The notes under the pieces are model-generated. The model ran no database searches and was not told the DNA's origin. It saw only the letters and a list, made by a program, of their open reading frames with translations. The position numbers were made by a program, and so were the translations under genes. A stretch of DNA of 64,000 nucleotides from Devosia sp. 67-54 (GTDB taxonomy: Bacteria > Pseudomonadota > Alphaproteobacteria > Rhizobiales > Devosiaceae), in contig NZ_MKVA01000011.1 in the NCBI RefSeq assembly GCF_001899075.1, positions 558,001 through 622,000 on the forward strand, given 5' to 3'. Shown here piece by piece: positions 1 through 64,000 of the stretch. Every line of letters starts with the position of its first letter. Within the stretch, counting starts at the first letter, position 1.

Positions 1-332
1 GGTCGTTCCTGCATATCGACGATGCGGCGGCAGCGGCCGCGGTCGCGGTGGAACGGGGCTCCGGCATCTACAATATCGTCGACGACGATCCGGCGCCCGT
101 GCATGTCTGGCTCCCGGCGCTCGCTGCCATGCTCGGCGCCAAGCCCCCGTTCCACGTGCCCGCATGGCTTGCCCGCCTCATCGCCGGAGAGCATTTGGTC
201 GTCATGATGACGCAGTCACGGGCCGGCTCGAACGCCAAGGCCAAACGCGAACTCGGCTGGTCGCCCCGCTATTCCTCCTGGCGCCAGGGCTTCGCCGGGA
301 TCATCAAGAACGAGATGCAGGCGGCCGGGTAG
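1..332 (+). CDS. NAD-dependent epimerase/dehydratase, C-terminal part (5' end outside window)
   Basis: The reading frame is open from base 3 and ends at 332, so only about 109 C-terminal residues are visible. They begin with SFLHIDDAA, the segment that in extended short-chain dehydrogenases follows the substrate loop (usually F-[IV]-H-[IV]-D-D), and continue with YNIVDDDPAP, typical of nucleotide-sugar epimerase-like proteins. The tail ELGWSPRYSSWRQGF matches the family's usual 'LGW.P....W..GF' ending. The Rossmann fold and YxxxK active site lie outside the window, so substrate and exact activity cannot be judged. Confidence 0.8.
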   Translation, partial: SFLHIDDAAAAAAVAVERGSGIYNIVDDDPAPVHVWLPALAAMLGAKPPFHVPAWLARLIAGEHLVVMMTQSRAGSNAKAKRELGWSPRYSSWRQGFAGIIKNEMQAAG

Positions 333-983
333 CGTTAGCTCTACGTCGGGAGAATTTATGCCGACGGCGCGATTCCGGTGATGGCGCCATGAGTAGCGCC
401 TGTGCTTGCGGATACATGGCTTTCCGCAGGCCAATAAGGTCGCGTCACTGCAATGGTTGTGCGTTGGACCGGCCCGCAGCACTGAGATGCGGAGCCTGCG
501 CGCGACGAGCGGCTGGCCATATCGCCATTACCTCAGAATGAGTTGGACAAGCCATCATTCTTTGCCTCGATCCAAGCTAGACACATAACCTATTGTTAAA
601 AAAGGAGTATTTCAAAAAAAATAAAAACGGATATCGTTAGTATTGACGAATTGTGGAGAGTGTGCCAGTAATTTTGCATGATGATGAGGCGGGTAGGGCA
701 GATAGGCCATGTGGCGGAGGCTGGTGGCCGGAGGGCCTCGCCTCGTCCGCCAGGACGTCGGCGCTACCCGTCTCCAGGCCAAGCAGCTGGGTATAAATAT
801 CAATATAAAACAAATGGATACAGACGATCGAGCGATCGCTATGGCCTCGTGGGCGGCGGTCGGGAATTGTCCTGTGGCCTGCTTGGACTGCGGGTTGAGA
901 TTTATTCGACGGACGGAGTAAGCAATTTCTCTCGGCTGCCGTTTCTATGCTCCGGCAGAGATTTCCTGAGAGGGCCAGGTCAT
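333..983. other. Gene-free stretch upstream of the ROK regulator gene
   Basis: About 650 bases with no convincing gene. Bases 541-680 and 780-830 are markedly richer in A and T than anything around them, including a run of A's near 598-625, which suits a promoter/leader region for the ROK regulator gene. The open frame of that gene extends upstream to 678, but the extension is low-complexity and arginine/glycine-rich without family similarity. I see no RNA gene or perfect long palindrome here. Confidence 0.5.
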
Positions 984-2231
984 ATGGGCAGACGGGCGCG
1001 CGACACCGGTGCAAGCCGCGTAAGGCAAGCCAAGGAACGGCTGGTGCTCAGCCATCTCCGGCGGCTGGGCGAGGCGTCGAAAAAGGAGCTGGCGGCCGCG
1101 GCCGGCCTGCCTGTGCAGACGACAGCGGATGCCATCGGCCTGCTGGAGTCCGACAAGCTCGTCTATCGGCGCGGCAAGCGGCTGGGCCAGGTGGGGCAAC
1201 CGTCGATCGTCTATGCCATCTCACCCAACGGCGTGTTCGGTCTCGGCCTGCATGTCACGCGGCAGCGGCAGGAACTGGCGCTGGTCGATTTCAACGGACA
1301 GATCACCAAGCGGCTCGTGGTCGAAGGGCATCTGCCCAAATTCGACGAGGTGATGGCGCTGGTGGACCGGGGGCTCGTCGAGTTTCCCGATGCTGACAGC
1401 CCGCGGCAGCGGTTTTCGGGGATCGGCGTGTCGCTGTCGCACGATCTCTGGTACCGGCCGGAACGTCATGCCCTGCCGCAGGACGTGCTGGCCGATTGGG
1501 ATGCGCACAGCCTCTCCAAGGAGATGGCGGCACGCTTCGACCTGCCGGTCTTCGTCGAGAACGATACGCGCGTCGCTGCCGTGGCCGAATATCTGCTCGG
1601 CGTAGGGCAGGACTTCCGGAACTTTCTGCTGGTGTCGATCGGTGCGCATATTTCGGGGGCGCTGGTGCTGGGCGGCAATCTCGAGACCGGCTCGCACGGC
1701 AATGCCGCTTCGCTCGGCGCGATACCGGTGGGGCCAAGTCGGCTGGCGCGCTCGCGCGATGCAGACGGGGTGCCGACCGGCGAGTTTCTCGGGGATCGCG
1801 CGTCGCTGTCGGGGCTGATGCGGCATCTGCAATTGCACGGCTTCACCATTCATGCCGTTTCCGATTTGCCCGACGCCATCGATCAGGCGCGCGGCATCGT
1901 GCAGGACTGGCTGGAAGATTGCGTGGCGGCGCTGGTCGAGGGACTGACCGCCTGCTTCGCCGTGATCGACGTCGAGGCGGTGATCATTGAAAGTCTGCTG
2001 CCGTCCTATCTGGTGCTCGAGATCGTCGAAAAGCTCGAGCAGCGGCTGAAGCGCGCCGAGCAGTTCGGCCTCACCGTGCCGGTCATCCGGCTCAGTCAAT
2101 TGGCGTCCGACGGCTCGCTCATCGGCAGCGCCGTGCTGCCCATCTACGAGCATTTTTCGCCGCGCAACGGCATCGCCGACGATGGCGACAAGGTACAGCG
2201 GCACCGACCCCGCAGGACGGGCAAGTCCTGA
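984..2231 (+). CDS. ROK-family transcriptional regulator
   Basis: A 415-residue protein with an N-terminal winged helix (about residues 15-65: VLSHLRRLGEASKKELAAAA, then a recognition helix) followed by a sugar-kinase-like ROK domain. VENDTRVAAVAE at about residue 190 is the conserved 'ENDxxxxAxxE' segment. The cysteine-rich zinc motif of classical ROK kinases is not seen and the N-terminal DxGxT phosphate loop is replaced by LVDFNGQI, so it is probably a sugar-responsive repressor rather than a kinase. The ATG at 984 was chosen because family similarity starts there. It lies 59 bases upstream of, and presumably controls, the following peptide-type ABC operon. Confidence 0.85.
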   Translation: MGRRARDTGASRVRQAKERLVLSHLRRLGEASKKELAAAAGLPVQTTADAIGLLESDKLVYRRGKRLGQVGQPSIVYAISPNGVFGLGLHVTRQRQELALVDFNGQITKRLVVEGHLPKFDEVMALVDRGLVEFPDADSPRQRFSGIGVSLSHDLWYRPERHALPQDVLADWDAHSLSKEMAARFDLPVFVENDTRVAAVAEYLLGVGQDFRNFLLVSIGAHISGALVLGGNLETGSHGNAASLGAIPVGPSRLARSRDADGVPTGEFLGDRASLSGLMRHLQLHGFTIHAVSDLPDAIDQARGIVQDWLEDCVAALVEGLTACFAVIDVEAVIIESLLPSYLVLEIVEKLEQRLKRAEQFGLTVPVIRLSQLASDGSLIGSAVLPIYEHFSPRNGIADDGDKVQRHRPRRTGKS

Positions 2232-2290
2232 GCAAAGGCGGCGCCCGAGGGAGCGGAACGCCGCAGCCACACCAAACTGGGAGGACTATC

Positions 2291-3886
2291 GTGAAGTTCC
2301 GTCGACTATTCAGGGCTGCCCTGCTGGGCGGCATGCTTGCAAGCGTGGCAGCGCTCGCCACAGCGCTGCCGGCACAGGCCGACAATACGCTACGGATCAA
2401 GATGACCGGATCGCTCGGCATCATCGATCCGGAACTGACCACGTCCACGCCAACGCGTGACATGGCCTATCTGGTCTGGGACACGCTCTTCGCGACCGAT
2501 GCGGACTACAAGGTCCAGCCGCAGATGGTGGGCAAGTATGCGATCAGCGACGATCAAAAAACCTACACACTGACCCTGCGCGATGGCCTGAAGTGGAGCG
2601 ACGGGACACCCGTCACTCCGGCGGACTGTATCGCTTCGCTCAAGCGCTGGATGGTCAAGGACAGCTTCGGCCGGCTGCTCGCCGGCGAACTCGACCATAT
2701 GGAAGCGGTCGACGACACCACCTTCAAGCTGGTGCTGAAAGAGCCATGGGGCATGACCTTGCAGGCCCTCGGCAAGCCCGGCGCCTATGTGCCCTTCATG
2801 ATGCCCCAGCGCATCGCCGATACGCCCGCCGACAAGGCGATTACCGAATATGTCGGCTCAGGCCCCTACATGATGAAGATGGACGAGTTCGCCCCCGGCA
2901 GCAAAGTCGTCTACGTCAAGAATCCCTACTACGTGCCTCGCGACGAGCCGGCGAGCTTCCTGGCCGGTGGCAAAGTCGCCAAGGTCGATCGCATCGAACG
3001 GATCGATTTCCCCGATGACGTCAGCGCCGTGAACGCGCTGCTCGCCGGCGAGATCGACTATATGGAAGGTGTGCCGCCCGACCTGTTGCCCACGATCGAG
3101 GCCAGCGACACGGCCGAGTGGTATATCCGCGACCATCTCGGCAAGAGCCTGCAGGTCGTGTTCAACTGGGCGCAGCCCCCCTTCAACAACGAGAAGGTCC
3201 GGCAGGCGGCGGTGATGGCCCTCAGCATGAAGGACATCCAGCAGGCCTATTTCGGCGACAACGACAAGCTCTATACGCTCTGCCCGGCGGTGTTCTTCTG
3301 CGGCGCGCCCTACGAGACCGACATCAACTCCGAACATGTGATGAAGCAGGATATCGAGGGCGCCAAGGCGTTGCTCAAGGAGGCCGGCTACAACAACGAG
3401 CCGGTGCTGGTGATCCATCCGACCGACGCCCAGGATGCCGACGCCTACATGACCGTCGCCGTGCAGAACCTGCGTGCTGCCGGCTTCAACGTCGAAGATT
3501 TTGCCACCGACACCGCAACGATGTTCTCGCGCCGGACCAACAACGGGCCGATCGCCGATGGCGGCTGGAGCGTGTTCTCCACCGGCTGGGGTGGCATCGA
3601 CATGATGAACCCGATCACCAACGTGTTCACCAAAGGCGCCTGCGACAAGGGCTGGTTCGGCTGGGCCTGCGACGACCAGTTGCAGCAGCTTTCGGCTGCC
3701 TATGTCAAAGCCGCGACGCCCGAAGAGCAGAAGGACATCGCGATCAAGCTGCAGGCTCGTATCTACGACGTGATCTCCTTCGTGCCGATGGGGCAGAACT
3801 ACATCGTGGTGGGCCGGTCCAAGAAGCTCAGCGGCCTCATCGACGGTGCTGTCTCGACTTTCTGGAACGTTTCCAAGAGCGACTGA
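2291..3886 (+). CDS. ABC transporter substrate-binding protein, family 5 (peptide/nickel type)
   Basis: 531 residues, start GTG preceded by GGGAGGAC. Residues 1-30 are a Sec signal peptide ending LPAQA, followed by a mature SBP_bac_5 protein: YTLTLRDGLKWSDGTPVT (around residue 92) is the family signature, and a PFNNEKVRQAAVMAL segment (near 297) is the second conserved block. It binds an oligopeptide, oligosaccharide or similar ligand in the periplasm and feeds the permeases encoded next. The ROK regulator upstream hints at a sugar-derived ligand, but that is inference. A strong stem-loop lies directly behind the gene. Confidence 0.93.
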   Translation: MKFRRLFRAALLGGMLASVAALATALPAQADNTLRIKMTGSLGIIDPELTTSTPTRDMAYLVWDTLFATDADYKVQPQMVGKYAISDDQKTYTLTLRDGLKWSDGTPVTPADCIASLKRWMVKDSFGRLLAGELDHMEAVDDTTFKLVLKEPWGMTLQALGKPGAYVPFMMPQRIADTPADKAITEYVGSGPYMMKMDEFAPGSKVVYVKNPYYVPRDEPASFLAGGKVAKVDRIERIDFPDDVSAVNALLAGEIDYMEGVPPDLLPTIEASDTAEWYIRDHLGKSLQVVFNWAQPPFNNEKVRQAAVMALSMKDIQQAYFGDNDKLYTLCPAVFFCGAPYETDINSEHVMKQDIEGAKALLKEAGYNNEPVLVIHPTDAQDADAYMTVAVQNLRAAGFNVEDFATDTATMFSRRTNNGPIADGGWSVFSTGWGGIDMMNPITNVFTKGACDKGWFGWACDDQLQQLSAAYVKAATPEEQKDIAIKLQARIYDVISFVPMGQNYIVVGRSKKLSGLIDGAVSTFWNVSKSD

Positions 3887-3905
3887 TCGCGTCAGCCCAT
3901 GGGAT

Positions 3906-3931
3906 CGGCGCCGGGCCTTGGCCCGGCGCCG
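3906..3931 (+). promoter_or_regulatory. Stem-loop between SBP and permease genes
   Basis: Perfect 12-base-pair GC stem: CGGCGCCGGGCC (3906-3917), TT, then its reverse complement (3920-3931). No T-run follows, so it is more likely an mRNA-stabilising or partially attenuating intercistronic hairpin that keeps binding-protein mRNA above permease mRNA, as known for several binding-protein-dependent operons. It also argues against translation of the permease starting at 3899. Confidence 0.6.
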
Positions 3932-3949
3932 TCGATACAGGAACACCAG

Positions 3950-4891
3950 ATGCTCAGATATGTCGGCCTGCGGCTGCTCTCGACCATACCGGTACTGGCC
4001 TTCGTGCTGTTGCTTGCCTTCTTCCTGCTGCATCTGGCGCCGGGTGACCCCGCCGCGCTGATCGCCGGCGACAGCGCTACGCCGGCGCAGGTCGAGGCGA
4101 TCCGGGCGCAACTGCATCTCAACGAACCGCTGTCCACACAGCTCTGGATCTGGCTCATCGATCTCGCGCATTTCGATCTCGGCCGATCGGTATTCTCCAA
4201 TCTGCCGGTGACGCAGCTCATCGCGCAGCGCTTCGAGCCGACGCTGATGCTGGCGATCTCCACCACCATCCTTGCTGTGCTCTTGGCGGTGCCGCTCGGG
4301 GTGATCGCTGCCTATCGGGCTCGCACCGGCATCGACCGCGGTGTCATCGTGCTGGCCGTCGCCGGCTATTCGGTGCCGGTCTTCGTCATCGGCTACTGCC
4401 TGATTTTTGTCTTCGCGGTGCAGCTCCATTGGCTACCGGTCCAGGGCTACAAGCCGCTCGCCGAAGGCCTTGGCGGCACATTGCGCAGCCTCGTCCTGCC
4501 GACCGTCGCGCTGGCGCTGCTGTATGTCGGCCTCATCGCCCGCGTGACCCGTGCCACCATGCTCGAAGTGCTGGACGAGGACTACATCCGGACGGCGCGA
4601 GCCAAAGGGGCGCTGACGCTACGGGTGCTGTGCATCCACGCGCTGAAAAATGCCGGGCCTCCCATCGTTACCGTAATTGGCATCGGCTTTGCCTCGCTCA
4701 TCGGTGGTGTCGTGGTAACTGAAACGGTGTTCAATATTCCGGGGTTGGGGCGGCTTACTGCCGAGGCGGTATTGCGGCGCGACTATCCCCTGGTGCAGGG
4801 CATGCTCCTGACCTTCGCGGTGATGCTGGTTGCTATCAATCTGGTGGTCGACCTCACCTATCCGTTGTTCGATCCGCGTATCCGGTACTGA
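3950..4891 (+). CDS. ABC transporter permease, DppB/OppB type
   Basis: 313-residue inner-membrane protein. It starts MLRYVGLRLLSTIPVLAFVL, the classical DppB N-terminus with transmembrane helix 1, followed by FFLLHLAPGDPA, the conserved 'APGDP' periplasmic segment, and about five more helices. The cytoplasmic EAA loop is RTARAKG (near residue 214), which docks on the ATPases. The ATG at 3950 is preferred over the in-frame ATG at 3899 because the latter lies before a hairpin and adds residues unlike the family. It pairs with the DppC-type permease that starts 5 bases after its stop. Confidence 0.93.
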   Translation: MLRYVGLRLLSTIPVLAFVLLLAFFLLHLAPGDPAALIAGDSATPAQVEAIRAQLHLNEPLSTQLWIWLIDLAHFDLGRSVFSNLPVTQLIAQRFEPTLMLAISTTILAVLLAVPLGVIAAYRARTGIDRGVIVLAVAGYSVPVFVIGYCLIFVFAVQLHWLPVQGYKPLAEGLGGTLRSLVLPTVALALLYVGLIARVTRATMLEVLDEDYIRTARAKGALTLRVLCIHALKNAGPPIVTVIGIGFASLIGGVVVTETVFNIPGLGRLTAEAVLRRDYPLVQGMLLTFAVMLVAINLVVDLTYPLFDPRIRY

Positions 4892-4896
4892 CCCCG

Positions 4897-5766
4897 ATGG
4901 CTCTCGTCTCCGCAACCGGCCCCGTCGATGCAGAAGCAACGAGACGTCGGCTTCCCGGCAATGCCGCGACCCATGTCGCGCTTGGCATCGTCGCGGTGTA
5001 TGTGCTGCTCGCCGTTGTTTCGCCGCTGGTGCTGGGCGACTACATCAGCGTGCATCCGGCCACGCGCCTGAAGCCACCCAGCGCGACCTTCTGGTTCGGC
5101 ACCGATCAGCTCGGTCGCGGCATTTTCGAGCGCACACTGGTAGGCACCGGCAATTCGCTGCTGGTGGGGGCCTGCGTTGCGTTGCTTGCGACGCTGATCG
5201 GCGGCGGCATCGGGCTTGTCGCCGGCTATTTCCGCACCGGCGAATGGGTGATCATGCGCCTCATGGACGGGCTTATGGCCGTGCCGAGCGTGCTGCTGGC
5301 CATCGCGCTGGCGTCGCTGCTCGGAGCGGGATTGACCACGGTCATCATTGCTATCGCCGTCCCCGAAATCCCCCGCATGGTCCGTCTCGTGCGCTCGGTG
5401 GTGCTGGCGCTGAGGCAGCAGCCCTACGTGCTTGCGGCGATCTCGATCGGCACGCGACCGGCCAAGATCCTGTTCCGGCACATTCTGCCCAATGCGGTTG
5501 GGGCGCTGACGGTGCAGGCGACCTATGTCTGCGCCTCTGCCATCATCACCGAATCGATCCTCAGCTTCCTCGGTATCGGCTCGACGCCGGATTCGCCGAG
5601 CTGGGGCAGCATCATGGCCTATGGACGGCCGTATTTTCAGGTAAGCCCGTGGATGATCCTGTTTCCGGGCGTCTTCCTGTCGGTGCTGGTGCTGACCATC
5701 AACATCCTCGGCGATGGGCTGCGCGACATGCTCGATCCCCGTCTGCGGCGCGGAGCGACGCTGTGA
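4897..5766 (+). CDS. ABC transporter permease, DppC/OppC type
   Basis: 289 residues, six predicted membrane helices. The periplasmic signature [19 protein letters not shown] (near residue 66) is the family's 'FGTDxxGRDxxSR' block, and the cytoplasmic loop [20 protein letters not shown] is the EAA motif. It forms the translocation pore with the upstream DppB-type subunit. Its stop codon overlaps the GTG start of the first ATPase by four bases, showing translational coupling in a five-gene transporter operon. Confidence 0.93.
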
Positions 5767-6776
5767 CGGCGCCGGTGCTGCAGGTCGAGAACCTTGGCGT
5801 CTCGTTCGGAGTGGAGCCCAACGCGCTGCACGCGGTACGCGAGGTATCGTTTTCGCTGTCGGCCGGCGAGACCCTGTGTCTCGTGGGCGAAAGCGGCTCG
5901 GGCAAGAGTGTCACGGCGCTGGCGCTGCTCAATCTGCTGCCGCCCCGGTCGGCGCGCATCAGCGCCAGCCGGCTGGCGCTTGAGGGACGCTCGCTGCTCG
6001 GGCTCGGCGAACGCGAGCTGTCGCATATCCGCGGCAAGGCCATCTCGATGATCTTCCAGGATCCGATGAGCTCGCTCAATCCGGCGCTGACGGTTGGCTA
6101 CCAGCTCGCCGAGGCGGTGCGATTGCACGGTCCCGTGTCCGCAGCCGCGGCCCGGCGCGACGCCCTCGCGATCCTCGACAAGGTACGCATTCCAGACGCG
6201 GCCCGGCGGTTGGACGAATATCCGCACCAGCTTTCGGGCGGCATGCGGCAGCGGGTGATGATCGCCATGGCGCTGGCGTGCCGGCCGCGCGTGCTGATCG
6301 CCGACGAGCCGACCACCGCGCTCGACGTGACGGTACAGGCGCAGATCCTTGAGCTCATCGGCGACCTAAAGGCGGACTTCGGCACGGCAGTGCTGTTCAT
6401 CACCCATGATCTCGGCGTCGTCGCCGAAATCGCCGACCGGGTCGCGGTGATGTATGCCGGCCGTATCGTCGAGGAGGGCGAGGTCAGTCAGATCTTCGAC
6501 GATCCCGCGCACGGCTACACGCATGGCCTGTTGAGCACGCTCGCCGTCGCCAACCGTCATGCGCAGCGGCTGCCGGAAATTCCCGGCAGCACGCCGCGCA
6601 TCCTTGGCGCCGATATGGGCTGCAGCTTTGCGCCGCGCTGTGCATTCGCCGAACCGCAATGCCGCACCATGGAGTTGCACATGGCCGAGATCGCACCGGG
6701 GCATGTGACGCGCTGCCGCCGCGCCGCCATCGTGCGCGGCGCCAAATCCGAAGCAGGGCATCTGGCGCATGGCTGA
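5763..6776 (+). CDS. ABC transporter ATP-binding protein, DppD type
   Basis: 337 residues from a GTG at 5763 that overlaps the permease stop. Walker A GESGSGKS, signature LSGGMRQR, Walker [13 protein letters not shown] and the switch histidine in FITHDLG are all intact. The C-terminal oligopeptide-transporter extension carries the cysteine pattern [15 protein letters not shown], which in this family can bind an iron-sulfur cluster. It works as a heterodimer with the ATPase encoded next, whose start overlaps this gene by eight bases. Confidence 0.93.
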
Positions 6777-7737
6777 GACGATTCCGATTCTCGAAGGGCG
6801 CGACCTGGTGCAGCACTACAAGGTCGCGGGCAACCGCACCGTGCAGGCGGTAGATGGGGTTTCGCTCACGCTGCACGAGGGCGAAACGCTGGCTTTGGTG
6901 GGTGAAAGCGGCTGCGGCAAGTCCACGCTGTCACGGTTGATGATGTGCCTTGAAAGCCCGACCTCCGGTCAGGTGCTGCTCGAGGGCAAGGAACTCACCG
7001 CGCTGCGGCCGGCGGCCTTGCGCGAGCATCGCCAGCGCCTGCAGATGGTGTTTCAGGACCCCTATGCCAGTCTCGATCCGCGCATGAGTGCGGTCGAGAT
7101 CGTGCGCGAGCCGCTCGACAACTACGGCATCGGCGCGCGGCAGGACCGCAACGAGATGGCACTGTCGCTCATCCGTCGTGTCGCGCTGTCGCCCGACTAC
7201 GCCAATCGCTATCCGCACGAATTGTCGGGTGGCCAGCGGCAGCGGCTCGGCATCGCACGGGCTTTGGCGCTGAGGCCGCGCGTGCTGATCGCCGACGAGC
7301 CGGTTTCGGCGCTCGATGTGTCGATCCAGGCGCAGGTGATCAATCTGCTTGCCGATATCCAGGCCGAGCAGCGGCTCGCCATTTTGTTCGTGTCGCACGA
7401 CATCGGCATCGTTGCGCATCTGAGCGAGCGGGTGGCAGTGATGTATCTGGGCCGCATCGTCGAAAGCGGCCCCACTGCGGCAGTGCTCGACAATCCGCGC
7501 CATCCTTATGCCCAGGCCCTGCTCGATGCGGTGCCGGTGCACCATCCGCGGCTGCGCCGGCGTCGAACGCTCGTGGCCGGCGACCTGCCGAGCCCGGTCA
7601 ACCCACCCAGTGGTTGCCGTTTCCACCCGCGCTGTCCGCTGGCGGTCGAACGCTGTCGCAGCGAGGTGCCAGCATTGCGCTCACTTTCCGGCGGCCGGCA
7701 GATCGCCTGCCACCTTGTATCCGACAGCAACAATTGA
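6769..7737 (+). CDS. ABC transporter ATP-binding protein, DppF type
   Basis: 322 residues, second ATPase of the importer. Walker A GESGCGKST, signature LSGGQRQR, Walker B LIADEPVSALD and FVSHDIG are intact, and the C-terminus has the matching cysteine-containing motif GCRFHPRCPLAVERC. It completes the set SBP-DppB-DppC-DppD-DppF, so this operon is self-sufficient. An alpha/beta hydrolase gene follows after eight bases and is probably cotranscribed. Confidence 0.93.
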   Translation: MAETIPILEGRDLVQHYKVAGNRTVQAVDGVSLTLHEGETLALVGESGCGKSTLSRLMMCLESPTSGQVLLEGKELTALRPAALREHRQRLQMVFQDPYASLDPRMSAVEIVREPLDNYGIGARQDRNEMALSLIRRVALSPDYANRYPHELSGGQRQRLGIARALALRPRVLIADEPVSALDVSIQAQVINLLADIQAEQRLAILFVSHDIGIVAHLSERVAVMYLGRIVESGPTAAVLDNPRHPYAQALLDAVPVHHPRLRRRRTLVAGDLPSPVNPPSGCRFHPRCPLAVERCRSEVPALRSLSGGRQIACHLVSDSNN

Positions 7738-7745
7738 GTCGTTCA

Positions 7746-8456
7746 ATGAGCAAAGACGTTCCTCTCGTCCTGGTCCCGGGCCTCTTGGCCGATCGCACCA
7801 CCTGGCGCGCGCAGATCGCCTATTTCGAGGATCGATACGAGATGATCGTGCCGACCGAGCATTATCGCGAGCCGACCATCGCGGCGATGGCGGATCATCT
7901 GCTCGAGGTGTTGCCGGAGCGCTTCGCGCTGGTGGGCTGGTCGATGGGCGGCTACATCTCGTTTGAGATCATGCGCAAGGCGGCGAGCCGGGTGACGCGG
8001 CTTGCCCTGGTCAGCACGTCCGCGCGCAATGACGCGCCGGAGAATGCGCAGTCGCGTTACGAGTCCATTCGTGTGGCGCGAGAGCAGGGGCCGGCGGTCG
8101 CCTGGCGTGACAAGCTGGGACAGGTCTTTCACCGCCCCGACAAACTGCCGCCCGACTATGTCGCCGAGCTTGCCGCCATGAACGATCGACTTGGCGCTGA
8201 CATCTATGAAAGCCAGCAGAAGGCGATCATGTCGCGCCCCGACCGCCGCGATGTGCTGGCTTCCATTACATGTCCGACGATCATCATCTGCGGTACGCAT
8301 GACCGTTGGACACCGCCGATTTACTCGTGGGAGATCGCTTCGGGAGTGGTCGGATCCGAGTTACACCTCATTGCCGAATGCAGTCACTGCTCGCCGATCG
8401 AGGATCCGGCTTCCGTCAATGCGCTGCTCCGGGGATGGCTCCAGCGGTCTGCATGA
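7746..8456 (+). CDS. Alpha/beta-fold hydrolase
   Basis: 236 residues without a signal peptide. The nucleophile elbow is GWSMGGY with Ser66. A GTHDRWTPP segment supplies a likely catalytic aspartate and ECSHCSPIEDP the catalytic histidine. The LVLVPGLLADRTTW start forms the oxyanion region of small esterases/peptidases. The ATG at 7746 was chosen because similarity begins there and the longer frame reads through the transporter gene. As last gene of the importer operon it may hydrolyse the imported compound (an ester, amide or lactone), but the substrate cannot be told from sequence. Confidence 0.85.
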   Translation: MSKDVPLVLVPGLLADRTTWRAQIAYFEDRYEMIVPTEHYREPTIAAMADHLLEVLPERFALVGWSMGGYISFEIMRKAASRVTRLALVSTSARNDAPENAQSRYESIRVAREQGPAVAWRDKLGQVFHRPDKLPPDYVAELAAMNDRLGADIYESQQKAIMSRPDRRDVLASITCPTIIICGTHDRWTPPIYSWEIASGVVGSELHLIAECSHCSPIEDPASVNALLRGWLQRSA

Positions 8457-8595
8457 CTACCAATGACCCGGCGACGGAGGAGGATTGAGACGTCGCTTTC
8501 GGCAGGGCAACAAGACGCTTATTTCCGCTGGTAGAAGTATTTTCTAGCGCATGAGGCGAGCGCGACTGGTGCAATTCCGGCGGCGTATTGCCGCT

Positions 8596-9321
8596 TCACA
8601 CGCTCGCCGGCTCCAGGGCTGCATCATGCCGTGCGATGCGGGCGGCGGCAGTGGGGTCGCCGGCGTTGACGAGGCCGGTCAGCCGCTGCGCGCGGCTGGG
8701 AGTCAGCCATCCAGACCACGCATCGAGTTCGGGCGCCGCATCCGCCAGCAGGCTGCGGACGGTGGTGGCGACGAGAGAGGCGACGAACGCATTGCTCGTG
8801 GCGGCTCCGAGTTCGACCAGGAACCTGGCCCGCGCCTCGACGCTGCTGTCGCCGGCATGGAGCGCCGTTTGGGCCAGATTCTTCGCAGCGCGATGCGCCG
8901 CTGCCATTTCGGCTGCGCCGGGGAGGGCAACAGCGAGGGTGCCCAGCAGCTCACTGGTCACCGAATGACCGTTGGCGCGGCGCAGCCAGGCGATGACGTC
9001 GGCGTCGAACACGTTCCACAGCGTCCGCGGCAGCACCAGCGTGCCGCGCCGCCGCTTGGTCTCGAGGATGCCCTTGGCCACGAGCCCCTTGACGGATTCG
9101 CGCAGCGCCGTGCGGCTGACCCCCAGCTCATGGCTCAGCGCCTCCTCATTGGGCAGGATGCTGCCCTCGGGATAGGCGCCGGAAACGATGGCGGCAAAGA
9201 TCTGGCGCGACACCAGCCGGTGGAGGTCCTCCTGATCGCCACGTACGGCATGCAGCGCTACGTCCGTGCTCGGACGCGCACGGTGCAGCGGGATCGGGTC
9301 GGGTCGCCGATAAACAGTCAC
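8596..9321 (-). CDS. GntR-family regulator (FadR subfamily)
   Basis: About 241 residues from the GTG at 9321, where GntR similarity begins; the frame stays open to 9468. The winged helix reads LHRLVSRQIFAAIVSGAYPE, then LSHELGVSRTALRESVKGLV as recognition region, then RRGTLVLPRT. The C-terminal all-helical ligand domain is FadR-like. It is divergent from the GDSL-esterase gene, and a palindrome at 9366-9380 in the shared intergenic region fits the GT-N3-AC operator type of this subfamily. It probably represses the esterase/sugar-importer operon until an acid or sugar ligand appears (inference). Confidence 0.87.
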   Translation of the reverse strand: MTVYRRPDPIPLHRARPSTDVALHAVRGDQEDLHRLVSRQIFAAIVSGAYPEGSILPNEEALSHELGVSRTALRESVKGLVAKGILETKRRRGTLVLPRTLWNVFDADVIAWLRRANGHSVTSELLGTLAVALPGAAEMAAAHRAAKNLAQTALHAGDSSVEARARFLVELGAATSNAFVASLVATTVRSLLADAAPELDAWSGWLTPSRAQRLTGLVNAGDPTAAARIARHDAALEPASV

Positions 9322-9365
9322 CGGGAAAGCCCTTCGGAGAGCATGCAAAGCCGTTGAGTTAGATA

Positions 9366-9380
9366 ATAGGTAAGACCTAT
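9366..9380. promoter_or_regulatory. Probable GntR operator
   Basis: Perfect palindrome ATAGGT-AAG-ACCTAT between the divergent GntR and esterase genes. The GT-N3-AC core is the spacing expected for FadR-subfamily GntR regulators, so it is the obvious operator for the adjacent regulator. A related, more widely spaced CCTAT...ATAGG pair occurs before the importer genes. Confidence 0.6.
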
Positions 9381-9430
9381 ACAGGAGCCACAAGCCGATT
9401 TGCAACTGAGTGCTGTCGGCCGGAGGGACA

Positions 9431-10087
9431 ATGCCGGTGGCCACGATCGTCTGCTTTGGCGACTCCAATACCTGGGGCTGCCCGCCTTACGCAAATATCG
9501 CGCAGACGCCCGACCGCATTCCGCATGAGCGCCGCTGGGCACAAATCATGGGGCGGGCCCTGCCGGGGCCGGTGCAGATCATCGAGGAAGGCCTGAGCGG
9601 CCGCACCACGGTGTTCGACGATCCGATCGAGGGCATCCACAAGAACGGCTCGCGGACCCTGATCCCGGTGATCGAGAGCCATGCCCCGATGGATCTGCTG
9701 ATCATCATGCTGGGCACCAATGACTTCAAAGACCAGTTCTCGATCACCGCCTTCAATTCGGCGCGCGGCATGCTGACCCTCATACAGATGGTCAAGGGCC
9801 ATTTCGCTCTGGTGGAGCGGGGCCCGGAGGTGTTGATCGTCACGCCGCCGGCCATCGGCGAGGCCGCCGAGCCGGCAATCTGGGGCGACGGCCATCGGCG
9901 CTGCGCCGATCACGCCCACTACCTCGGACAGGTCGCCACCCGCACCGGCTGTTTTCACTACGACGCCAACAGGGTCGTTCGGGCGGGAATCGACGGTATC
10001 CACCTCGATGAATCGGCGCATGACGTGCTCGGCATGGCGCTCGCCAGGGAGGTTGCCGCCATCCTCGCCATGCGCAACGCTCGCTAG
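9431..10087 (+). CDS. SGNH/GDSL-family hydrolase (esterase)
   Basis: 218 residues from the ATG at 9431, which has GGAGGG just upstream. Block I is CFGDSNTWG with nucleophile Ser12, block III is the LIIMLGTNDFK segment, and block V is DGIHLDESAH carrying the catalytic Asp and His. There is no signal peptide, so it acts in the cytoplasm. The family removes acyl groups from sugars and other small esters. Position as first gene of the operon with a ribose-type importer suggests it processes an acylated sugar taken up by that importer; this is inference. Confidence 0.88.
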   Translation: MPVATIVCFGDSNTWGCPPYANIAQTPDRIPHERRWAQIMGRALPGPVQIIEEGLSGRTTVFDDPIEGIHKNGSRTLIPVIESHAPMDLLIIMLGTNDFKDQFSITAFNSARGMLTLIQMVKGHFALVERGPEVLIVTPPAIGEAAEPAIWGDGHRRCADHAHYLGQVATRTGCFHYDANRVVRAGIDGIHLDESAHDVLGMALAREVAAILAMRNAR

Positions 10088-10102
10088 CCCATTTACATCA
10101 TA

Positions 10103-10124
10103 CCTATGATCTAATAACGATAGG
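10103..10124. promoter_or_regulatory. Possible second GntR site before the sugar-importer genes
   Basis: Inverted pair CCTAT (10103-10107) and ATAGG (10120-10124) with a 12-base AT-rich spacer. Each half equals a half of the palindrome at 9366-9380. It lies between the esterase gene and the substrate-binding protein gene, where a separate promoter would be expected. Weaker than the first site. Confidence 0.3.
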
Positions 10125-10198
10125 CGTGGGCGAGAATTTCCGCTTGGGAGCCGCCCGGGAAGGACGGCGCACGCACGCGCCATTCAGGGGAGGATATC

Positions 10199-11185
10199 GT
10201 GAGCTTCAAATTTCTGGGCGCCGCGGCGCTCGCAGCCGTCATGGCGGTGGCTGCCCCGGTCGGTGCGGCCCTCGCGCAGGACGATCAGACCATCATCATG
10301 CTGGGCGGTCCCAGTTCCGACCCGTTCTGGGGCGCGGTGCAGCAGGGCTTCAACGCCGCGGTCAAGGAACTGGGCGTCAAGGGCCAATGGACTGCTCCGG
10401 CCGACTTCAACGACATCGTGCCCGTTTATACCAAGATGTTCGAGGCGGCGATCGCCCGCCACCCGGCCGCCATCGCCGTGGGTAATTTCTTCCCCGAGCC
10501 GACCGAGCCGCTGATCAAGCAGGCCGCGGCGCAGGGCATCCCGGTGATCATCATCAATTCGGGCGGCGATCACTACAAGGACCTCGGCGCCATCGGCTTC
10601 ATCGGCGAAGACAGCTACCAGATGGGCTATCAGGGCGGCGAGGTCGCCGTGAAGAACGGCGTCAAGAACGGCCTCTGCATCAATCAGATCGCTGCCAACC
10701 CGGTGCTCGAGAAGCGCTGCCAGGGCTACATCGACGCCGTCACCAAGGCCGGCGGCAAGGCCAAGATGGTCATCCTCGCCTCCGAAGACATCGGCAACAG
10801 CCAGAAGGTGCAGGCGTCGGTCAGCGCCATGCTGATGCAGGATCCGACCATTGACGGCGTCATCACGCTGGGTGTGGCGGTGGCGGTGGACGCGCTCGAA
10901 TCGGTCAAGGCAGTGCGCGCCACCGGCCGTAAGGTCGACCTCGGCACCATGGATTTGGGCAACACCGTGCTCGAGGCGATCGATGCCGGCGACATGAGCT
11001 TCGCCTCCGACCAGCAGCCCTTCCTGCAGGGCTATTATGGCGTGGTCATCCCCTACATGTACAACAAGTACAAGATGGCGCCGTCGGGCATCACCTGGGT
11101 CGGCCCCTATATGGTCACCAAGGACAACGCCAAGGCGGTCCTCGAGGTGAACAAGACGCTGCCCGGCTCGCGCGGCGCCAACTGA
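10199..11185 (+). CDS. Sugar ABC transporter substrate-binding protein, RbsB-like
   Basis: 328 residues, GTG start behind GGGGAGGAT. Residues 1-26 form a signal peptide ending GAALA. The mature part is a periplasmic-binding protein of the LacI-like fold: TIIMLGGPSSDPFWGAVQQG (from about 31) is the classical first ligand-binding segment, followed by PVIIINSGGD and a DGVITLGVAVAV stretch. It delivers a monosaccharide-like ligand to the permease and ATPase encoded downstream. The ligand is not evident; pentoses, hexoses or polyols are all possible. Confidence 0.92.
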   Translation: MSFKFLGAAALAAVMAVAAPVGAALAQDDQTIIMLGGPSSDPFWGAVQQGFNAAVKELGVKGQWTAPADFNDIVPVYTKMFEAAIARHPAAIAVGNFFPEPTEPLIKQAAAQGIPVIIINSGGDHYKDLGAIGFIGEDSYQMGYQGGEVAVKNGVKNGLCINQIAANPVLEKRCQGYIDAVTKAGGKAKMVILASEDIGNSQKVQASVSAMLMQDPTIDGVITLGVAVAVDALESVKAVRATGRKVDLGTMDLGNTVLEAIDAGDMSFASDQQPFLQGYYGVVIPYMYNKYKMAPSGITWVGPYMVTKDNAKAVLEVNKTLPGSRGAN

Positions 11186-11194
11186 CCCTGCCTT

Positions 11195-11226
11195 GGGTGC
11201 GCCGTCCCGCGGTGGACGGCGCACCC
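11195..11226 (+). promoter_or_regulatory. Stem-loop between SBP and permease genes
   Basis: Perfect 13-base-pair stem GGGTGCGCCGTCC (11195-11207) with its complement at 11214-11226 and a six-base loop. It sits directly behind the binding-protein gene and lacks a T-run, so it probably stabilises that message or partly attenuates read-through into the permease gene. Confidence 0.6.
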
Positions 11227-11293
11227 ATCGTTCGCCGAGCCGCTTGCAACGCGCCGGCTTTGGCTTCAGCTTTGCCTATCGGGTTCTCTTGCT

Positions 11294-12328
11294 ATGGCTG
11301 CCATGGAAACCACTCTCGAGCCGGCTCGGCCCAGAAAGCTCGGGCTCGTTGAGCGCCTGCTCAGGGTCACGTGGCTGGGCCCCGCGATTGCGGCCATCGT
11401 CATCTACATCTTCTTCGGCATCTTTGGTGGCGCCACGGGCTTCCTGAGCGTTGCGGGCACGGCAGGCTGGCTTAACACCGCGGCCGAGCTCGGCATCATC
11501 GCGGTGCCGATCGGACTGCTGATGATTGCCGGCGAGTTCGATCTGTCGACAGGCTCGGTGGTGGGAGCCTCCGCCATCATCGTTGCGCTCGGCAGCGGCT
11601 TCTACGGTTTGCCAGTTGCCCTGACCATCGCAATGGCGCTGGCGCTCGGCCTGCTGGTCGGCGTGTTCAACGCCTTCCTTGTCAACTTCACCAAGCTGCC
11701 CAGCTTCATCGTCACGCTCGCCTCGAACTTCATTCTGGCGGGCTCGGCGCTCGGCCTGTCGCGACTGATTTCCGGCTCGAGCAATGTCTCCTACCGCGAC
11801 GCCGGCTGGGCGGAGCCGCTGTTTTCGAGCAAGTGGAATTTCTTCAACGTCTCGATCCTCTGGTGGCTGTTGGCCATTCTCATCGCCGCCTGGGTGCTAC
11901 GGCAGACACGGTTCGGCAACTGGATCCTCGCCACCGGCGGCAACGCCGACGCCGCTCGTCGCGCCGGCGTGCCGGTCAGCCGCGTCAAGCTCATCCTGTT
12001 CATCTGGACGGCGCTGAGCGCCTCCTTCGTCGGCATCATGTCGGCGGTGATGTACAATCAGGGCAACGCCGCGCAGGGCCAGGGCTACGTGTTCCAGACC
12101 GCCATTGCGGCGGTCATCGGCGGGGTGCTCCTGCAGGGCGGCTTCGGCACCGTCACCGGCATCGTGCTCGGCTGCATCATCTACGGCATCGTCGGCCTCG
12201 GCCTGTTCTACACCGGCTGGCCCACCGACTGGCTGCAGACCTTCATCGGCGCCTTGCTGGTGATCGCGGTGCTCACCAACAACCTCATCCGCAACGTCGC
12301 TCTCAACCGCGGCAAGAGCGCCAGATGA
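11294..12328 (+). CDS. Sugar ABC transporter permease, RbsC type
   Basis: 344 residues with many hydrophobic helices. GEFDLSTGSVVG (near residue 79) is the conserved BPD_transp_2 motif, and ATGGNADAARRAGVPVSRVK is the cytoplasmic loop that contacts the ATPase. A second ATG lies nine bases downstream of the chosen start and is equally possible. It is presumably a homodimeric channel for the upstream binding protein. Its stop codon overlaps the next start by four bases (ATGA). Confidence 0.92.
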   Translation: MAAMETTLEPARPRKLGLVERLLRVTWLGPAIAAIVIYIFFGIFGGATGFLSVAGTAGWLNTAAELGIIAVPIGLLMIAGEFDLSTGSVVGASAIIVALGSGFYGLPVALTIAMALALGLLVGVFNAFLVNFTKLPSFIVTLASNFILAGSALGLSRLISGSSNVSYRDAGWAEPLFSSKWNFFNVSILWWLLAILIAAWVLRQTRFGNWILATGGNADAARRAGVPVSRVKLILFIWTALSASFVGIMSAVMYNQGNAAQGQGYVFQTAIAAVIGGVLLQGGFGTVTGIVLGCIIYGIVGLGLFYTGWPTDWLQTFIGALLVIAVLTNNLIRNVALNRGKSAR

Positions 12329-13095
12329 CCGCGCCGCTAATGCAGCTCGAGGCGGTGTCGCGCAGCTTCGGCAACAACCTCGCCCTCAACCAGGTGAGCA
12401 TCGACGTCTATCCGGGCGAGGTGCATTGCCTGCTCGGCGACAATGGTGCCGGCAAGTCGACGCTGATCAAGATCATGTCGGGCGTGATCACGCCGACGCT
12501 CGGCACCATTCGCTTCAATGGCGAGCCGGTGACGTTTTCCTCGCCGCGCGATGCACAGCACTACGGCATCGGCACGGTGCACCAGGACGTCGGCACGATC
12601 CCGCTGATCTCGGTGGCGCGCAACTTCTTCCTCGGCAACGAGCCGACCAAGGGTTGGGGACCGTTCCGCCGGCTCGACCACAAGACCGCCAACCGCATTG
12701 CGCTCGAACAGATCCGCTCGATGGGCATTCGGCGCGTCACCGATGCGGAGCAGTTGGTGGGCACCATGTCCGGCGGCGAGCGCCAGGCCCTCGCCATCGC
12801 CCGCGCGCTGTACTTCGGCGCCAGGCTGCTGATCCTCGACGAGCCCACCGCGGCATTGGGCGTCAAGGAGTCCAAGGTCGTCATCGATCTCATCAAGAAG
12901 GCCCGCGACGATGGCATCGCGCTGGTGTTCATCACCCACAACGCCACGCATGCGTTGTCGGTCGGCGACCGCTTCACCGTGCTGATCCAGGGCCGCAGCG
13001 CGGCGAAATTCCTGCGTGGCGAGAAGTCGCGCGAAGAAGTGCTCAATTTGATGGCGGGCGGCGAGCAGTTCGAAACGGCCGACCACGGCGACTGA
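12325..13095 (+). CDS. Sugar ABC transporter ATP-binding protein, single-domain (FrcA-like)
   Basis: 256 residues with one nucleotide-binding domain. Walker A is GDNGAGKST, the signature is MSGGERQALAIARAL and Walker B is LLILDEPTAALG. Ribose-type importers in enterobacteria use a fused double-domain ATPase of about 500 residues; this one is half that length and must act as a homodimer, as known for alphaproteobacterial fructose-type (Frc) systems. It is translationally coupled to the permease gene. Confidence 0.92.
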   Translation: MTAPLMQLEAVSRSFGNNLALNQVSIDVYPGEVHCLLGDNGAGKSTLIKIMSGVITPTLGTIRFNGEPVTFSSPRDAQHYGIGTVHQDVGTIPLISVARNFFLGNEPTKGWGPFRRLDHKTANRIALEQIRSMGIRRVTDAEQLVGTMSGGERQALAIARALYFGARLLILDEPTAALGVKESKVVIDLIKKARDDGIALVFITHNATHALSVGDRFTVLIQGRSAAKFLRGEKSREEVLNLMAGGEQFETADHGD

Positions 13096-13103
13096 GGGAC
13101 GGA

Positions 13104-14267
13104 ATGGAGATCAACTGGACATCGCGCCGCGCGCCGGCGCAGGGGTTTGTCGCGCCCGGGTTCGAGGCGGTCGCCGAGGAGTTCGAACGCAATTTCACCG
13201 AGCGCCATGATGTCGGCGCCGGCTTTGCCGCGATGCATGACGGCAGGATGGTGGTCGACCTCTGGGGCGGCGAGGCGGCAAAGAACGTGCCGTGGCGCGA
13301 GGACACGCTGCAGATCATCTATTCCGGCACCAAGGGGCTGCTGGCCGCCTGCGTGCTGAAGCTGATCGAACGAGGCGGGCTCGATCTCAACCAGAAGGTC
13401 GCGGCCTACTGGCCGGAGTTCGCCCGGAACGGCAAGGACACGGTGCGGGTGCGCCACGTGGTGTCGCATGGCGCAGGTCTCCCCGGCATCATGTCGGACC
13501 TCACTCCTGCCGACTGGGCCGACTACGAGAAGATGGAGCAGCTGCTCGCGGCGCAACCACTGGCCTCGGATCCGAATGCGTTCCACGCCTATCATGCGCT
13601 CACCATCGGTTGGATCGTCGGCGCGCTGGTGCGCCGTATCGATGGCCGTACGCTCGGCCGCTTTTTCGCCGAGGAGTTTGCCGAGCCGTTGGGGCTCGAA
13701 ACGTGGATCGGCCTGCCCGAGGCATTCGAGCCGCGCGTCGGCAAGATGCGGCTGGGCGAGGGTATGGCGCCGCTGACGGCCGAACAGCTTTCCGATCCCG
13801 TGCTCAAATCCATCTGGGGCAATCCGCCCCTGTTTCCCGACGACGATATGGCCTGGAACACGCGCGCTTTGCATGCGGCGGAAATCGGCGGAGCCGGCGG
13901 CATTTCCACCGCACGCTCGATGGCGCGCTACTACGGGTGCATGGCGCTGGGCGGTACACTCGACGGCGTCACCGTGCTCGAGCCCCAAACCGTCGCACTC
14001 GGCCGCAACGAGCTTTCGCGCTTCGTGGACCCCTATATCGCCGAGGCCATGGCATTCGGCACGATCTGGGCGCTGCAGACTCCGCAAGGACGCTTCGGCC
14101 CCGCCCCCGATGCCTTCGGACACTCCGGCGCCGGCGGATCCATCCACGGCGCCTGGCCGACGGAGCGCACCGGATTCTCCTACACGATGAACGAGATGCG
14201 CGCCGACCCCGAAGACAAGCGCTCGCGCTACGTCCTCGAGCAGCTGTACCGGATCGTCTCGCGCTGA
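13104..14267 (+). CDS. Serine hydrolase of the beta-lactamase/EstB family
   Basis: 387 residues, no signal peptide. The SxxK nucleophile motif is SGTK with Ser74 and Lys77, in the context LQIIYSGTKGLLAA. A tyrosine in AYHALTIGWI (near residue 158) occupies the place of the YxN motif, and HSGAGGSIHGAW near the C-terminus replaces the KTG box, as in EstB-type esterases. It starts nine bases after the ATPase gene and closes the operon. Together with the GDSL enzyme it gives this sugar importer two ester hydrolases, one at each end. Confidence 0.87.
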   Translation: MEINWTSRRAPAQGFVAPGFEAVAEEFERNFTERHDVGAGFAAMHDGRMVVDLWGGEAAKNVPWREDTLQIIYSGTKGLLAACVLKLIERGGLDLNQKVAAYWPEFARNGKDTVRVRHVVSHGAGLPGIMSDLTPADWADYEKMEQLLAAQPLASDPNAFHAYHALTIGWIVGALVRRIDGRTLGRFFAEEFAEPLGLETWIGLPEAFEPRVGKMRLGEGMAPLTAEQLSDPVLKSIWGNPPLFPDDDMAWNTRALHAAEIGGAGGISTARSMARYYGCMALGGTLDGVTVLEPQTVALGRNELSRFVDPYIAEAMAFGTIWALQTPQGRFGPAPDAFGHSGAGGSIHGAWPTERTGFSYTMNEMRADPEDKRSRYVLEQLYRIVSR

Positions 14268-14384
14268 TCCGGCGAACCTTATCGACGCTTGCAGAGCAGT
14301 GCCATCGCTTGGCATCTGCACCTCTCCCGAGCGCCATCTCGAGTGCTGAGCCGAACTGACGCAGGCGGCTGTCAGTCGTCATCG

Positions 14385-15194
14385 TCAGCGGTCATTTGCA
14401 TCGAGATGGCGACCTTCCTGCCCGAGATGCAGGTAGTTGGGGTTGAACTGGGCGGTGTCCGCAAGCGCCTCGAGGTCGGGAATGGTCAGCGTCTTGTCCT
14501 TGAGCACGATCAGCCCCAGCCGCCGCAATTCCTGCAGCGTGCGATTGACATGCACCGGCGACAGTCCCGTCGCCTCCGCCAGATCCGCCTGCGTCACCGG
14601 CATCTCGCAGCTGTGGCCGCTGACCAGCCCTACCAAGCTGAGCCGCAGGAACAATTCGCAGAACAGATGCGCCATCCGTTCGGTCGCATCCCGCAGCCCC
14701 AGATTGACGGCCCATTCGCGCTGGATGGCATTGGCCACCGACTGCTCCCACCACAGCGCCTGCGCCACCCGCAGATGCGCCCCCATCAGCGTATCGAACC
14801 CCGCCCGCGAAATCTCCGACACCAGGATCGGGGTGAGCGCCCCGATCGAATGGTCCATGTGCCGCAGCACCAACACGTTGAGATCGCATACGTCTCCGGG
14901 CAGGAAGAACGCCACCACCTGCCGCCGCCCGTCCGCCAGCACTTTGTAGCGGCACGCCCAGCCCGACAGGATCACGCTGATGTGCTGCGGCCTGTCGCCC
15001 TCGCGCACCACGTCCTCGTGCGCCGCAAAGCCGCGCACCCGCTCGCTGGCCACCCGCGCAATGATTTCGCGGTCGGCTGCCGCCAGCACCACGAACCGGC
15101 CGAGCTTGTCGAGCAGCGGCGTTTCCGCCGCGCCGGAATCGCCGTGAGGCTGCAACGAAGCCACCTTAGCCTGCATTGATACGGCGACGGACAT
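14385..15194 (-). CDS. Crp/Fnr-family transcriptional regulator
   Basis: 269 residues from the ATG at 15194; a second ATG at 15176 is possible. It has a cyclic-nucleotide-binding fold (about residues 35-150, with FFLPGDVCDLN as the 'PGD' turn) and a C-terminal winged helix: VTQADLAEATGLSPVHVNRT, then LRRLGLI. The four N-terminal cysteines of oxygen-sensing FNR are not seen. In rhizobia such regulators often stand divergent from a small receiver-domain gene, and here the divergent partner survives only as a frameshifted remnant. Confidence 0.87.
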   Translation of the reverse strand: MSVAVSMQAKVASLQPHGDSGAAETPLLDKLGRFVVLAAADREIIARVASERVRGFAAHEDVVREGDRPQHISVILSGWACRYKVLADGRRQVVAFFLPGDVCDLNVLVLRHMDHSIGALTPILVSEISRAGFDTLMGAHLRVAQALWWEQSVANAIQREWAVNLGLRDATERMAHLFCELFLRLSLVGLVSGHSCEMPVTQADLAEATGLSPVHVNRTLQELRRLGLIVLKDKTLTIPDLEALADTAQFNPNYLHLGQEGRHLDANDR

Positions 15195-15204
15195 GCACCG
15201 CCAG

Positions 15205-15545
15205 CAAATATGACATGGTCCCGGGAAAACTCCTTGCCCACATTGTGCGGCCGGAAGGGTCTGGTCATCGAAGGCGAATATTCGCCGCCGACGACTTGGT
15301 GCGGCAGCTGGCCGGCGCCGGAGCCGCGATCGTCGGTTCTGCCTCAACGGTCGAAGCCGCGCATGCGTTGCTCGAGGACGGCGTCGATCTTGCCATCCTC
15401 GACATCAACCTCAAGGGCCGTATGAGCTTTGCGCTTGCCGACGAGCTGGCGCGGCATCCGCTTCGTCTTTGCCACCGGTTACGCCGCCGCGATGATCCCC
15501 GCCCCACACGCCAACCAGTTCGTCGCTGCTGACGAGCGGGATTAG
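15205..15545 (+). pseudogene. Frameshifted response-regulator receiver domain
   Basis: Three reading frames together spell one receiver domain. Frame 1 gives GLVIEGEYS near 15255-15285 (normally 'LVVEDE' plus hydrophobic residues). A second frame gives AADDLVRQLAGAGAAIVG and LLEDGVDLAILDINLKG (phospho-acceptor Asp in LDIN), up to about 15462. A third frame gives GIRFVFATGYAAAMIP to a stop at 15543-15545. The usual terminal KPF segment is absent. At least two indels therefore break the gene, and the acidic pocket reads EGE. Sequencing error is unlikely for two separate shifts but not excluded. Confidence 0.7.
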
Positions 15546-15603
15546 AACGGCGATCGTATCGACGGACTCGACTCCACCTGACGCAGGCGACTGGCCGGCG
15601 TGG

Positions 15604-16608
15604 CTAGTAGGCGCCTTCCAGCTCGAGGTGGACCGCCGTGTCGTCCTGGTCCTGCCGAACGCCCTTGAGCGCTGCGCCGCGGAGCAGGCCGTCGGGCAGC
15701 ACGTCGATGAATTCGACCTTCGCCAGCAGGTGCGGCTGCACCCAGCGCGCCGTGCGCATGTCTGCCCCGGACAGTCCCGTCGCGCGCGGGCGCTTCCGCG
15801 TCTCGATGGCGGCGAGCATGTCGGCGAGGTCGCCGCGCCGCTCGAGCGGCAGATCGGCGCGGACCGTCCCCCGATAGGTCAGCCGGCGGTTCTCGAACGT
15901 GCCCAGCAGCAGGCTGTCGATGGCGTCGCGCCGATATTCGGCCGGATTCCAGCCGATGACCACGAACTCCTGGCGGCGGAACGCTTCGATCCCGAGCCAG
16001 GCCGTCGAGCGGCCGCCGCTGTAGTAGCGCGCGGTGGGCCATTTGGCGACGATGCCGCCATAGCCGCCGGCGCGGATCGCATCGAGCACCTTCTGGCCGT
16101 TGCCGGCGACGTGCTGCGAATAGAGCAGCGGCGAGTCGGTCGGCTGCTCGGCCAGCAGCGCGGCGAGCCGGCGTTTGCGTTCGAGCTGCGGCAGCCTGCC
16201 GACGTCCTCTCCGTCCTGCTCGAGCAGGTCGAAGGCGAAGTAGACGAGCGGCCCCTTTCCTCCGAGGCTGCTCTTCAGCAGCCGGAAATCGGCGCGCCCG
16301 TCGTCGTCGAGGGCGCAGATCTCGCCGTCCAGCAGCAGCGTTCCCTTGGTCAGCGTCGCGAGGGCGGGCGCGACGTGCCCGAAGTGCTCGCTGCGGTCCC
16401 GGCCGGCCTGGTCGTAGAGCACCACCTGCTTGCCGGAAATCGCCGCCTGGCACCGGTAGCCGTCGTATTTCAGCTCGAAAAGCCAATTGTCGTCGCTCGG
16501 CACGTCGCGCTGCGGCGTGGCCAATTGCGGCGGGCGGAATGCCGGCAGCGGCAGCGCCTTCCGGCGGAGCAGCGGCTTGACGCTTGCTGACGATTTTGGC
16601 GGGGTCAT
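15604..16608 (-). CDS. LigD-type ATP-dependent DNA ligase domain protein with degenerate motifs
   Basis: 334 residues. Motif I is ELKYDGYRC with the adenylated lysine at 47, motif III is LLLDGEICAL with Glu96, and YFAFDLL follows. Two later motifs are abnormal: motif IV reads GGIVAK where EGIVAK is expected (Gly184 for Glu), and motif V reads TAWLGIEAF where WLKxK/R is expected (Gly206, Glu208). An OB-fold region (VVIGWNPAEYRRDAIDSLLL) follows. No Ku, primase or phosphoesterase partner of bacterial end-joining is nearby. The fold is clear, but ligase activity is doubtful. Confidence 0.85.
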   Translation of the reverse strand: MTPPKSSASVKPLLRRKALPLPAFRPPQLATPQRDVPSDDNWLFELKYDGYRCQAAISGKQVVLYDQAGRDRSEHFGHVAPALATLTKGTLLLDGEICALDDDGRADFRLLKSSLGGKGPLVYFAFDLLEQDGEDVGRLPQLERKRRLAALLAEQPTDSPLLYSQHVAGNGQKVLDAIRAGGYGGIVAKWPTARYYSGGRSTAWLGIEAFRRQEFVVIGWNPAEYRRDAIDSLLLGTFENRRLTYRGTVRADLPLERRGDLADMLAAIETRKRPRATGLSGADMRTARWVQPHLLAKVEFIDVLPDGLLRGAALKGVRQDQDDTAVHLELEGAY

Positions 16609-16800
16609 CGCAGGCTCGCAACTAGATCGTTGAGACGAGCAATAGTCCCAGTGCTGGTTATTTCACAGTCTGCGTCCAAACCTGTCGTATTAATGGTGAA
16701 TACTGAAAATTGACTCTGTCGGAGCCGTCTCCGGGACAGAACCGGCACCGCCATCGACCGGTGCCTTGCGATCGGCCGGCCAGAGACGTATTTGGCGTAA

Positions 16801-16813
16801 GACATCGGATGTC
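16801..16813. promoter_or_regulatory. GntR operator copy 1 (fucose locus)
   Basis: Perfect palindrome GACATC-G-GATGTC just before the GntR gene; it overlaps a possible ATG at 16809. The core ACATCGGATGT recurs at 17514-17524 and 17578-17592, so it is very probably the binding site of this GntR protein and mediates autoregulation. Confidence 0.65.
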
Positions 16814-16832
16814 GAGCAAGGTGACGCGCGAA

Positions 16833-17540
16833 ATGGCCCTGACCGAGAAAGCCATCTCCACCATCAAACATATGATCTCCTCGGGGGAATTGCGTCCGGG
16901 CCAGCGCCTGCCGCCCGAAAAGGAGCTGGCGGCGCTTCTGGGCCTGTCCCGCAATTCCCTGCGCGAGGCGGTGAAGGCGCTGGAGATCATCAACGTCCTC
17001 GAGGTCAGGCGCGGCGACGGCACTTTCGTCACCAGCCTGGAGCCGCGCCTTTTGCTCGAGGCGATGAGCTTTTCCACCGAGGTGCACGACGCCGAGTTCC
17101 TGCTGCAGGTCATGGGCACCCGGCGGGTGCTCGAATTCTATGCCGTGACCATGGCGGTGCCGCATATCGGCCCGGAAACCATCGCCCGGCTGCGGGCCAG
17201 CATCGCCTCGGTCGAGGATCACGAAGACGTCGATGCGCTGGTGAAGCACGACATGGAGTTCCACCAGCTGATCATTTCGTTCTGCGGCAACGACTATATG
17301 GCGTCGCTGATCGAATCGCTGTCCGGCCGCACCTTGCGGGCCCGGACCTGGCGCGGCCTGACCCAGCACGGTTCGGTGGAGCGGACCCTGTTCGAGCACG
17401 AGCAGCTTGTCGATGCGATCGCGGCGGGCGACGCGCTGCTGGCCGGAACAATCGTTTCCGCCCATATCAGCGGCGTCGAACAATGGTTGCGCCATGCCGG
17501 GCAGGAGCAAAAAACATCCGATGTCGACACGCATTCCTGA
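16833..17540 (+). CDS. GntR-family regulator (FadR subfamily) of the fucose locus
   Basis: 235 residues from the ATG at 16833, which has AAGGTG nine bases upstream. The in-frame ATG at 16809 lies inside the palindrome and lacks a ribosome site. The winged helix reads ISTIKHMISSGELRPGQRLP and LAALLGLSRNSLREAVKALE, followed by RRGDGTFV. The C-terminal helical ligand domain has the FadR-type metal/ligand residues (DMEFHQLI, then a late histidine in AHISGVEQW). It is followed by the SBP gene with the operator between them, so it most likely represses this sugar-uptake and degradation locus. Confidence 0.88.
   Translation: MALTEKAISTIKHMISSGELRPGQRLPPEKELAALLGLSRNSLREAVKALEIINVLEVRRGDGTFVTSLEPRLLLEAMSFSTEVHDAEFLLQVMGTRRVLEFYAVTMAVPHIGPETIARLRASIASVEDHEDVDALVKHDMEFHQLIISFCGNDYMASLIESLSGRTLRARTWRGLTQHGSVERTLFEHEQLVDAIAAGDALLAGTIVSAHISGVEQWLRHAGQEQKTSDVDTHS
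17514..17524. promoter_or_regulatory. GntR operator copy 2 (inside the 3' end of the GntR gene)
   Basis: ACATC-C-GATGT, a perfect palindrome and the reverse complement of the other two copies' core. It lies about 60 bases before copy 3, a spacing that could allow looping or cooperative binding over the SBP promoter. Confidence 0.5.
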
Positions 17541-17577
17541 TTGACCGCCCCCTCCGGACTGCGTTAATTCCTTGCGC

Positions 17578-17592
17578 AGACATCGGATGTCT
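17578..17592. promoter_or_regulatory. GntR operator copy 3 before the SBP gene
   Basis: AGACATC-G-GATGTCT, the longest and most symmetrical copy (15 bases), 28 bases upstream of the ATG of the substrate-binding protein gene. It probably overlaps the transcription start of the transporter operon. Confidence 0.65.
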
Positions 17593-17619
17593 AGCTTCGT
17601 TCTTGGATGGGAGGACTTG

Positions 17620-18939
17620 ATGAAAAGGAATGCCCCGGCCCTGCGCGCCGGTCTGTCGCGCCGTAGTTTTCTCAAGGGCAGCACTGCACTGATGGGCGCC
17701 GGCGCCCTGGCGCCGCTGCTGGGGGCGAGCGCCGCTCAGGCGCAGCAGGCCTCCCTGCGCTGGTCGACCATCGCCTTCGGGCCCGAGGCGCTGGCGCTGT
17801 GGCAGCAGATCGCGACCCGCGCCGAAGGGTTGCACCCGGACATCAAGGCGCAGGTCGAAGGCACGCCGTTCAACGACTACTGGACGAAGCTGCAGACCCA
17901 ACTCGCCAGCGGCGGCAGCGCCGACCTGCTGCAGATGCAGAGCCTGCGCTTTCCGCAATATGCCAGCCGCGGCGTGCTGAAGCCGCTCGGCAGCTACATC
18001 TCGGCCGATTCCGGCTTCGACGTGAACGACTTCTACCCGACCATCCGGCAGGCCTTCGAATATGACGGCCAGCTCCAGATCCTGCCGTTCGATATCGGCG
18101 CCTACGTCACCTACATCAACGTCGACCTGTTCAAGGAACTCGGCGTGCCGCTGCCGGATCCGGAAAAGCCGATGAGCTGGGACCAGCTGGTCGACACCGC
18201 CAAGGCGCTGACCAATCCGGACAAGGGCACCTACGGCCTCGTGCTGTCGCCCGATCTCGATTCCAGCACGCCCTGGCTGTGGTCGAACGGCGGCCTCGTC
18301 TACAGCGACGACATGAAGACGGCCAAGCTCGACAGCCCCGAAACCGTGGGCGCGGTGCAGTTCCTGTTCGACCTGCTGTTCAAGCACAAGGTCGCGCTGC
18401 CGGTGACCGATCTCTCCAATGCCAATTTCGCGCCGGAGGCGTTCGTCGGCGGCAAGGTCGGCATGTATTTCGACGGCCCCTGGCGCTTCGTGTCGATCCG
18501 CCAGAACGCCAAGTTCAACTGGGACGTGGTGCCGTTCCCGGCCGGCCAGGCCGGCAGCGTGCCGTGGGTGGCCGGCTCCGGCTGGGGCATTTCGAGCCAG
18601 AGCAGCAATCCCGACAAGGCGTGGGAATTGCTGGCCGAGCTGACCAGCACCGATTCGCTCAAGATCCTCTACGATGCCGGCCGCGTCTTCCCGGCGCGCA
18701 AATCGACCTTCGCCAAGCGCACGCAGACTGGAGACGCGCCGCAGAATGCCGGCGTCGTCGCCAAGGTGCTGAACGGCGAGATCGGTGCGGCCCGGCCGCT
18801 GATAACCCCTGCCGCCTATTCCGAGATCGTGCAGGCGGCGCGCCAGACCCTGACCCCGCTGTTTGCCGAATCCGGCGACGCGGCCGCCGCCCTCGGCGAC
18901 CTGCAGGGGCAGGTCCAGTCGCTGCTCGATCGCGGCTGA
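17620..18939 (+). CDS. Extracellular sugar-binding protein (SBP family 1), Tat-exported
   Basis: 439 residues from the ATG at 17620, preceded by GGGAGGAC. The N-terminus carries a twin-arginine signal SRRSFLKG (Arg14, Arg15), a hydrophobic stretch and a cleavage region near SAAQA (about residue 41). The mature protein is a MalE-like oligosaccharide-binding protein; GGKVGMYFDGPWRF and WVAGSGWGIS are typical late segments. It is followed after 15 bases by MalF-type and MalG-type permeases. Neighbouring fucosidase and fuconate dehydratase suggest a fucose-containing oligosaccharide as ligand. Confidence 0.92.
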   Translation: MKRNAPALRAGLSRRSFLKGSTALMGAGALAPLLGASAAQAQQASLRWSTIAFGPEALALWQQIATRAEGLHPDIKAQVEGTPFNDYWTKLQTQLASGGSADLLQMQSLRFPQYASRGVLKPLGSYISADSGFDVNDFYPTIRQAFEYDGQLQILPFDIGAYVTYINVDLFKELGVPLPDPEKPMSWDQLVDTAKALTNPDKGTYGLVLSPDLDSSTPWLWSNGGLVYSDDMKTAKLDSPETVGAVQFLFDLLFKHKVALPVTDLSNANFAPEAFVGGKVGMYFDGPWRFVSIRQNAKFNWDVVPFPAGQAGSVPWVAGSGWGISSQSSNPDKAWELLAELTSTDSLKILYDAGRVFPARKSTFAKRTQTGDAPQNAGVVAKVLNGEIGAARPLITPAAYSEIVQAARQTLTPLFAESGDAAAALGDLQGQVQSLLDRG

Positions 18940-18954
18940 TCGGGTGGCCCGGAC

Positions 18955-19896
18955 GTGACTTCCGACGCGACACCACGCCTGCCGGATACGCGCACGTCCG
19001 GGCCATCGCCCCGCTACCGCCAGCCGTTCTATCGCAGCAACGGCTTCAGCGCGGCGCTGTTCCTGCTGCCGGCGACGAGCGGCTTCCTGCTGTTCGTCTG
19101 CCTGCCGGTGCTGGCGGCCTTCGCCATCGCCTTCTTCCAATGGGACCTGGTCGGCACGCCGCAATTCATCGGGCTCAGGAATTTCGCCGCGCTGCTCAAG
19201 GACCGGGTGTTCCTCGCGGCGCTGTGGAACACCGCCTACTACACCGTCGGCGTCGTCACGCTGTCGGTGTCGCTCGGCCTCCTCGCTGCCATCCTCGTCA
19301 ACCGGGCGATCCGCGGCATCGGCATCGCCCGCGTGCTGCTGGCCATGCCCTACGTCACCGTCACCGTGGCGATGGCCATCGTCTGGCGCTGGATCTACCA
19401 GCCCGAAATCGGACTGATGAATGCGCTGCTGGGCGTCTTCGGCATCCCCGGCCCCAACTGGCTGAGCAGCCGCGTCTGGGCCATGCCCGCCCTGATCCTG
19501 ATGGGGGTGTGGAAGTCCTTCGGCTACAACATGATCCTGTTCATCGCCGGCCTGCAGGCGGTGCCGGCCTCGGTGTACGAGGCAGCGGCGATCGACGGCG
19601 CGACGGGCTACAAGCGCTTCGTTCACGTGACGCTGCCGCTGCTCTCGCCGGTGCTGTTCTTCATCACCGTGATTTCCATCATCTCCTCCTTCGAGGTGTT
19701 CGACTCGGCACTGGTGATGACCGGCGGCGGGCCGGGCACGGCGACGACGACGCTGGTGCTCTACATCTACGAGGCCGGCTTCGAATCCTTCCACTTCGGC
19801 TACGCTTCGGCGATTGCGCTGTCGCTGTTCGCCGTGGTGCTGGTGGTGACGCTGGCGCAGCTTGCGGTGCAGCGCCGGTGGGTGAGCTATGACTGA
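18955..19896 (+). CDS. Sugar ABC transporter permease, MalF/UgpA type
   Basis: 313 residues with six predicted membrane helices. The conserved loop EAAAIDGATGYKRFVHVTLP (near residue 204) is the EAA motif, and FQWDLVGTPQFIGLRNFAAL is the usual first periplasmic block. It starts with GTG and overlaps the next permease gene by eight bases. No ATPase gene follows in this operon, so a shared MalK-type ATPase must be recruited from elsewhere. Confidence 0.92.
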   Translation: MTSDATPRLPDTRTSGPSPRYRQPFYRSNGFSAALFLLPATSGFLLFVCLPVLAAFAIAFFQWDLVGTPQFIGLRNFAALLKDRVFLAALWNTAYYTVGVVTLSVSLGLLAAILVNRAIRGIGIARVLLAMPYVTVTVAMAIVWRWIYQPEIGLMNALLGVFGIPGPNWLSSRVWAMPALILMGVWKSFGYNMILFIAGLQAVPASVYEAAAIDGATGYKRFVHVTLPLLSPVLFFITVISIISSFEVFDSALVMTGGGPGTATTTLVLYIYEAGFESFHFGYASAIALSLFAVVLVVTLAQLAVQRRWVSYD

Positions 19897-20776
19897 CGCC
19901 ACGCTGGCCGGACACGTCCGCCCGGGTCGGGGCGTTTCGCGCTATCGCGAGCGGCAGGCCATCCTCGGCGCGCTCGGCGCCTTCGTCATTGCGCTCTTGG
20001 TCTTTTTCGCCCTCGTGCCGGTGGTGTGGATGGTGCTGTCGGCGTTCAAGTCGAACGCCGAAATCCTCAGCCCCGACCGCACGCTGCTGCCGCGGCAGTG
20101 GACGCTCGACGGCTTTGCGGCGCTGTTCGAATACAGCGCCATCGGCCGCTATCTCCTCAACAGCCTGGTGGTGGCCGGCGGCATCGCGCTGATCCAGACC
20201 GTCACCGCGTCGCTGGCCGCCTATGCCTTCGCCCGCATCCCGTTCCGCGGCTCGAACGTGCTGTTCGCCATCTTCCTGATGACGCTGATGGTGCCGCCGC
20301 AGGTGACGCTGATCCCGCAATTCATCATTGCCAGCCGGCTCGGCTGGGTCGACACCTATCACGGCATGATCATCCCGCAGGCGTTCACCGCCTTCGGCAT
20401 CTTCCTGCTGCGGCAGTTCTTCCTCGGCATCCCGCGGGAGCTCGAGGAGGCGGCGCGCGTCGACGGCGCGAGCCGCCTGCGGGTGTTCCTGTCGATCATC
20501 GTGCCGCTCTCCGGCCCGGCGATCGCCACGCTGCTGCTGTTCGCCTTCCTCGCGCACTGGAACGCGCTGCTGTGGCCGCTGGTGATGTCGACCACCGACG
20601 CGACGCGCACGGTGGTGCTGGGGCTGCGCGAGTTCCAGGGGCAGTACTTCACCAATTGGGACGCGCTGATGGCCGGCTCCATCGTGGCGACGCTGCCCAC
20701 CATCGCGGTGTATCTGCTGGCGCAACGCTGGTTTATCCGCGGCGTGATCCTTTCGTCCGGTTTTGGAGGGCGCTGA
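19889..20776 (+). CDS. Sugar ABC transporter permease, MalG/UgpE type
   Basis: 295 residues. FVLVPVV-type helix 1 is followed by MVLSAFKSNAEI and, near residue 185, the EAA loop ELEEAARVDGASRLRVFLSI. It forms the pore with the upstream MalF-type subunit. The sulfatase gene follows after only three bases, so transport and sulfate removal are cotranscribed. Confidence 0.92.
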   Translation: MTDATLAGHVRPGRGVSRYRERQAILGALGAFVIALLVFFALVPVVWMVLSAFKSNAEILSPDRTLLPRQWTLDGFAALFEYSAIGRYLLNSLVVAGGIALIQTVTASLAAYAFARIPFRGSNVLFAIFLMTLMVPPQVTLIPQFIIASRLGWVDTYHGMIIPQAFTAFGIFLLRQFFLGIPRELEEAARVDGASRLRVFLSIIVPLSGPAIATLLLFAFLAHWNALLWPLVMSTTDATRTVVLGLREFQGQYFTNWDALMAGSIVATLPTIAVYLLAQRWFIRGVILSSGFGGR

Positions 20777-20779
20777 GCC

Positions 20780-22150
20780 ATGCGACCGAACATCATCCAG
20801 ATCGTCGCCGACGACCTCGGCTTCGGCGACCTCGGTTTCTTCAACGGCGGGCAGACGCAGACGCCCAACATCGACGCCCTGTTCGCGACCGGGGCCCGTT
20901 TCGAGCCGGCCTATTCGGCCTCGCCGGTCTGCGCGCCGGCGCGGGCGGCGCTGCTCACCGGGCGCTATCCGCACCGGACCGGCGGCATCGACACGCTCGA
21001 GGGGCGCGGGCTCGACCGGCTGTCGGTGGAGGAGCGCACCCTCGCCGATGCGCTCCAGGCCGGCGGCTATCGCACCGGCCTCGTCGGCAAGTGGCACAAT
21101 GGCGCGCTCGATCCGGCCTATCACCCCAACCGGCGCGGCTTCGACAGCTTCGTCGGCTTCCGCGGCGGCTGGATGGACTATTACGACTGGCGCATCTTCC
21201 GCAACGACGAGGTGGTCGAATCGGACGGGCGCTACCTCACCGACGTATGGGGCGAGGAGGCGGTGCGCTTCATCGCCGCGGCGGGCGACAGTCCGTACTA
21301 CCTGCTGCTCACCTTCAATGCGCCGCATTATCCGCTGCAGGCGCCCGCGGCCGATGTGGAACGCTATCGCAGCACGCTCGGCGTCACCACCGAAGTTGCG
21401 ACCATCTACGCCATGGTCGAGGCGATGGACCGCGCCATCGGCCGGGTGCGCGAGGCGGTGGCGGCGAGCGGCCGCGGCGACGACACCATCATCGTGTTCA
21501 CCAGCGACAACGGGCCGGACCTGTCGGGCGCCTGCGCCCGGCCCAACCGCGACCTGCGCGGTCGCAAGGGGCTGGCCTATGAGGGCGGCATCCGCGTGCC
21601 GTTCGTTTTGAACTGGCCGGCGCGTGTGCCCGAGGGCCGCGACATCGAGCGGCTGCTGCATTTCGTCGACGTGGCGCCGACGCTGCTCGCCGCCGCGGGC
21701 GTCGCGCCGCACCCCCAAGCCAGGCCGTTCGACGGGCAGTCGCTGCTCGCGGCGCTGGGCGACGGCGCGGCGGCGGCCGCGCCGCGCTTCTGGCAGTGGA
21801 ACCGCTATACGCCGGTGGCCCGCTGCAACGCCGCGGTGCGCGAGGGCGAGTGGAAGCTGGTGTTTCCGCCGATCCCCGCGGCGATGCGGGTGACGCCCGA
21901 GGATCTGCGGGTCGACGAGGAGCTCAAATACCACCCCGAGCGCCACCCCGACATCAGTCGCGGCGAGCCGCCGCGGCAGGTGCCGCCGCCGGCGCCGCCC
22001 GAGCTCTACCGCATCGCGGCCGACCCGGGCGAGCAGCACGATTGCGCCGCCGCGGACCCGGAGCGGACGGCGCGCCTGCAGCGGATGCTGGACGACTGGT
22101 TCGCCGAGGTCGACGCCGAGCGCCGGTCGCGCTCCGACACCACCCTTTAG
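20780..22150 (+). CDS. Sulfatase (formylglycine type)
   Basis: 456 residues, no signal peptide, therefore probably cytoplasmic. The metal-binding start is NIIQIVADDLGFGD (Asp11, Asp12). The maturation motif CxPxR is Cys51-Ala-Pro53-Ala-Arg55, so Cys51 is expected to become formylglycine. FTSDNGPDL supplies the second pair of metal ligands, and RGRKGLAYEGGIRVP is the conserved late lysine block. Family members hydrolyse sulfate esters of sugars. Between a sugar importer and fucose-processing genes it probably desulfates an imported sulfated fuco-oligosaccharide (inference). No formylglycine-generating enzyme is in the window. Confidence 0.92.
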   Translation: MRPNIIQIVADDLGFGDLGFFNGGQTQTPNIDALFATGARFEPAYSASPVCAPARAALLTGRYPHRTGGIDTLEGRGLDRLSVEERTLADALQAGGYRTGLVGKWHNGALDPAYHPNRRGFDSFVGFRGGWMDYYDWRIFRNDEVVESDGRYLTDVWGEEAVRFIAAAGDSPYYLLLTFNAPHYPLQAPAADVERYRSTLGVTTEVATIYAMVEAMDRAIGRVREAVAASGRGDDTIIVFTSDNGPDLSGACARPNRDLRGRKGLAYEGGIRVPFVLNWPARVPEGRDIERLLHFVDVAPTLLAAAGVAPHPQARPFDGQSLLAALGDGAAAAAPRFWQWNRYTPVARCNAAVREGEWKLVFPPIPAAMRVTPEDLRVDEELKYHPERHPDISRGEPPRQVPPPAPPELYRIAADPGEQHDCAAADPERTARLQRMLDDWFAEVDAERRSRSDTTL

Positions 22151-22195
22151 CTCCGCCTGGCCGCGGCCGGGCCCGACCCGTCTTTTGGATGACGC

Positions 22196-23470
22196 ATGCG
22201 TATTACCAGCCTCAAGACCCATGATCTGCGGTTCCCGACCTCGAGCGCGCTCGACGGCTCGGACGCGATGAATCCGGACCCCGATTATTCGGCGGCCTAT
22301 GTGGTGCTCGGCACCGACGGCCCCCATGCGGGGCACGGCTTCAGCTTCACCATCGGCCGCGGCAACGACATCGTGTGCATGGCCATCGCCGCGTTGGCCG
22401 AGCGCGTGGTGGGCCTCGATCTCGACTGGATCGCCGCCGAGCCGGGGCGCTTCTGGCGGCACATGACCGCCGACAGCCAGTTGCGCTGGATCGGCCCCGA
22501 CAAGGGCGCGATGCATCTCGCCACCGCTGCGGTGGTCAATGCGGTGTGGGATCTGCTCGGCAAGCGCGCCGGCAAGCCGGTGTGGCGGCTGGTGGCCGAC
22601 ATGTCGCCCGAGGAGCTCGTCGCCTGCATCGACTTCCGCTACCTCACCGACGTGGTGACGCCCGCCGAGGCGCTGGCGCTGTTCCGGCGCGCCGCGGCGG
22701 GCAAGGCCGAACGGCTGGCGCGGCTCGAGGCCGAGGGCTATCCCTGCTACACCACCTCGGCGGGATGGCTCGGCTATTCCAACGAGAAGCTGACGCGGCT
22801 GGCGGAGGCGGCGGTGGCCGCCGGCTTCACCCACATCAAGATGAAGGTCGGCCGCGACCTCGACGACGACATCCGCCGCCTCGGCATCGTGCGCGAGATC
22901 ATCGGTCCCGACCGCTATCTGATGCTTGACGCCAACCAGGTGTGGGAGGTGGACGAGGCCATCGCCTGGGTCAATGCGCTCAAGCGGTTCGACCCGTATT
23001 TCATCGAGGAGCCGACCAGCCCCGACGACGTCGAGGGGCACCGCAAGATCCGCGCCGCCGTCGCCCCGGTGCGCGTCGCCACCGGCGAGATGTGCCAGAA
23101 TAGAATATTGTTCAAGCAGTTCATCGAGCGTGGCGCCATCGACGTGGTGCAGATCGACGCCTGCCGGCTGGGCGGCGTCAACGAGGTGCTGGCGGTGCTG
23201 CTGCTGGCGGCCAAATTCGGCCTGCCGGTGTGGCCGCATGCCGGCGGCGTGGGATTGTGCGAATATGTGCAGCACCTGGCGATGATCGACTACCTCGTGG
23301 TGTCGGGCAGCATGGCCGACCGGCGCATCGAATATGTCGATCATCTGCACCAGCATTTCCTCGACCCCTGCGTGATCCGCAACGCCGCCTACATGCCGCC
23401 GCAGCGGCCCGGCTATTCGGCCGAGATGCGGCCCGAGACGCTGCGCGATTTCGACGTGACGCCACGCTGA
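22196..23470 (+). CDS. L-fuconate dehydratase (enolase superfamily)
   Basis: 424 residues, the normal family length. Characteristic segments are the N-terminal [14 protein letters not shown]-like stretch, the acid/base lysine motif [10 protein letters not shown] (near residue 217), metal ligands in [21 protein letters not shown] and [15 protein letters not shown], and a late [14 protein letters not shown] with the catalytic histidine. It converts L-fuconate to 2-keto-3-deoxy-L-fuconate in the non-phosphorylated fucose pathway; the fucose dehydrogenase, lactonase and later steps are not in this window. It follows the sulfatase by 45 bases. Confidence 0.9.
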
Positions 23471-23867
23471 GGGCGTGCGCGAAGGCTCCACGCGCCGGAG
23501 CGCTGGAGGGCTGTTCTGCCGCGGCGCAAAGCGGTGCCGCGGGCGGAGTGCGCCGGGCGCCTCCGGAAGGTTGGACTGAGTGCGAGGCACCCAGCGCAGG
23601 CTCCGCGGCGGGGTTTTGGGAACAGTCGGGCGGGAGGGCGCCTTGAGACGCCCCGCGACCCGAATGCTGGACCCGGGACAGCGCGACCGCCGTCCCGCCC
23701 GCCCCGTCCACCCGACTCCTCGTCAGAGCCCCGCGGCTATGCGGTGGACGGTGCGCGCAGTATATGCCGGCGCCGGAGGACGGGGATCGACGATCGCAAA
23801 GCGGGCCGCAAGCGCCTGCCCGGCCTCGGCTTTCGCCGGGGACAGGCGTGCCGCGCGGTACGCCGGA
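23471..23867. other. Convergent intergenic stretch with an imperfect stem-loop
   Basis: About 400 GC-rich bases between the converging fuconate dehydratase and fucosidase genes. No credible gene in any frame; the open frames are compositionally biased shadows. At 23813-23848 there is an imperfect hairpin (CGCCTG-CCCGGC against GCCGGG-GA-CAGGCG) that could terminate transcription from one side, but it has no T-run. Confidence 0.45.
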
Positions 23868-25196
23868 TTATTTGAGGAACAGCTCGATCACCGGCACGAC
23901 GACGTCCGGCCGGCGCACCGGCAGCTCCAGCGTCACCGTGCCTTCGGGGACGTTGACCGCGGTGAGGTGGTTGAGCGGATCGAAACGGGGTTCCAGAACC
24001 TGCACCTCGCTGGCGTCGTGCAGGAACTGCGCATAGGCGATCCTGCCGGCCATGCCGTCGAAATGGATGTGGCGGAACGGCCAGTTGACGATGTGCAGGT
24101 AGAGGCGCTTGCCGTTCTGCGTCAGCCGGCAATCGCGCGGCGCCGCGAACTCCGCTGCGGTGCAGCCATAGATGCTGCGGGCGTTGAGCGCCATCCAGCG
24201 GCCATAGGCGGCGAGGGCGTCGACGGCGCGCTGGTCGAGCGTGCCGCGCGCCGTGGGGCCGACATTCATCAGCAGATTGCCGCCCATGGCGACGCTGTCG
24301 ATGAGGATCTGCACGAGCTGCTCGGGGCTCTTCCAGGTGGTCTCGTCGCGGTGGTAGCCCCACGAGCCCGAGAAGGTGTGGCAGACCTCCCACGTCGCCT
24401 TCTGCCCCTTCACCATCGGCCATTGGCGCGGCGTGTACTGCTCGGGCGTGGTGACGTCGGGCATGGCGTCGGCGATGTCGAGGACGTCCAGCCGGTTGTT
24501 GACGATGATGTCGGGCTGCAGCCGCCGCACCAGCTGCAGCAGCTCGGCGCTCTGCCAGTCGTGCCGGGTCTTGCCGGGCATGCCCTTGTAGTCGCGGCCG
24601 GGGTAGCTGAAGTCGAACCAGATGATGTCGATCTTGCCGTAATTGCTGAGCAGCTCGGTGACCTGCTCGCGCATGTAGGCGGCGTAGCGCGTCATGTCGC
24701 GGCCGGCATTGAAGCTCGCCGTGTCGGGCAGGTTGCGCTGCGGGTGGAAGATGTCGGTCGGGAAATCCGGGTGGTGCCAGTCGAGCAGCGAATAGTAGAA
24801 GCCGACCTTCAGTCCCTCGGCCCGGCAGGCCTCGACATAGTCGGCGACGAGGTCGCGCCCGCACGGGGTGTTGGTCACCTTGTAGTCGGTGACCTTGCTG
24901 TCCCACAGGCAGAAGCCTTCGTGGTGCTTGGCGGTGAGCACCACGTATTTCATCCCGGCCTCGCGCGCCATGCGGGCCCACGCCTTCGGATCGTAGAGGT
25001 CGGGGTCGAAATGCTCGAAATATCTCTGGTAGGCGGCGTCGGGGATTTCCTCGCGGCTCTTCACCCATTCGTGCCGCGCCGCGAGCGAATACAGCCCCCA
25101 ATGGATGAACATGCCGAAGCGGTCGTGGATGAACCAGGCCTTCTTGTCCTCGGACAGGAACAGTTCGGACGGCAGGCGGGCCTCGGTTGCGGACAT
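23868..25196 (-). CDS. Alpha-L-fucosidase, glycoside hydrolase family 29
   Basis: 442 residues from the ATG at 25196. GMFIHWGLYSL (residue 28) and LTAKHHEGFCLWDSK (residue 87) are GH29 signatures, and the nucleophile is Asp195 in IDIIWFDFSYPG. There is no signal peptide, so it acts on fucosides already imported into the cytoplasm. The acid/base residue is less conserved in this family and I could not assign it. It converges on the fuconate dehydratase gene and diverges from a GntR gene. With sulfatase and FucD it makes this a fucoside-degradation locus. Confidence 0.92.
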   Translation of the reverse strand: MSATEARLPSELFLSEDKKAWFIHDRFGMFIHWGLYSLAARHEWVKSREEIPDAAYQRYFEHFDPDLYDPKAWARMAREAGMKYVVLTAKHHEGFCLWDSKVTDYKVTNTPCGRDLVADYVEACRAEGLKVGFYYSLLDWHHPDFPTDIFHPQRNLPDTASFNAGRDMTRYAAYMREQVTELLSNYGKIDIIWFDFSYPGRDYKGMPGKTRHDWQSAELLQLVRRLQPDIIVNNRLDVLDIADAMPDVTTPEQYTPRQWPMVKGQKATWEVCHTFSGSWGYHRDETTWKSPEQLVQILIDSVAMGGNLLMNVGPTARGTLDQRAVDALAAYGRWMALNARSIYGCTAAEFAAPRDCRLTQNGKRLYLHIVNWPFRHIHFDGMAGRIAYAQFLHDASEVQVLEPRFDPLNHLTAVNVPEGTVTLELPVRRPDVVVPVIELFLK

Positions 25197-25273
25197 GTGG
25201 CGTGATCTCCCTGGCGCACGGAACAGGCGGAGCTCCTGCCGGCCCGCTATCAATGGGCGAGCCTTGGTCATGC

Positions 25274-25298
25274 TGTCAAGTGTCCTGACCACCTGACA
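25274..25298. promoter_or_regulatory. Candidate operator between the fucosidase and GntR genes
   Basis: TGTCAAGT (25274-25281) faces ACCTGACA (25291-25298), seven of eight positions complementary, with a nine-base spacer. A second inverted pair TGGTCA (25265-25270)/TGACCA (25286-25291) overlaps it. One of these is probably the site for the downstream GntR protein, which shares this divergent region with the fucosidase gene. Confidence 0.4.
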
Positions 25299-25352
25299 AA
25301 GGACTCGTCTTGTCCGGTCGGCTGCGCTATCCAGCCCGGAGGGAAGGTGGGA

Positions 25353-26045
25353 ATGCAGCTTCAGGTCGTCGCCAGCAGAAAGCTCTATGTGCAGATCGCC
25401 GATCAGATCCGGGGGCTGGTCGCCGCCGGCACGCTGAAGCCGGGCGACCAATTGCCGCCCGAGCGCGAGCTTTCCGAGCAGCTCGGAGTGAGCCGGCCGA
25501 CGGTGCGCGAGGCGCTGATCGCGCTCGAAGTGGCCGGCATCATCGAGCTCAGGATGGGCGTGGGCGCCTTCGTGCGGCACGAGCCGGCGGCCGCCGCCAG
25601 CGTGCCGGCCAACAACCATTCGCCGCTCGAGATCATCGATGCGCGCATGCTGATCGAGCCGCATGTGGCGGGCCTTGCGGCGGAGGGCGCGACGCCTGAG
25701 GCCATCGGCCGGTTGAACCGGATCGTCGCGGCGATGCGGGCCGACACCGAGCAGGGCCGCTGGTCGGAGGCGGCCGACGAGCAATTGCACCTGACCATCG
25801 CCGGGCAATGCGGCAACCAGACGATGCGCGAGCTTCTGGCGAGCCTGTGGATGGCGCGCTCGGAAGGGCTCGACACCCGCCTGCACCAGCATCTCGCGAG
25901 CCTCGACGCGCTGCGCTGGAAGATCCTCGCCGACCACACCGCGATCGTCGCCGCGGTGGAACGGCACGATCCGCCGGCGGCGCGCGCCGCCATGGCGCAG
26001 CACCTCGATTATGTGCGCCAGGCGATGCTGCAGGCCTGGGACTGA
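25353..26045 (+). CDS. GntR-family regulator (FadR subfamily)
   Basis: 230 residues from the ATG at 25353; GGAGGGAAGG stands upstream and an alternative GTG lies six bases before. The winged helix is LYVQIADQIRGLVAAGTLKP, then LSEQLGVSRPTVREALIALE with MGVGAFV. The helical C-terminal domain has the FadR-type pattern (DARMLIEPHVAGLAA, DEQLHLTIAGQCGN, DHTAIVAAVERHD), where Asp/His residues can bind a metal and an organic acid. It stands divergent from the fucosidase gene and upstream of the FdhF-type enzyme; either could be its target. Confidence 0.87.
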   Translation: MQLQVVASRKLYVQIADQIRGLVAAGTLKPGDQLPPERELSEQLGVSRPTVREALIALEVAGIIELRMGVGAFVRHEPAAAASVPANNHSPLEIIDARMLIEPHVAGLAAEGATPEAIGRLNRIVAAMRADTEQGRWSEAADEQLHLTIAGQCGNQTMRELLASLWMARSEGLDTRLHQHLASLDALRWKILADHTAIVAAVERHDPPAARAAMAQHLDYVRQAMLQAWD

Positions 26046-26172
26046 GCGCCGGCCTCGCAGCCAGGGACACAGTCACGACATCAGGGTGAAATTGCCGCGC
26101 ATGCGTGCCACACTGGCCGCGATGCGGGAGGCGGCGACGCCTTCCTGCGAGGACGTTCGAGGAGGCCGGCGC

Positions 26173-28449
<2,277 letters not shown>

Positions 28450-28460
28450 GCGGGCGGGCG

Positions 28461-29285
28461 ATGAACGCGCACCAACCGGCCCCGCGCCTCGATCCGCGGC
28501 AGGCGGCGACCATCGAGGTCCGCCGGCTGGGGCTGGCCGATGCGGGCGATGCGCGCCTCGCCCGCAGCGTGCCGATCGAGGCGCCGGTGGCGATAGAGAT
28601 CTGCGGCATCGGCTATGCGGTGATGATGGCGACGCCGTTCGATCTCACCGACTATGCCATCGGCTTTGCGCTGAGCGAGGGCCTGATCGGCGACAAGAAC
28701 GAGATTCTCGATCTGGCGGCGCACGAGGTCGAGGGCGGCTGGATCGTGCGCCTGAACCTGCCGCCCGCGGGCGCCGGCCGGGCGCGGGAGCGGGCGCGGC
28801 GGCGCGTCACCGAGAGCAGTTGCGGCCTCTGCGGCATCGACAATATCGCCCAGGTGCTGCGGCCGCTGCCGCCGGTCGCCGCGCGGCTTTCGGTCGGGCG
28901 CGAGGCGATCTCGCGGGCTCTCGCCGAGCTCGCCGCGCACCAGCCGCTCGGCCGCGCCACCGGCGCGGTGCACGCGGCCGCCTTCTGCACGCCCGACGGC
29001 AGGATCGTGCTGGCGCGCGAGGATGTCGGCCGGCACAATGCGCTCGACAAGCTGATCGGCGCTCTGGCGCGCGCCGGGCTGGACCCGGCCACGGGCTTCG
29101 TGCTGCTCTCGGCCCGCTGCAGCTACGAATTGGTGGAAAAGACCGTGCGCGCCGGCTGCCCCGTGCTGGTGACGATTTCCGCGCCCACGACGCTCGCCGT
29201 CGAGCGCGCCGCGCAGGCCGGCCTGACGCTCCTCGCGCTGGCGCGTCCGGATTCGGTGCTGATGGTCAGCGATCCCGAGGGCTGA
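28461..29285 (+). CDS. fdhD: Formate dehydrogenase accessory sulfurtransferase FdhD
   Basis: 274 residues from the ATG at 28461. The sulfur-transferring CxxC motif is CGLCG (near residue 121) in the context VTESSCGLCGID. HAAAFCTPDGRIVLAREDVG and RHNALDKLIGALAR are the FdhD cofactor-binding block. FdhD passes sulfur from a cysteine desulfurase to the molybdenum cofactor of FdhF-type enzymes. Its location directly behind the FdhF/YdeP gene makes it a dedicated partner. Confidence 0.92.
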   Translation: MNAHQPAPRLDPRQAATIEVRRLGLADAGDARLARSVPIEAPVAIEICGIGYAVMMATPFDLTDYAIGFALSEGLIGDKNEILDLAAHEVEGGWIVRLNLPPAGAGRARERARRRVTESSCGLCGIDNIAQVLRPLPPVAARLSVGREAISRALAELAAHQPLGRATGAVHAAAFCTPDGRIVLAREDVGRHNALDKLIGALARAGLDPATGFVLLSARCSYELVEKTVRAGCPVLVTISAPTTLAVERAAQAGLTLLALARPDSVLMVSDPEG

Positions 29286-29341
29286 CGGCGCGGCGCTGGC
29301 CGCCGACGGAGGAAACGAGCCGCGACGCGCCGGCCCGAAAT

Positions 29342-29357
29342 TCATTCATCTGAATGA
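29342..29357. promoter_or_regulatory. TCATTCA-N2-TGAATGA palindrome, copy 1
   Basis: Perfect seven-base arms, 88 bases upstream of the secreted-protein gene. Flanks are also shared with the copy at 31085-31100 when both are read in gene orientation (AAAT before, TTTTC after). A common operator for the two envelope genes. Confidence 0.6.
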
Positions 29358-29444
29358 TTTTCGGCGGCCGCGGCGGTGCTACCGCTCGAGACGCGGGGAT
29401 GACCCGGCCCTGGCAGGGCCATCGACATCCAAGGAGTTCTCGAA

Positions 29445-30113
29445 ATGCGTATTTCCCGATCGATACTGGGCGTGGCCGTGGCGGCCGCGGGCGCCGCGGC
29501 GGCCGGCCTGCTGCTGGCGGCGCCGGCAGCAGCGTGCGAGATCCAGACCAGCCTCTGCAATCCCGGCGGCGGCAGCTCCAGCACCAATTTCCACATCACG
29601 CAGATGGGCCCGGTCGACCACTATACCGGCCCGACCGTCAGCCTGCCCACCAACACTCCCGGCGGCGGGAGCGGCAATGGTGGTGGCGGCAATGGCGGGG
29701 GTGGCGGCGACGGCAGCAACACCGGCATGCACCTCGCCCCCATGAAGATCAAGATCCAGCCCTCGGGCGGTGGCGGCAATGGCGGCGGTCCGGACGGCGT
29801 CCTCAAGGACCAGCTTCCGAAGCTGCCCAAGAGCCACGACCTGCTCGTCAAGGGCGGCGGCAACGACAAGGACGAGCTCAACCTGCTGATCGCCTGCCGC
29901 ACCCTGGACGGCGAGACGGATCTGCGCTTCCGCAACGTCGGCAGCGCCGTGATCCCGGCGGGCTCGCAGGTGCGCTGGTCGGTCAAGCCCACCGGCCAGC
30001 ACGGCGCCATCCGCCTGCCGCGCGACATCAAGGTCGGGGCCAGCGTCAACGCCCACGACCTGCTGCGCAATGCGGCGGCCGACGGCTTCACCTGCTCGTC
30101 GCATCTGCTGTAG
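29445..30113 (+). CDS. Secreted glycine-rich protein of unknown function
   Basis: 222 residues, ATG preceded by AAGGAG. A signal peptide occupies about residues 1-30, ending APAAA before a cysteine; the residues before that cysteine do not form a normal lipobox. Residues 75-125 are a low-complexity Gly/Asn/Ser linker, and residues 140-222 form a compact-looking domain (LNLLIACRTLDGETDLRFRN, then VRWSVKPTG and a final pair of Cys) that resembles a small beta-sandwich. Two cysteines in the domain could form a disulfide. I do not recognise the family. It shares an upstream palindrome with the outer-membrane protein gene. Confidence 0.75.
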   Translation: MRISRSILGVAVAAAGAAAAGLLLAAPAAACEIQTSLCNPGGGSSSTNFHITQMGPVDHYTGPTVSLPTNTPGGGSGNGGGGNGGGGGDGSNTGMHLAPMKIKIQPSGGGGNGGGPDGVLKDQLPKLPKSHDLLVKGGGNDKDELNLLIACRTLDGETDLRFRNVGSAVIPAGSQVRWSVKPTGQHGAIRLPRDIKVGASVNAHDLLRNAAADGFTCSSHLL

Positions 30114-30168
30114 CCGCGCTGCCGCGGCTGCCCCCCGGGGCCGCGGCGCGTATCGATGTGCAGACAAA

Positions 30169-30193
30169 AAAGCCCGGCGTGACGCCGGGCTTT
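30169..30193 (-). terminator. Rho-independent terminator of the outer-membrane protein gene
   Basis: Eleven-base-pair stem AAAGCCCGGCG (30169-30179), loop TGA, complement at 30183-30193. On the minus strand it is followed by a run of six T's (complement of 30166-30171), which is the correct order for termination behind the minus-strand gene ending at 30217. It may also stop plus-strand transcripts from the secreted-protein gene, less efficiently. Confidence 0.8.
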
Positions 30194-30216
30194 CAGTTCG
30201 GCATCCGATTGCCGGG

Positions 30217-31026
30217 TCAGAAGTGATATTTGAGCGCGGCCTTGAGGCTGTGGAAGCCGCCAGCGAAACTCGCCGGGCTGTCGTCCGACCCCAGGCCGAA
30301 AAGGTCGATGCCGCCACCCGCTGCCGCTGCCTCGGGCAGCGCGACATAGGCATATTCGGCGCCCAGCGAGATGTGCTCGGCCACCATGCTTTCGACCCCC
30401 ACGCCGATGGTCGGTCCCATCACGAGTTGCTGCGTCGATGAGGTGCTGGTTCCGCTCGGGTAGGAGTCCTCGTCGTCGAGGCCCGTGGTGCTGATCGTCA
30501 TGGTCGACGCTACGGTCCGGTCGGCGACGACGAGGCCGCCGGTCAGGTAGAACAGCACGCCTTGCGGGGCCTCGACGCCCAGCCGGCCGCGAAAGCTCGC
30601 CATCGGCCCGAGGCTGTAGGACGAGACGCTCTCCACCGAGATGCTGACGGCGTGGTCGTCATCCCCGGCCGTCCCCGACATGGTCAGCGTCCCCGTCGAG
30701 GACTTGCTGAAGCCGCCGACGCTCACATCCGATTCGACGCCGAGCACCACCTTGCCGATCTGCGCATTGTAGCCGGCCGTGGCGCCGCCGAAGAGCGTGC
30801 TGATGCGGCTCGTCGAGCTGTCCATCTGGTAGGTGACGTCGCCATTGCCGAACGGCCCGAGATGCTGGCTGCTGGCGGCGTCGGTGTCGAGCGCATAGCC
30901 GCCATAGATGCCGGCGTAAAAGCCGCTCCAGGTGCCGCCCCAGTCTCCGGCCGACTGTGCCAGCGCCGGCGCCGCACCGGCGCAGAGCAGCGTGGCGGCC
31001 AGCGGGCCAACGATCATCTTGTGCAT
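30217..31026 (-). CDS. Outer-membrane beta-barrel protein (Omp25/porin-like family)
   Basis: 269 residues from the ATG at 31026 (another ATG follows at 31017). The signal peptide ends near APALA/Q (about residue 23 of this start). WSGFYAGIYGGYALD is the typical first strand of rhizobial Omp25/Omp31-like barrels, with alternating hydrophobic strands such as LGVESDVSVGGFS, FRGRLGVEAPQGVLFYLTGG and YAYVALP, and an aromatic C-terminus LKAALKYHF that signals barrel assembly. It lies downstream of the LuxR-type gene on the same strand, with a shared palindrome in between. Confidence 0.87.
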   Translation of the reverse strand: MHKMIVGPLAATLLCAGAAPALAQSAGDWGGTWSGFYAGIYGGYALDTDAASSQHLGPFGNGDVTYQMDSSTSRISTLFGGATAGYNAQIGKVVLGVESDVSVGGFSKSSTGTLTMSGTAGDDDHAVSISVESVSSYSLGPMASFRGRLGVEAPQGVLFYLTGGLVVADRTVASTMTISTTGLDDEDSYPSGTSTSSTQQLVMGPTIGVGVESMVAEHISLGAEYAYVALPEAAAAGGGIDLFGLGSDDSPASFAGGFHSLKAALKYHF

Positions 31027-31084
31027 AGCAATCCCCAGCTCGAAACTCGTGCGCAAAGCGTGCCCGAGCGGCGGGGGGTGAAAA

Positions 31085-31100
31085 TCATTCAAATGAATGA
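31085..31100. promoter_or_regulatory. TCATTCA-N2-TGAATGA palindrome, copy 2
   Basis: Perfect seven-base arms, 59 bases upstream of the outer-membrane protein gene and just behind the LuxR-type gene. Together with 29342-29357 it defines a two-gene regulon. The adjacent LuxR-type protein is the natural candidate to bind it. Confidence 0.6.
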
Positions 31101-31127
31101 ATTTGCCGGCGGCGCGGCGCGCTGCGG

Positions 31128-32321
31128 CTAGGGTGTGACCGGAACGGCACGCAACAGCAGCGCCACCAGCTGGCTCTGCTGCGCCGTGCCGGTCTTGCGG
31201 AAGATGCTGGCGAGCTGCGTGCGGGCCGTGGCCAGCGAGATGAAGCGCTCCTCGGCGGCCTGCCCGAGCGACAGGCCGGCCGACAGCGCCGTGGCCAGCG
31301 ACGCCTCCTTGGCGGTGAGGCCGAACAGCGCCTGCACCCGGCTCTCGAAGGCGTCGGGCAGGCGCGACGCCAGGGGCTGGATCAGCAGCATGGCGCCGCG
31401 CGGCCCCGGCAGCTCGACGCCGGACCGCTCGTCGCGCACCGGCGACACCGAGACCGCGAAGGTCGGCGTCGCCGCCTCGCCATGGGTGACGATGACGCTG
31501 CCGCCGGGCATGAAACCCGAGGGCGCGCAGGCGGCCGCGATCAGATGCGACAGCGAGGTGCGCTGCGCCGTGATCACCCGCCGGCGGCTCAGCAGCAGGC
31601 CTTGATCGGCGCTGAAATAGCGTTCGGCCAGGCTGTTGCAGAACAGCAGCCTGCCGTTGGCATCGGTCACGGCAAAGCCGATCCCCAGCCGCTCATAGGC
31701 GAGGCCGCGCCCGTGCAGCCGCTCGGTGCCGAGCCGCCGGCGGATGGCGAAGGCATGCATCAGCGCCGGCGTCAGCACCAGCATGTCGGCCTCGTCGCGC
31801 GGCGTGAACTGCGGCTGCCTGCCGCCGCGCTGCGCCACCAGGAACGCCTGCGCCGTGCTGCCGCTCTCGATATTGATCAGCGCGGCCGAGTGGTCGTCCT
31901 GCGGCGCGAACCATTCGTTGAACAGCGTGGTGCGCACGAACTCGTCGCGCCGCATCAGCATGCGGTCGCTGAGCAGGTCGCCGGGGCGCGTCAGCCCCAT
32001 GCGCGGAATGAACAGGTTTGCGCTGCCCAGCTCGGCGAACAGCCGCTCGAAATACAGGTCGCAATCGCTATGCAGCAATTGCGTCGCCAGCTCACCCGGC
32101 GGCGGCGCCGAGCGGAACCAGCCCAGCGCCACCCTCGTCAGGTTGAGCTGGGTCTTCAGCTCGCCCACGGCGCCGGCCCATGCCTCGTCGTCGATGGCGG
32201 CGTCGTAGAAACGCCGGACGAGCTCCGAGTAATCCTGCGAAGCGCTCAACGATTCAACTCGATTCGAATGTCGTGAAACCGGCGGGAGCCCGGCTCCAGA
32301 CCAAATGACAAAAACCGTCAC
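31128..32321 (-). CDS. LuxR-family transcriptional regulator with PAS-like domain
   Basis: 397 residues. The C-terminal helix-turn-helix is LFGLTAKEASLATALSAGLS followed by ERFISLATARTQLASIFRKT, a normal LuxR/GerE domain. The middle (about residues 210-330) has a PAS-like stretch GIGFAVTDANGRLLFCNSLA. The N-terminal 150 residues (DYSELVRRFYDAAIDDEAWA) are typical of a group of alphaproteobacterial orphan LuxR regulators without an autoinducer domain or receiver. Start assigned to the first ATG at 32321; a later start is possible. It probably controls the two envelope genes carrying the TCATTCA palindrome. Confidence 0.85.
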   Translation of the reverse strand: MTVFVIWSGAGLPPVSRHSNRVESLSASQDYSELVRRFYDAAIDDEAWAGAVGELKTQLNLTRVALGWFRSAPPPGELATQLLHSDCDLYFERLFAELGSANLFIPRMGLTRPGDLLSDRMLMRRDEFVRTTLFNEWFAPQDDHSAALINIESGSTAQAFLVAQRGGRQPQFTPRDEADMLVLTPALMHAFAIRRRLGTERLHGRGLAYERLGIGFAVTDANGRLLFCNSLAERYFSADQGLLLSRRRVITAQRTSLSHLIAAACAPSGFMPGGSVIVTHGEAATPTFAVSVSPVRDERSGVELPGPRGAMLLIQPLASRLPDAFESRVQALFGLTAKEASLATALSAGLSLGQAAEERFISLATARTQLASIFRKTGTAQQSQLVALLLRAVPVTP

Positions 32322-32481
32322 GACCGCGCCGACGCCTGCGCGACCAGGCGGGAAGCCTGCCCCGGGAGCGGCCGCAAATCAAGCTCCCGTTTGCGAAAGC
32401 TTGCACCGGGTCTACGCAGACGCGGCTGACGACAAGCCGTTCTACTCCAGCCCGGCCGGAGGCCTGGGCCGGACACGCGCG

Positions 32482-33894
32482 TCAGCCGATCTCGTACGGC
32501 ACCACCGTGCGGCGGTCGGCGTTGACCGAGATCGGGCTCGCCAGCGGCGGCACCGAGCGCTGCGTGCACGAGCGCCGCTCGCAGATGCGGCAGGACACCC
32601 CGATCGGGTCGAACGCCGCCTTGCCGAGGTCGAGGTCGGCGCCATAGACCAGCCGTCCCGCATGCGCGATCTCGCAGCCCAGCGCATAGGCATAGCGCCG
32701 CGCCGGCGCCTGCCAGCCGCCCGAGCGCTTGTCGCTCGACCAGGCGAGGCAGAGATAGCGGTTGCCGTCCGGCGTTTCCGCCAATTGCCGGATCAGCCGG
32801 CCATGCTCCTCGAAGGCGCGATGCACGTTCCACAGCGGGCAGGCGCCGCCGAAGCGGGCGAATTGCAGCGCCGTCGCCGAATGCCGCTTGGTGATGGTGC
32901 CGGCGGCGTCGACCCGGGCAAAGAAGAACGGGATTCCACGCTGCCGCGGCCGCTGCATCGTCGACAGCCGGTGCGCCACCTGCTCGAGGCTGGCGCCGAA
33001 CAGCTGCCCGAGCTCCTCGATGTCGTAGCGGTGCTGCTCGGCCGCCGCGAGGAAGGCGCCGTACGGCATCTGCAGCGCTCCGGCGAAGTAATTGGCGAGC
33101 CCGAGCCGGCAGATCGAGCGGGCCTCGGCGGTTTTGAACCCCGCGCCCTCGACCAGCTCGGCGATGGCCGCCGCCTGCTCGATGGCGGCGAGGTGCGCCG
33201 CGATCTGGAAGAACTGCGTCGCCGGCATGAGCCGCAAATTGAGCGTCAGCGTCCGGCTGGCGCGGTCGTAGTCGCGCATCAGATCGGGGCGCTGCGGCGC
33301 CGCCAGCACCACCTTGAGCCCGTGCGTGTCGGCGCAATAGGCCACCAGCCGCTGCAGCCGGTCGGGGGTGAACGGGCCGATCCGGTCGGACAGGACCTCG
33401 GCGCGGCGGTCGAGCGGATCGATGTAATTGTCGGCATAATGGAAGAAGTCGCGCACCTCCTCATAGGCGGTCTGGATGCCGGCCGAGGGGTCGCGCAGCA
33501 GCGCCGCGTCGGCGCTGGCGAGCCGCTCGCTGGCCTTGCGGTAGCTTTCGTAGAGCTGCAGCAGCGCGCGGCTGATGTCGGGCGCGTTGAGCGCCGCCGC
33601 CTTGAGCTCGGAGAGGTTGGGCACCGTCTCGCCGAACACCGGATCGGCCAGCACCTCGCGCAGATCGGCCAGCAGCCGGTCGGAGGAATCGGCGGTGAGG
33701 CTGGCGAGATCGAGGTTGAACGCCCCGGTCAGCGCCACCATCACCGCCGCGGTCAGCGGCCGCTGGTTGGATTCGAGCTGGTTGACGTAGGAGGGCGAGA
33801 TGTCGAGCCGCGCCGCCAGTTCGGCCTGGGTGAGCCTGTGCTGCTCGCGCAGCGCCCGTAGCCGCGCCCCGGCAAACACCTTGCGTCCGGCCAT
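32482..33894 (-). CDS. pccR: PccR-type short-chain acyl-CoA regulator (XRE helix-turn-helix)
   Basis: 470 residues from the ATG at 33894. An N-terminal XRE helix-turn-helix (LRALREQHRLTQAELAARLD, ISPSYVNQLE) is followed by an ImmA/IrrE-like segment and the C-terminal short-chain fatty acyl domain with GVSCRICERRSCTQR. This architecture is that of the ScfR regulators, including PccR of Rhodobacter sphaeroides and RamB of corynebacteria. The HEXXH of active IrrE proteases is absent (FFQIAAHLAAIEQ instead). It is divergent from pccB, so it most likely controls propionyl-CoA carboxylation here as in R. sphaeroides. Confidence 0.9.
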   Translation of the reverse strand: MAGRKVFAGARLRALREQHRLTQAELAARLDISPSYVNQLESNQRPLTAAVMVALTGAFNLDLASLTADSSDRLLADLREVLADPVFGETVPNLSELKAAALNAPDISRALLQLYESYRKASERLASADAALLRDPSAGIQTAYEEVRDFFHYADNYIDPLDRRAEVLSDRIGPFTPDRLQRLVAYCADTHGLKVVLAAPQRPDLMRDYDRASRTLTLNLRLMPATQFFQIAAHLAAIEQAAAIAELVEGAGFKTAEARSICRLGLANYFAGALQMPYGAFLAAAEQHRYDIEELGQLFGASLEQVAHRLSTMQRPRQRGIPFFFARVDAAGTITKRHSATALQFARFGGACPLWNVHRAFEEHGRLIRQLAETPDGNRYLCLAWSSDKRSGGWQAPARRYAYALGCEIAHAGRLVYGADLDLGKAAFDPIGVSCRICERRSCTQRSVPPLASPISVNADRRTVVPYEIG

Positions 33895-33911
33895 CTTCAC
33901 AACTCCACCGA

Positions 33912-33918
33912 TTTGCAA
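33912..33918. promoter_or_regulatory. TTTGCAA half-site in the pccR-pccB intergenic region
   Basis: TTTGCAA lies 18 bases upstream of the pccR start, followed by a partial repeat (TTGC at 33920-33923). TTTGCAA-type elements are known binding sites for this regulator family (PccR, RamB). It could mediate autorepression and activation of pccB. Confidence 0.4.
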
Positions 33919-34008
33919 CTTGCCTCTTGTGAATTGTAACAGCCTTGCGCTTTCCTGTCTTGGGCCGCGGCGGCGCGTCCACTAGGCTTGGCGCAAAAAG
34001 AGACCGGC

Positions 34009-35541
<1,533 letters not shown>

Positions 35542-35547
35542 GGATGC

Positions 35548-35784
35548 ATGCCGACGGTCTTCGAGTGGAAGGGGTGGCGATTTGTGTTCTACAGCCTCGA
35601 TAGCGCCGAACCGCCACACATTCACATTCGAAAAGACAGGAAGGAAACCAAGGTCTGGCTGGAGAGCATGGCAATCGCGCGCAACAAGCGCTGCACGGAC
35701 AAAGAGCTGAACGAGCTTCTCGACGTGGTAAGGTTGCACCAGCAGGAGTTCCTGGAGAGGTGGAATGAACACTTTGGAAATTGA
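35548..35784 (+). CDS. DUF4160 domain protein
   Basis: 78 residues, starting six bases after pccB. MPTVFEWKGWRFVFYS and EPPHIHIRKDRKETKVW are the DUF4160 hallmark ('EPPHVHV'), with the paired histidines. The gene overlaps the DUF2442 gene by 20 bases. DUF4160 and DUF2442 proteins are frequently encoded as neighbours and have been suggested to form toxin-antitoxin-like pairs, but no function is established. Its base composition is lower in GC than the flanking pcc genes, consistent with insertion into the operon. Confidence 0.85.
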   Translation: MPTVFEWKGWRFVFYSLDSAEPPHIHIRKDRKETKVWLESMAIARNKRCTDKELNELLDVVRLHQQEFLERWNEHFGN

Positions 35785-36043
35785 TCGCGATCTGCTCGAG
35801 CCGACGCGAGCGCATTGCACCGATACGTCGCTGGTCGTCGAACTCGCAGACGGCGCGCTCCTGGTAACGCCGTTGTGGTGGTATCCACCGCTGCTTGCTG
35901 CGACGCCGGAGCAGCGCAATCGGATCGAGCTGTCGCCCTATGGCGTGCACTGGCCGGAGCTCGACGAGGATTTGAGCATCGAAGGCATGCTGAAGGGACT
36001 GCGGTACCCCAACGCTCAACCCCCCGCCGTCGCCGCGGAGTAG
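35765..36043 (+). CDS. DUF2442 domain protein
   Basis: 92 residues overlapping the DUF4160 gene. The core matches DUF2442: VVELADGALLVTPLWWYPPL, then IELSPYGVHWPELDEDLSIE and a terminal EGMLKGL. The fold is a small alpha/beta domain of unknown biochemical activity, the usual partner of DUF4160. Translational coupling through the overlap suggests a complex. The next gene starts six bases later. Confidence 0.85.
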   Translation: MNTLEIDRDLLEPTRAHCTDTSLVVELADGALLVTPLWWYPPLLAATPEQRNRIELSPYGVHWPELDEDLSIEGMLKGLRYPNAQPPAVAAE

Positions 36044-36049
36044 GCAGTC

Positions 36050-36528
36050 ATGACCCTCCTCAGCCTCAGCAATCCCGTCTTTGCCACCTACGCGCTGTGC
36101 GCGGCGCTGGCCGTGCTCAAGCTCATGGGGCAGGGGTGGATGACGGTCTATCGGCTGATGAAGGTCGGCGGCGGCTATGCCTCGCCCGAGGATGCCAACA
36201 AGGGCCTCCTCAATCCGCGGCCGCGGCCCGGCCAGACCGACGTCGACGAATATGTCGACCGCTCGCGCCGCATGCACCGCAACGACCTCGAGAACATCCC
36301 CGGCTTTCTGGCCGCGGGGCTGTTGTTCGTGCTGGTCGAGCCGCCGCTGCTGCTGGCGCAGATCGTGATGTACGGCTTCGTGCTGGCGCGCGCCCTCCAC
36401 ACCTGGGCCTACGCCACGGCGCAAAGCCACGAGGTGCGCTCCACCTTCTACACCTTCGGCTCGCTCGCCGTGATCTATATGGCCATCCACGTGCTGGTGG
36501 TTGTCGTGCTTCGGGGAACGCTCGGCTG

Positions 36529-36529
<1 letters not shown>
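36050..36529 (+). CDS. MAPEG family membrane protein
   Basis: 159 residues with four hydrophobic segments. DRSRRMHRNDLENIPGFLAA (near residue 72) is the MAPEG signature containing the glutathione-contacting Arg, Asn and Glu residues. Family members are glutathione transferases or isomerases of lipid-derived electrophiles. Its one-base overlap with pccA (TGATG) shows coupling to that gene. The link with propionyl-CoA metabolism is not obvious. Confidence 0.88.
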
Positions 36530-38535
<2,006 letters not shown>

Positions 38536-38549
38536 CGGGGATCGGACGG

Positions 38550-38656
38550 CCCCTCACCCGGCCGCTGCGCGGCCACCCTCTTCCCATTGGGGAGAGGGGA
38601 GGATGGAGCCGCTGCTTCGATCGTCGCTCCCCTCTCTCCTTTGGGGAGAGGGTGCC
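38550..38656. repeat. Palindromic intergenic repeat element
   Basis: Two facing mini-palindromes fill the gap between pccA and the mutase gene. The left one is around 38577-38601 (CCCATTGGGGAGAGGGG), the right one 38629-38652 (CCCCTCTCTCCTTTGGGGAG...). Together they form a large imperfect inverted repeat. The design resembles the element at 45455-45571, although the sequence is different, and is typical of dispersed repeats in alphaproteobacterial intergenic regions. Confidence 0.6.
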
Positions 38657-38688
38657 TTGCGACAGCAAGGCGGGCGAGGAGCCGTCCG

Positions 38689-40815
38689 ATGGCCGATAGC
38701 CCCACCTTTGCCGACTGGGCGAAACTCGCCGCGCGCGAACTCAGGGACACGCCGGTCGAGGCGCTGAACCGCGACTATGGCGGGCTCGCGGTGCGGCCGC
38801 TTTATCTGCCGGGCGATGCGCCGGACCCCGGGCTGCCGGGCGTGGCGCCCTACACCCGCGGCGTGCGCGCCACCATGTATGCCAACCGCCCCTGGACCAT
38901 CCGGCAATATGCCGGCTTTTCCACCGCGCGCGAGAGCAACGATTTCTACCGCAAGAACCTCGCCGCCGGGCAGAAGGGGCTCTCCGTCGCCTTCGACCTC
39001 GCGACGCATCGCGGCTACGACAGCGACCATCCGCGCGTCACGGGCGATGTCGGCATGGCCGGCGTCGCCATCGATTCCGTCGAGGACATGAAGCTGTTGT
39101 TCGACGGCATTCCGCTCGACCGGATGAGCGTATCGATGACCATGAACGGCGCCGTGCTGCCGGTGCTCGCCATGTTCGTCGTCGCCGCCGAAGAGCAGGG
39201 GGTGCGGCAGGCGGCGCTCGAAGGCACCATTCAGAACGACATTCTGAAAGAATTCATGGTGCGCAATACCTATATCTATCCGCCCGAGCCGAGCATGCGC
39301 ATCGTCGGCGACATCATCGCCTACACCGCCGAACACATGCCGAAATTCAACTCCATCTCGATTTCGGGCTATCACATGCACGAGGCCGGGGCGACCGCCG
39401 TGCAGGAGCTCGGCTATACCCTCGCCGACGGCCGCGACTATGTGCGCGCCGCCATGGCGCGCGGCCTCGACATCGACGCCTTCGCCGGCCGGCTGAGCTT
39501 CTTTTTCGGCATCGGCATGAATGTCTTCCTCGAAGTGGCCAAGCTGCGCGCCGCGCGCACGCTGTGGAGCGAGATCATGACCGGGCTCGGCGCCAAAGAC
39601 CCGCGCTCGAAAATGCTGCGTACGCATTGCCAGACCTCGGGCGTCAGCCTTACCGAGCAGGACCCGCACAACAACATCGTGCGCACCACCATCGAGGCGC
39701 TGGCGGCGGTGCTGGGCGGCACGCAATCGCTGCACACCAACAGCTTCGACGAGGCCATCGCGCTGCCCACCGAATTTTCGGCCCGCATCGCCCGCAACAC
39801 CCAGCTCATCCTGCAGCACGAAAGCCACGTCACCGACGTGGTCGATCCGCTCGGCGGCTCCTACTACATCGAGGCGCTGACCGCCGACCTGGTGGCGCAT
39901 GCCCGCGCGCTGCTCGCCGACGTCGACGCCGAGGGCGGCATGACGCGCGCGGTGCAGTCGGGCGGCCCCAAGGCCGAGATCGAGAAGGCCGCGGCGCTGC
40001 GCCAGGCGCGCGTCGACCGCGGCGAGGACGTGATCGTCGGCGTCAACCGCTACCGCCTCGAGGCGGAACAGCCGATCCCGGTGCGCGAGGTCGACAACGC
40101 CCGCGTCCGCGACGAGCAGATGGCCCGTCTCGCCGAGCTGCGCCGCAGCCGCGACGCCGGTCGCGTCGAGGCGGCGCTCGGCGCGCTCGCCGCCGCGGCG
40201 CGCGGCGACGGCAACCTGCTGCTCGCCTCCATCGACGCCGCCCGCGCCCGCGCCACGCTGGGCGAGATCTCGGCGGCGCTCGAGGCCGTCTTCGGCCGCC
40301 ACGCGGCCATCACCCGCGTCATCTCCGGCGTCTATGGCGAGAGCTACCGGGGCGATCCGCAATACGACCAGATGCAGCGGCGCCTCGCCGCCTTCGCCGC
40401 CCGGCAGCAGCGGCCGCCCGCGCTGTTCATCGCCAAGATGGGCCAGGACGGCCACGACCGCGGCGCCAAGGTGATCGCCAGCGCCTTCGCCGACCTCGGC
40501 TTCACCGTGCACATGGGCGATCTGTTCGAGACGGCGCCCGAGGTCGCAACGCACGTCGCCGAGCTCGGGGTCGACGCCGTCGGCGTCAGCTCGCTCGCCG
40601 CCGGCCACAAGACGCTGGTGCCCGAGCTGATCGCCGAGCTCGCGGCGCGTGGCCTCGGTGACGTCACCGTCATCGTCGGCGGCGTCATCCCGCCCGAGGA
40701 CTATCCGTTCCTGCGCGACGCCGGCGTGGCCGAAATCTTCGGGCCTGGCACCAACGTGCTCGAGGCCGCCGCCGCCGTGCTCGACCGGATCGAGGGCCGG
40801 CTGAGCAACCGCTGA
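38689..40815 (+). CDS. Methylmalonyl-CoA mutase, single-chain type
   Basis: 708 residues from the ATG at 38689. The catalytic barrel shows [20 protein letters not shown] and [20 protein letters not shown]. The C-terminal cobalamin domain has the DxHxxG motif at Asp587-Gly-His589-Asp-Arg-Gly592. It isomerises methylmalonyl-CoA to succinyl-CoA, the last step of propionyl-CoA assimilation started by PccAB. The chaperone MeaB and the epimerase are not in this window. The open frame extends upstream through the repeat element, which is not translated. Confidence 0.95.
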
Positions 40816-40876
40816 TCCCACCGTTTTGCACCGACGCCCGTCCGGCCGCCGCCGCAGGCGGCTCCATCGCGCTCGC

Positions 40877-40905
40877 TTGACAGCATTCGCGTCTTCATCA
40901 ATTAT
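40877..40905 (+). promoter_or_regulatory. Predicted sigma-70 promoter
   Basis: TTGACA at 40877-40882 and AATTAT at 40900-40905 with a 17-base spacer, in an AT-richer island behind the mutase gene. It would drive the permease/amidohydrolase operon. The palindrome at 40914-40931 lies immediately downstream. Confidence 0.55.
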
Positions 40906-40913
40906 TCCATTCG

Positions 40914-40931
40914 TGCGTATGTTATTACGCA
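40914..40931. promoter_or_regulatory. Palindrome TGCGTA-N6-TACGCA at the transcription start
   Basis: Perfect six-base arms with an AT-rich centre, overlapping the expected +1 region of the promoter at 40877-40905. A repressor site is likely. It differs from the IclR-type palindrome at 46420-46443. Confidence 0.5.
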
Positions 40932-41779
40932 ATTGTGGCCTGGCGCAACGACGCCGGCGTCGAGCTCTACAACCAGGCCAATCCGTGGCCATCGGCCTTG
41001 CGATCTTCGCCATCCTGGTGCTGTCGGCGCTGTTCGCGCCGTGGCTCGCCCCGCACGATCCCAACAAGCTGTCGATCGCCCACCGGCTGCAGCCGCCGTC
41101 GGGCGTCAACTATTTCGGCACCGACGGATTCGGCCGCGACATCTTCAGCCGCGTGTTGTTCGCCGGCCGCGTCTCGCTGTCGGTGGGCTTCGGCGTCGCC
41201 GTGCTGGCCTCGCTGTTCGGCGTGGCGCTGGGCCTCGTTGGCGGCTTCTTCCGCCGGCTCGACACGCCGGTGTCGCGCGTCATCGACGCCATGATGGCGT
41301 TCCCCGACATCCTGCTCGCCATCGCGCTGGTGGCGGCGCTCGGCGCCTCCATCGTCAACGTCGTGCTGGCGCTGTCGATCGTCTACGCGCCGCGCATCGC
41401 CCGCGTCATCCGCGCCGCGACGCTGGTGATCCGCGAGCTGACCTATGTCGAGGCGGCGCGGGCGCTGGGCGTCTCCACCTGGCGCATCCTCGTCAACCAC
41501 ATCCTGCGCAACGTCGCCTCGCCGATCATCGTGCAGGCGACGTTCGTGTTCGCCTACGCCATGCTGGCCGAGGCGGGCCTGTCCTATCTCGGGGTCGGCG
41601 TCGATGCCTCGACCCCCACCTGGGGCACGATGATCAACGAAGGCAGCCAGTATGTCGGGCGCGCCGACTGGATCATCGTTTTCCCCGGCATTGCCATCAC
41701 GTTGTGCGTGCTGTCGCTGCAGGTTGCCGGCGACGGGCTGCGCGACGCGCTCGATCCACGTTTGTCCAAGGAACTCTGA
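40919..41779 (+). CDS. ABC transporter permease, DppC type, N-terminus uncertain
   Basis: 286 residues from the ATG at 40919. FALFAPWLAPHDPN-type start, VNYFGTDGFGRDIFSRVLFA and the EAA loop EAARALGVSTWRILVNHIL are clear DppC features. The start is doubtful: this ATG lies inside a palindrome, and 40935 (GTG, another frame) opens a peptide ending in ANP exactly where this frame begins VAIGLAIFAIL, which is how DppC proteins normally read. A one-base deletion near 40985 would explain it. No DppB-type permease and no binding protein precede it, so the importer is incomplete here. Confidence 0.8.
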   Translation: MLLRNCGLAQRRRRRALQPGQSVAIGLAIFAILVLSALFAPWLAPHDPNKLSIAHRLQPPSGVNYFGTDGFGRDIFSRVLFAGRVSLSVGFGVAVLASLFGVALGLVGGFFRRLDTPVSRVIDAMMAFPDILLAIALVAALGASIVNVVLALSIVYAPRIARVIRAATLVIRELTYVEAARALGVSTWRILVNHILRNVASPIIVQATFVFAYAMLAEAGLSYLGVGVDASTPTWGTMINEGSQYVGRADWIIVFPGIAITLCVLSLQVAGDGLRDALDPRLSKEL

Positions 41780-41780
41780 C

Positions 41781-42907
41781 ATGACGGGCGTCACGCTCAC
41801 CAACTTCAAGCCGGTCGGCTTCGACCATCCCATGCCGGCAGTCCTGCACATCGGCGGCGACGGCCTGTTGCGGTCGGCTGCCGAAGCGGGGGCCCAGCCG
41901 CTCGACTGCCAGGGGCGCTGGCTGTCGCCTGGCTGGGCCGATCTGCACGTCCATATCTGGCACGGCGGCACCGACATTTCGGTGCGGGCCGACCAGGGCG
42001 GGCTGTGCCACGGCGTCACCGCCATGGCCGACGCGGGCTCCGCCGGCGAGGCCAATTTCCACGGCCTGCGCGAATATGTGCTGGAGCGCCAGCCCGAGAC
42101 CATCCGCGCCTTCCTCAATATCGGTTCGATCGGTCTTGTCGCCGGCAACCGCGTGTCGGAACTGATCGACATGCGCTCGATCGACGTCGACCGCACGCTG
42201 GCGGTGATCGAGGCCAACCGCGACGTGATCTGCGGCATCAAGGTGCGCGCCAGCGGCGTCATCGTCGGCGCCTGGGGTATCACCCCGCTCAAGATCGGCA
42301 AGCGTGTCGCCGAGATCGCCGGCCTGCCGCTGATGGTGCATGTCGGCGAGATGCCGCCGGCGCTGGACGAGGTGCTGGCGGTGCTGACCCCCGGCGACGT
42401 CGTCACCCATTGCTTCAACGGCAAGCCCGGCGGCTCGATCGTCGATACGCCGGCGCTGATGGAAATGGCGCAGAGCCTCGCCAGGGCCGGCGTGCTGATG
42501 GACATCGGCCATGGCGCCGCGTCCTTCAGCTTCCGCGTCGCCCGCCGCGCCATCGCCGAAGGGCTGAAACCCTATTCCATTTCGACCGACCTGCATCTGC
42601 GCAATGTGCACGGGCCGGTGTACGACCTCGCCACCACTGTCTCCAAGGTGCTGGGCTCCGGCCTCGGCTTCGACGATTGCGTGCGCGCCATCAGCACGCA
42701 TCCGCGCGCCTTCCTCAAGCTCGCGAGCGTGGCGACGCCGGGCGCCCGCGCCGACTTCACCCTGTTCGACCTCGTCGACGGCGACGAGACCGTCCGCGAC
42801 AGCGGCGGCGACAGCATGCGCCTGACCCGCCTGTTCGAGCCGCGCCTCGCCATCCTCGGCACGCACCGCGTCGCCGCCAGCCGCGTGCTGCCGGAGGCGA
42901 GGCCAGC

Positions 42908-42911
<4 letters not shown>
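41781..42911 (+). CDS. Metallo-amidohydrolase (EF_0837/AHA_3915 type)
   Basis: 376 residues, an amidohydrolase-superfamily barrel with a two-metal site: His56 and His58 (DLHVH), probable carboxylated Lys154 (GIKVRAS), His187 (MVHVGE), His210 (VTHCFNG) and catalytic Asp270 (STDLH). The overall pattern fits the EF_0837 group, which is typically encoded with a SelA-like PLP enzyme, as here (46491). Proposed activities of the group include deacetylase/esterase reactions; the natural substrate is open. It is cotranscribed with a peptide-type importer, so the substrate is probably imported. Confidence 0.87.
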
Positions 42912-43962
<1,051 letters not shown>

Positions 43963-43966
<4 letters not shown>

Positions 43967-44919
43967 GCGAGCCGCTGGTCAGCATCGCCGGCCTCACCAA
44001 GACGTTCGTGACGCCGCGCGGCGACGTGCACGCGCTCGATGCGGTGAGCTTCGACATTCCGCGCGGCGCGGTGGTCGGCCTCGTCGGCGAATCCGGTTCC
44101 GGCAAGACCACGCTGGGCCGCTGCATCCTGCGCCTCGTCGAGCCCACCTCCGGCTCGGTGCGCTTCGGCGGCAGCGAAATCCTCGGCCTCGACGCCGCCG
44201 CGATGAAGGCCATGCGCAAGCGCATGCAGATCATCTTCCAGGACCCCTATTCGAGCCTCAATCCGCGCATGCGCGTGCGCGACATCATCGGCGAGGCGCT
44301 GCTGACGCACGGCATCGGCCGCTCCGGCGGCGACCGCCGCGACCGGGTGGCGGCGCTGCTCGAGGAGGTCGGGCTCAAGCCCGACCAGATGAGCCGCTTC
44401 CCGCACGAATTCTCCGGCGGCCAGCGCCAGCGCATCGGCATCGCCCGGGCGCTGGCGGTGGAGCCGGAGTTCATCGTCGCCGACGAATCCGTCTCGGCGC
44501 TCGACGTGTCGGTGCAGGCGCAGATCCTCAACCTCATGCAGGACCTGCGCGACCGGCGCGGCCTCACCATCCTGTTCATCGCCCACGACCTGAGCGTGGT
44601 CGAATATCTGTGCGAGGAGGTGGTGGTGCTCTATCTCGGGCGTGTCGCCGAGCGCGGCGCCGGCCGTGCGGTCTATGGCGCGCCGGCCCATCCCTATACG
44701 CGGGCGCTGCTGTCGGCGGCGCCGGTGCCCAACCCCGAGGCGCGGCGGGCCCGCGAAATCCTCAAGGGCGACATCCCGAGCCCGCTCGATCCGCCGTCCG
44801 GTTGCGTGTTCCGCACCCGCTGTCGTTACGCCATCGACAGATGCGCCGAAATCCTGCCGCCGCTGCTCGATCTGGGTCCGCGGCACGATGCTGCCTGCCT
44901 GAGAATTGGAGAGATTTGA
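43963..44919 (+). CDS. ABC transporter ATP-binding protein, DppF type
   Basis: 318 residues. Walker A GESGSGKTT, signature FSGGQRQRIGIARAL, Walker B FIVADESVSALD and FIAHDLS. Walker B has ADES instead of the usual ADEP, a tolerated variation in this family. The C-terminal oligopeptide extension reads GCVFRTRCRYAIDRC. The start overlaps the DppD gene by four bases. The RidA gene begins directly after the stop. Confidence 0.92.
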
Positions 44920-45420
44920 GTGATACCGCCTGCCAGTCGCGAGCCCCGTTCGTCGTCCCCGGAAGAGCGGCTCGGCCAGCTCGGCTTCGCGCTGCCCGAC
45001 CTGCCGCCGGTGCCGGTCGGCAATTTCGCCAACGCCACCCGCATCGGCTCGATGCTGTTCGTGTCGGGGCAGGGGCCGGTGACGGCCGACGGCCGCTCGA
45101 TGACCGGCAAGGTCGGCGGCGACGTCGGCGTCGCCGAGGCCTACGAGCATGCGCGCCTGGCCGGGCTCAACCTGCTCGCGGTGGCGCGCCAGCAGGTCGG
45201 CGGCCTGTCCTCCATCCGGCGCGTGGTCAAGCTCTTCGGCATGGTCAATGCCGTGCCCGATTTCGCCGACCATCCCAAGGTCATCAACGGCTGCTCGGAC
45301 CTGCTCACCGAAGTGTTCGGCCCCGCGGGCGTGCATGCCCGCTCCTCGGTCGGCATGGGCTCGCTGCCCAACAACATCACCGTCGAGATCGAGGCGATCT
45401 TCGAGATCGCCGATGATTGA
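44920..45420 (+). CDS. RidA/YjgF family protein
   Basis: 166 residues, GTG start with GGAGAG upstream. The trimeric YjgF fold is recognisable by FVSGQGPVT, AYEHARLAGLNLLA, VKLFGMVNAVPDF and the C-terminal VEIEAIFEIAD, and the RSSVGMGSLPNN block carries the conserved arginine. RidA proteins hydrolyse reactive enamine/imine products of PLP enzymes. Its place between the transporter and the SelA-like PLP enzyme suggests it clears the 2-aminoacrylate-like product of that enzyme (inference). Confidence 0.88.
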   Translation: MIPPASREPRSSSPEERLGQLGFALPDLPPVPVGNFANATRIGSMLFVSGQGPVTADGRSMTGKVGGDVGVAEAYEHARLAGLNLLAVARQQVGGLSSIRRVVKLFGMVNAVPDFADHPKVINGCSDLLTEVFGPAGVHARSSVGMGSLPNNITVEIEAIFEIADD

Positions 45421-45454
45421 CCGGGCTCGCGACAGGGCGGAGTCGGCAGTGGAT

Positions 45455-45571
45455 GTGGCCCCCACCCCCGGCCCCTCCCCGCAAGGGGGAGGGAGGCGCA
45501 GGAGCCGCGAGCACAGTGGTGCGGTCGGGCTCCCCTCCCCCTTGCGGGGAGGGGCCGGGGGTGGGGGCCAC
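45455..45571. repeat. 39-base perfect inverted repeat
   Basis: Left arm 45455-45493, spacer 39 bases, right arm 45533-45571; the arms are perfect reverse complements. Each arm begins/ends with GTGGCC/GGCCAC and holds a mini-palindrome CCCTCCCC-GCAA-GGGGGAGGG. It sits between the converging RidA and IclR genes and may act as a bidirectional terminator as well as a dispersed repeat. A single, shorter arm-like copy (CTCCCCGCAAGGGCGAGGG) occurs at 52988-53006. Confidence 0.85.
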
Positions 45572-45613
45572 GGCCACCAGAGGAGCGTCCACTCGGACGC
45601 AGGAAATCCCGGC

Positions 45614-46417
45614 TCAGGCGGCCTCGACGCCCAGCGCCCGCTCGATTGCGTCCGCGGCGGCGCGCACGGCGTCGCCGTAGCGTTTGAGGTTGGCCCGCGC
45701 CTTCTGCTCGGCGAGGACGATGGAGATCGTCATGGTGCATTCGCCGGCCTGGTTGCGGATCGGCGCCGCGATGCAGGCCACCGCGAAGTCCGACGCCCCC
45801 ATCTGCACCGCCAGCCGGTTGCGGAAATCGGCCCCCGCCTGCTCGGCGAGCAGCGCCGGATCGGTCTCGGCGAGCCCGGTCGGCGATGGCCGCGCGATGC
45901 TGCGGAACATCTCCAGCCGCTCGCGGTCGGGCAGATGCCCCACCAGCAGCCGCCCCGAGGCCGTCCAGTTGAGCGGCACGCGCGTGCCGACGTCGGACGA
46001 CACGCGGAAATGGCCTTCGCCGTCGTTCATCGCGGCCACCACCATCAGATCCTCGTCGCGGTAGCAGATCTGCACCGTCTCCCCGACCAGCCGCGACAGC
46101 CGCGCCATCTCGTGCTTGGCCTCGGCCAGGGTGTCCATCCGGCTCTCATAGGCGAGGCCGTAGCGCATCACCCGCGGCCCCAGCCACACCAGCCGGTCCT
46201 GCGGCCGGGACAGCATGCCCCGCTCGCTGAGCTCGTCGACCAGCGTATAGACCGTCGACAGCGGCGCCGCGATCGCCTTGGCGATCTCGTAGGCGCTGGC
46301 CGGCCGGCCGCGGGCGCTGAGGAAGTCGAGAATCTGCAGGCTGCGGTCGATGCCGCTGGTGCGGCTGCGGCGCGCGGCGGCTGCCGGCTTGTCGGCGATC
46401 GGGGACAATTCATTCAT
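45614..46417 (-). CDS. IclR-family transcriptional regulator
   Basis: 267 residues from the ATG at 46417. The winged helix reads GIDRSLQILDFLSARGRPAS, then IAKAIAAPLSTVYTLVDELS. The C-terminal ligand domain shows NWTASGRLLVGHLPDRER and DFAVACIAAPIRNQAGE. IclR proteins bind small organic acids. A palindrome of the right type starts three bases upstream of its start codon, in the region shared with the divergent SelA-like gene, so it probably controls that gene and itself. Confidence 0.9.
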   Translation of the reverse strand: MNELSPIADKPAAAARRSRTSGIDRSLQILDFLSARGRPASAYEIAKAIAAPLSTVYTLVDELSERGMLSRPQDRLVWLGPRVMRYGLAYESRMDTLAEAKHEMARLSRLVGETVQICYRDEDLMVVAAMNDGEGHFRVSSDVGTRVPLNWTASGRLLVGHLPDRERLEMFRSIARPSPTGLAETDPALLAEQAGADFRNRLAVQMGASDFAVACIAAPIRNQAGECTMTISIVLAEQKARANLKRYGDAVRAAADAIERALGVEAA

Positions 46418-46419
46418 AC

Positions 46420-46443
46420 GATGTTCCAGTACTATGGAACATC
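46420..46443. promoter_or_regulatory. Predicted IclR operator
   Basis: GATGTTCCA (46420-46428), GTACTA, TGGAACATC (46435-46443): perfect nine-base arms with a six-base palindromic-looking centre. Located between the divergent IclR and SelA-like genes. Confidence 0.65.
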
Positions 46444-46490
46444 GGCCAACACAAGACGACAGGCGTCTGATCGGAAAGGAAACCTCTGAA

Positions 46491-47699
46491 GTGTCGAGCA
46501 ATTGGGATGCATTCTATGGCGCATCGGGGCTGAGACCCGTGGTCAATGTCTCGGGCACCATGACCTCGCTCGGCGCCTCGATCGCCGTGCCCGAGGCCAT
46601 CGCGGCCGCGGCGGCCATCCTGCCGCGCTTTGCGGTGATGAGCGAGCTGCACGCCCGTGCCAGCCGCGCCATCGCCGAGGCCACCGGCGCCGAGGCCGGC
46701 TTCATCACCGCCTCGGCCAGCGCCGGCATCACCATCGCCGTCGCCGCCGCCATGACCGGCACCGATCTGAGCCGCGTCGAGCAGTTGCCCGACACCGAGG
46801 GCATGAAGAACCGCGTGATCCTGCAGGCCGGCCATTCCTGCCACTACGGCGCGCCGGTGACGCAGGGCATCCGCCTCTCCGGCGCCCGGGTCGATCTCGT
46901 CGGCACCGCGACGCTGGTGAACGAGCACAACATCGCCGGCGCCATCACCGACATGACCGCCGCGGCGCTGTTCGTGGTCTCGCATCACGTGGTCGACTAC
47001 GGCCAGGTGCCGCTCCGGCGCTTTGCCGAGATCTGCCACGAGCGCGGCGTGCCGGTGATCGTCGATGCGGCGTCCGAATACGACCTCAGGGGCTTTCTCG
47101 CCGCCGGCGCCGACCTGGTCATCTACTCGGCGCACAAATTCCTCGGCGGGCCGACGGCCGGCATCGTCGCCGGCAAGCGCGACCTGGTGCGCGCCTGCTA
47201 CATGCAGAATGCCGGCATCGGCCGCGGCATGAAGGTCGGCAAGGAATCGATCGCCGGCGCCATGGCGGCGCTGAAGGCGTGGGGGCAGCGCGACGCCGCC
47301 GGCATCCGGGCCCGCGAGCGCGCCGCGCTCGAGCTCTGGCTCGGCGCCGCCGCCGGCCATCCGGGCGTCGAGGCGCGCATCGTGCCCGACCCCACCGACA
47401 ATCCGCTCGACCGGCTCGAGCTGCAGATCGATGCCGCGACCGCCGGCGCCAGCGCGCTGGCCATCGCCCTCGACCTCGCCGCCGAAGATCCGGCCGTCAT
47501 CGTGCGCGACCATCGCGCCGATCACGGCATCCTGCAGCTCGACCCGTGCAACCTGCATCCGGGGCAGGCCGAGCTGGTTGCCGCGCGCCTGTCGCAGACG
47601 CTGGCCCGCGCCGCCAGCCGGCAATTGCCGGACGCCGACGCCGACGCCTGGCGGCGCCGCTCCGAGACCGGCTTCGCCAATTGGGAAAAAAGCGAGTAG
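46491..47699 (+). CDS. SelA-like PLP-dependent enzyme (EF_0838/DgaE type)
   Basis: 402 residues from the GTG at 46491, which has GGAAAGGA upstream; the ATG at 46437 lies inside the operator and is unlikely. The fold is that of the selenocysteine synthase/cystathionine-lyase superfamily. The PLP-binding lysine is in VIYSAHKFLGGPTAGIVAG; VVDAASEYDLRG-type (VIVDAASEY) supplies the pyridine-binding aspartate. Related enzymes are ammonia lyases of amino-sugar acid phosphates (DgaE), while others are undefined. The pairing with the amidohydrolase at 41781 is a known genomic association. Confidence 0.86.
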   Translation: MSSNWDAFYGASGLRPVVNVSGTMTSLGASIAVPEAIAAAAAILPRFAVMSELHARASRAIAEATGAEAGFITASASAGITIAVAAAMTGTDLSRVEQLPDTEGMKNRVILQAGHSCHYGAPVTQGIRLSGARVDLVGTATLVNEHNIAGAITDMTAAALFVVSHHVVDYGQVPLRRFAEICHERGVPVIVDAASEYDLRGFLAAGADLVIYSAHKFLGGPTAGIVAGKRDLVRACYMQNAGIGRGMKVGKESIAGAMAALKAWGQRDAAGIRARERAALELWLGAAAGHPGVEARIVPDPTDNPLDRLELQIDAATAGASALAIALDLAAEDPAVIVRDHRADHGILQLDPCNLHPGQAELVAARLSQTLARAASRQLPDADADAWRRRSETGFANWEKSE

Positions 47700-47734
47700 C
47701 ATCGGCGGCGGCAGATCGGGCGGAGGGGCGGCGC

Positions 47735-47944
47735 ATGGCCGGCAAATTCGCAGTGGGCGACCATGTGCGCTGGAATTCCGAAGCGGGCCGCGTCTCGGGC
47801 ACCATCATCGCCGTGCATATGCGCGACTTCGACTACAAGGGGTACACGCACCACGCCACCGCCGACGATCCGCAATACGAGATCAGGAGCGACAGGACCG
47901 ACCACATCGCGGCGCACAAGGGCAGCGCGCTCGAGCGCGACTGA
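47735..47944 (+). CDS. DUF2945 (HVA1 / Tudor-like) protein
   Basis: 69 residues, GGAGGGGCG upstream. FAVGDHVRWNSEAGRVSGTI and YEIRSDRTDHIAAHKGSAL are the family signature, the last part often read 'YEVKSDKTGHIAAHKG'. A small SH3/Tudor-like barrel of unknown function, common next to DUF488 genes in proteobacteria, as here. Confidence 0.9.
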   Translation: MAGKFAVGDHVRWNSEAGRVSGTIIAVHMRDFDYKGYTHHATADDPQYEIRSDRTDHIAAHKGSALERD

Positions 47945-47957
47945 CCCGGGCGCCGGC

Positions 47958-48533
47958 GTGCCGCTGCCGTTCTACACCATCGGCCATTCCACCCGCCCGC
48001 TCGGCGAGTTCGTGGCGCTGCTGCAGGCGGTAGAGGCCGGGCTCGTCGCCGACATCCGGCGCATCCCGCGCTCGCGCACCAACCCGCAGTTCAACACCGA
48101 CACGCTGCCCGCCGCGCTCGCCGGCTACGGCATCGGCTACGAGCCCATGGCGGCGCTCGGCGGCCGCCGCGGCCACACGCCGGAAGCGCCGGCGGGCGGC
48201 AACGATTTCTGGACCAATGCCAGCTTCCGCAACTATGCCGACTACGCGGCGGCGACGGCGGCATTCCAGACCGGGCTGAGCCATCTGCTCGCAGCGGGAC
48301 GGGCGCGCCGCTGCGCCATCATGTGCTCGGAGGCGGTGTGGTGGCGCTGCCATCGCCGCATCGTCGCCGACTATCTGCTCGCCCGCGGTGAAACGGTGAT
48401 CCACATCATGGGGCAGGGCCGCCTCGAGCCGGCGCGCCTGACCCCGGGCGCCCTCGTCGGGCCCGACGGCACGATCGCCTATCCGGCGGCGGGATCGGAC
48501 TCGCTGCGGAACGACAGCCCGAGATTGCCGTAG
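47958..48533 (+). CDS. DUF488 domain protein
   Basis: 191 residues, GTG start 13 bases after the DUF2945 stop. FYTIGHSTRPLGEFVALLQA, VADIRRIPRSRTNPQFN and CAIMCSEAVWWRCHRRIVAD are the DUF488 hallmark, with conserved Cys, Arg and His that suggest nucleic-acid or nucleotide chemistry. Function unknown. It probably forms a two-gene unit with the DUF2945 gene. Confidence 0.9.
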   Translation: MPLPFYTIGHSTRPLGEFVALLQAVEAGLVADIRRIPRSRTNPQFNTDTLPAALAGYGIGYEPMAALGGRRGHTPEAPAGGNDFWTNASFRNYADYAAATAAFQTGLSHLLAAGRARRCAIMCSEAVWWRCHRRIVADYLLARGETVIHIMGQGRLEPARLTPGALVGPDGTIAYPAAGSDSLRNDSPRLP

Positions 48534-48540
48534 AGGTAGG

Positions 48541-48790
48541 TCTGCGCCGAACTGATGTGCTCGACCATCAGCGCCGAGGCGCGCCTCGAGGCGCTCGCCG
48601 AACGTGTGCGGCAGAACGACATCGCCTGCGGCCGCCTCGATGCGACGGCGCTGCGCCGGCTCGAGCCCAACGTCGGCCTCTCGATACGGCGCGCAGCGTC
48701 CATGTCTGCAACGCCCCGTCGCCTGCCGCCACCTCGGCGCTGCCGATCGGCGAGATGATCGCCGATCGCGTGCTGGCCGTCGCGACCTGA
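48541..48790 (+). pseudogene. Remnant of an FAD-dependent oxidoreductase (L-2-hydroxyglutarate oxidase-like)
   Basis: Two pieces of one protein family are juxtaposed in different frames. Frame A (about 48570-48690) reads LEALAERVRQNDIACGRLDA and LRRLEPNVGL, a segment from the middle-N-terminal part of DAO-type oxidases. Frame B (about 48698-48790) reads VHVCNAPSPAATSALPIGEM and then a stop, the usual C-terminal end of the same family. Most of the protein between them, and the N-terminal FAD motif, are missing. It looks like a gene broken by an internal deletion plus frameshift. Confidence 0.6.
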
Positions 48791-48801
48791 TCTTTCGGAA
48801 T

Positions 48802-48836
48802 TTTAAACGTTTGCAATTGGTCTGCAAACGTTTAAA
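48802..48836. promoter_or_regulatory. LacI-family double operator
   Basis: TTTAAACGTTTGCA (48802-48815) and its perfect reverse complement (48823-48836), separated by seven bases; each arm has an AAACGTTT centre with the CG step typical of LacI-family sites. It lies 25 bases before the LacI gene, so the operon is autoregulated. One more copy is found at 59374-59388. Confidence 0.75.
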
Positions 48837-48860
48837 GTCCGCGATAGGGAGGGGTGGAAC

Positions 48861-49904
48861 GTGGCCGGTCTGACGCTGCGCGAACTCGCAGGCAAGCTGG
48901 ACGTCTCGGTGGCCACGGTGTCGCGCGCACTGGCGGGCGACCAGGCCATCGCCCTCAAGACGCGCGAGCGCGTCGCCGAGGCCGCCCGGCGCTTCGGCTA
49001 CGTCCCCAACGTCGCGGCGCGCCAGCTGGTTTCCGGCCGCTCCGGCTTCATCGGCTTCGTCATGCCGGTGCGCGGCCCCAATTTCATCGATTCCTATCTC
49101 GGCGAATTCGTCGCCGGGCTGGGGGAGGGGCTGGTCGAGCACGGCATCGACCTGTTCATCGCCACCGTGCAGGCCGGCCGCTCGGAGCTGTCGGTGCTGC
49201 GCCACGTGGTCGAATCCGGCCGCGCCGACGGCGTCGTCGTGCCCCGCATCGGCGAGACCGACGAACGCCTGCAATACCTGCTCGAGCGCAACTTCCCCTT
49301 CGTCGCCCATGGCCGGCTGCTCGACGCCTCGGTGCCCTACAACTGGCTCGATTCCGACAGCGTCGTCGCCTTCGGCGAAGCCTTCGACCTGCTCTACGAT
49401 CTCGGCCACCGGCATTTCGGCCTCGTCTCCATCTCCGACGCCATGACCTTCCGCCACATGCGCGAGCGCGGCCTGCGCGAGGCCATGGCGCGGCGCGGCG
49501 ACCCCAATGTGACGCTGGAGGTGGCGAGCGCCCCGCGCTTCGACCGCGGCGCCACCGTGGCCGCCATCAACGGCCTGATCCACCGCGAGCACCGCCCGAC
49601 CGCCATCCTCGGCCTGTTCGACGAACTGGCGCTGACGGTGATGGAGGAGGCGGCGCGCGCCGGCCTCTCCATCCCGCGCGATCTGTCGGTGGTCGGCTTC
49701 GACAACATCACCGCGGCCGCCTACGCGCCGCCCGGCCTCACCACCTTCGAGGCGCGCACCCGCGACTCGGCGCGCGAGATCGCCGGCATGCTGGTCGACG
49801 TCATCGAAAAGCGCTCGGCCGGCCCGGCGACCCGGCTGATCCGGCCGCAATTCGTGCCGCGCGCCAGCCACGGCCCGGCGCCACCGCCGACAACCAAGTT
49901 CTGA
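48861..49904 (+). CDS. LacI-family transcriptional regulator
   Basis: 347 residues, GTG start behind GGGAGGGG. The helix-turn-helix LRELAGKLDVSVATVSRALA and hinge region RRFGYVPNVAARQL are typical, followed by a periplasmic-binding-protein-like sensor domain (GFIGFVMPVRGPNFIDSYLG, SVVGFDNITAAAYAPPGLTT). The sensor presumably recognises a sugar related to the transported compound. The transporter operon begins 24 bases after its stop, and its own upstream region has the double operator. Confidence 0.93.
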   Translation: MAGLTLRELAGKLDVSVATVSRALAGDQAIALKTRERVAEAARRFGYVPNVAARQLVSGRSGFIGFVMPVRGPNFIDSYLGEFVAGLGEGLVEHGIDLFIATVQAGRSELSVLRHVVESGRADGVVVPRIGETDERLQYLLERNFPFVAHGRLLDASVPYNWLDSDSVVAFGEAFDLLYDLGHRHFGLVSISDAMTFRHMRERGLREAMARRGDPNVTLEVASAPRFDRGATVAAINGLIHREHRPTAILGLFDELALTVMEEAARAGLSIPRDLSVVGFDNITAAAYAPPGLTTFEARTRDSAREIAGMLVDVIEKRSAGPATRLIRPQFVPRASHGPAPPPTTKF

Positions 49905-49928
49905 CGACAACCAAAGGGAGGATAGACG

Positions 49929-51200
49929 ATGAGACGAAATCTCGTGGCGCTTGCCGGCGCTGCCCTGGCACTGGTCATGGCGACCAATGCCGTCGAGGCG
50001 CAGGTGCTGTTCTGGGCCAACCAGGCGGTTCCCGTCGAGGAAGCGCAGAAGATGCGCGACAACGTGCTCAAGAACTTCCCCGGCGGCGCCGACTTCCAGC
50101 CGCAGGATCCGGGCCCGTTCATCACCCGCATCCAGGCCGAGGAGCAGGCCGGCTCGGGCACCATCGGCGTCGTCGGCGCCCTGCATGGCGACCTGGCCAG
50201 CTTCACCAAGGACTGGATCGATCTGAGCGACATCGACCTCGGCGCCGTCAAGCCGAGCCCGGCCTTCATGCAATTGGGCAAGCTCGGCACCAGCGAGCAG
50301 AAATACCTGCCCTGGATGCAGGCCAATTACGTCATGGTGGCCAACAAGCAGGCGCTGCAATATCTGCCGCAGGGCGCCGACATCAACGACCTGACCTATG
50401 ACCAGCTGATCGACTGGGCCAAGGCCATGGCCGAAAAGACCGGCTCGCCGAAATTCGGCTTTCCCGCCGGCCCCAAGGGGCTGAAGCACCGCTTCTTCCA
50501 GGGCTTCCTGCTGCCCGCCTATACCGGCTCGGAGGTCAGCAAGTTCCGCTCGGCCGACGCCGCCACCGCCTGGGGCAAGTTCAAGGAGCTGTGGCAGTAC
50601 ACCAACCCGGCCTCGACCAATTACGACTTCATGCAGGAGCCGCTGCTCACCGGCGACGTCTGGGTGGCGTTCGACCACATCGCCCGCCTCGGCACCGCCT
50701 TCAACCAGAAGCCCGACGACTTCGTCGCCTTCCCGGCGCCCAAGGGGCCGAAGGGCAGGGCGTTCATGCCGGTGCTCGCCGGCCTGGCGATCCCCAAATG
50801 GGCACCCGACGTCGCCAAGGCCAAGGAACTGGTCAAGTACATGATGCAGCCCGAGCAGCAGGTGGCGACCCTGCTCGCGACCACCTTCTTCCCGGTGACC
50901 GACGCCGCGCTGCCCGCCGATCTGCCGGCCGCCGCGCGCGCCCTCGGCCCGGCGGTGACCGCCCAGACCAGCTCGCCCGATGCCCTGCCGGCGCTGCTGC
51001 CGGTCGGCCTCGGCGACAAGGGCGGCCAGTTCAACCAGGTCTATATCGACACCTTCGAGCGCATCGTCCTCAACAACGAGGACATCAAGACCGTGCTCGA
51101 TTCCGAGGCCGATACGCTGCGCCAGATCATGATCGACACCAAGGCGCCATGCTGGCTGCCCGACGCCGATTCGAACGGCCAGCCCTGCCCGGTGGAGTAA
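49929..51200 (+). CDS. Sugar ABC transporter substrate-binding protein (family 1)
   Basis: 423 residues, ATG preceded by GGGAGGAT. A signal peptide ends near NAVEA (about residue 24). Typical late segments are GKFKELWQYTNPASTNYDFM and the solute-binding block YDQLIDWAKAMAEKT. It feeds the MalF/MalG-type permeases downstream. A strong stem-loop follows the stop. Neighbouring GH63-like hydrolases suggest a glycosyl-glycerate/glycerol-like ligand rather than a long oligosaccharide (inference). Confidence 0.92.
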   Translation: MRRNLVALAGAALALVMATNAVEAQVLFWANQAVPVEEAQKMRDNVLKNFPGGADFQPQDPGPFITRIQAEEQAGSGTIGVVGALHGDLASFTKDWIDLSDIDLGAVKPSPAFMQLGKLGTSEQKYLPWMQANYVMVANKQALQYLPQGADINDLTYDQLIDWAKAMAEKTGSPKFGFPAGPKGLKHRFFQGFLLPAYTGSEVSKFRSADAATAWGKFKELWQYTNPASTNYDFMQEPLLTGDVWVAFDHIARLGTAFNQKPDDFVAFPAPKGPKGRAFMPVLAGLAIPKWAPDVAKAKELVKYMMQPEQQVATLLATTFFPVTDAALPADLPAAARALGPAVTAQTSSPDALPALLPVGLGDKGGQFNQVYIDTFERIVLNNEDIKTVLDSEADTLRQIMIDTKAPCWLPDADSNGQPCPVE

Positions 51201-51212
51201 GCGTTCCTCCCG

Positions 51213-51242
51213 CCGCCCGGCGCACCGCGGTGTGCCGGGCGG
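51213..51242 (+). promoter_or_regulatory. Stem-loop between SBP and permease genes
   Basis: Fourteen-base-pair stem with one G-U pair: 51213-51226 (CCGCCCGGCGCACC) against 51229-51242, two-base loop as written. No T-run. Third example in the window of such a hairpin directly behind a binding-protein gene. Confidence 0.6.
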
Positions 51243-51266
51243 CTCCCTTGCCGGAGACCGGTCACC

Positions 51267-52112
51267 ATGAACACCAGGGCGCTGCCCTATCTGCTGCTGC
51301 TGCCGGCCACGCTGTTCCTGCTGGTGTTCTTCGTATACCCGTTCGTGCAGGTGGCGGTGCAGGCCTTCGTCGGCCCCGCCGGCTTCACCACCGACAACGT
51401 CCAGACCATGGTGAAGAACTTCCGCTTCTGGCCGTCGGTGCGGAACACCGTTCTGCTGGCCGCCATCGTCGTGCCGCTGCAATTGGTGATGGCGCTGGTG
51501 ATGGCCTCGATCGTCGCCAACCTCAAATCGGCGCGCAACACCATCCTTTACATCTTCACCATCCCGCTGGGCCTGTCCGACCTTGCCGCCGGCATCATCT
51601 GGCTCGCCATCTTCGAGCAGTCGGGCTTCCTCAACTCCATGCTGGTATCGCTCGGCGTCGTCGACAAGCCGATCCTGTTTTTGAGCTACCAGAACAGCTG
51701 GGTGATCTTCGTCGCCGTGCTGCTGGCCGAGCTGTGGCGCGCCACCGCCATCGTCATGGTCATCCTCGTCGCCGGCATGGGGCTGATCCCCAAGGAATAT
51801 TACGAGGCCGCCGAAGTGTTCGGCGCCGGGCCGTGGAAGCGCTTCCTCAAGGTCACGCTGCCGATGCTGAAGCCCAGCCTGCAGACCGCGCTGATCCTGC
51901 GCACCATCGCCGCCTTCGAGGTGTTCTCGGTGGTGCAGGCGCTGGGCGGCACCACGCTGCCGGTGCTGGTCGGCCAGACCTATGACTGGCAGTTCAACCA
52001 GCAGCAGACCGGCGTCGCCGCCGCCATGGCGCTGGTGATCCTCGCCATCTCGATCGCCTGCACGGTGTTCTTCCTGCGCGTGCTGCGCACGCCCAAGGGA
52101 GCCACGCTATGA
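51267..52112 (+). CDS. Sugar ABC transporter permease, MalF/UgpA type
   Basis: 281 residues with six membrane helices. It begins LPYLLLLPATLFLLVFFVYP, and the EAA loop is EYYEAAEVFGAGPWKRFLKV (near residue 173). Forms the channel with the following permease, whose gene it overlaps by four bases (ATGA). Confidence 0.93.
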   Translation: MNTRALPYLLLLPATLFLLVFFVYPFVQVAVQAFVGPAGFTTDNVQTMVKNFRFWPSVRNTVLLAAIVVPLQLVMALVMASIVANLKSARNTILYIFTIPLGLSDLAAGIIWLAIFEQSGFLNSMLVSLGVVDKPILFLSYQNSWVIFVAVLLAELWRATAIVMVILVAGMGLIPKEYYEAAEVFGAGPWKRFLKVTLPMLKPSLQTALILRTIAAFEVFSVVQALGGTTLPVLVGQTYDWQFNQQQTGVAAAMALVILAISIACTVFFLRVLRTPKGATL

Positions 52113-52957
52113 CCGACGCCGCTCTCGCCGACGTGCCGCGCCCGGTCTCGGAGGTCACCAGCGCCGGCAAGGTGCTGTACTGGGCCGGCATCGTGCTGCT
52201 GTGCGCCTGGGTGCTGGTGCCCATCTACTTCCTGCTCAGCAACGCGCTCTCTTCGCCGGCGGAGGTGACGAGCTTTCCCAAGCACTGGGTGCCGTCCTTC
52301 GACATGGGCTCGCTGCAGTTCTTCCTGAGCTTCGGCGGCGTGCTGAAGGCGCTGATGAATTCGGTGATCGTCGCCGTGCTGACGATGATCCTCTCGATCG
52401 GCTTCGGCGCCCCCGCCGGCTACGCGCTGTCGCGCTTCGACTTCTGGGGCAAGGACGCGTTCCGCCTGCTGGTGCTGATGACCCGCGCCTTTCCGCTGCC
52501 GCTGCTGGCGCTGCCCATCGCCGTGATGTTCATCCGCGTCGGTCTCGACGACACCCAGCTCGGCCTCGCCCTCGTCCACACCACGCTCGCCATTCCGTTC
52601 GCCGTGCTCATCACCTTCTCGATCTTCGCCGGCGTGCCGGTGGAGCTCGAGGAGGCAGCCTGGACGCTCGGCTGCAACCGCTGGCAGGCCTTCCGCAAGG
52701 TGGTGCTGCCGCTGGTGCTGCCCGGCATCACCGCCTCGGCCATCTTCGCCTTCACCATCTCGTGGAACGAGGTGTTCGCCGCCGCCGTGCTCACCGTGCA
52801 GAACCGCACGCTGACCGCCTTCCTGCTGCAGAGCCTCAACGTCTCGCCGCTGCATCTGCGCTTCGCCGGCGGCGCCGCGCTGGTGATCCCGGCGCTCGTC
52901 TTCATCTTCGCCGTTCGCAAATACATGTTTGCAATGTGGGGCATCGCCAACCGATGA
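52109..52957 (+). CDS. Sugar ABC transporter permease, MalG/UgpE type
   Basis: 282 residues with six membrane helices; EAA loop ELEEAAWTLGCNRWQAFRKV. Second membrane subunit of the LacI-controlled importer. An 84-base gap with a short palindromic remnant separates it from the ATPase gene. Confidence 0.93.
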   Translation: MTDAALADVPRPVSEVTSAGKVLYWAGIVLLCAWVLVPIYFLLSNALSSPAEVTSFPKHWVPSFDMGSLQFFLSFGGVLKALMNSVIVAVLTMILSIGFGAPAGYALSRFDFWGKDAFRLLVLMTRAFPLPLLALPIAVMFIRVGLDDTQLGLALVHTTLAIPFAVLITFSIFAGVPVELEEAAWTLGCNRWQAFRKVVLPLVLPGITASAIFAFTISWNEVFAAAVLTVQNRTLTAFLLQSLNVSPLHLRFAGGAALVIPALVFIFAVRKYMFAMWGIANR

Positions 52958-53041
52958 GCACGCAAAGCGGCAACGCGCACGATCCGGCTCCCCGCAAGGG
53001 CGAGGGAAACCCGACTGCGGCCCTTCGAAAGGACACCCGGC

Positions 53042-54078
<1,037 letters not shown>

Positions 54079-54082
<4 letters not shown>

Positions 54083-55347
54083 CCACGCCCGCCACCCGTT
54101 CGCCCGAGGCCGACGCCGCCATCGCGGTGCTGCGCGACAACGACCGCGGCAGCTACACCGTGCCCACCAAGGGGCTCTACCCCTTCCAGTGGAACTGGGA
54201 TTCCTGCTTCACCGCGCTCGGCATCAGCCACTACGACATGGGCCGTGCCTGGACCGAGATCGAAACGCTGTTCCAGCAGCAATGGGCCGACGGCATGCTG
54301 CCGCACATGGTGTTCCACGAGGCGGCGCCCGGCTATTTCCCCGGCCCGGACGTCTGGGGCACCGGCCGCACGCCGCCGACCTCGGGCATCACCCAGCCGC
54401 CGATCGCCGGCTTTGCCGTGCACCAGCTCTATCGCCGCAGCGGCGACGCCGAGCGCGCCCGAGCGCTGCTGCCCAGGCTCGACCGCTATCACGACTGGTT
54501 CTACCGCACCCGCGATCCGCACGGCGAGGGGCTGGTCGCCATCATCCATCCGTGGGAATCGCGCGACAATTCCGTCGACTGGGACGAGGGTTTTGCGCGC
54601 GTGCCCACGGACGGCGTCGCCCCCTATGTCCGCAACGACACCAAGCACGCCGACCCTGCGACGCGCCCGACCAAGGAGCAGTACGACCGCTACCTCTGGC
54701 TGGTGCAGCATTTCCGCGGGCTCGGCTGGGACTCGGCGCGCACCCACGACGCCTCGCCGTTCCAGATCGTCGACCCCGGCGTCAACGCCATCCTCATCCG
54801 CTCCTGCCTCGAGACGGCCGACCTGGCCGAGGCGCTGGGCGAGCCCGCCATCGCCGCGCGCAACCGGGGCTGGGCGGCACGCGGCCTTGCCGGCCTCGAG
54901 GCCTGCTGGAGCGATGCCGCCGGCCAGTACCTGCCGCTCGACCGCATCGCCGGCCGGCAGGTGCAGAGCCCTTCGCTGGGCGGCCTGATCCCGCTGTTCG
55001 CGCCCATTCCCGCGGCCCGCGCCGCGACGCTGGGCGATACCCTCGGCGCCATCGGCGACAAGGTGCGCTACCTCGTCCCCAGCCACGATCCGCGCGACCG
55101 CAATTTCGACGTCCGGCGCTATTGGCGCGGCCCCGTCTGGCACGTCTGCAACTATCTGATCGTCGACGGCCTGCGGCGCGCCGGCATGACCGGCCTCGCC
55201 GACCGCATCGTCGCCGACAGCCTGGCCCTGATCGAACGCAGCGGCTTTGCCGAATATTACGATCCGACCGACGGCGCGCCGCTCGGCGGCGGCCGCTTCA
55301 GCTGGACCGCCGCCATCGTGCTCGAATTCGTCGAGCCCGCCAGATGA
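54079..55347 (+). CDS. GH63-like glycoside hydrolase (mannosyl/glucosylglycerate hydrolase type), paralogue 1
   Basis: 422 residues from the ATG at 54079. The (alpha/alpha)6-barrel signatures are GLYPFQWNWDSC (residue 32), YFPGPDVWGTGRTPPTSGIT and a C-terminal GFAEYYDPTDGAPLGGGRFS. Candidate catalytic acids are Asp163/Asp167 in WESRDNSVDWD and Glu392 in AEYYDP, by analogy with GH63 enzymes acting on mannosylglycerate and glucosylglycerate. No signal peptide. Encoded in the importer operon, it should cleave an imported glycoside in the cytoplasm. Substrate assignment is inference. A close paralogue is encoded at 56035. Confidence 0.85.
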
Positions 55348-56018
55348 CCAGCTTCGTCGAGCACTGGCGCGGCCGTGCCGGCTCGCTCGCCGCCTTCGGC
55401 GATTCCATCACCCAGGCGCTGCACATCGCCGATCCCGGAACGCGCTGGCCCCACCGGCTGGCGCAACTGCTCGGCGCTCGCCTCGACAATCGCGGCCGCA
55501 GCGGCACCGTGCTGCAGGCCTCGCCCGATGCGAGCGGGCAGCCGCGCCCCGGCAACGGCCGGCAGCGCTATGCCGCCGACCTGCTCGGCGGCGAGCGGGC
55601 CGACGTCATCGCCATCCTCTACGGCAGCAACGATGCGCGCTATACCGCCGCGCCGCGAAGCTTCAGCCTCGGCAATTTCATGCGCGACTATCGCGACATG
55701 CTCGCCGGCCTGTTTGCCGCCGGCTACGCCGCTGACGCCATCGTCGTCGGCAGCCCGCCGCCGCTGCCCGATGCCGGCTTCGCCGTCGGCGCCGCGGACG
55801 GTTTCGCCGGCCAGAGCCGTGCCGAATTCCAGCGCTATGCCGAGGCGGTGAAATCCGTCGCCCGGGCGGCGGGCACCTACTACGCGCCGGTCAACGAGCG
55901 CCTCGGCGCGGCCGACCTCGAGTCGCTGATCCTGCCCGACCACGTGCACCCCAATGCCGACGGCCACGCCGTCATCGCCGCGACCTTTGCGGAGGCCACA
56001 CGGCTTCCCCCGACCTGA
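55344..56018 (+). CDS. SGNH/GDSL-family hydrolase
   Basis: 224 residues, overlapping the GH63-like gene by four bases. Block I is LAAFGDSITQALH with the nucleophile Ser22 or so, block III ILYGSNDARY, block V PDHVHPNADGHAVIAA with the Asp-His pair. Cytoplasmic. It lies between two GH63-like paralogues, so it most likely removes an acyl group from the same glycoside or its product (inference). Confidence 0.88.
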   Translation: MTSFVEHWRGRAGSLAAFGDSITQALHIADPGTRWPHRLAQLLGARLDNRGRSGTVLQASPDASGQPRPGNGRQRYAADLLGGERADVIAILYGSNDARYTAAPRSFSLGNFMRDYRDMLAGLFAAGYAADAIVVGSPPPLPDAGFAVGAADGFAGQSRAEFQRYAEAVKSVARAAGTYYAPVNERLGAADLESLILPDHVHPNADGHAVIAATFAEATRLPPT

Positions 56019-56034
56019 CCAGCAGAGTTCTCCC

Positions 56035-57315
56035 ATGACCAAGTCCGATCCCGCCGATCTCTACCAGCTTGCCGCCGAGGTGCTGCGCGAAAACGACCGC
56101 GGCAGCTACACCGTGCCCACCAAGGGCCTCTACCCCTTCCAGTGGAACTGGGATTCCTGCCTCACCGCGCTCGGCCAGCGGCATTTCGACGAGGCCCGCG
56201 CCTGGACCGAGATCGAAACGCTGTTCCAGCACCAATGGCCCGACGGCATGGTGCCGCACATCGTCTTTCACGTGCAGTCCGACGGCTATTTCCCCGGCCC
56301 CGACGTGTGGGCCACCAACCGGCCGACGCCGACCTCGGGCATCACCCAGCCGCCGGTCGCGGGCTTTGCCGTCAAGCGCCTGTTCGATGCGGCAAAGGAC
56401 AAGGCGCTGGCCCGCGCCCGCGCCACCGCGCTGCTGCCCCGGATCGACGCCTGGCATCGCTGGTTCTACCAGATGCGCGACCCGCACGGCGACGGCCTCG
56501 TCGCCATCCTCCATCCCTGGGAATCGGGGCGCGACAATTCCATCGACTGGGACGACGCCTTCGAGCGCGTGCCGACCGAGGGGGTGGGCGCCTACACCCG
56601 GCGCGATACCCAGCACGCCGACCCGGCGCACCGCCCGACCAAGGCGCAGTACGACCGCTACCTCTGGCTGGTGCAGCATTTCCGCGCGCTGGGCTGGGAC
56701 AACAGCCGGCTGCACGACGCCTCGCCCTTCCGCGTGGTCGATCCCGGCTTCAACGCCATCCTCATCCGCTCCTGCCTCGACCTCGCCGATCTCGCCGACA
56801 CTCTCGGCGTCCCCGCCATCGCCGAGGCCAATCGTGCCCGCGCCCAGCGCGGCCTCGGCGCGCTCGAGGCGCTGTGGAGCGACGCGCATGGCCAGTATCT
56901 GTGCCATGACCGCACCACCGGCGGGCTGATCGACAGCGCCTCGATCGGCGGCCTGCTGCCGGTGTTCGCCGCCATTCCGCCGACGCGCGCCCACGACATC
57001 GCCCGCACCATTGAGCGCCGCGCCGAAAGGCTGCGGTTCATCGTCGCCTCGCACGACCCGGCCGATCCGCGCTTCGAGCCCAAGCGCTACTGGCGCGGCC
57101 CGGCCTGGCTGGTGATGAACTACATGATCGCCGATGGCCTGGGCGCCGCGGGCGAAACGGCGGTCGCCGACCACATCGTGCGCTCGAGCCTCGAGCTCAT
57201 CACCCGCTCCGGCTTCGCCGAATATTACGACCCGCTGACCGGCGAGCCCTGCGGCGGCGGCCGCTTCACCTGGACGGCGGCGATGGTGGTGGAGTTCCTC
57301 GCGCGCCAGCGCTGA
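56035..57315 (+). CDS. GH63-like glycoside hydrolase (mannosyl/glucosylglycerate hydrolase type), paralogue 2
   Basis: 426 residues from the ATG at 56035. Same signatures as paralogue 1: GLYPFQWNWDSC, YFPGPDVWATNRPTPTSGIT, GRDNSIDWDD and GFAEYYDPLTGEPCGGGRFT, so both catalytic regions are intact. Bases 56094-56178 are almost identical to 54133-54217 in paralogue 1 (two differences by eye), whereas other parts have diverged, suggesting duplication with later gene conversion. Last gene of the LacI operon; it converges on the Gfo/Idh/MocA gene with a three-base gap. Confidence 0.85.
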   Translation: MTKSDPADLYQLAAEVLRENDRGSYTVPTKGLYPFQWNWDSCLTALGQRHFDEARAWTEIETLFQHQWPDGMVPHIVFHVQSDGYFPGPDVWATNRPTPTSGITQPPVAGFAVKRLFDAAKDKALARARATALLPRIDAWHRWFYQMRDPHGDGLVAILHPWESGRDNSIDWDDAFERVPTEGVGAYTRRDTQHADPAHRPTKAQYDRYLWLVQHFRALGWDNSRLHDASPFRVVDPGFNAILIRSCLDLADLADTLGVPAIAEANRARAQRGLGALEALWSDAHGQYLCHDRTTGGLIDSASIGGLLPVFAAIPPTRAHDIARTIERRAERLRFIVASHDPADPRFEPKRYWRGPAWLVMNYMIADGLGAAGETAVADHIVRSSLELITRSGFAEYYDPLTGEPCGGGRFTWTAAMVVEFLARQR

Positions 57316-57318
57316 GCG

Positions 57319-58293
57319 CTACGGCGCCATTTCGGCATGCGTCTCGGCCGAGCGCCGCGCCGCCAGCACGATGCGAAGCGTCGCGAGCCCATCCGCCAGC
57401 GGCACGCGCGGCGCCCGCCTTTCGGCGATGGCGTCGCGCAGATCGGTGAGCTGCGCGACGAACGGATCGGCCGTGCCGGCGATGGTTTCGCTCTGCACCG
57501 CGCCGGCGGCATGGACGATCTCGGCATGGTTCCAGTCGGCGAACATCCCCGTGGCCCGTTCGGCGACGATCTGCCAGCCCTTCATCCAGCGGCCGGGAAC
57601 GGCGCCGTTCGAGGCGTGCAGCACGCCGACACGCCCGTCGTCATAGCCGAGCACCAGCGCGCTCGCGTCGTCCGCCGTATAGCCCGGCACATCGTGGTGA
57701 AACACATTGCCGGCACGGGCATAGACCGCCTGCGGCATGCCGAGATTCTGCCGCGCCAGGTCGACGATGTGGATCAGTTGTTCCACCATCTGCCCGCCGG
57801 ATCTGTCGCGCTCGCGCCACCATGGCGCGTGCAGCGCGTTGCTGTGGAACGAGCCGGAGAAGTGTCCGACCGCGCCCGTCTCGCCGGCCGCTGAAAGGGC
57901 GTTCCAGCGCTCCACCGCCGCGCCGAACCGGTACATGAAGCCGCACGCCGCGACGACGCCCTGCGTGGCCGCGACCATGCTTTGCGCCCGCTCGAGCTGC
58001 AGCGCGATCGGCTTTTCCACGAGGACGTTGATGCCCCGCGCCGCCGCCCGCTCCACCTCGCCCGCATGCGCGTAAGGCGGCAGCGCCACCACCAGCAGGT
58101 CGAGCGCCGCCTCGTCCAGCATGCGCGCGAAATCGGTGTAGGCCACGCCGCCGAATTTCGCGGCGAAGGCTGCGGTACGTTCCGCGTCGCGCCCGCAACA
58201 GGCGACGAGCGTCAGCTCCGGCACCTGCTGTATCGCGCCGGCGTGCCGGGCGCCGATGCCGCCGCAGCCGAGCACTCCGACGCGCCGGCTCAT
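57319..58293 (-). CDS. Gfo/Idh/MocA-family oxidoreductase
   Basis: 324 residues. The N-terminal Rossmann motif is VGVLGCGGIGARHAGAI. The catalytic-lysine block of the family reads VLVEKPIALQLERAQSM (EKP). The C-terminal domain has GGQMVEQLIHIVDLARQNLG. NAD(P)-dependent sugar or polyol dehydrogenation is typical. It overlaps the zinc-type dehydrogenase by four bases on the same strand and belongs to the LacI regulon through the operator at 59374. Confidence 0.9.
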   Translation of the reverse strand: MSRRVGVLGCGGIGARHAGAIQQVPELTLVACCGRDAERTAAFAAKFGGVAYTDFARMLDEAALDLLVVALPPYAHAGEVERAAARGINVLVEKPIALQLERAQSMVAATQGVVAACGFMYRFGAAVERWNALSAAGETGAVGHFSGSFHSNALHAPWWRERDRSGGQMVEQLIHIVDLARQNLGMPQAVYARAGNVFHHDVPGYTADDASALVLGYDDGRVGVLHASNGAVPGRWMKGWQIVAERATGMFADWNHAEIVHAAGAVQSETIAGTADPFVAQLTDLRDAIAERRAPRVPLADGLATLRIVLAARRSAETHAEMAP

Positions 58294-59342
58294 GCGCTGC
58301 CGCCGAAATCCAGCACCGCCTGCAGGATTGCGGGATCGCCCGCGTCGAGCCGCGCAAGCATCGCCGGCGCCTCGGCGAACGGCACGGTATCGGTGATCAG
58401 CGGCAGCAGGTCGATCCGCCCTTCATGCTGCAGCGCGATCGCCGTCTGCCACAGCCTGAGCCGCGTCCAGCGATGGCTGCCGTCGGGCGCCACGCCCGAA
58501 ATCTGGCTCGAGATCAGCTCGATGCGGTTGTGGTGAAACTCGTCGCCGAGGAACAGCCCGCGCGCCTCGCCCTGGAACGCGCCCATCGACACCACGCGGC
58601 TGGCATAGGCCACCGTGCGCATGGCCTCGGCCAGCGCCGGGGCGGCGCCCGACACTTCGATGCAGATATCGGCGCCGCGGCCGCCGGTCTCGCGCTTGAC
58701 GATCTCGGCCACCGAGCCGGCGTTGGGGTCGAGCGTGCGCGCGGCGCCCAGCCGCGCCGCCATCGCCCGCCGCGCCGGCACCGGGTCGACGCCGATCACC
58801 GTGGCGCCCGAGGCGCGCGCCATCTGCGCCACGATCTGCCCGGGCACGCCCAGCCCGAACACCACCACCAGATCGCCCATGCGGATGCGCGCGTCGTGCA
58901 CGCCGTTCAGCGCCACCGCGCCGATATGCGAGAAGATGCCGATGCGCGGGTCGGCGCCCTCCGGCAGCCGCCGCGCCAGCGCATCGGCGGCGCTCATCGT
59001 GTGGTGCGTGCGGTGCCACCAGGTGCCGAACACCCGCTCGCCGAGCCGCAGCCCCTCCACCTCGGCCCCCAGCTCGACGATCTCGCCGACCTCCTCATAG
59101 CCCAGATTGGGGATCGGGTAGGTCCAGCTCGGCGTGTCGGACTCCTTGAAAAGCCGCAGCTTTTCGTCCCAGCGCCGGTTCATATAGGCCGACGTGCCGC
59201 GATATTGCGTGAGCTCGGTGCCGGCGCTGATGCCGGAAAACAGGGTGCGCAGCCGCACCTCGCGGGGACCGGGCGGGGGCAGGTCGAGCGGCTCGAACGA
59301 CAGCGTCCGCGGCCCGGTCAGCAGCAGTGCAAGAGGTGGCAT
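58290..59342 (-). CDS. Zinc-type alcohol dehydrogenase-like protein
   Basis: 350 residues. GTELTQYRGTSAY and PNLGYEEVGEIVELGAEVEG form the GroES-like catalytic domain; VVVFGLGVPGQIVAQMARAS is the coenzyme-binding GxGxxG region. The structural-zinc cysteine cluster and the usual first zinc Cys-(His) pair are not visible, so it belongs to the less studied group of sugar/polyol dehydrogenase relatives. Its start is 32 bases from a LacI-type operator, so it is co-regulated with the divergent block at 48861-57315. Confidence 0.87.
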   Translation of the reverse strand: MPPLALLLTGPRTLSFEPLDLPPPGPREVRLRTLFSGISAGTELTQYRGTSAYMNRRWDEKLRLFKESDTPSWTYPIPNLGYEEVGEIVELGAEVEGLRLGERVFGTWWHRTHHTMSAADALARRLPEGADPRIGIFSHIGAVALNGVHDARIRMGDLVVVFGLGVPGQIVAQMARASGATVIGVDPVPARRAMAARLGAARTLDPNAGSVAEIVKRETGGRGADICIEVSGAAPALAEAMRTVAYASRVVSMGAFQGEARGLFLGDEFHHNRIELISSQISGVAPDGSHRWTRLRLWQTAIALQHEGRIDLLPLITDTVPFAEAPAMLARLDAGDPAILQAVLDFGGSA

Positions 59343-59373
59343 GGAAACTCTCCCTGCCCCTCGATTATCGCGA

Positions 59374-59388
59374 TTTTAAACGTTTGCA
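59374..59388. promoter_or_regulatory. LacI-type operator copy
   Basis: TTTTAAACGTTTGCA, identical to 48801-48815 including the outer T. It lies directly upstream of the minus-strand dehydrogenase gene (start 59342). It brings the two oxidoreductase genes into the LacI regulon. Confidence 0.7.
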
Positions 59389-59428
59389 CATCCGGTTTCG
59401 GCCGCTTCTGGTCCGGAAACCCGCGCCG

Positions 59429-60469
59429 TCAGACGACCTGCCAGTGGAGCGGGAAGCCCGGATCGAACACCGTCACGCTGGCCCCCGCGACCTCGAGCTT
59501 GGGTGAGAACGTGACGGGTTTGTCCCGCCTTTGCAGCGTCACCGTCCCGTCATTGTGCGGCAGCCGGTAGAAATCCGCGCCATGGCGCGAGGTGAAGGCC
59601 TCGAGCCGGGGCAGGGCGCCCTCCCGCTCGAACATCTCGGCGAGGCAGGCGAGCGCCACCGGCGCCGTGTAGCAGCCGGCGCAGCCACAGGCGCATTCCT
59701 TGTCGTGGTCGGGATGCGGCGCCGAATCGGTGCCGAGGAAGAATTTGGCATCGCCCGAGGTTGCGGCCTCGAGCAGCGCCAGCCGGTGATCCTCGCGCTT
59801 GGCGATCGGCAGGCAGTAATAATGCGGCCGGATGCCGCCGACGAGCAGGCTGTTGCGGTTGATGATCAAATGGTGGACCGTCAGCGTCGCGCCGATATTG
59901 TCGCCGCCGCCGCGCACATAGGCGATGCCGTCGCGCGTCGTCACGTGCTCCATCACCACGCGCAGGGCCGGGTGGCGCCGCCGCAGCGGTTCCAGCACGC
60001 GGTCGATGAACACCGCCTCGCGGTCGAAGATGTCGACCGCCGGATCGGTCACCTCGCCATGGACGCACAGCGGCAGGCCGATCTCGGCCATGCGCGCCAG
60101 CACCGCGTCGACCTTGCCGAAATCGCGCACCCCCGATTGCGAATTGGTGGTGGCGCCGGCCGGATAGAGTTTCACCGCATGCACCAGCCCGCCGGCGGCC
60201 GCCTGCGCCACGTCCTCGGGGTCGGTCGCTTCGGTGAGATAGAGCGTCATCAGCGGCCGGAAGCTCGCGCCGGCGGGCAGCGCCGCGACGATGCGGTCGC
60301 GATAGGCCGCGGCCTGCGTCCCGGTCACCACCGGCGGCACCAGATTGGGCATCACGATGGCCCGCGCGAAATCGCGGGCGGAGGCGGGCAGCACGGCGGC
60401 CAGCATGGCGCCGTCGCGCAGATGCAGGTGCCAGTCGTCGGGGCGGCGGAGGGTGAGTTCGGTGATCAT
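59429..60469 (-). CDS. pyrC: Dihydroorotase (class II, PyrC)
   Basis: 346 residues from the ATG at 60469; the frame opens 11 codons earlier. The metal-binding [10 protein letters not shown] (two His), the carboxylated lysine in [20 protein letters not shown] and VMEHVTT histidines, and [11 protein letters not shown] with the catalytic aspartate are all present. [12 protein letters not shown] is a PyrC-typical late segment. It converts carbamoyl aspartate to dihydroorotate in pyrimidine synthesis, a housekeeping gene unrelated to the neighbouring sugar loci. Confidence 0.95.
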
Positions 60470-60613
60470 GCGGGGTCCTGAAGCTTGCGCAGTGCTTAGC
60501 ACCGCCCCGGCCCGGCACCAACCGCGCGCGCCGGCGGGGAACCGCCGCCGATGCGTGACATTAGGGAGTCGAGGCGGAACTGCCTCCGCACCCCCTTACC
60601 CGGAGAATTTGTC

Positions 60614-61108
60614 ATGGCCGAAGCAAAAACCCTCGACGATCTGTTCCTCGACACCCTCAAGGACATCTATTACGCCGAAAAGCAGATCGTGAAGACGCTG
60701 CCCAAGCTGGCCAAGGCGGCGCAATCGTCCGAATTGAAGGCCGGCTTCGAAAAGCATCTCGAGGAAACCGAGGGCCACGTCGAGCGGCTCGAGCAGATCT
60801 TCGACATCATCGGCGCCCCGGCCCGCGGCAAGACCTGCGAGGCCATCCTCGGCATCATCGAGGAAGGCAAGTCGATCATGGAGGAGTTCAAGGACACCCC
60901 GGCGCTCGATGCCGGCCTGGTCTCCGCCGCACAGGCGGTCGAGCACTACGAGATCGCCCGCTACGGCACGCTCAAGACCTGGGCCAGGCAGATGGGCCGC
61001 GCCGACGTGGTCAAGCTGCTCGAAGCCACCGAGAAGGAAGAGATCGCCGCCGACAAGACCCTGAGCCAGGTCGCGATGACCGATGCCAACCGGAAGGCCG
61101 CGGCCTGA
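60614..61108 (+). CDS. Ferritin-like DUF892 protein (YciE/YciF family)
   Basis: 164 residues, CGGAGAA upstream. DLFLDTLKDIYYAEKQIVKT, LEETEGHVERLEQIF and VEHYEIARYGTLKTWA supply the conserved Glu/His residues of a four-helix di-iron bundle. The family is induced by osmotic and envelope stress in several bacteria. Divergent from pyrC, 144 bases apart. Confidence 0.93.
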   Translation: MAEAKTLDDLFLDTLKDIYYAEKQIVKTLPKLAKAAQSSELKAGFEKHLEETEGHVERLEQIFDIIGAPARGKTCEAILGIIEEGKSIMEEFKDTPALDAGLVSAAQAVEHYEIARYGTLKTWARQMGRADVVKLLEATEKEEIAADKTLSQVAMTDANRKAAA

Positions 61109-61174
61109 CACCATCTCGCGCGCCGGGGCGCCATGCGTGCTCCGGCGCGGTCTTTGCGGTGCCGGCGGCCACCG

Positions 61175-62935
61175 TCAGCTCCGCCACACCATCGCCGACC
61201 ACGGCCCGGCCTTGATCCGGCCGTCGTGGAATTCGAGCCGGCCGGTGGACGCCACCGGCTGGTTGAGCTGCACCTGCATCATCGCGGTGTCGCCCGTCGG
61301 GTTGAGCAGCATCGTGTAGGTGCCGGCCTCGTACTGCCAGGTGACGATCACGCCGTCGCCCTGCCGGGCCGAGCGCGCCTCGAGGCAGCGGGTGGAGGCC
61401 AGCGGCCACACCAAATCGCGCCGCAGCTCGACCAGCTCGCGGAAGCGGGCGAGCGCCGCGCGGTGCTGCTCTTGGCCATAGTCGTCCCAGGCGAGCCGCG
61501 AGCGCTCGAACGTCGCCTTATCCTGCGGATCGGGCAGGCTGCCGGGAAGCACCTTGGTGTGGAACACGTTCTCCATCTGCCAGTAGCGGTTGTCGCGCAG
61601 CTCTGACCGCACCGGTTCGGGCAGGTCGAAGAAGAACAGGAACGGGCAGCGCAGATGCGCTTCCTCGCCCATGAAGAACAGCGGGATCTGCGGCGACAGC
61701 AGCAGCACGAAATGCGCGAAATCGAGCCGCTCGGCGTCGACGCGCTCGACGATGCGCGCGCCGTCCGGCCGGTTGCCGATCTGGTCGTGATTGTGCAGGA
61801 ACGACACGAAGGCCTGCATCGGCAAGAGGCTTGCCGGCTCGCCGCGCGTCCGCCCGTCGCTCGCGCCCGCCGCATCGCCGTCATGCACGAAGCCGTCGCG
61901 CAGCGACTTCTCGAAATCGGCCACCGCGTCGCGCGCCGTGTCCTCGTAGCCGTTGATCCGTTCGTCGGTCACCAGGAACTGCAGCACGTGGTGGAAATCG
62001 TCGTTCCACTGCGCCGTGAAATCGACCGGCCGCGCGTCACCGGTGCGCGTCAGCCAGTGCATCTGGTTCCTGACGTTCTCGACCACCAGCGCCGCGTCCG
62101 GCTTGACGGCGCGGCAGGCGCGCGCCAGCTCGCCCAGGAACAGGTCGCGCGCCTCGGTGCGCATCTCGTGCACCGAATCGAAGCGCAGGCCGTCGAAATC
62201 GTATTCGCCCAGCCACCATTGCGCGTTCTCGCAATAGAAGCGCCGCACCGCTGCGTGCCGGAAGTCGATGCCGGGTCCCCACGGGGTCTCGGCGTCCGCG
62301 GCGAACCATTCCGGCGCATAGTCTGGAATGGCGTTCCCGACCTTGCCGAAATGGTTGTAGACCACGTCGAGGATCATGCCGAGCCCGAGCTCGTGCGCCC
62401 GCTCGACCAGCGCCCGCAGCGCCTCCGGCGTGCCGTAGGCGGCATCGGGGGCGAACGGCAGCACCCCGTCATAGCCCCAGCCGCGCTGCCCGGGAAAATC
62501 GCCGATCGGCATCAGCTCGAGCGCGGTGTAGCCGGCGTCGCGAAAATGCTCGAGCCGCTCGGCGAGCCCGGAAAACGTGCCCTCGGGCGAGGCCGTCCCC
62601 ACATGCACCTCGCACAGCACCGTCTCGTGCCAGGGGCGCAGCGCCGCCGGCCGCGGCGGCCGGCCGAACCCCGGCCAGACCACGCTCCAGCCCCCGACGT
62701 CGCCGTCCTGCAGGCGCGAGGCGGGATCGGGGACGTCCTGGCCGTTCGCCCGGAACCGGTAGCGCGTCCCCGCGCCGACGCCGTCGACATGGATTTCCCG
62801 GAAGCCGCTATCGCTCCGCTGCATGGCGATCGGCGGGCGGTCGGGCAGCAGCAGCTCGACGTGCGGTTGCGACGGAGCCCAGAGCCGAAAGCGGATGCCG
62901 GCAGCGTCGATGAGCGGACCAAAATCGTAAGGCAT
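61175..62935 (-). CDS. treZ: Malto-oligosyltrehalose trehalohydrolase
   Basis: 586 residues. An N-terminal carbohydrate-binding module-like beta domain (about 1-100) precedes the GH13 barrel. Catalytic residues are Asp253 in GLRFDSVHEM and Glu286 in LVVENVRN, with the third acid in FLHNHDQIGNR. It releases trehalose from malto-oligosyltrehalose. Its usual partner treY is not in the window. Together with the DUF892 gene this corner looks stress-related. Confidence 0.93.
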   Translation of the reverse strand: MPYDFGPLIDAAGIRFRLWAPSQPHVELLLPDRPPIAMQRSDSGFREIHVDGVGAGTRYRFRANGQDVPDPASRLQDGDVGGWSVVWPGFGRPPRPAALRPWHETVLCEVHVGTASPEGTFSGLAERLEHFRDAGYTALELMPIGDFPGQRGWGYDGVLPFAPDAAYGTPEALRALVERAHELGLGMILDVVYNHFGKVGNAIPDYAPEWFAADAETPWGPGIDFRHAAVRRFYCENAQWWLGEYDFDGLRFDSVHEMRTEARDLFLGELARACRAVKPDAALVVENVRNQMHWLTRTGDARPVDFTAQWNDDFHHVLQFLVTDERINGYEDTARDAVADFEKSLRDGFVHDGDAAGASDGRTRGEPASLLPMQAFVSFLHNHDQIGNRPDGARIVERVDAERLDFAHFVLLLSPQIPLFFMGEEAHLRCPFLFFFDLPEPVRSELRDNRYWQMENVFHTKVLPGSLPDPQDKATFERSRLAWDDYGQEQHRAALARFRELVELRRDLVWPLASTRCLEARSARQGDGVIVTWQYEAGTYTMLLNPTGDTAMMQVQLNQPVASTGRLEFHDGRIKAGPWSAMVWRS

Positions 62936-63004
62936 GGAAGGTTGCGGGCAGGAGGTCTATCACTGCTCAAAACTTGCAGTCCTGCAGCCGGTTCCGCCGC
63001 CGGG

Positions 63005-63817
63005 CTACGCCACCGAGATCACCCGCACGCCCGCCAGCGTCGCCGGGTCGTCGAAGCGCAAGCGCGGGTCGCCGTTGGTGATCAGCACGTCGATGCGCGA
63101 CATCCGCGTCACCACATGCGGCGCGCGCTGGCCGAATTTTCCGTCATGCGCCACGAGGATCACCTGCCGCGACTGCTCCAGCACCGAATGCACGAGGTCG
63201 ACCTCCATCGGGTCGAACTCCAGCACCGCGCCGTCGCGGTCGATGGCGCTGGCGCCGATCACCGCCGCGTCGAATTTGAAGCGCCGGCGGCTGTCGTCGG
63301 CGATGGTCAGCACCGCCGAATCCTTGTTCCGCACATAGCCGGCATAGATGTAGACCGTGGCGTCGGTCTTCAGCGCGCACGAATGCGCCACTTCGAGGTT
63401 CGGCGTCGCGATCAGCACCCCCGGATGCCGCGCCAGCACCTCGTGCAGCGAATCGAACGTCGTTCCAAGCCCGACGAACAGCGTCGCCCGCGGCGTCAGG
63501 AACTCCTCGAGCGCCAGCATCAGCCGGCGCTTCACCCCGGTCAGCGTGCCGTGCCGCTCGTCATAGCCGTGCGCCGCCACCCCCGGCGAGGCGAAGGCGC
63601 CGCCGAACGCCTTCTGCAGCAGCCCGCGCGTTTCGAGCGCCCGCAGATCGCGCCGGATGGTCTGGTGCGTGACGGAAAAGCGCGCCGCCAGCTCCGCCAC
63701 CGAGGCCGCGCCGTTGAGCCGCACCGCCTCGAGGATCGCCGCCTGCCGGTCGGGCACCCGCACCGCGTCGGCCGGCCGCTCGATGGCAGCAGCGCCCGGC
63801 GCGCCGGCGCCGCTCAT
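63005..63817 (-). CDS. DeoR-family transcriptional regulator
   Basis: 270 residues from the ATG at 63817. The helix-turn-helix is ASVAELAARFSVTHQTIRRD. The sugar-phosphate-sensing domain shows LFVGLGTTFDSLHEVLARH and FDAAVIGASAIDRDGAV. DeoR proteins typically sense phosphorylated sugars. Its start overlaps the stop of the upstream partial gene by four bases, so the two are cotranscribed. The target is not evident. Confidence 0.9.
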   Translation of the reverse strand: MSGAGAPGAAAIERPADAVRVPDRQAAILEAVRLNGAASVAELAARFSVTHQTIRRDLRALETRGLLQKAFGGAFASPGVAAHGYDERHGTLTGVKRRLMLALEEFLTPRATLFVGLGTTFDSLHEVLARHPGVLIATPNLEVAHSCALKTDATVYIYAGYVRNKDSAVLTIADDSRRRFKFDAAVIGASAIDRDGAVLEFDPMEVDLVHSVLEQSRQVILVAHDGKFGQRAPHVVTRMSRIDVLITNGDPRLRFDDPATLAGVRVISVA

Positions 63818-64000
63818 TTGAGCCGGATGCCCAGATAGCTGCGGTCGTCGGTGAGGATGGTCGGCGTCGTGCCCTTGGTGCTCATGTAGCGGCCGATCTT
63901 GTGCGGATCCTCGGCCTCCACCTCGGCGAAGGCGGCTTCCCACGCCGCCACGCCGAAGCCGTCCCCGAGCTTGAAATAGCCATCGGAGAATAGCTCGATC
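63814..64000 (-). CDS. C-terminal part of a possible PP2C-like phosphatase (truncated by window end)
   Basis: About 61 residues are visible, ending TDDRSYLGIRLK with stop at 63814-63816. IELFSDGYFKLGDGFGV and the final 'DDRSYL' resemble the ends of PP2C-type protein phosphatases ('SDG' and a terminal metal-binding 'DD'), but the catalytic core lies outside the window. The overlap with the DeoR gene implies an operon. Family assignment is tentative. Confidence 0.5.
   Translation of the reverse strand, partial: IELFSDGYFKLGDGFGVAAWEAAFAEVEAEDPHKIGRYMSTKGTTPTILTDDRSYLGIRLK

Follow-up and report, generated by a model that had tools for sequence, protein, structure and literature searches.

Why a single importer operon should carry two related glycoside hydrolases on either side of an SGNH hydrolase, and what the pair would act on, is the question raised by a locus in the 64,000-nucleotide stretch of Devosia sp. 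67-54 DNA analysed here (the window). The back-to-back arrangement of hydrolase, SGNH hydrolase and hydrolase in a LacI-headed importer operon, described in an earlier note, was borne out by the open reading frames and their domains, as was the presence of the WNWDS and EYYDP blocks in both glycoside hydrolases, which we call GHA and GHB. The features are as follows:

48802..48836, no strand: putative double LacI operator upstream of lacI, a perfect 14-bp inverted repeat with a 7-bp spacer (TTTAAACGTTTGCA-N7-TGCAAACGTTTAAA)
48861..49904, + strand: LacI-family regulator, GTG start (PF00356, PF13377)
49929..51200, + strand: ABC solute-binding protein, SBP (PF13416 6e-17, PF01547 5e-15)
51267..52112, + strand: ABC permease A (PF00528)
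52109..52957, + strand: ABC permease B (PF00528)
53042..54082, + strand: ABC ATPase, UgpC/MalK type (PF00005, TOBE_2)
54079..55347, + strand: GHA, PF22422 glycoside hydrolase (ATG 54079, stop 55347, 422 aa)
55344..56018, + strand: SGNH/GDSL hydrolase (224 aa; PF13472 2.7e-21)
56035..57315, + strand: GHB, PF22422 glycoside hydrolase (ATG 56035, stop 57315, 426 aa)
57319..58293, - strand: Gfo/Idh/MocA oxidoreductase, Gfo (PF01408 3.5e-24), second regulon unit
58290..59342, - strand: zinc-dehydrogenase-superfamily oxidoreductase, ZnDH (PF00107 1.2e-22), second regulon unit
59375..59389, no strand: third genomic match to the operator pattern, upstream of ZnDH

The order lacI-SBP-permease-permease-ATPase-GHA-SGNH-GHB runs entirely on the + strand, with 4-bp overlaps between the ATPase and GHA genes and between the GHA and SGNH genes, and a 16-bp gap between SGNH and GHB; the ZnDH-Gfo pair is a separate unit, convergent to this operon. 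The SBP has an N-terminus that, judged by eye, is signal-peptide-like, and no PDB relative was found for it at E<=0.001. The ATPase scored 395.5 bits with the UgpC model, below the cut-off of 432, and Gfo and ZnDH gave only broad dehydrogenase matches to solved structures.

Across the 4.2-Mb genome, 3 sites fit the pattern TTNAAACGTTTGCAA with no more than one mismatch, 2 at lacI and 1 before ZnDH-Gfo; the reversed-pattern control gave 0 matches. In a scan with a PWM built from 68 lacI-promoter sites, none of them from the window, 48802..48836 ranked best and 59375..59389 second. The same PWM, whose training set held the lacI-promoter sites of the other tested loci and by design excluded ZnDH-promoter sites, placed a site at the ZnDH promoter in 6 of the 8 loci having ZnDH on the opposite strand; at L029 and L030 the scan found no operator at ZnDH. 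The lacI gene is probably autoregulated, and the putative LacI regulon would span two units, the lacI-to-GHB operon and ZnDH-Gfo, with the operator motif as the basis for co-regulation. The gene list of the earlier note was without the ZnDH-Gfo part of this regulon.

GHA and GHB are 65% identical (275/425), and PF22422 (mannosylglycerate-hydrolase-like) is a far better fit to both than PF03200, the GH63 C-terminal domain. With PF22422, GHA scored 366.7 bits (2e-109) and GHB 379.3 bits (3e-113) against a cut-off of 27, while hmmscan of the proteins with PF03200 gave 31.2 and 24.5 bits for a cut-off of 22.4; a six-frame search of the genome with PF03200 returned 0 matches, discordant with the protein result. 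Among solved structures the Thermus mannosylglycerate hydrolase Tt8MgH (2z07; GHA 7e-117, GHB 4e-116) is the closest relative, and both proteins also match the glucosylglycerate hydrolase MhGgH (5ohc; 3e-65 and 9e-69, respectively). With the NCBIfam equivalog for glucosylglycerate hydrolase, NF047898, GHA reached 360.3 and GHB 363 bits, both below the 550 cut-off. A predicted model of GHA (pLDDT 85.1, pTM 0.90), the one model compared with the PDB, superposed on Tt8MgH (4wva) over 404 residues with Z 51.8 and rmsd 2.0.

To follow the active site, 18 contact or catalytic positions of MhGgH, taken from PMC6608630, were placed on GHA by sequence alignment. Sixteen of the 18 are kept in 9/9 GHA rows and in 96/96 other rows; at the Phe89 position Tyr occurs in 2/96 non-GHA rows, and at the Gln434 position every row, GHA and others, has Phe. 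Equivalents of the catalytic Asp182 and Glu419, in GHA D163 and E392, and of Asp43 are kept in GHA and GHB, the published glycerate contacts (Arg, Tyr, Trp) are kept in all rows and identical in the two paralogues, and GHB retains the contacts Tyr36, Trp40, Tyr88, Arg216, Tyr222 and Tyr375 as well as Gly180 (MhGgH numbering). A relationship of both paralogues to the mannosyl- and glucosylglycerate hydrolases, as had been proposed, is supported by family, sequence matches and kept contacts and, for GHA, by the fold; their best matches lie within this group rather than in a different GH family with an unrelated substrate, and neither has lost its catalytic residues.

The two enzymes differ in the loop that carries Gly180. 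GHA reads PWES-RDNS, whereas GHB and all other aligned homologues have a Gly after Ser, Ala or Thr; the Gly180 equivalent is absent in 9/9 GHA-type rows and present in 96/96 others. The position lies two residues ahead of the general acid, and the GHA loop is one residue shorter there. Gly180 is one of those that PMC6608630 describes as strictly conserved across MhGgH and every characterised mannosylglycerate hydrolase, and it contacts the sugar through its carbonyl. By this residue GHA falls outside the characterised enzymes, and it is classed in PF22422 and not as a mannosyl- or glucosylglycerate hydrolase. A sequencing error was considered and rejected, since the 9 GHA-type rows come from nine genomes and every one of them is without the Gly. 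In an exact-codon scan of 385 alphaproteobacterial genomes (HPWE-x-R-DN and HPWE-x-G-R-DN), 11 genomes had the motif with Gly and 1, the genome of the window, had it without; with patterns this strict and a sample this thin, the count indicates rarity only. For GHA/GHB-divergent positions near contacts the comparison was 4/8 vs 36/182 (p 0.06, not significant, the gap column uncounted), and at divergent position 107 the window's GHA has Pro, the common residue, and Leu stands there in the remaining 8 GHA rows. Since GHA lost a sugar-contact Gly that the measured relatives keep, it probably cuts a different substrate. For the earlier proposal that the paralogues cleave two variants, the comparison supports a difference at the active site; two sugars or two linkages would be one conceivable form of it.

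The GHA-SGNH-GHB order recurs in 9/9 GHA-type loci, the window included. A scan of genome contigs retained 79 loci, of which 71 have the transporter together with a GHB-type gene, 50 of these 71 with LacI at >=45% identity; the remaining 8/79 were without a full transporter set in the stretch read, some contigs being short and others not (e.g. L089). GHA was present in 5/79 loci, SGNH in 6/79, and ZnDH with Gfo in 8/79. Among the scanned loci SGNH accompanied GHA in 5/5 cases, against 1/74 without GHA, and the ZnDH and Gfo pair did so in 5/5 against 3/74; at L155 neither ZnDH nor Gfo occurred within the 19 kb read. The recurrence of GHA-SGNH-GHB and of the transporter-GHB linkage argues that the arrangement is more than chance. 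GHA and SGNH together resemble an add-on whose specificity has changed. Because the combination of the transporter with only GHB is widespread, GHB is probably a glycosylglycerate hydrolase. A GH36-like gene found in relatives was considered as part of the window's system and rejected, with no match in the window's genome.

Import and cleavage of a small alpha-glycoside, as first suggested, is supported by homology, and from the sequence comparisons we lean slightly towards a LacI-controlled regulon that would scavenge a small hydroxy-acid alpha-glycoside, with mannosyl- or glucosylglycerate the likeliest candidate, and a modified form of it as well; GHB would act on the plain compound and GHA on a related glycoside. 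Judging by their families, the SBP and ABC transporter would carry the solute into the cytoplasm, where GHB, with its kept catalytic and substrate contacts, would cleave plain glycosylglycerate by the inverting mechanism of these hydrolases. GHA, a divergent sister that retains both catalytic acid and base, would most likely act on a different but related glycoside, given the loop one residue shorter before its general acid. SGNH, found between GHA and GHB in every GHA locus seen, would probably remove an acyl group inside the cell, and ZnDH and Gfo would probably oxidise the released or bound sugar part, a reaction that is a guess. The genome has a MOFRL-domain protein, a domain as in glycerate kinases, and no PF09488 synthase was found in it. 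The role of ZnDH, Gfo and the relatives' GH36-like gene in glycosylglycerate breakdown is not obvious, which counts against this explanation, as do the NF047898 scores below cut-off, the search that gave no solved SBP relative at E<=0.001, the non-significant clustering of divergent positions, the loci with no operator at ZnDH (L029, L030) or without the pair (L155), and the 8/79 loci short of a full transporter set. A bolder version, which we put forward tentatively, is that GHA has a new GH63/PF22422 specificity, acquired with loss of Gly180, for a modified glycosyl hydroxy acid (acylated, with a sugar oxidised by Gfo/ZnDH, or bearing an amino sugar), and that the GHA-SGNH-GHB-ZnDH-Gfo regulon, with the GH36-like gene in relatives, serves natural-product catabolism outside described pathways.

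What SGNH does bears on an alternative, the earlier note's proposal in full, that we consider unlikely. In it, SGNH deacylates an imported acylated glycosylglycerate, and each of the two glycoside hydrolases takes a different sugar or linkage variant of the same acid. The identical glycerate contacts of the two paralogues, the loss in GHA of a sugar contact (PMC6608630) and the position of SGNH between them in 9/9 loci fit this proposal. SGNH itself scored 77.3 bits with PF13472 (cut-off 32.9), its GDS, GxND and DxxHP motifs are kept in the 9/9 SGNH proteins of GHA-type loci, and by eye it has no signal peptide; its closest PDB sequence match is an aryl esterase at E 0.003 only. An acylated substrate is plausible from the SGNH gene and its motifs; however, an acyl group is not indicated anywhere in the sequence, 73/79 loci are without SGNH in the stretch read, and an SGNH paralogue adjoins another LacI-ABC operon, which argues that the SGNH gene is not tied to the GHA/GHB pathway.

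That GHA and GHB are isoenzymes for one glycosylglycerate, set apart by no more than affinity, regulation or cap closure, would agree with their 65% identity and with catalytic and glycerate contacts that are the same in both; we regard it as quite unlikely, since an otherwise invariant sugar-contact Gly is lost in every GHA row and the GHA stem is long (0.41-0.47 changes per column), both of which suggest a changed site. The GHA rows form one clade (bootstrap 100, SH-aLRT 99) that branches outside the GHB-type rows in the trees; an AU test with 53 rows did not reject a clade uniting GHA with 19 GHB-type rows of the Devosia lineage (p 0.509), so GHA may be an old paralogue or may go back to a duplication within that lineage.

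That the substrate is a small polar alpha-glycoside of some other kind, for instance one of inositol or a compound resembling N-acetylglucosaminyl-malate, rather than a glycerate glycoside, seems very doubtful to us. The best NCBIfam models, inositol 2-dehydrogenase for Gfo (121.6 of 355 bits) and scyllo-inosose 3-dehydrogenase for ZnDH (85.2 of 450 bits), both far below cut-off, point that way, as does a PIG-L deacetylase near GHB in 18/79 loci, closest to BshB1 (97.3 bits vs a cut-off of 182.5); yet the inositol-type matches are weak and the families broad, no PIG-L match was found at the window's locus, and no row has lost the Arg, Tyr or Trp residues that contact glycerate. It is likewise very unlikely that GHA is a catalytically dead homologue retained as partner or sensor: the shorter loop could misplace the adjoining general acid, and model confidence in the Gly-loop block is 69 vs 76 in GHB, though the GHA model is lower overall (85.1 vs 89.3), but the general acid, the base and the Asp43 equivalent are kept in 9/9, and purifying selection on GHA is about as strong as on GHB, with median pairwise dN/dS of 0.175 and 0.203 (36 pairs each, codons containing N skipped).

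Returning to the favoured regulon for glycosylglycerate and a modified form, a literature search turned up no characterised system with this exact gene set, as the earlier note had anticipated, and no characterised bacterial importer operon for glucosyl- or mannosylglycerate. Both compounds are compatible solutes, and MhGgH is presented as mobilising the cell's own glucosylglycerate (PMC6608630). MhGgH (Mycolicibacterium hassiacum; PDB 5ohc and others; same source) shares Asp182, Glu419, Asp43 and the glycerate contacts with GHA and GHB, but is only 31-34% identical to GHA, has Gln434 where both have Phe, and carries the Gly180 that GHA is without. Tt8MgH (Thermus thermophilus HB8; PDB 4wva, 4wvb, 4wvc, 2z07) shares family and fold with GHA, is 44-48% identical to it and has the catalytic and contact residues common to all characterised mannosylglycerate hydrolases (per the same source); GHA differs from it in lacking the Gly ahead of the general acid. 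E. coli YgjK (GH63) has a catalytic-domain fold like the GHA model (Z 37-38), but over the roughly 360 residues that align, out of 760, identity is only 20-22%. The uncharacterised LacI-SBP-Perm-Perm-ATPase-GHB operons of Mesorhizobium, Rhodobacteraceae, Granulosicoccaceae and others have the same transporter and GHB, but mostly without GHA, SGNH, ZnDH and Gfo. The co-regulated oxidoreductases, and the GH36-like and PIG-L genes in relatives, suggest that there is more to the substrate than plain glycosylglycerate. Since this one operon holds a paralogue with and a paralogue without a residue kept by the characterised enzymes, the role of this loop in sugar recognition is testable, by adding or removing one residue.

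Two glycoside hydrolase paralogues were said, in the earlier note, to enclose an SGNH hydrolase within an importer operon, and the three genes do lie where they were placed, closely packed at the end of a LacI, solute-binding protein, permease, permease, ATPase run on the plus strand; two oxidoreductase genes on the opposite strand complete the set:

54079-55347, plus strand: GHA, a PF22422 glycoside hydrolase
55344-56018, plus strand: SGNH, an SGNH/GDSL hydrolase
56035-57315, plus strand: GHB, the paralogue of GHA
57319-58293, minus strand: Gfo, a Gfo/Idh/MocA oxidoreductase
58290-59342, minus strand: ZnDH, a zinc-dehydrogenase-superfamily oxidoreductase

GHA and GHB share 65% identity and match PF22422, the mannosylglycerate-hydrolase MGH1-like domain (2e-109 and 3e-113, respectively). 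Among solved proteins, both are closest to Tt8MgH (TTHA0978, from Thermus thermophilus) and to the Mycolicibacterium hassiacum glucosylglycerate hydrolase (MhGgH). The SGNH protein matches PF13472, and inspection of its N-terminus by eye revealed no signal peptide.

Eighteen positions that contact glucosylglycerate in MhGgH, as described in sections 3.4 and 3.5 of PMC6608630, were transferred to GHA by alignment and compared between nine GHA rows and 96 other rows (105 in total, 102 different). Sixteen are invariant throughout, among them Asp182 as general acid, Glu419 as base, Asp43 and all residues in touch with the glycerate (MhGgH numbering); the Phe89 position holds Tyr in two of the 96 non-GHA rows, and the Gln434 position holds Phe in every row. 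The motif of GHA reads PWES-RDNS, while all other rows carry a Gly following Ser, Ala or Thr: WESGRDN in 67, WEAGRDN in 18 and WETGRDN in two of 87 further rows, with the Gly also present in the nine GHB rows. The same paper lists this residue, Gly180, as invariant across MhGgH and every characterised mannosylglycerate hydrolase (MgH), and describes its carbonyl as bonding the sugar and lining the entrance tunnel. On the NCBIfam glucosylglycerate-hydrolase model, whose cut-off is 550 bits, GHB (363) and GHA (360) both fall below; despite this score, GHB is probably a glycosylglycerate hydrolase, because the catalytic residues, the glycerate contacts and Gly180 are all kept.

A few further positions are nearly fixed in both sets, several of them adjoining aglycone contacts, with an enrichment near contacts that is not significant (4/8 versus 36/182, p 0.06).

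Positions that differ between GHA and GHB (GHA residue first)
Met77: Met; Ile
Pro84: Pro; Asp or Glu
Leu107: Leu (8/9 rows; Pro in the GHA of the window); Pro
Asn186: Asn; Arg
Thr195: Thr; His (equivalent to Gln215 in the tunnel of MhGgH)
Glu245: Glu; Asp
Ile304: Ile; Leu
Ser408: Ser; Thr

The GHA rows form one clade on a long stem (bootstrap 100, SH-aLRT 99), and the AU test does not decide whether GHA split off before or within the Devosia lineage (p 0.509). The predicted GHA structure shows the fold of MgH enzymes: against Tt8MgH (PDB 4wva), Z is 51.8 and rmsd 2.0 over 404 residues. Model confidence is lower than for GHB both in the loop-bearing block (69 versus 76) and overall (85.1 versus 89.3). 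Across 36 pairs from the same nine loci, median dN/dS is 0.175 for GHA and 0.203 for GHB, and catalytic residues are retained in all nine GHA rows; judged by this low dN/dS and these kept residues, GHA is not decaying.

A scan of genome contigs confirmed 570 relatives, from which the best 79 distinct loci were kept. The transporter and GHB occur together in 71 of these, 50 of which also have a LacI of at least 45% identity, and GHA occurs in five. SGNH accompanies GHA in 5/5 loci versus 1/74 without GHA, and ZnDH with Gfo in 5/5 versus 3/74, associations whose Fisher values are overstated since the loci are related to one another; a PIG-L gene shows no association (2/5 versus 16/74). When the window, G010, G119 and G139 are added to the five, SGNH lies between both glycoside hydrolases in 9/9 GHA loci, ZnDH and Gfo adjoin them in eight, being absent from the 19 kb read of G119, and a GH36-like gene is found in five; in G139, transporter, hydrolases, SGNH, ZnDH, Gfo and GH36 are all co-directional. 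Among 136 family genomes, 40 match GHA at E<=0.001 and eight contain a match of GHA type (identity at least 73%), each time with a second match at most 3 kb away on the same contig. The Devosia MAG G007 (L068:10001-11621) carries a GHA stub of about 100 codons, 78% identical, directly 5' of an intact GHB, with SGNH absent beside them; this stub is a relic of the loss of the GHA and SGNH pair.

When one mismatch is allowed, the operator pattern TTNAAACGTTTGCAA occurs three times in the 4.2-Mb genome and the reversed control not at all; for the window searched with two mismatches allowed, the chance expectation is 0.01.

Operator pattern matches from the genome pattern scan
48802-48836: two matches, in a perfect inverted repeat upstream of lacI
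59375-59389: one match, upstream of ZnDH

With a weight matrix trained on 68 lacI-promoter sites, none of them from the window, the ZnDH promoter was the second location in six of eight loci with ZnDH on the opposite strand (the window, L026, L027, L028, L114 and L031; L027 and L114 are close relatives), and no site was found there in L029 and L030. Given this predicted operator, ZnDH and Gfo should be counted within the system.

Several neighbouring genes were also observed. The GH36-like gene (about 610-645 aa; closest PDB entry T. maritima alpha-galactosidase 1zy9, 3e-47) adjoins ZnDH-Gfo in 8/11 loci having the pair (L026, L027, L028, L031, L039, L043, L114 and L156; absent from the window, L029 and L030), and G031 (L113), a genome without a GHA match, has ZnDH and this gene near a LacI. 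A PIG-L deacetylase lies 3' of or near GHB in 18 of the best 79 loci and in L114, L115 and L116 (loci with this gene include L027, L039, L045, L048, L054, L061 and L062); its best NCBIfam model is BshB1, at 97 of 182.5 bits, below cut-off. An SGNH paralogue (L157:9504-10175, G000:C6; 55-56% identical) diverges from another LacI-ABC operon that includes a 536-aa protein, putatively FAD-oxidoreductase-like by its start; L160 and L161 have a similar layout. In L118-L122, more remote enzymes of PF22422 type (45-52% identity to GHA) lie among ABC permease and ATPase genes that resemble those of the window only weakly; two of these loci, L118 and L119, also have a LacI-like gene (33-36%). A short-chain dehydrogenase gene separates SGNH from GHB in three GHA loci (L026, 11898-12662; L029; L030). 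Between ATPase and GHA, L026 has a GNAT acetyltransferase (9369-9974, Pfam match) and L155 a protein with a similar start (14625-15224). Zinc dehydrogenases usually carry a cysteine where ZnDH has SGISAGTE near its N-terminus; since this cysteine is missing, ZnDH may not be a classical zinc enzyme.

In the pathway we propose from sequence, the substrate would enter via the ABC system and GHB would split mannosyl- or glucosylglycerate into hexose and glycerate, which could be phosphorylated by the MOFRL-domain protein encoded in the genome; PF09488, mannosyl-3-phosphoglycerate synthase, has no match there. GHA may accept a related glycoside suited to its shortened loop, a putative acyl group may be stripped by SGNH, ZnDH and Gfo might act on the sugar part, and the lacI operon and ZnDH-Gfo would be co-regulated. 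A literature search, with most subscription journals outside its reach, found no description of this gene set. Compared with the characterised mannosyl- and glucosylglycerate hydrolases, GHB appears to work alike and is probably one of them; GHA belongs to PF22422 but lacks the one Gly that, in the paper cited, is common to them, and is therefore not filed as an enzyme of the characterised type.
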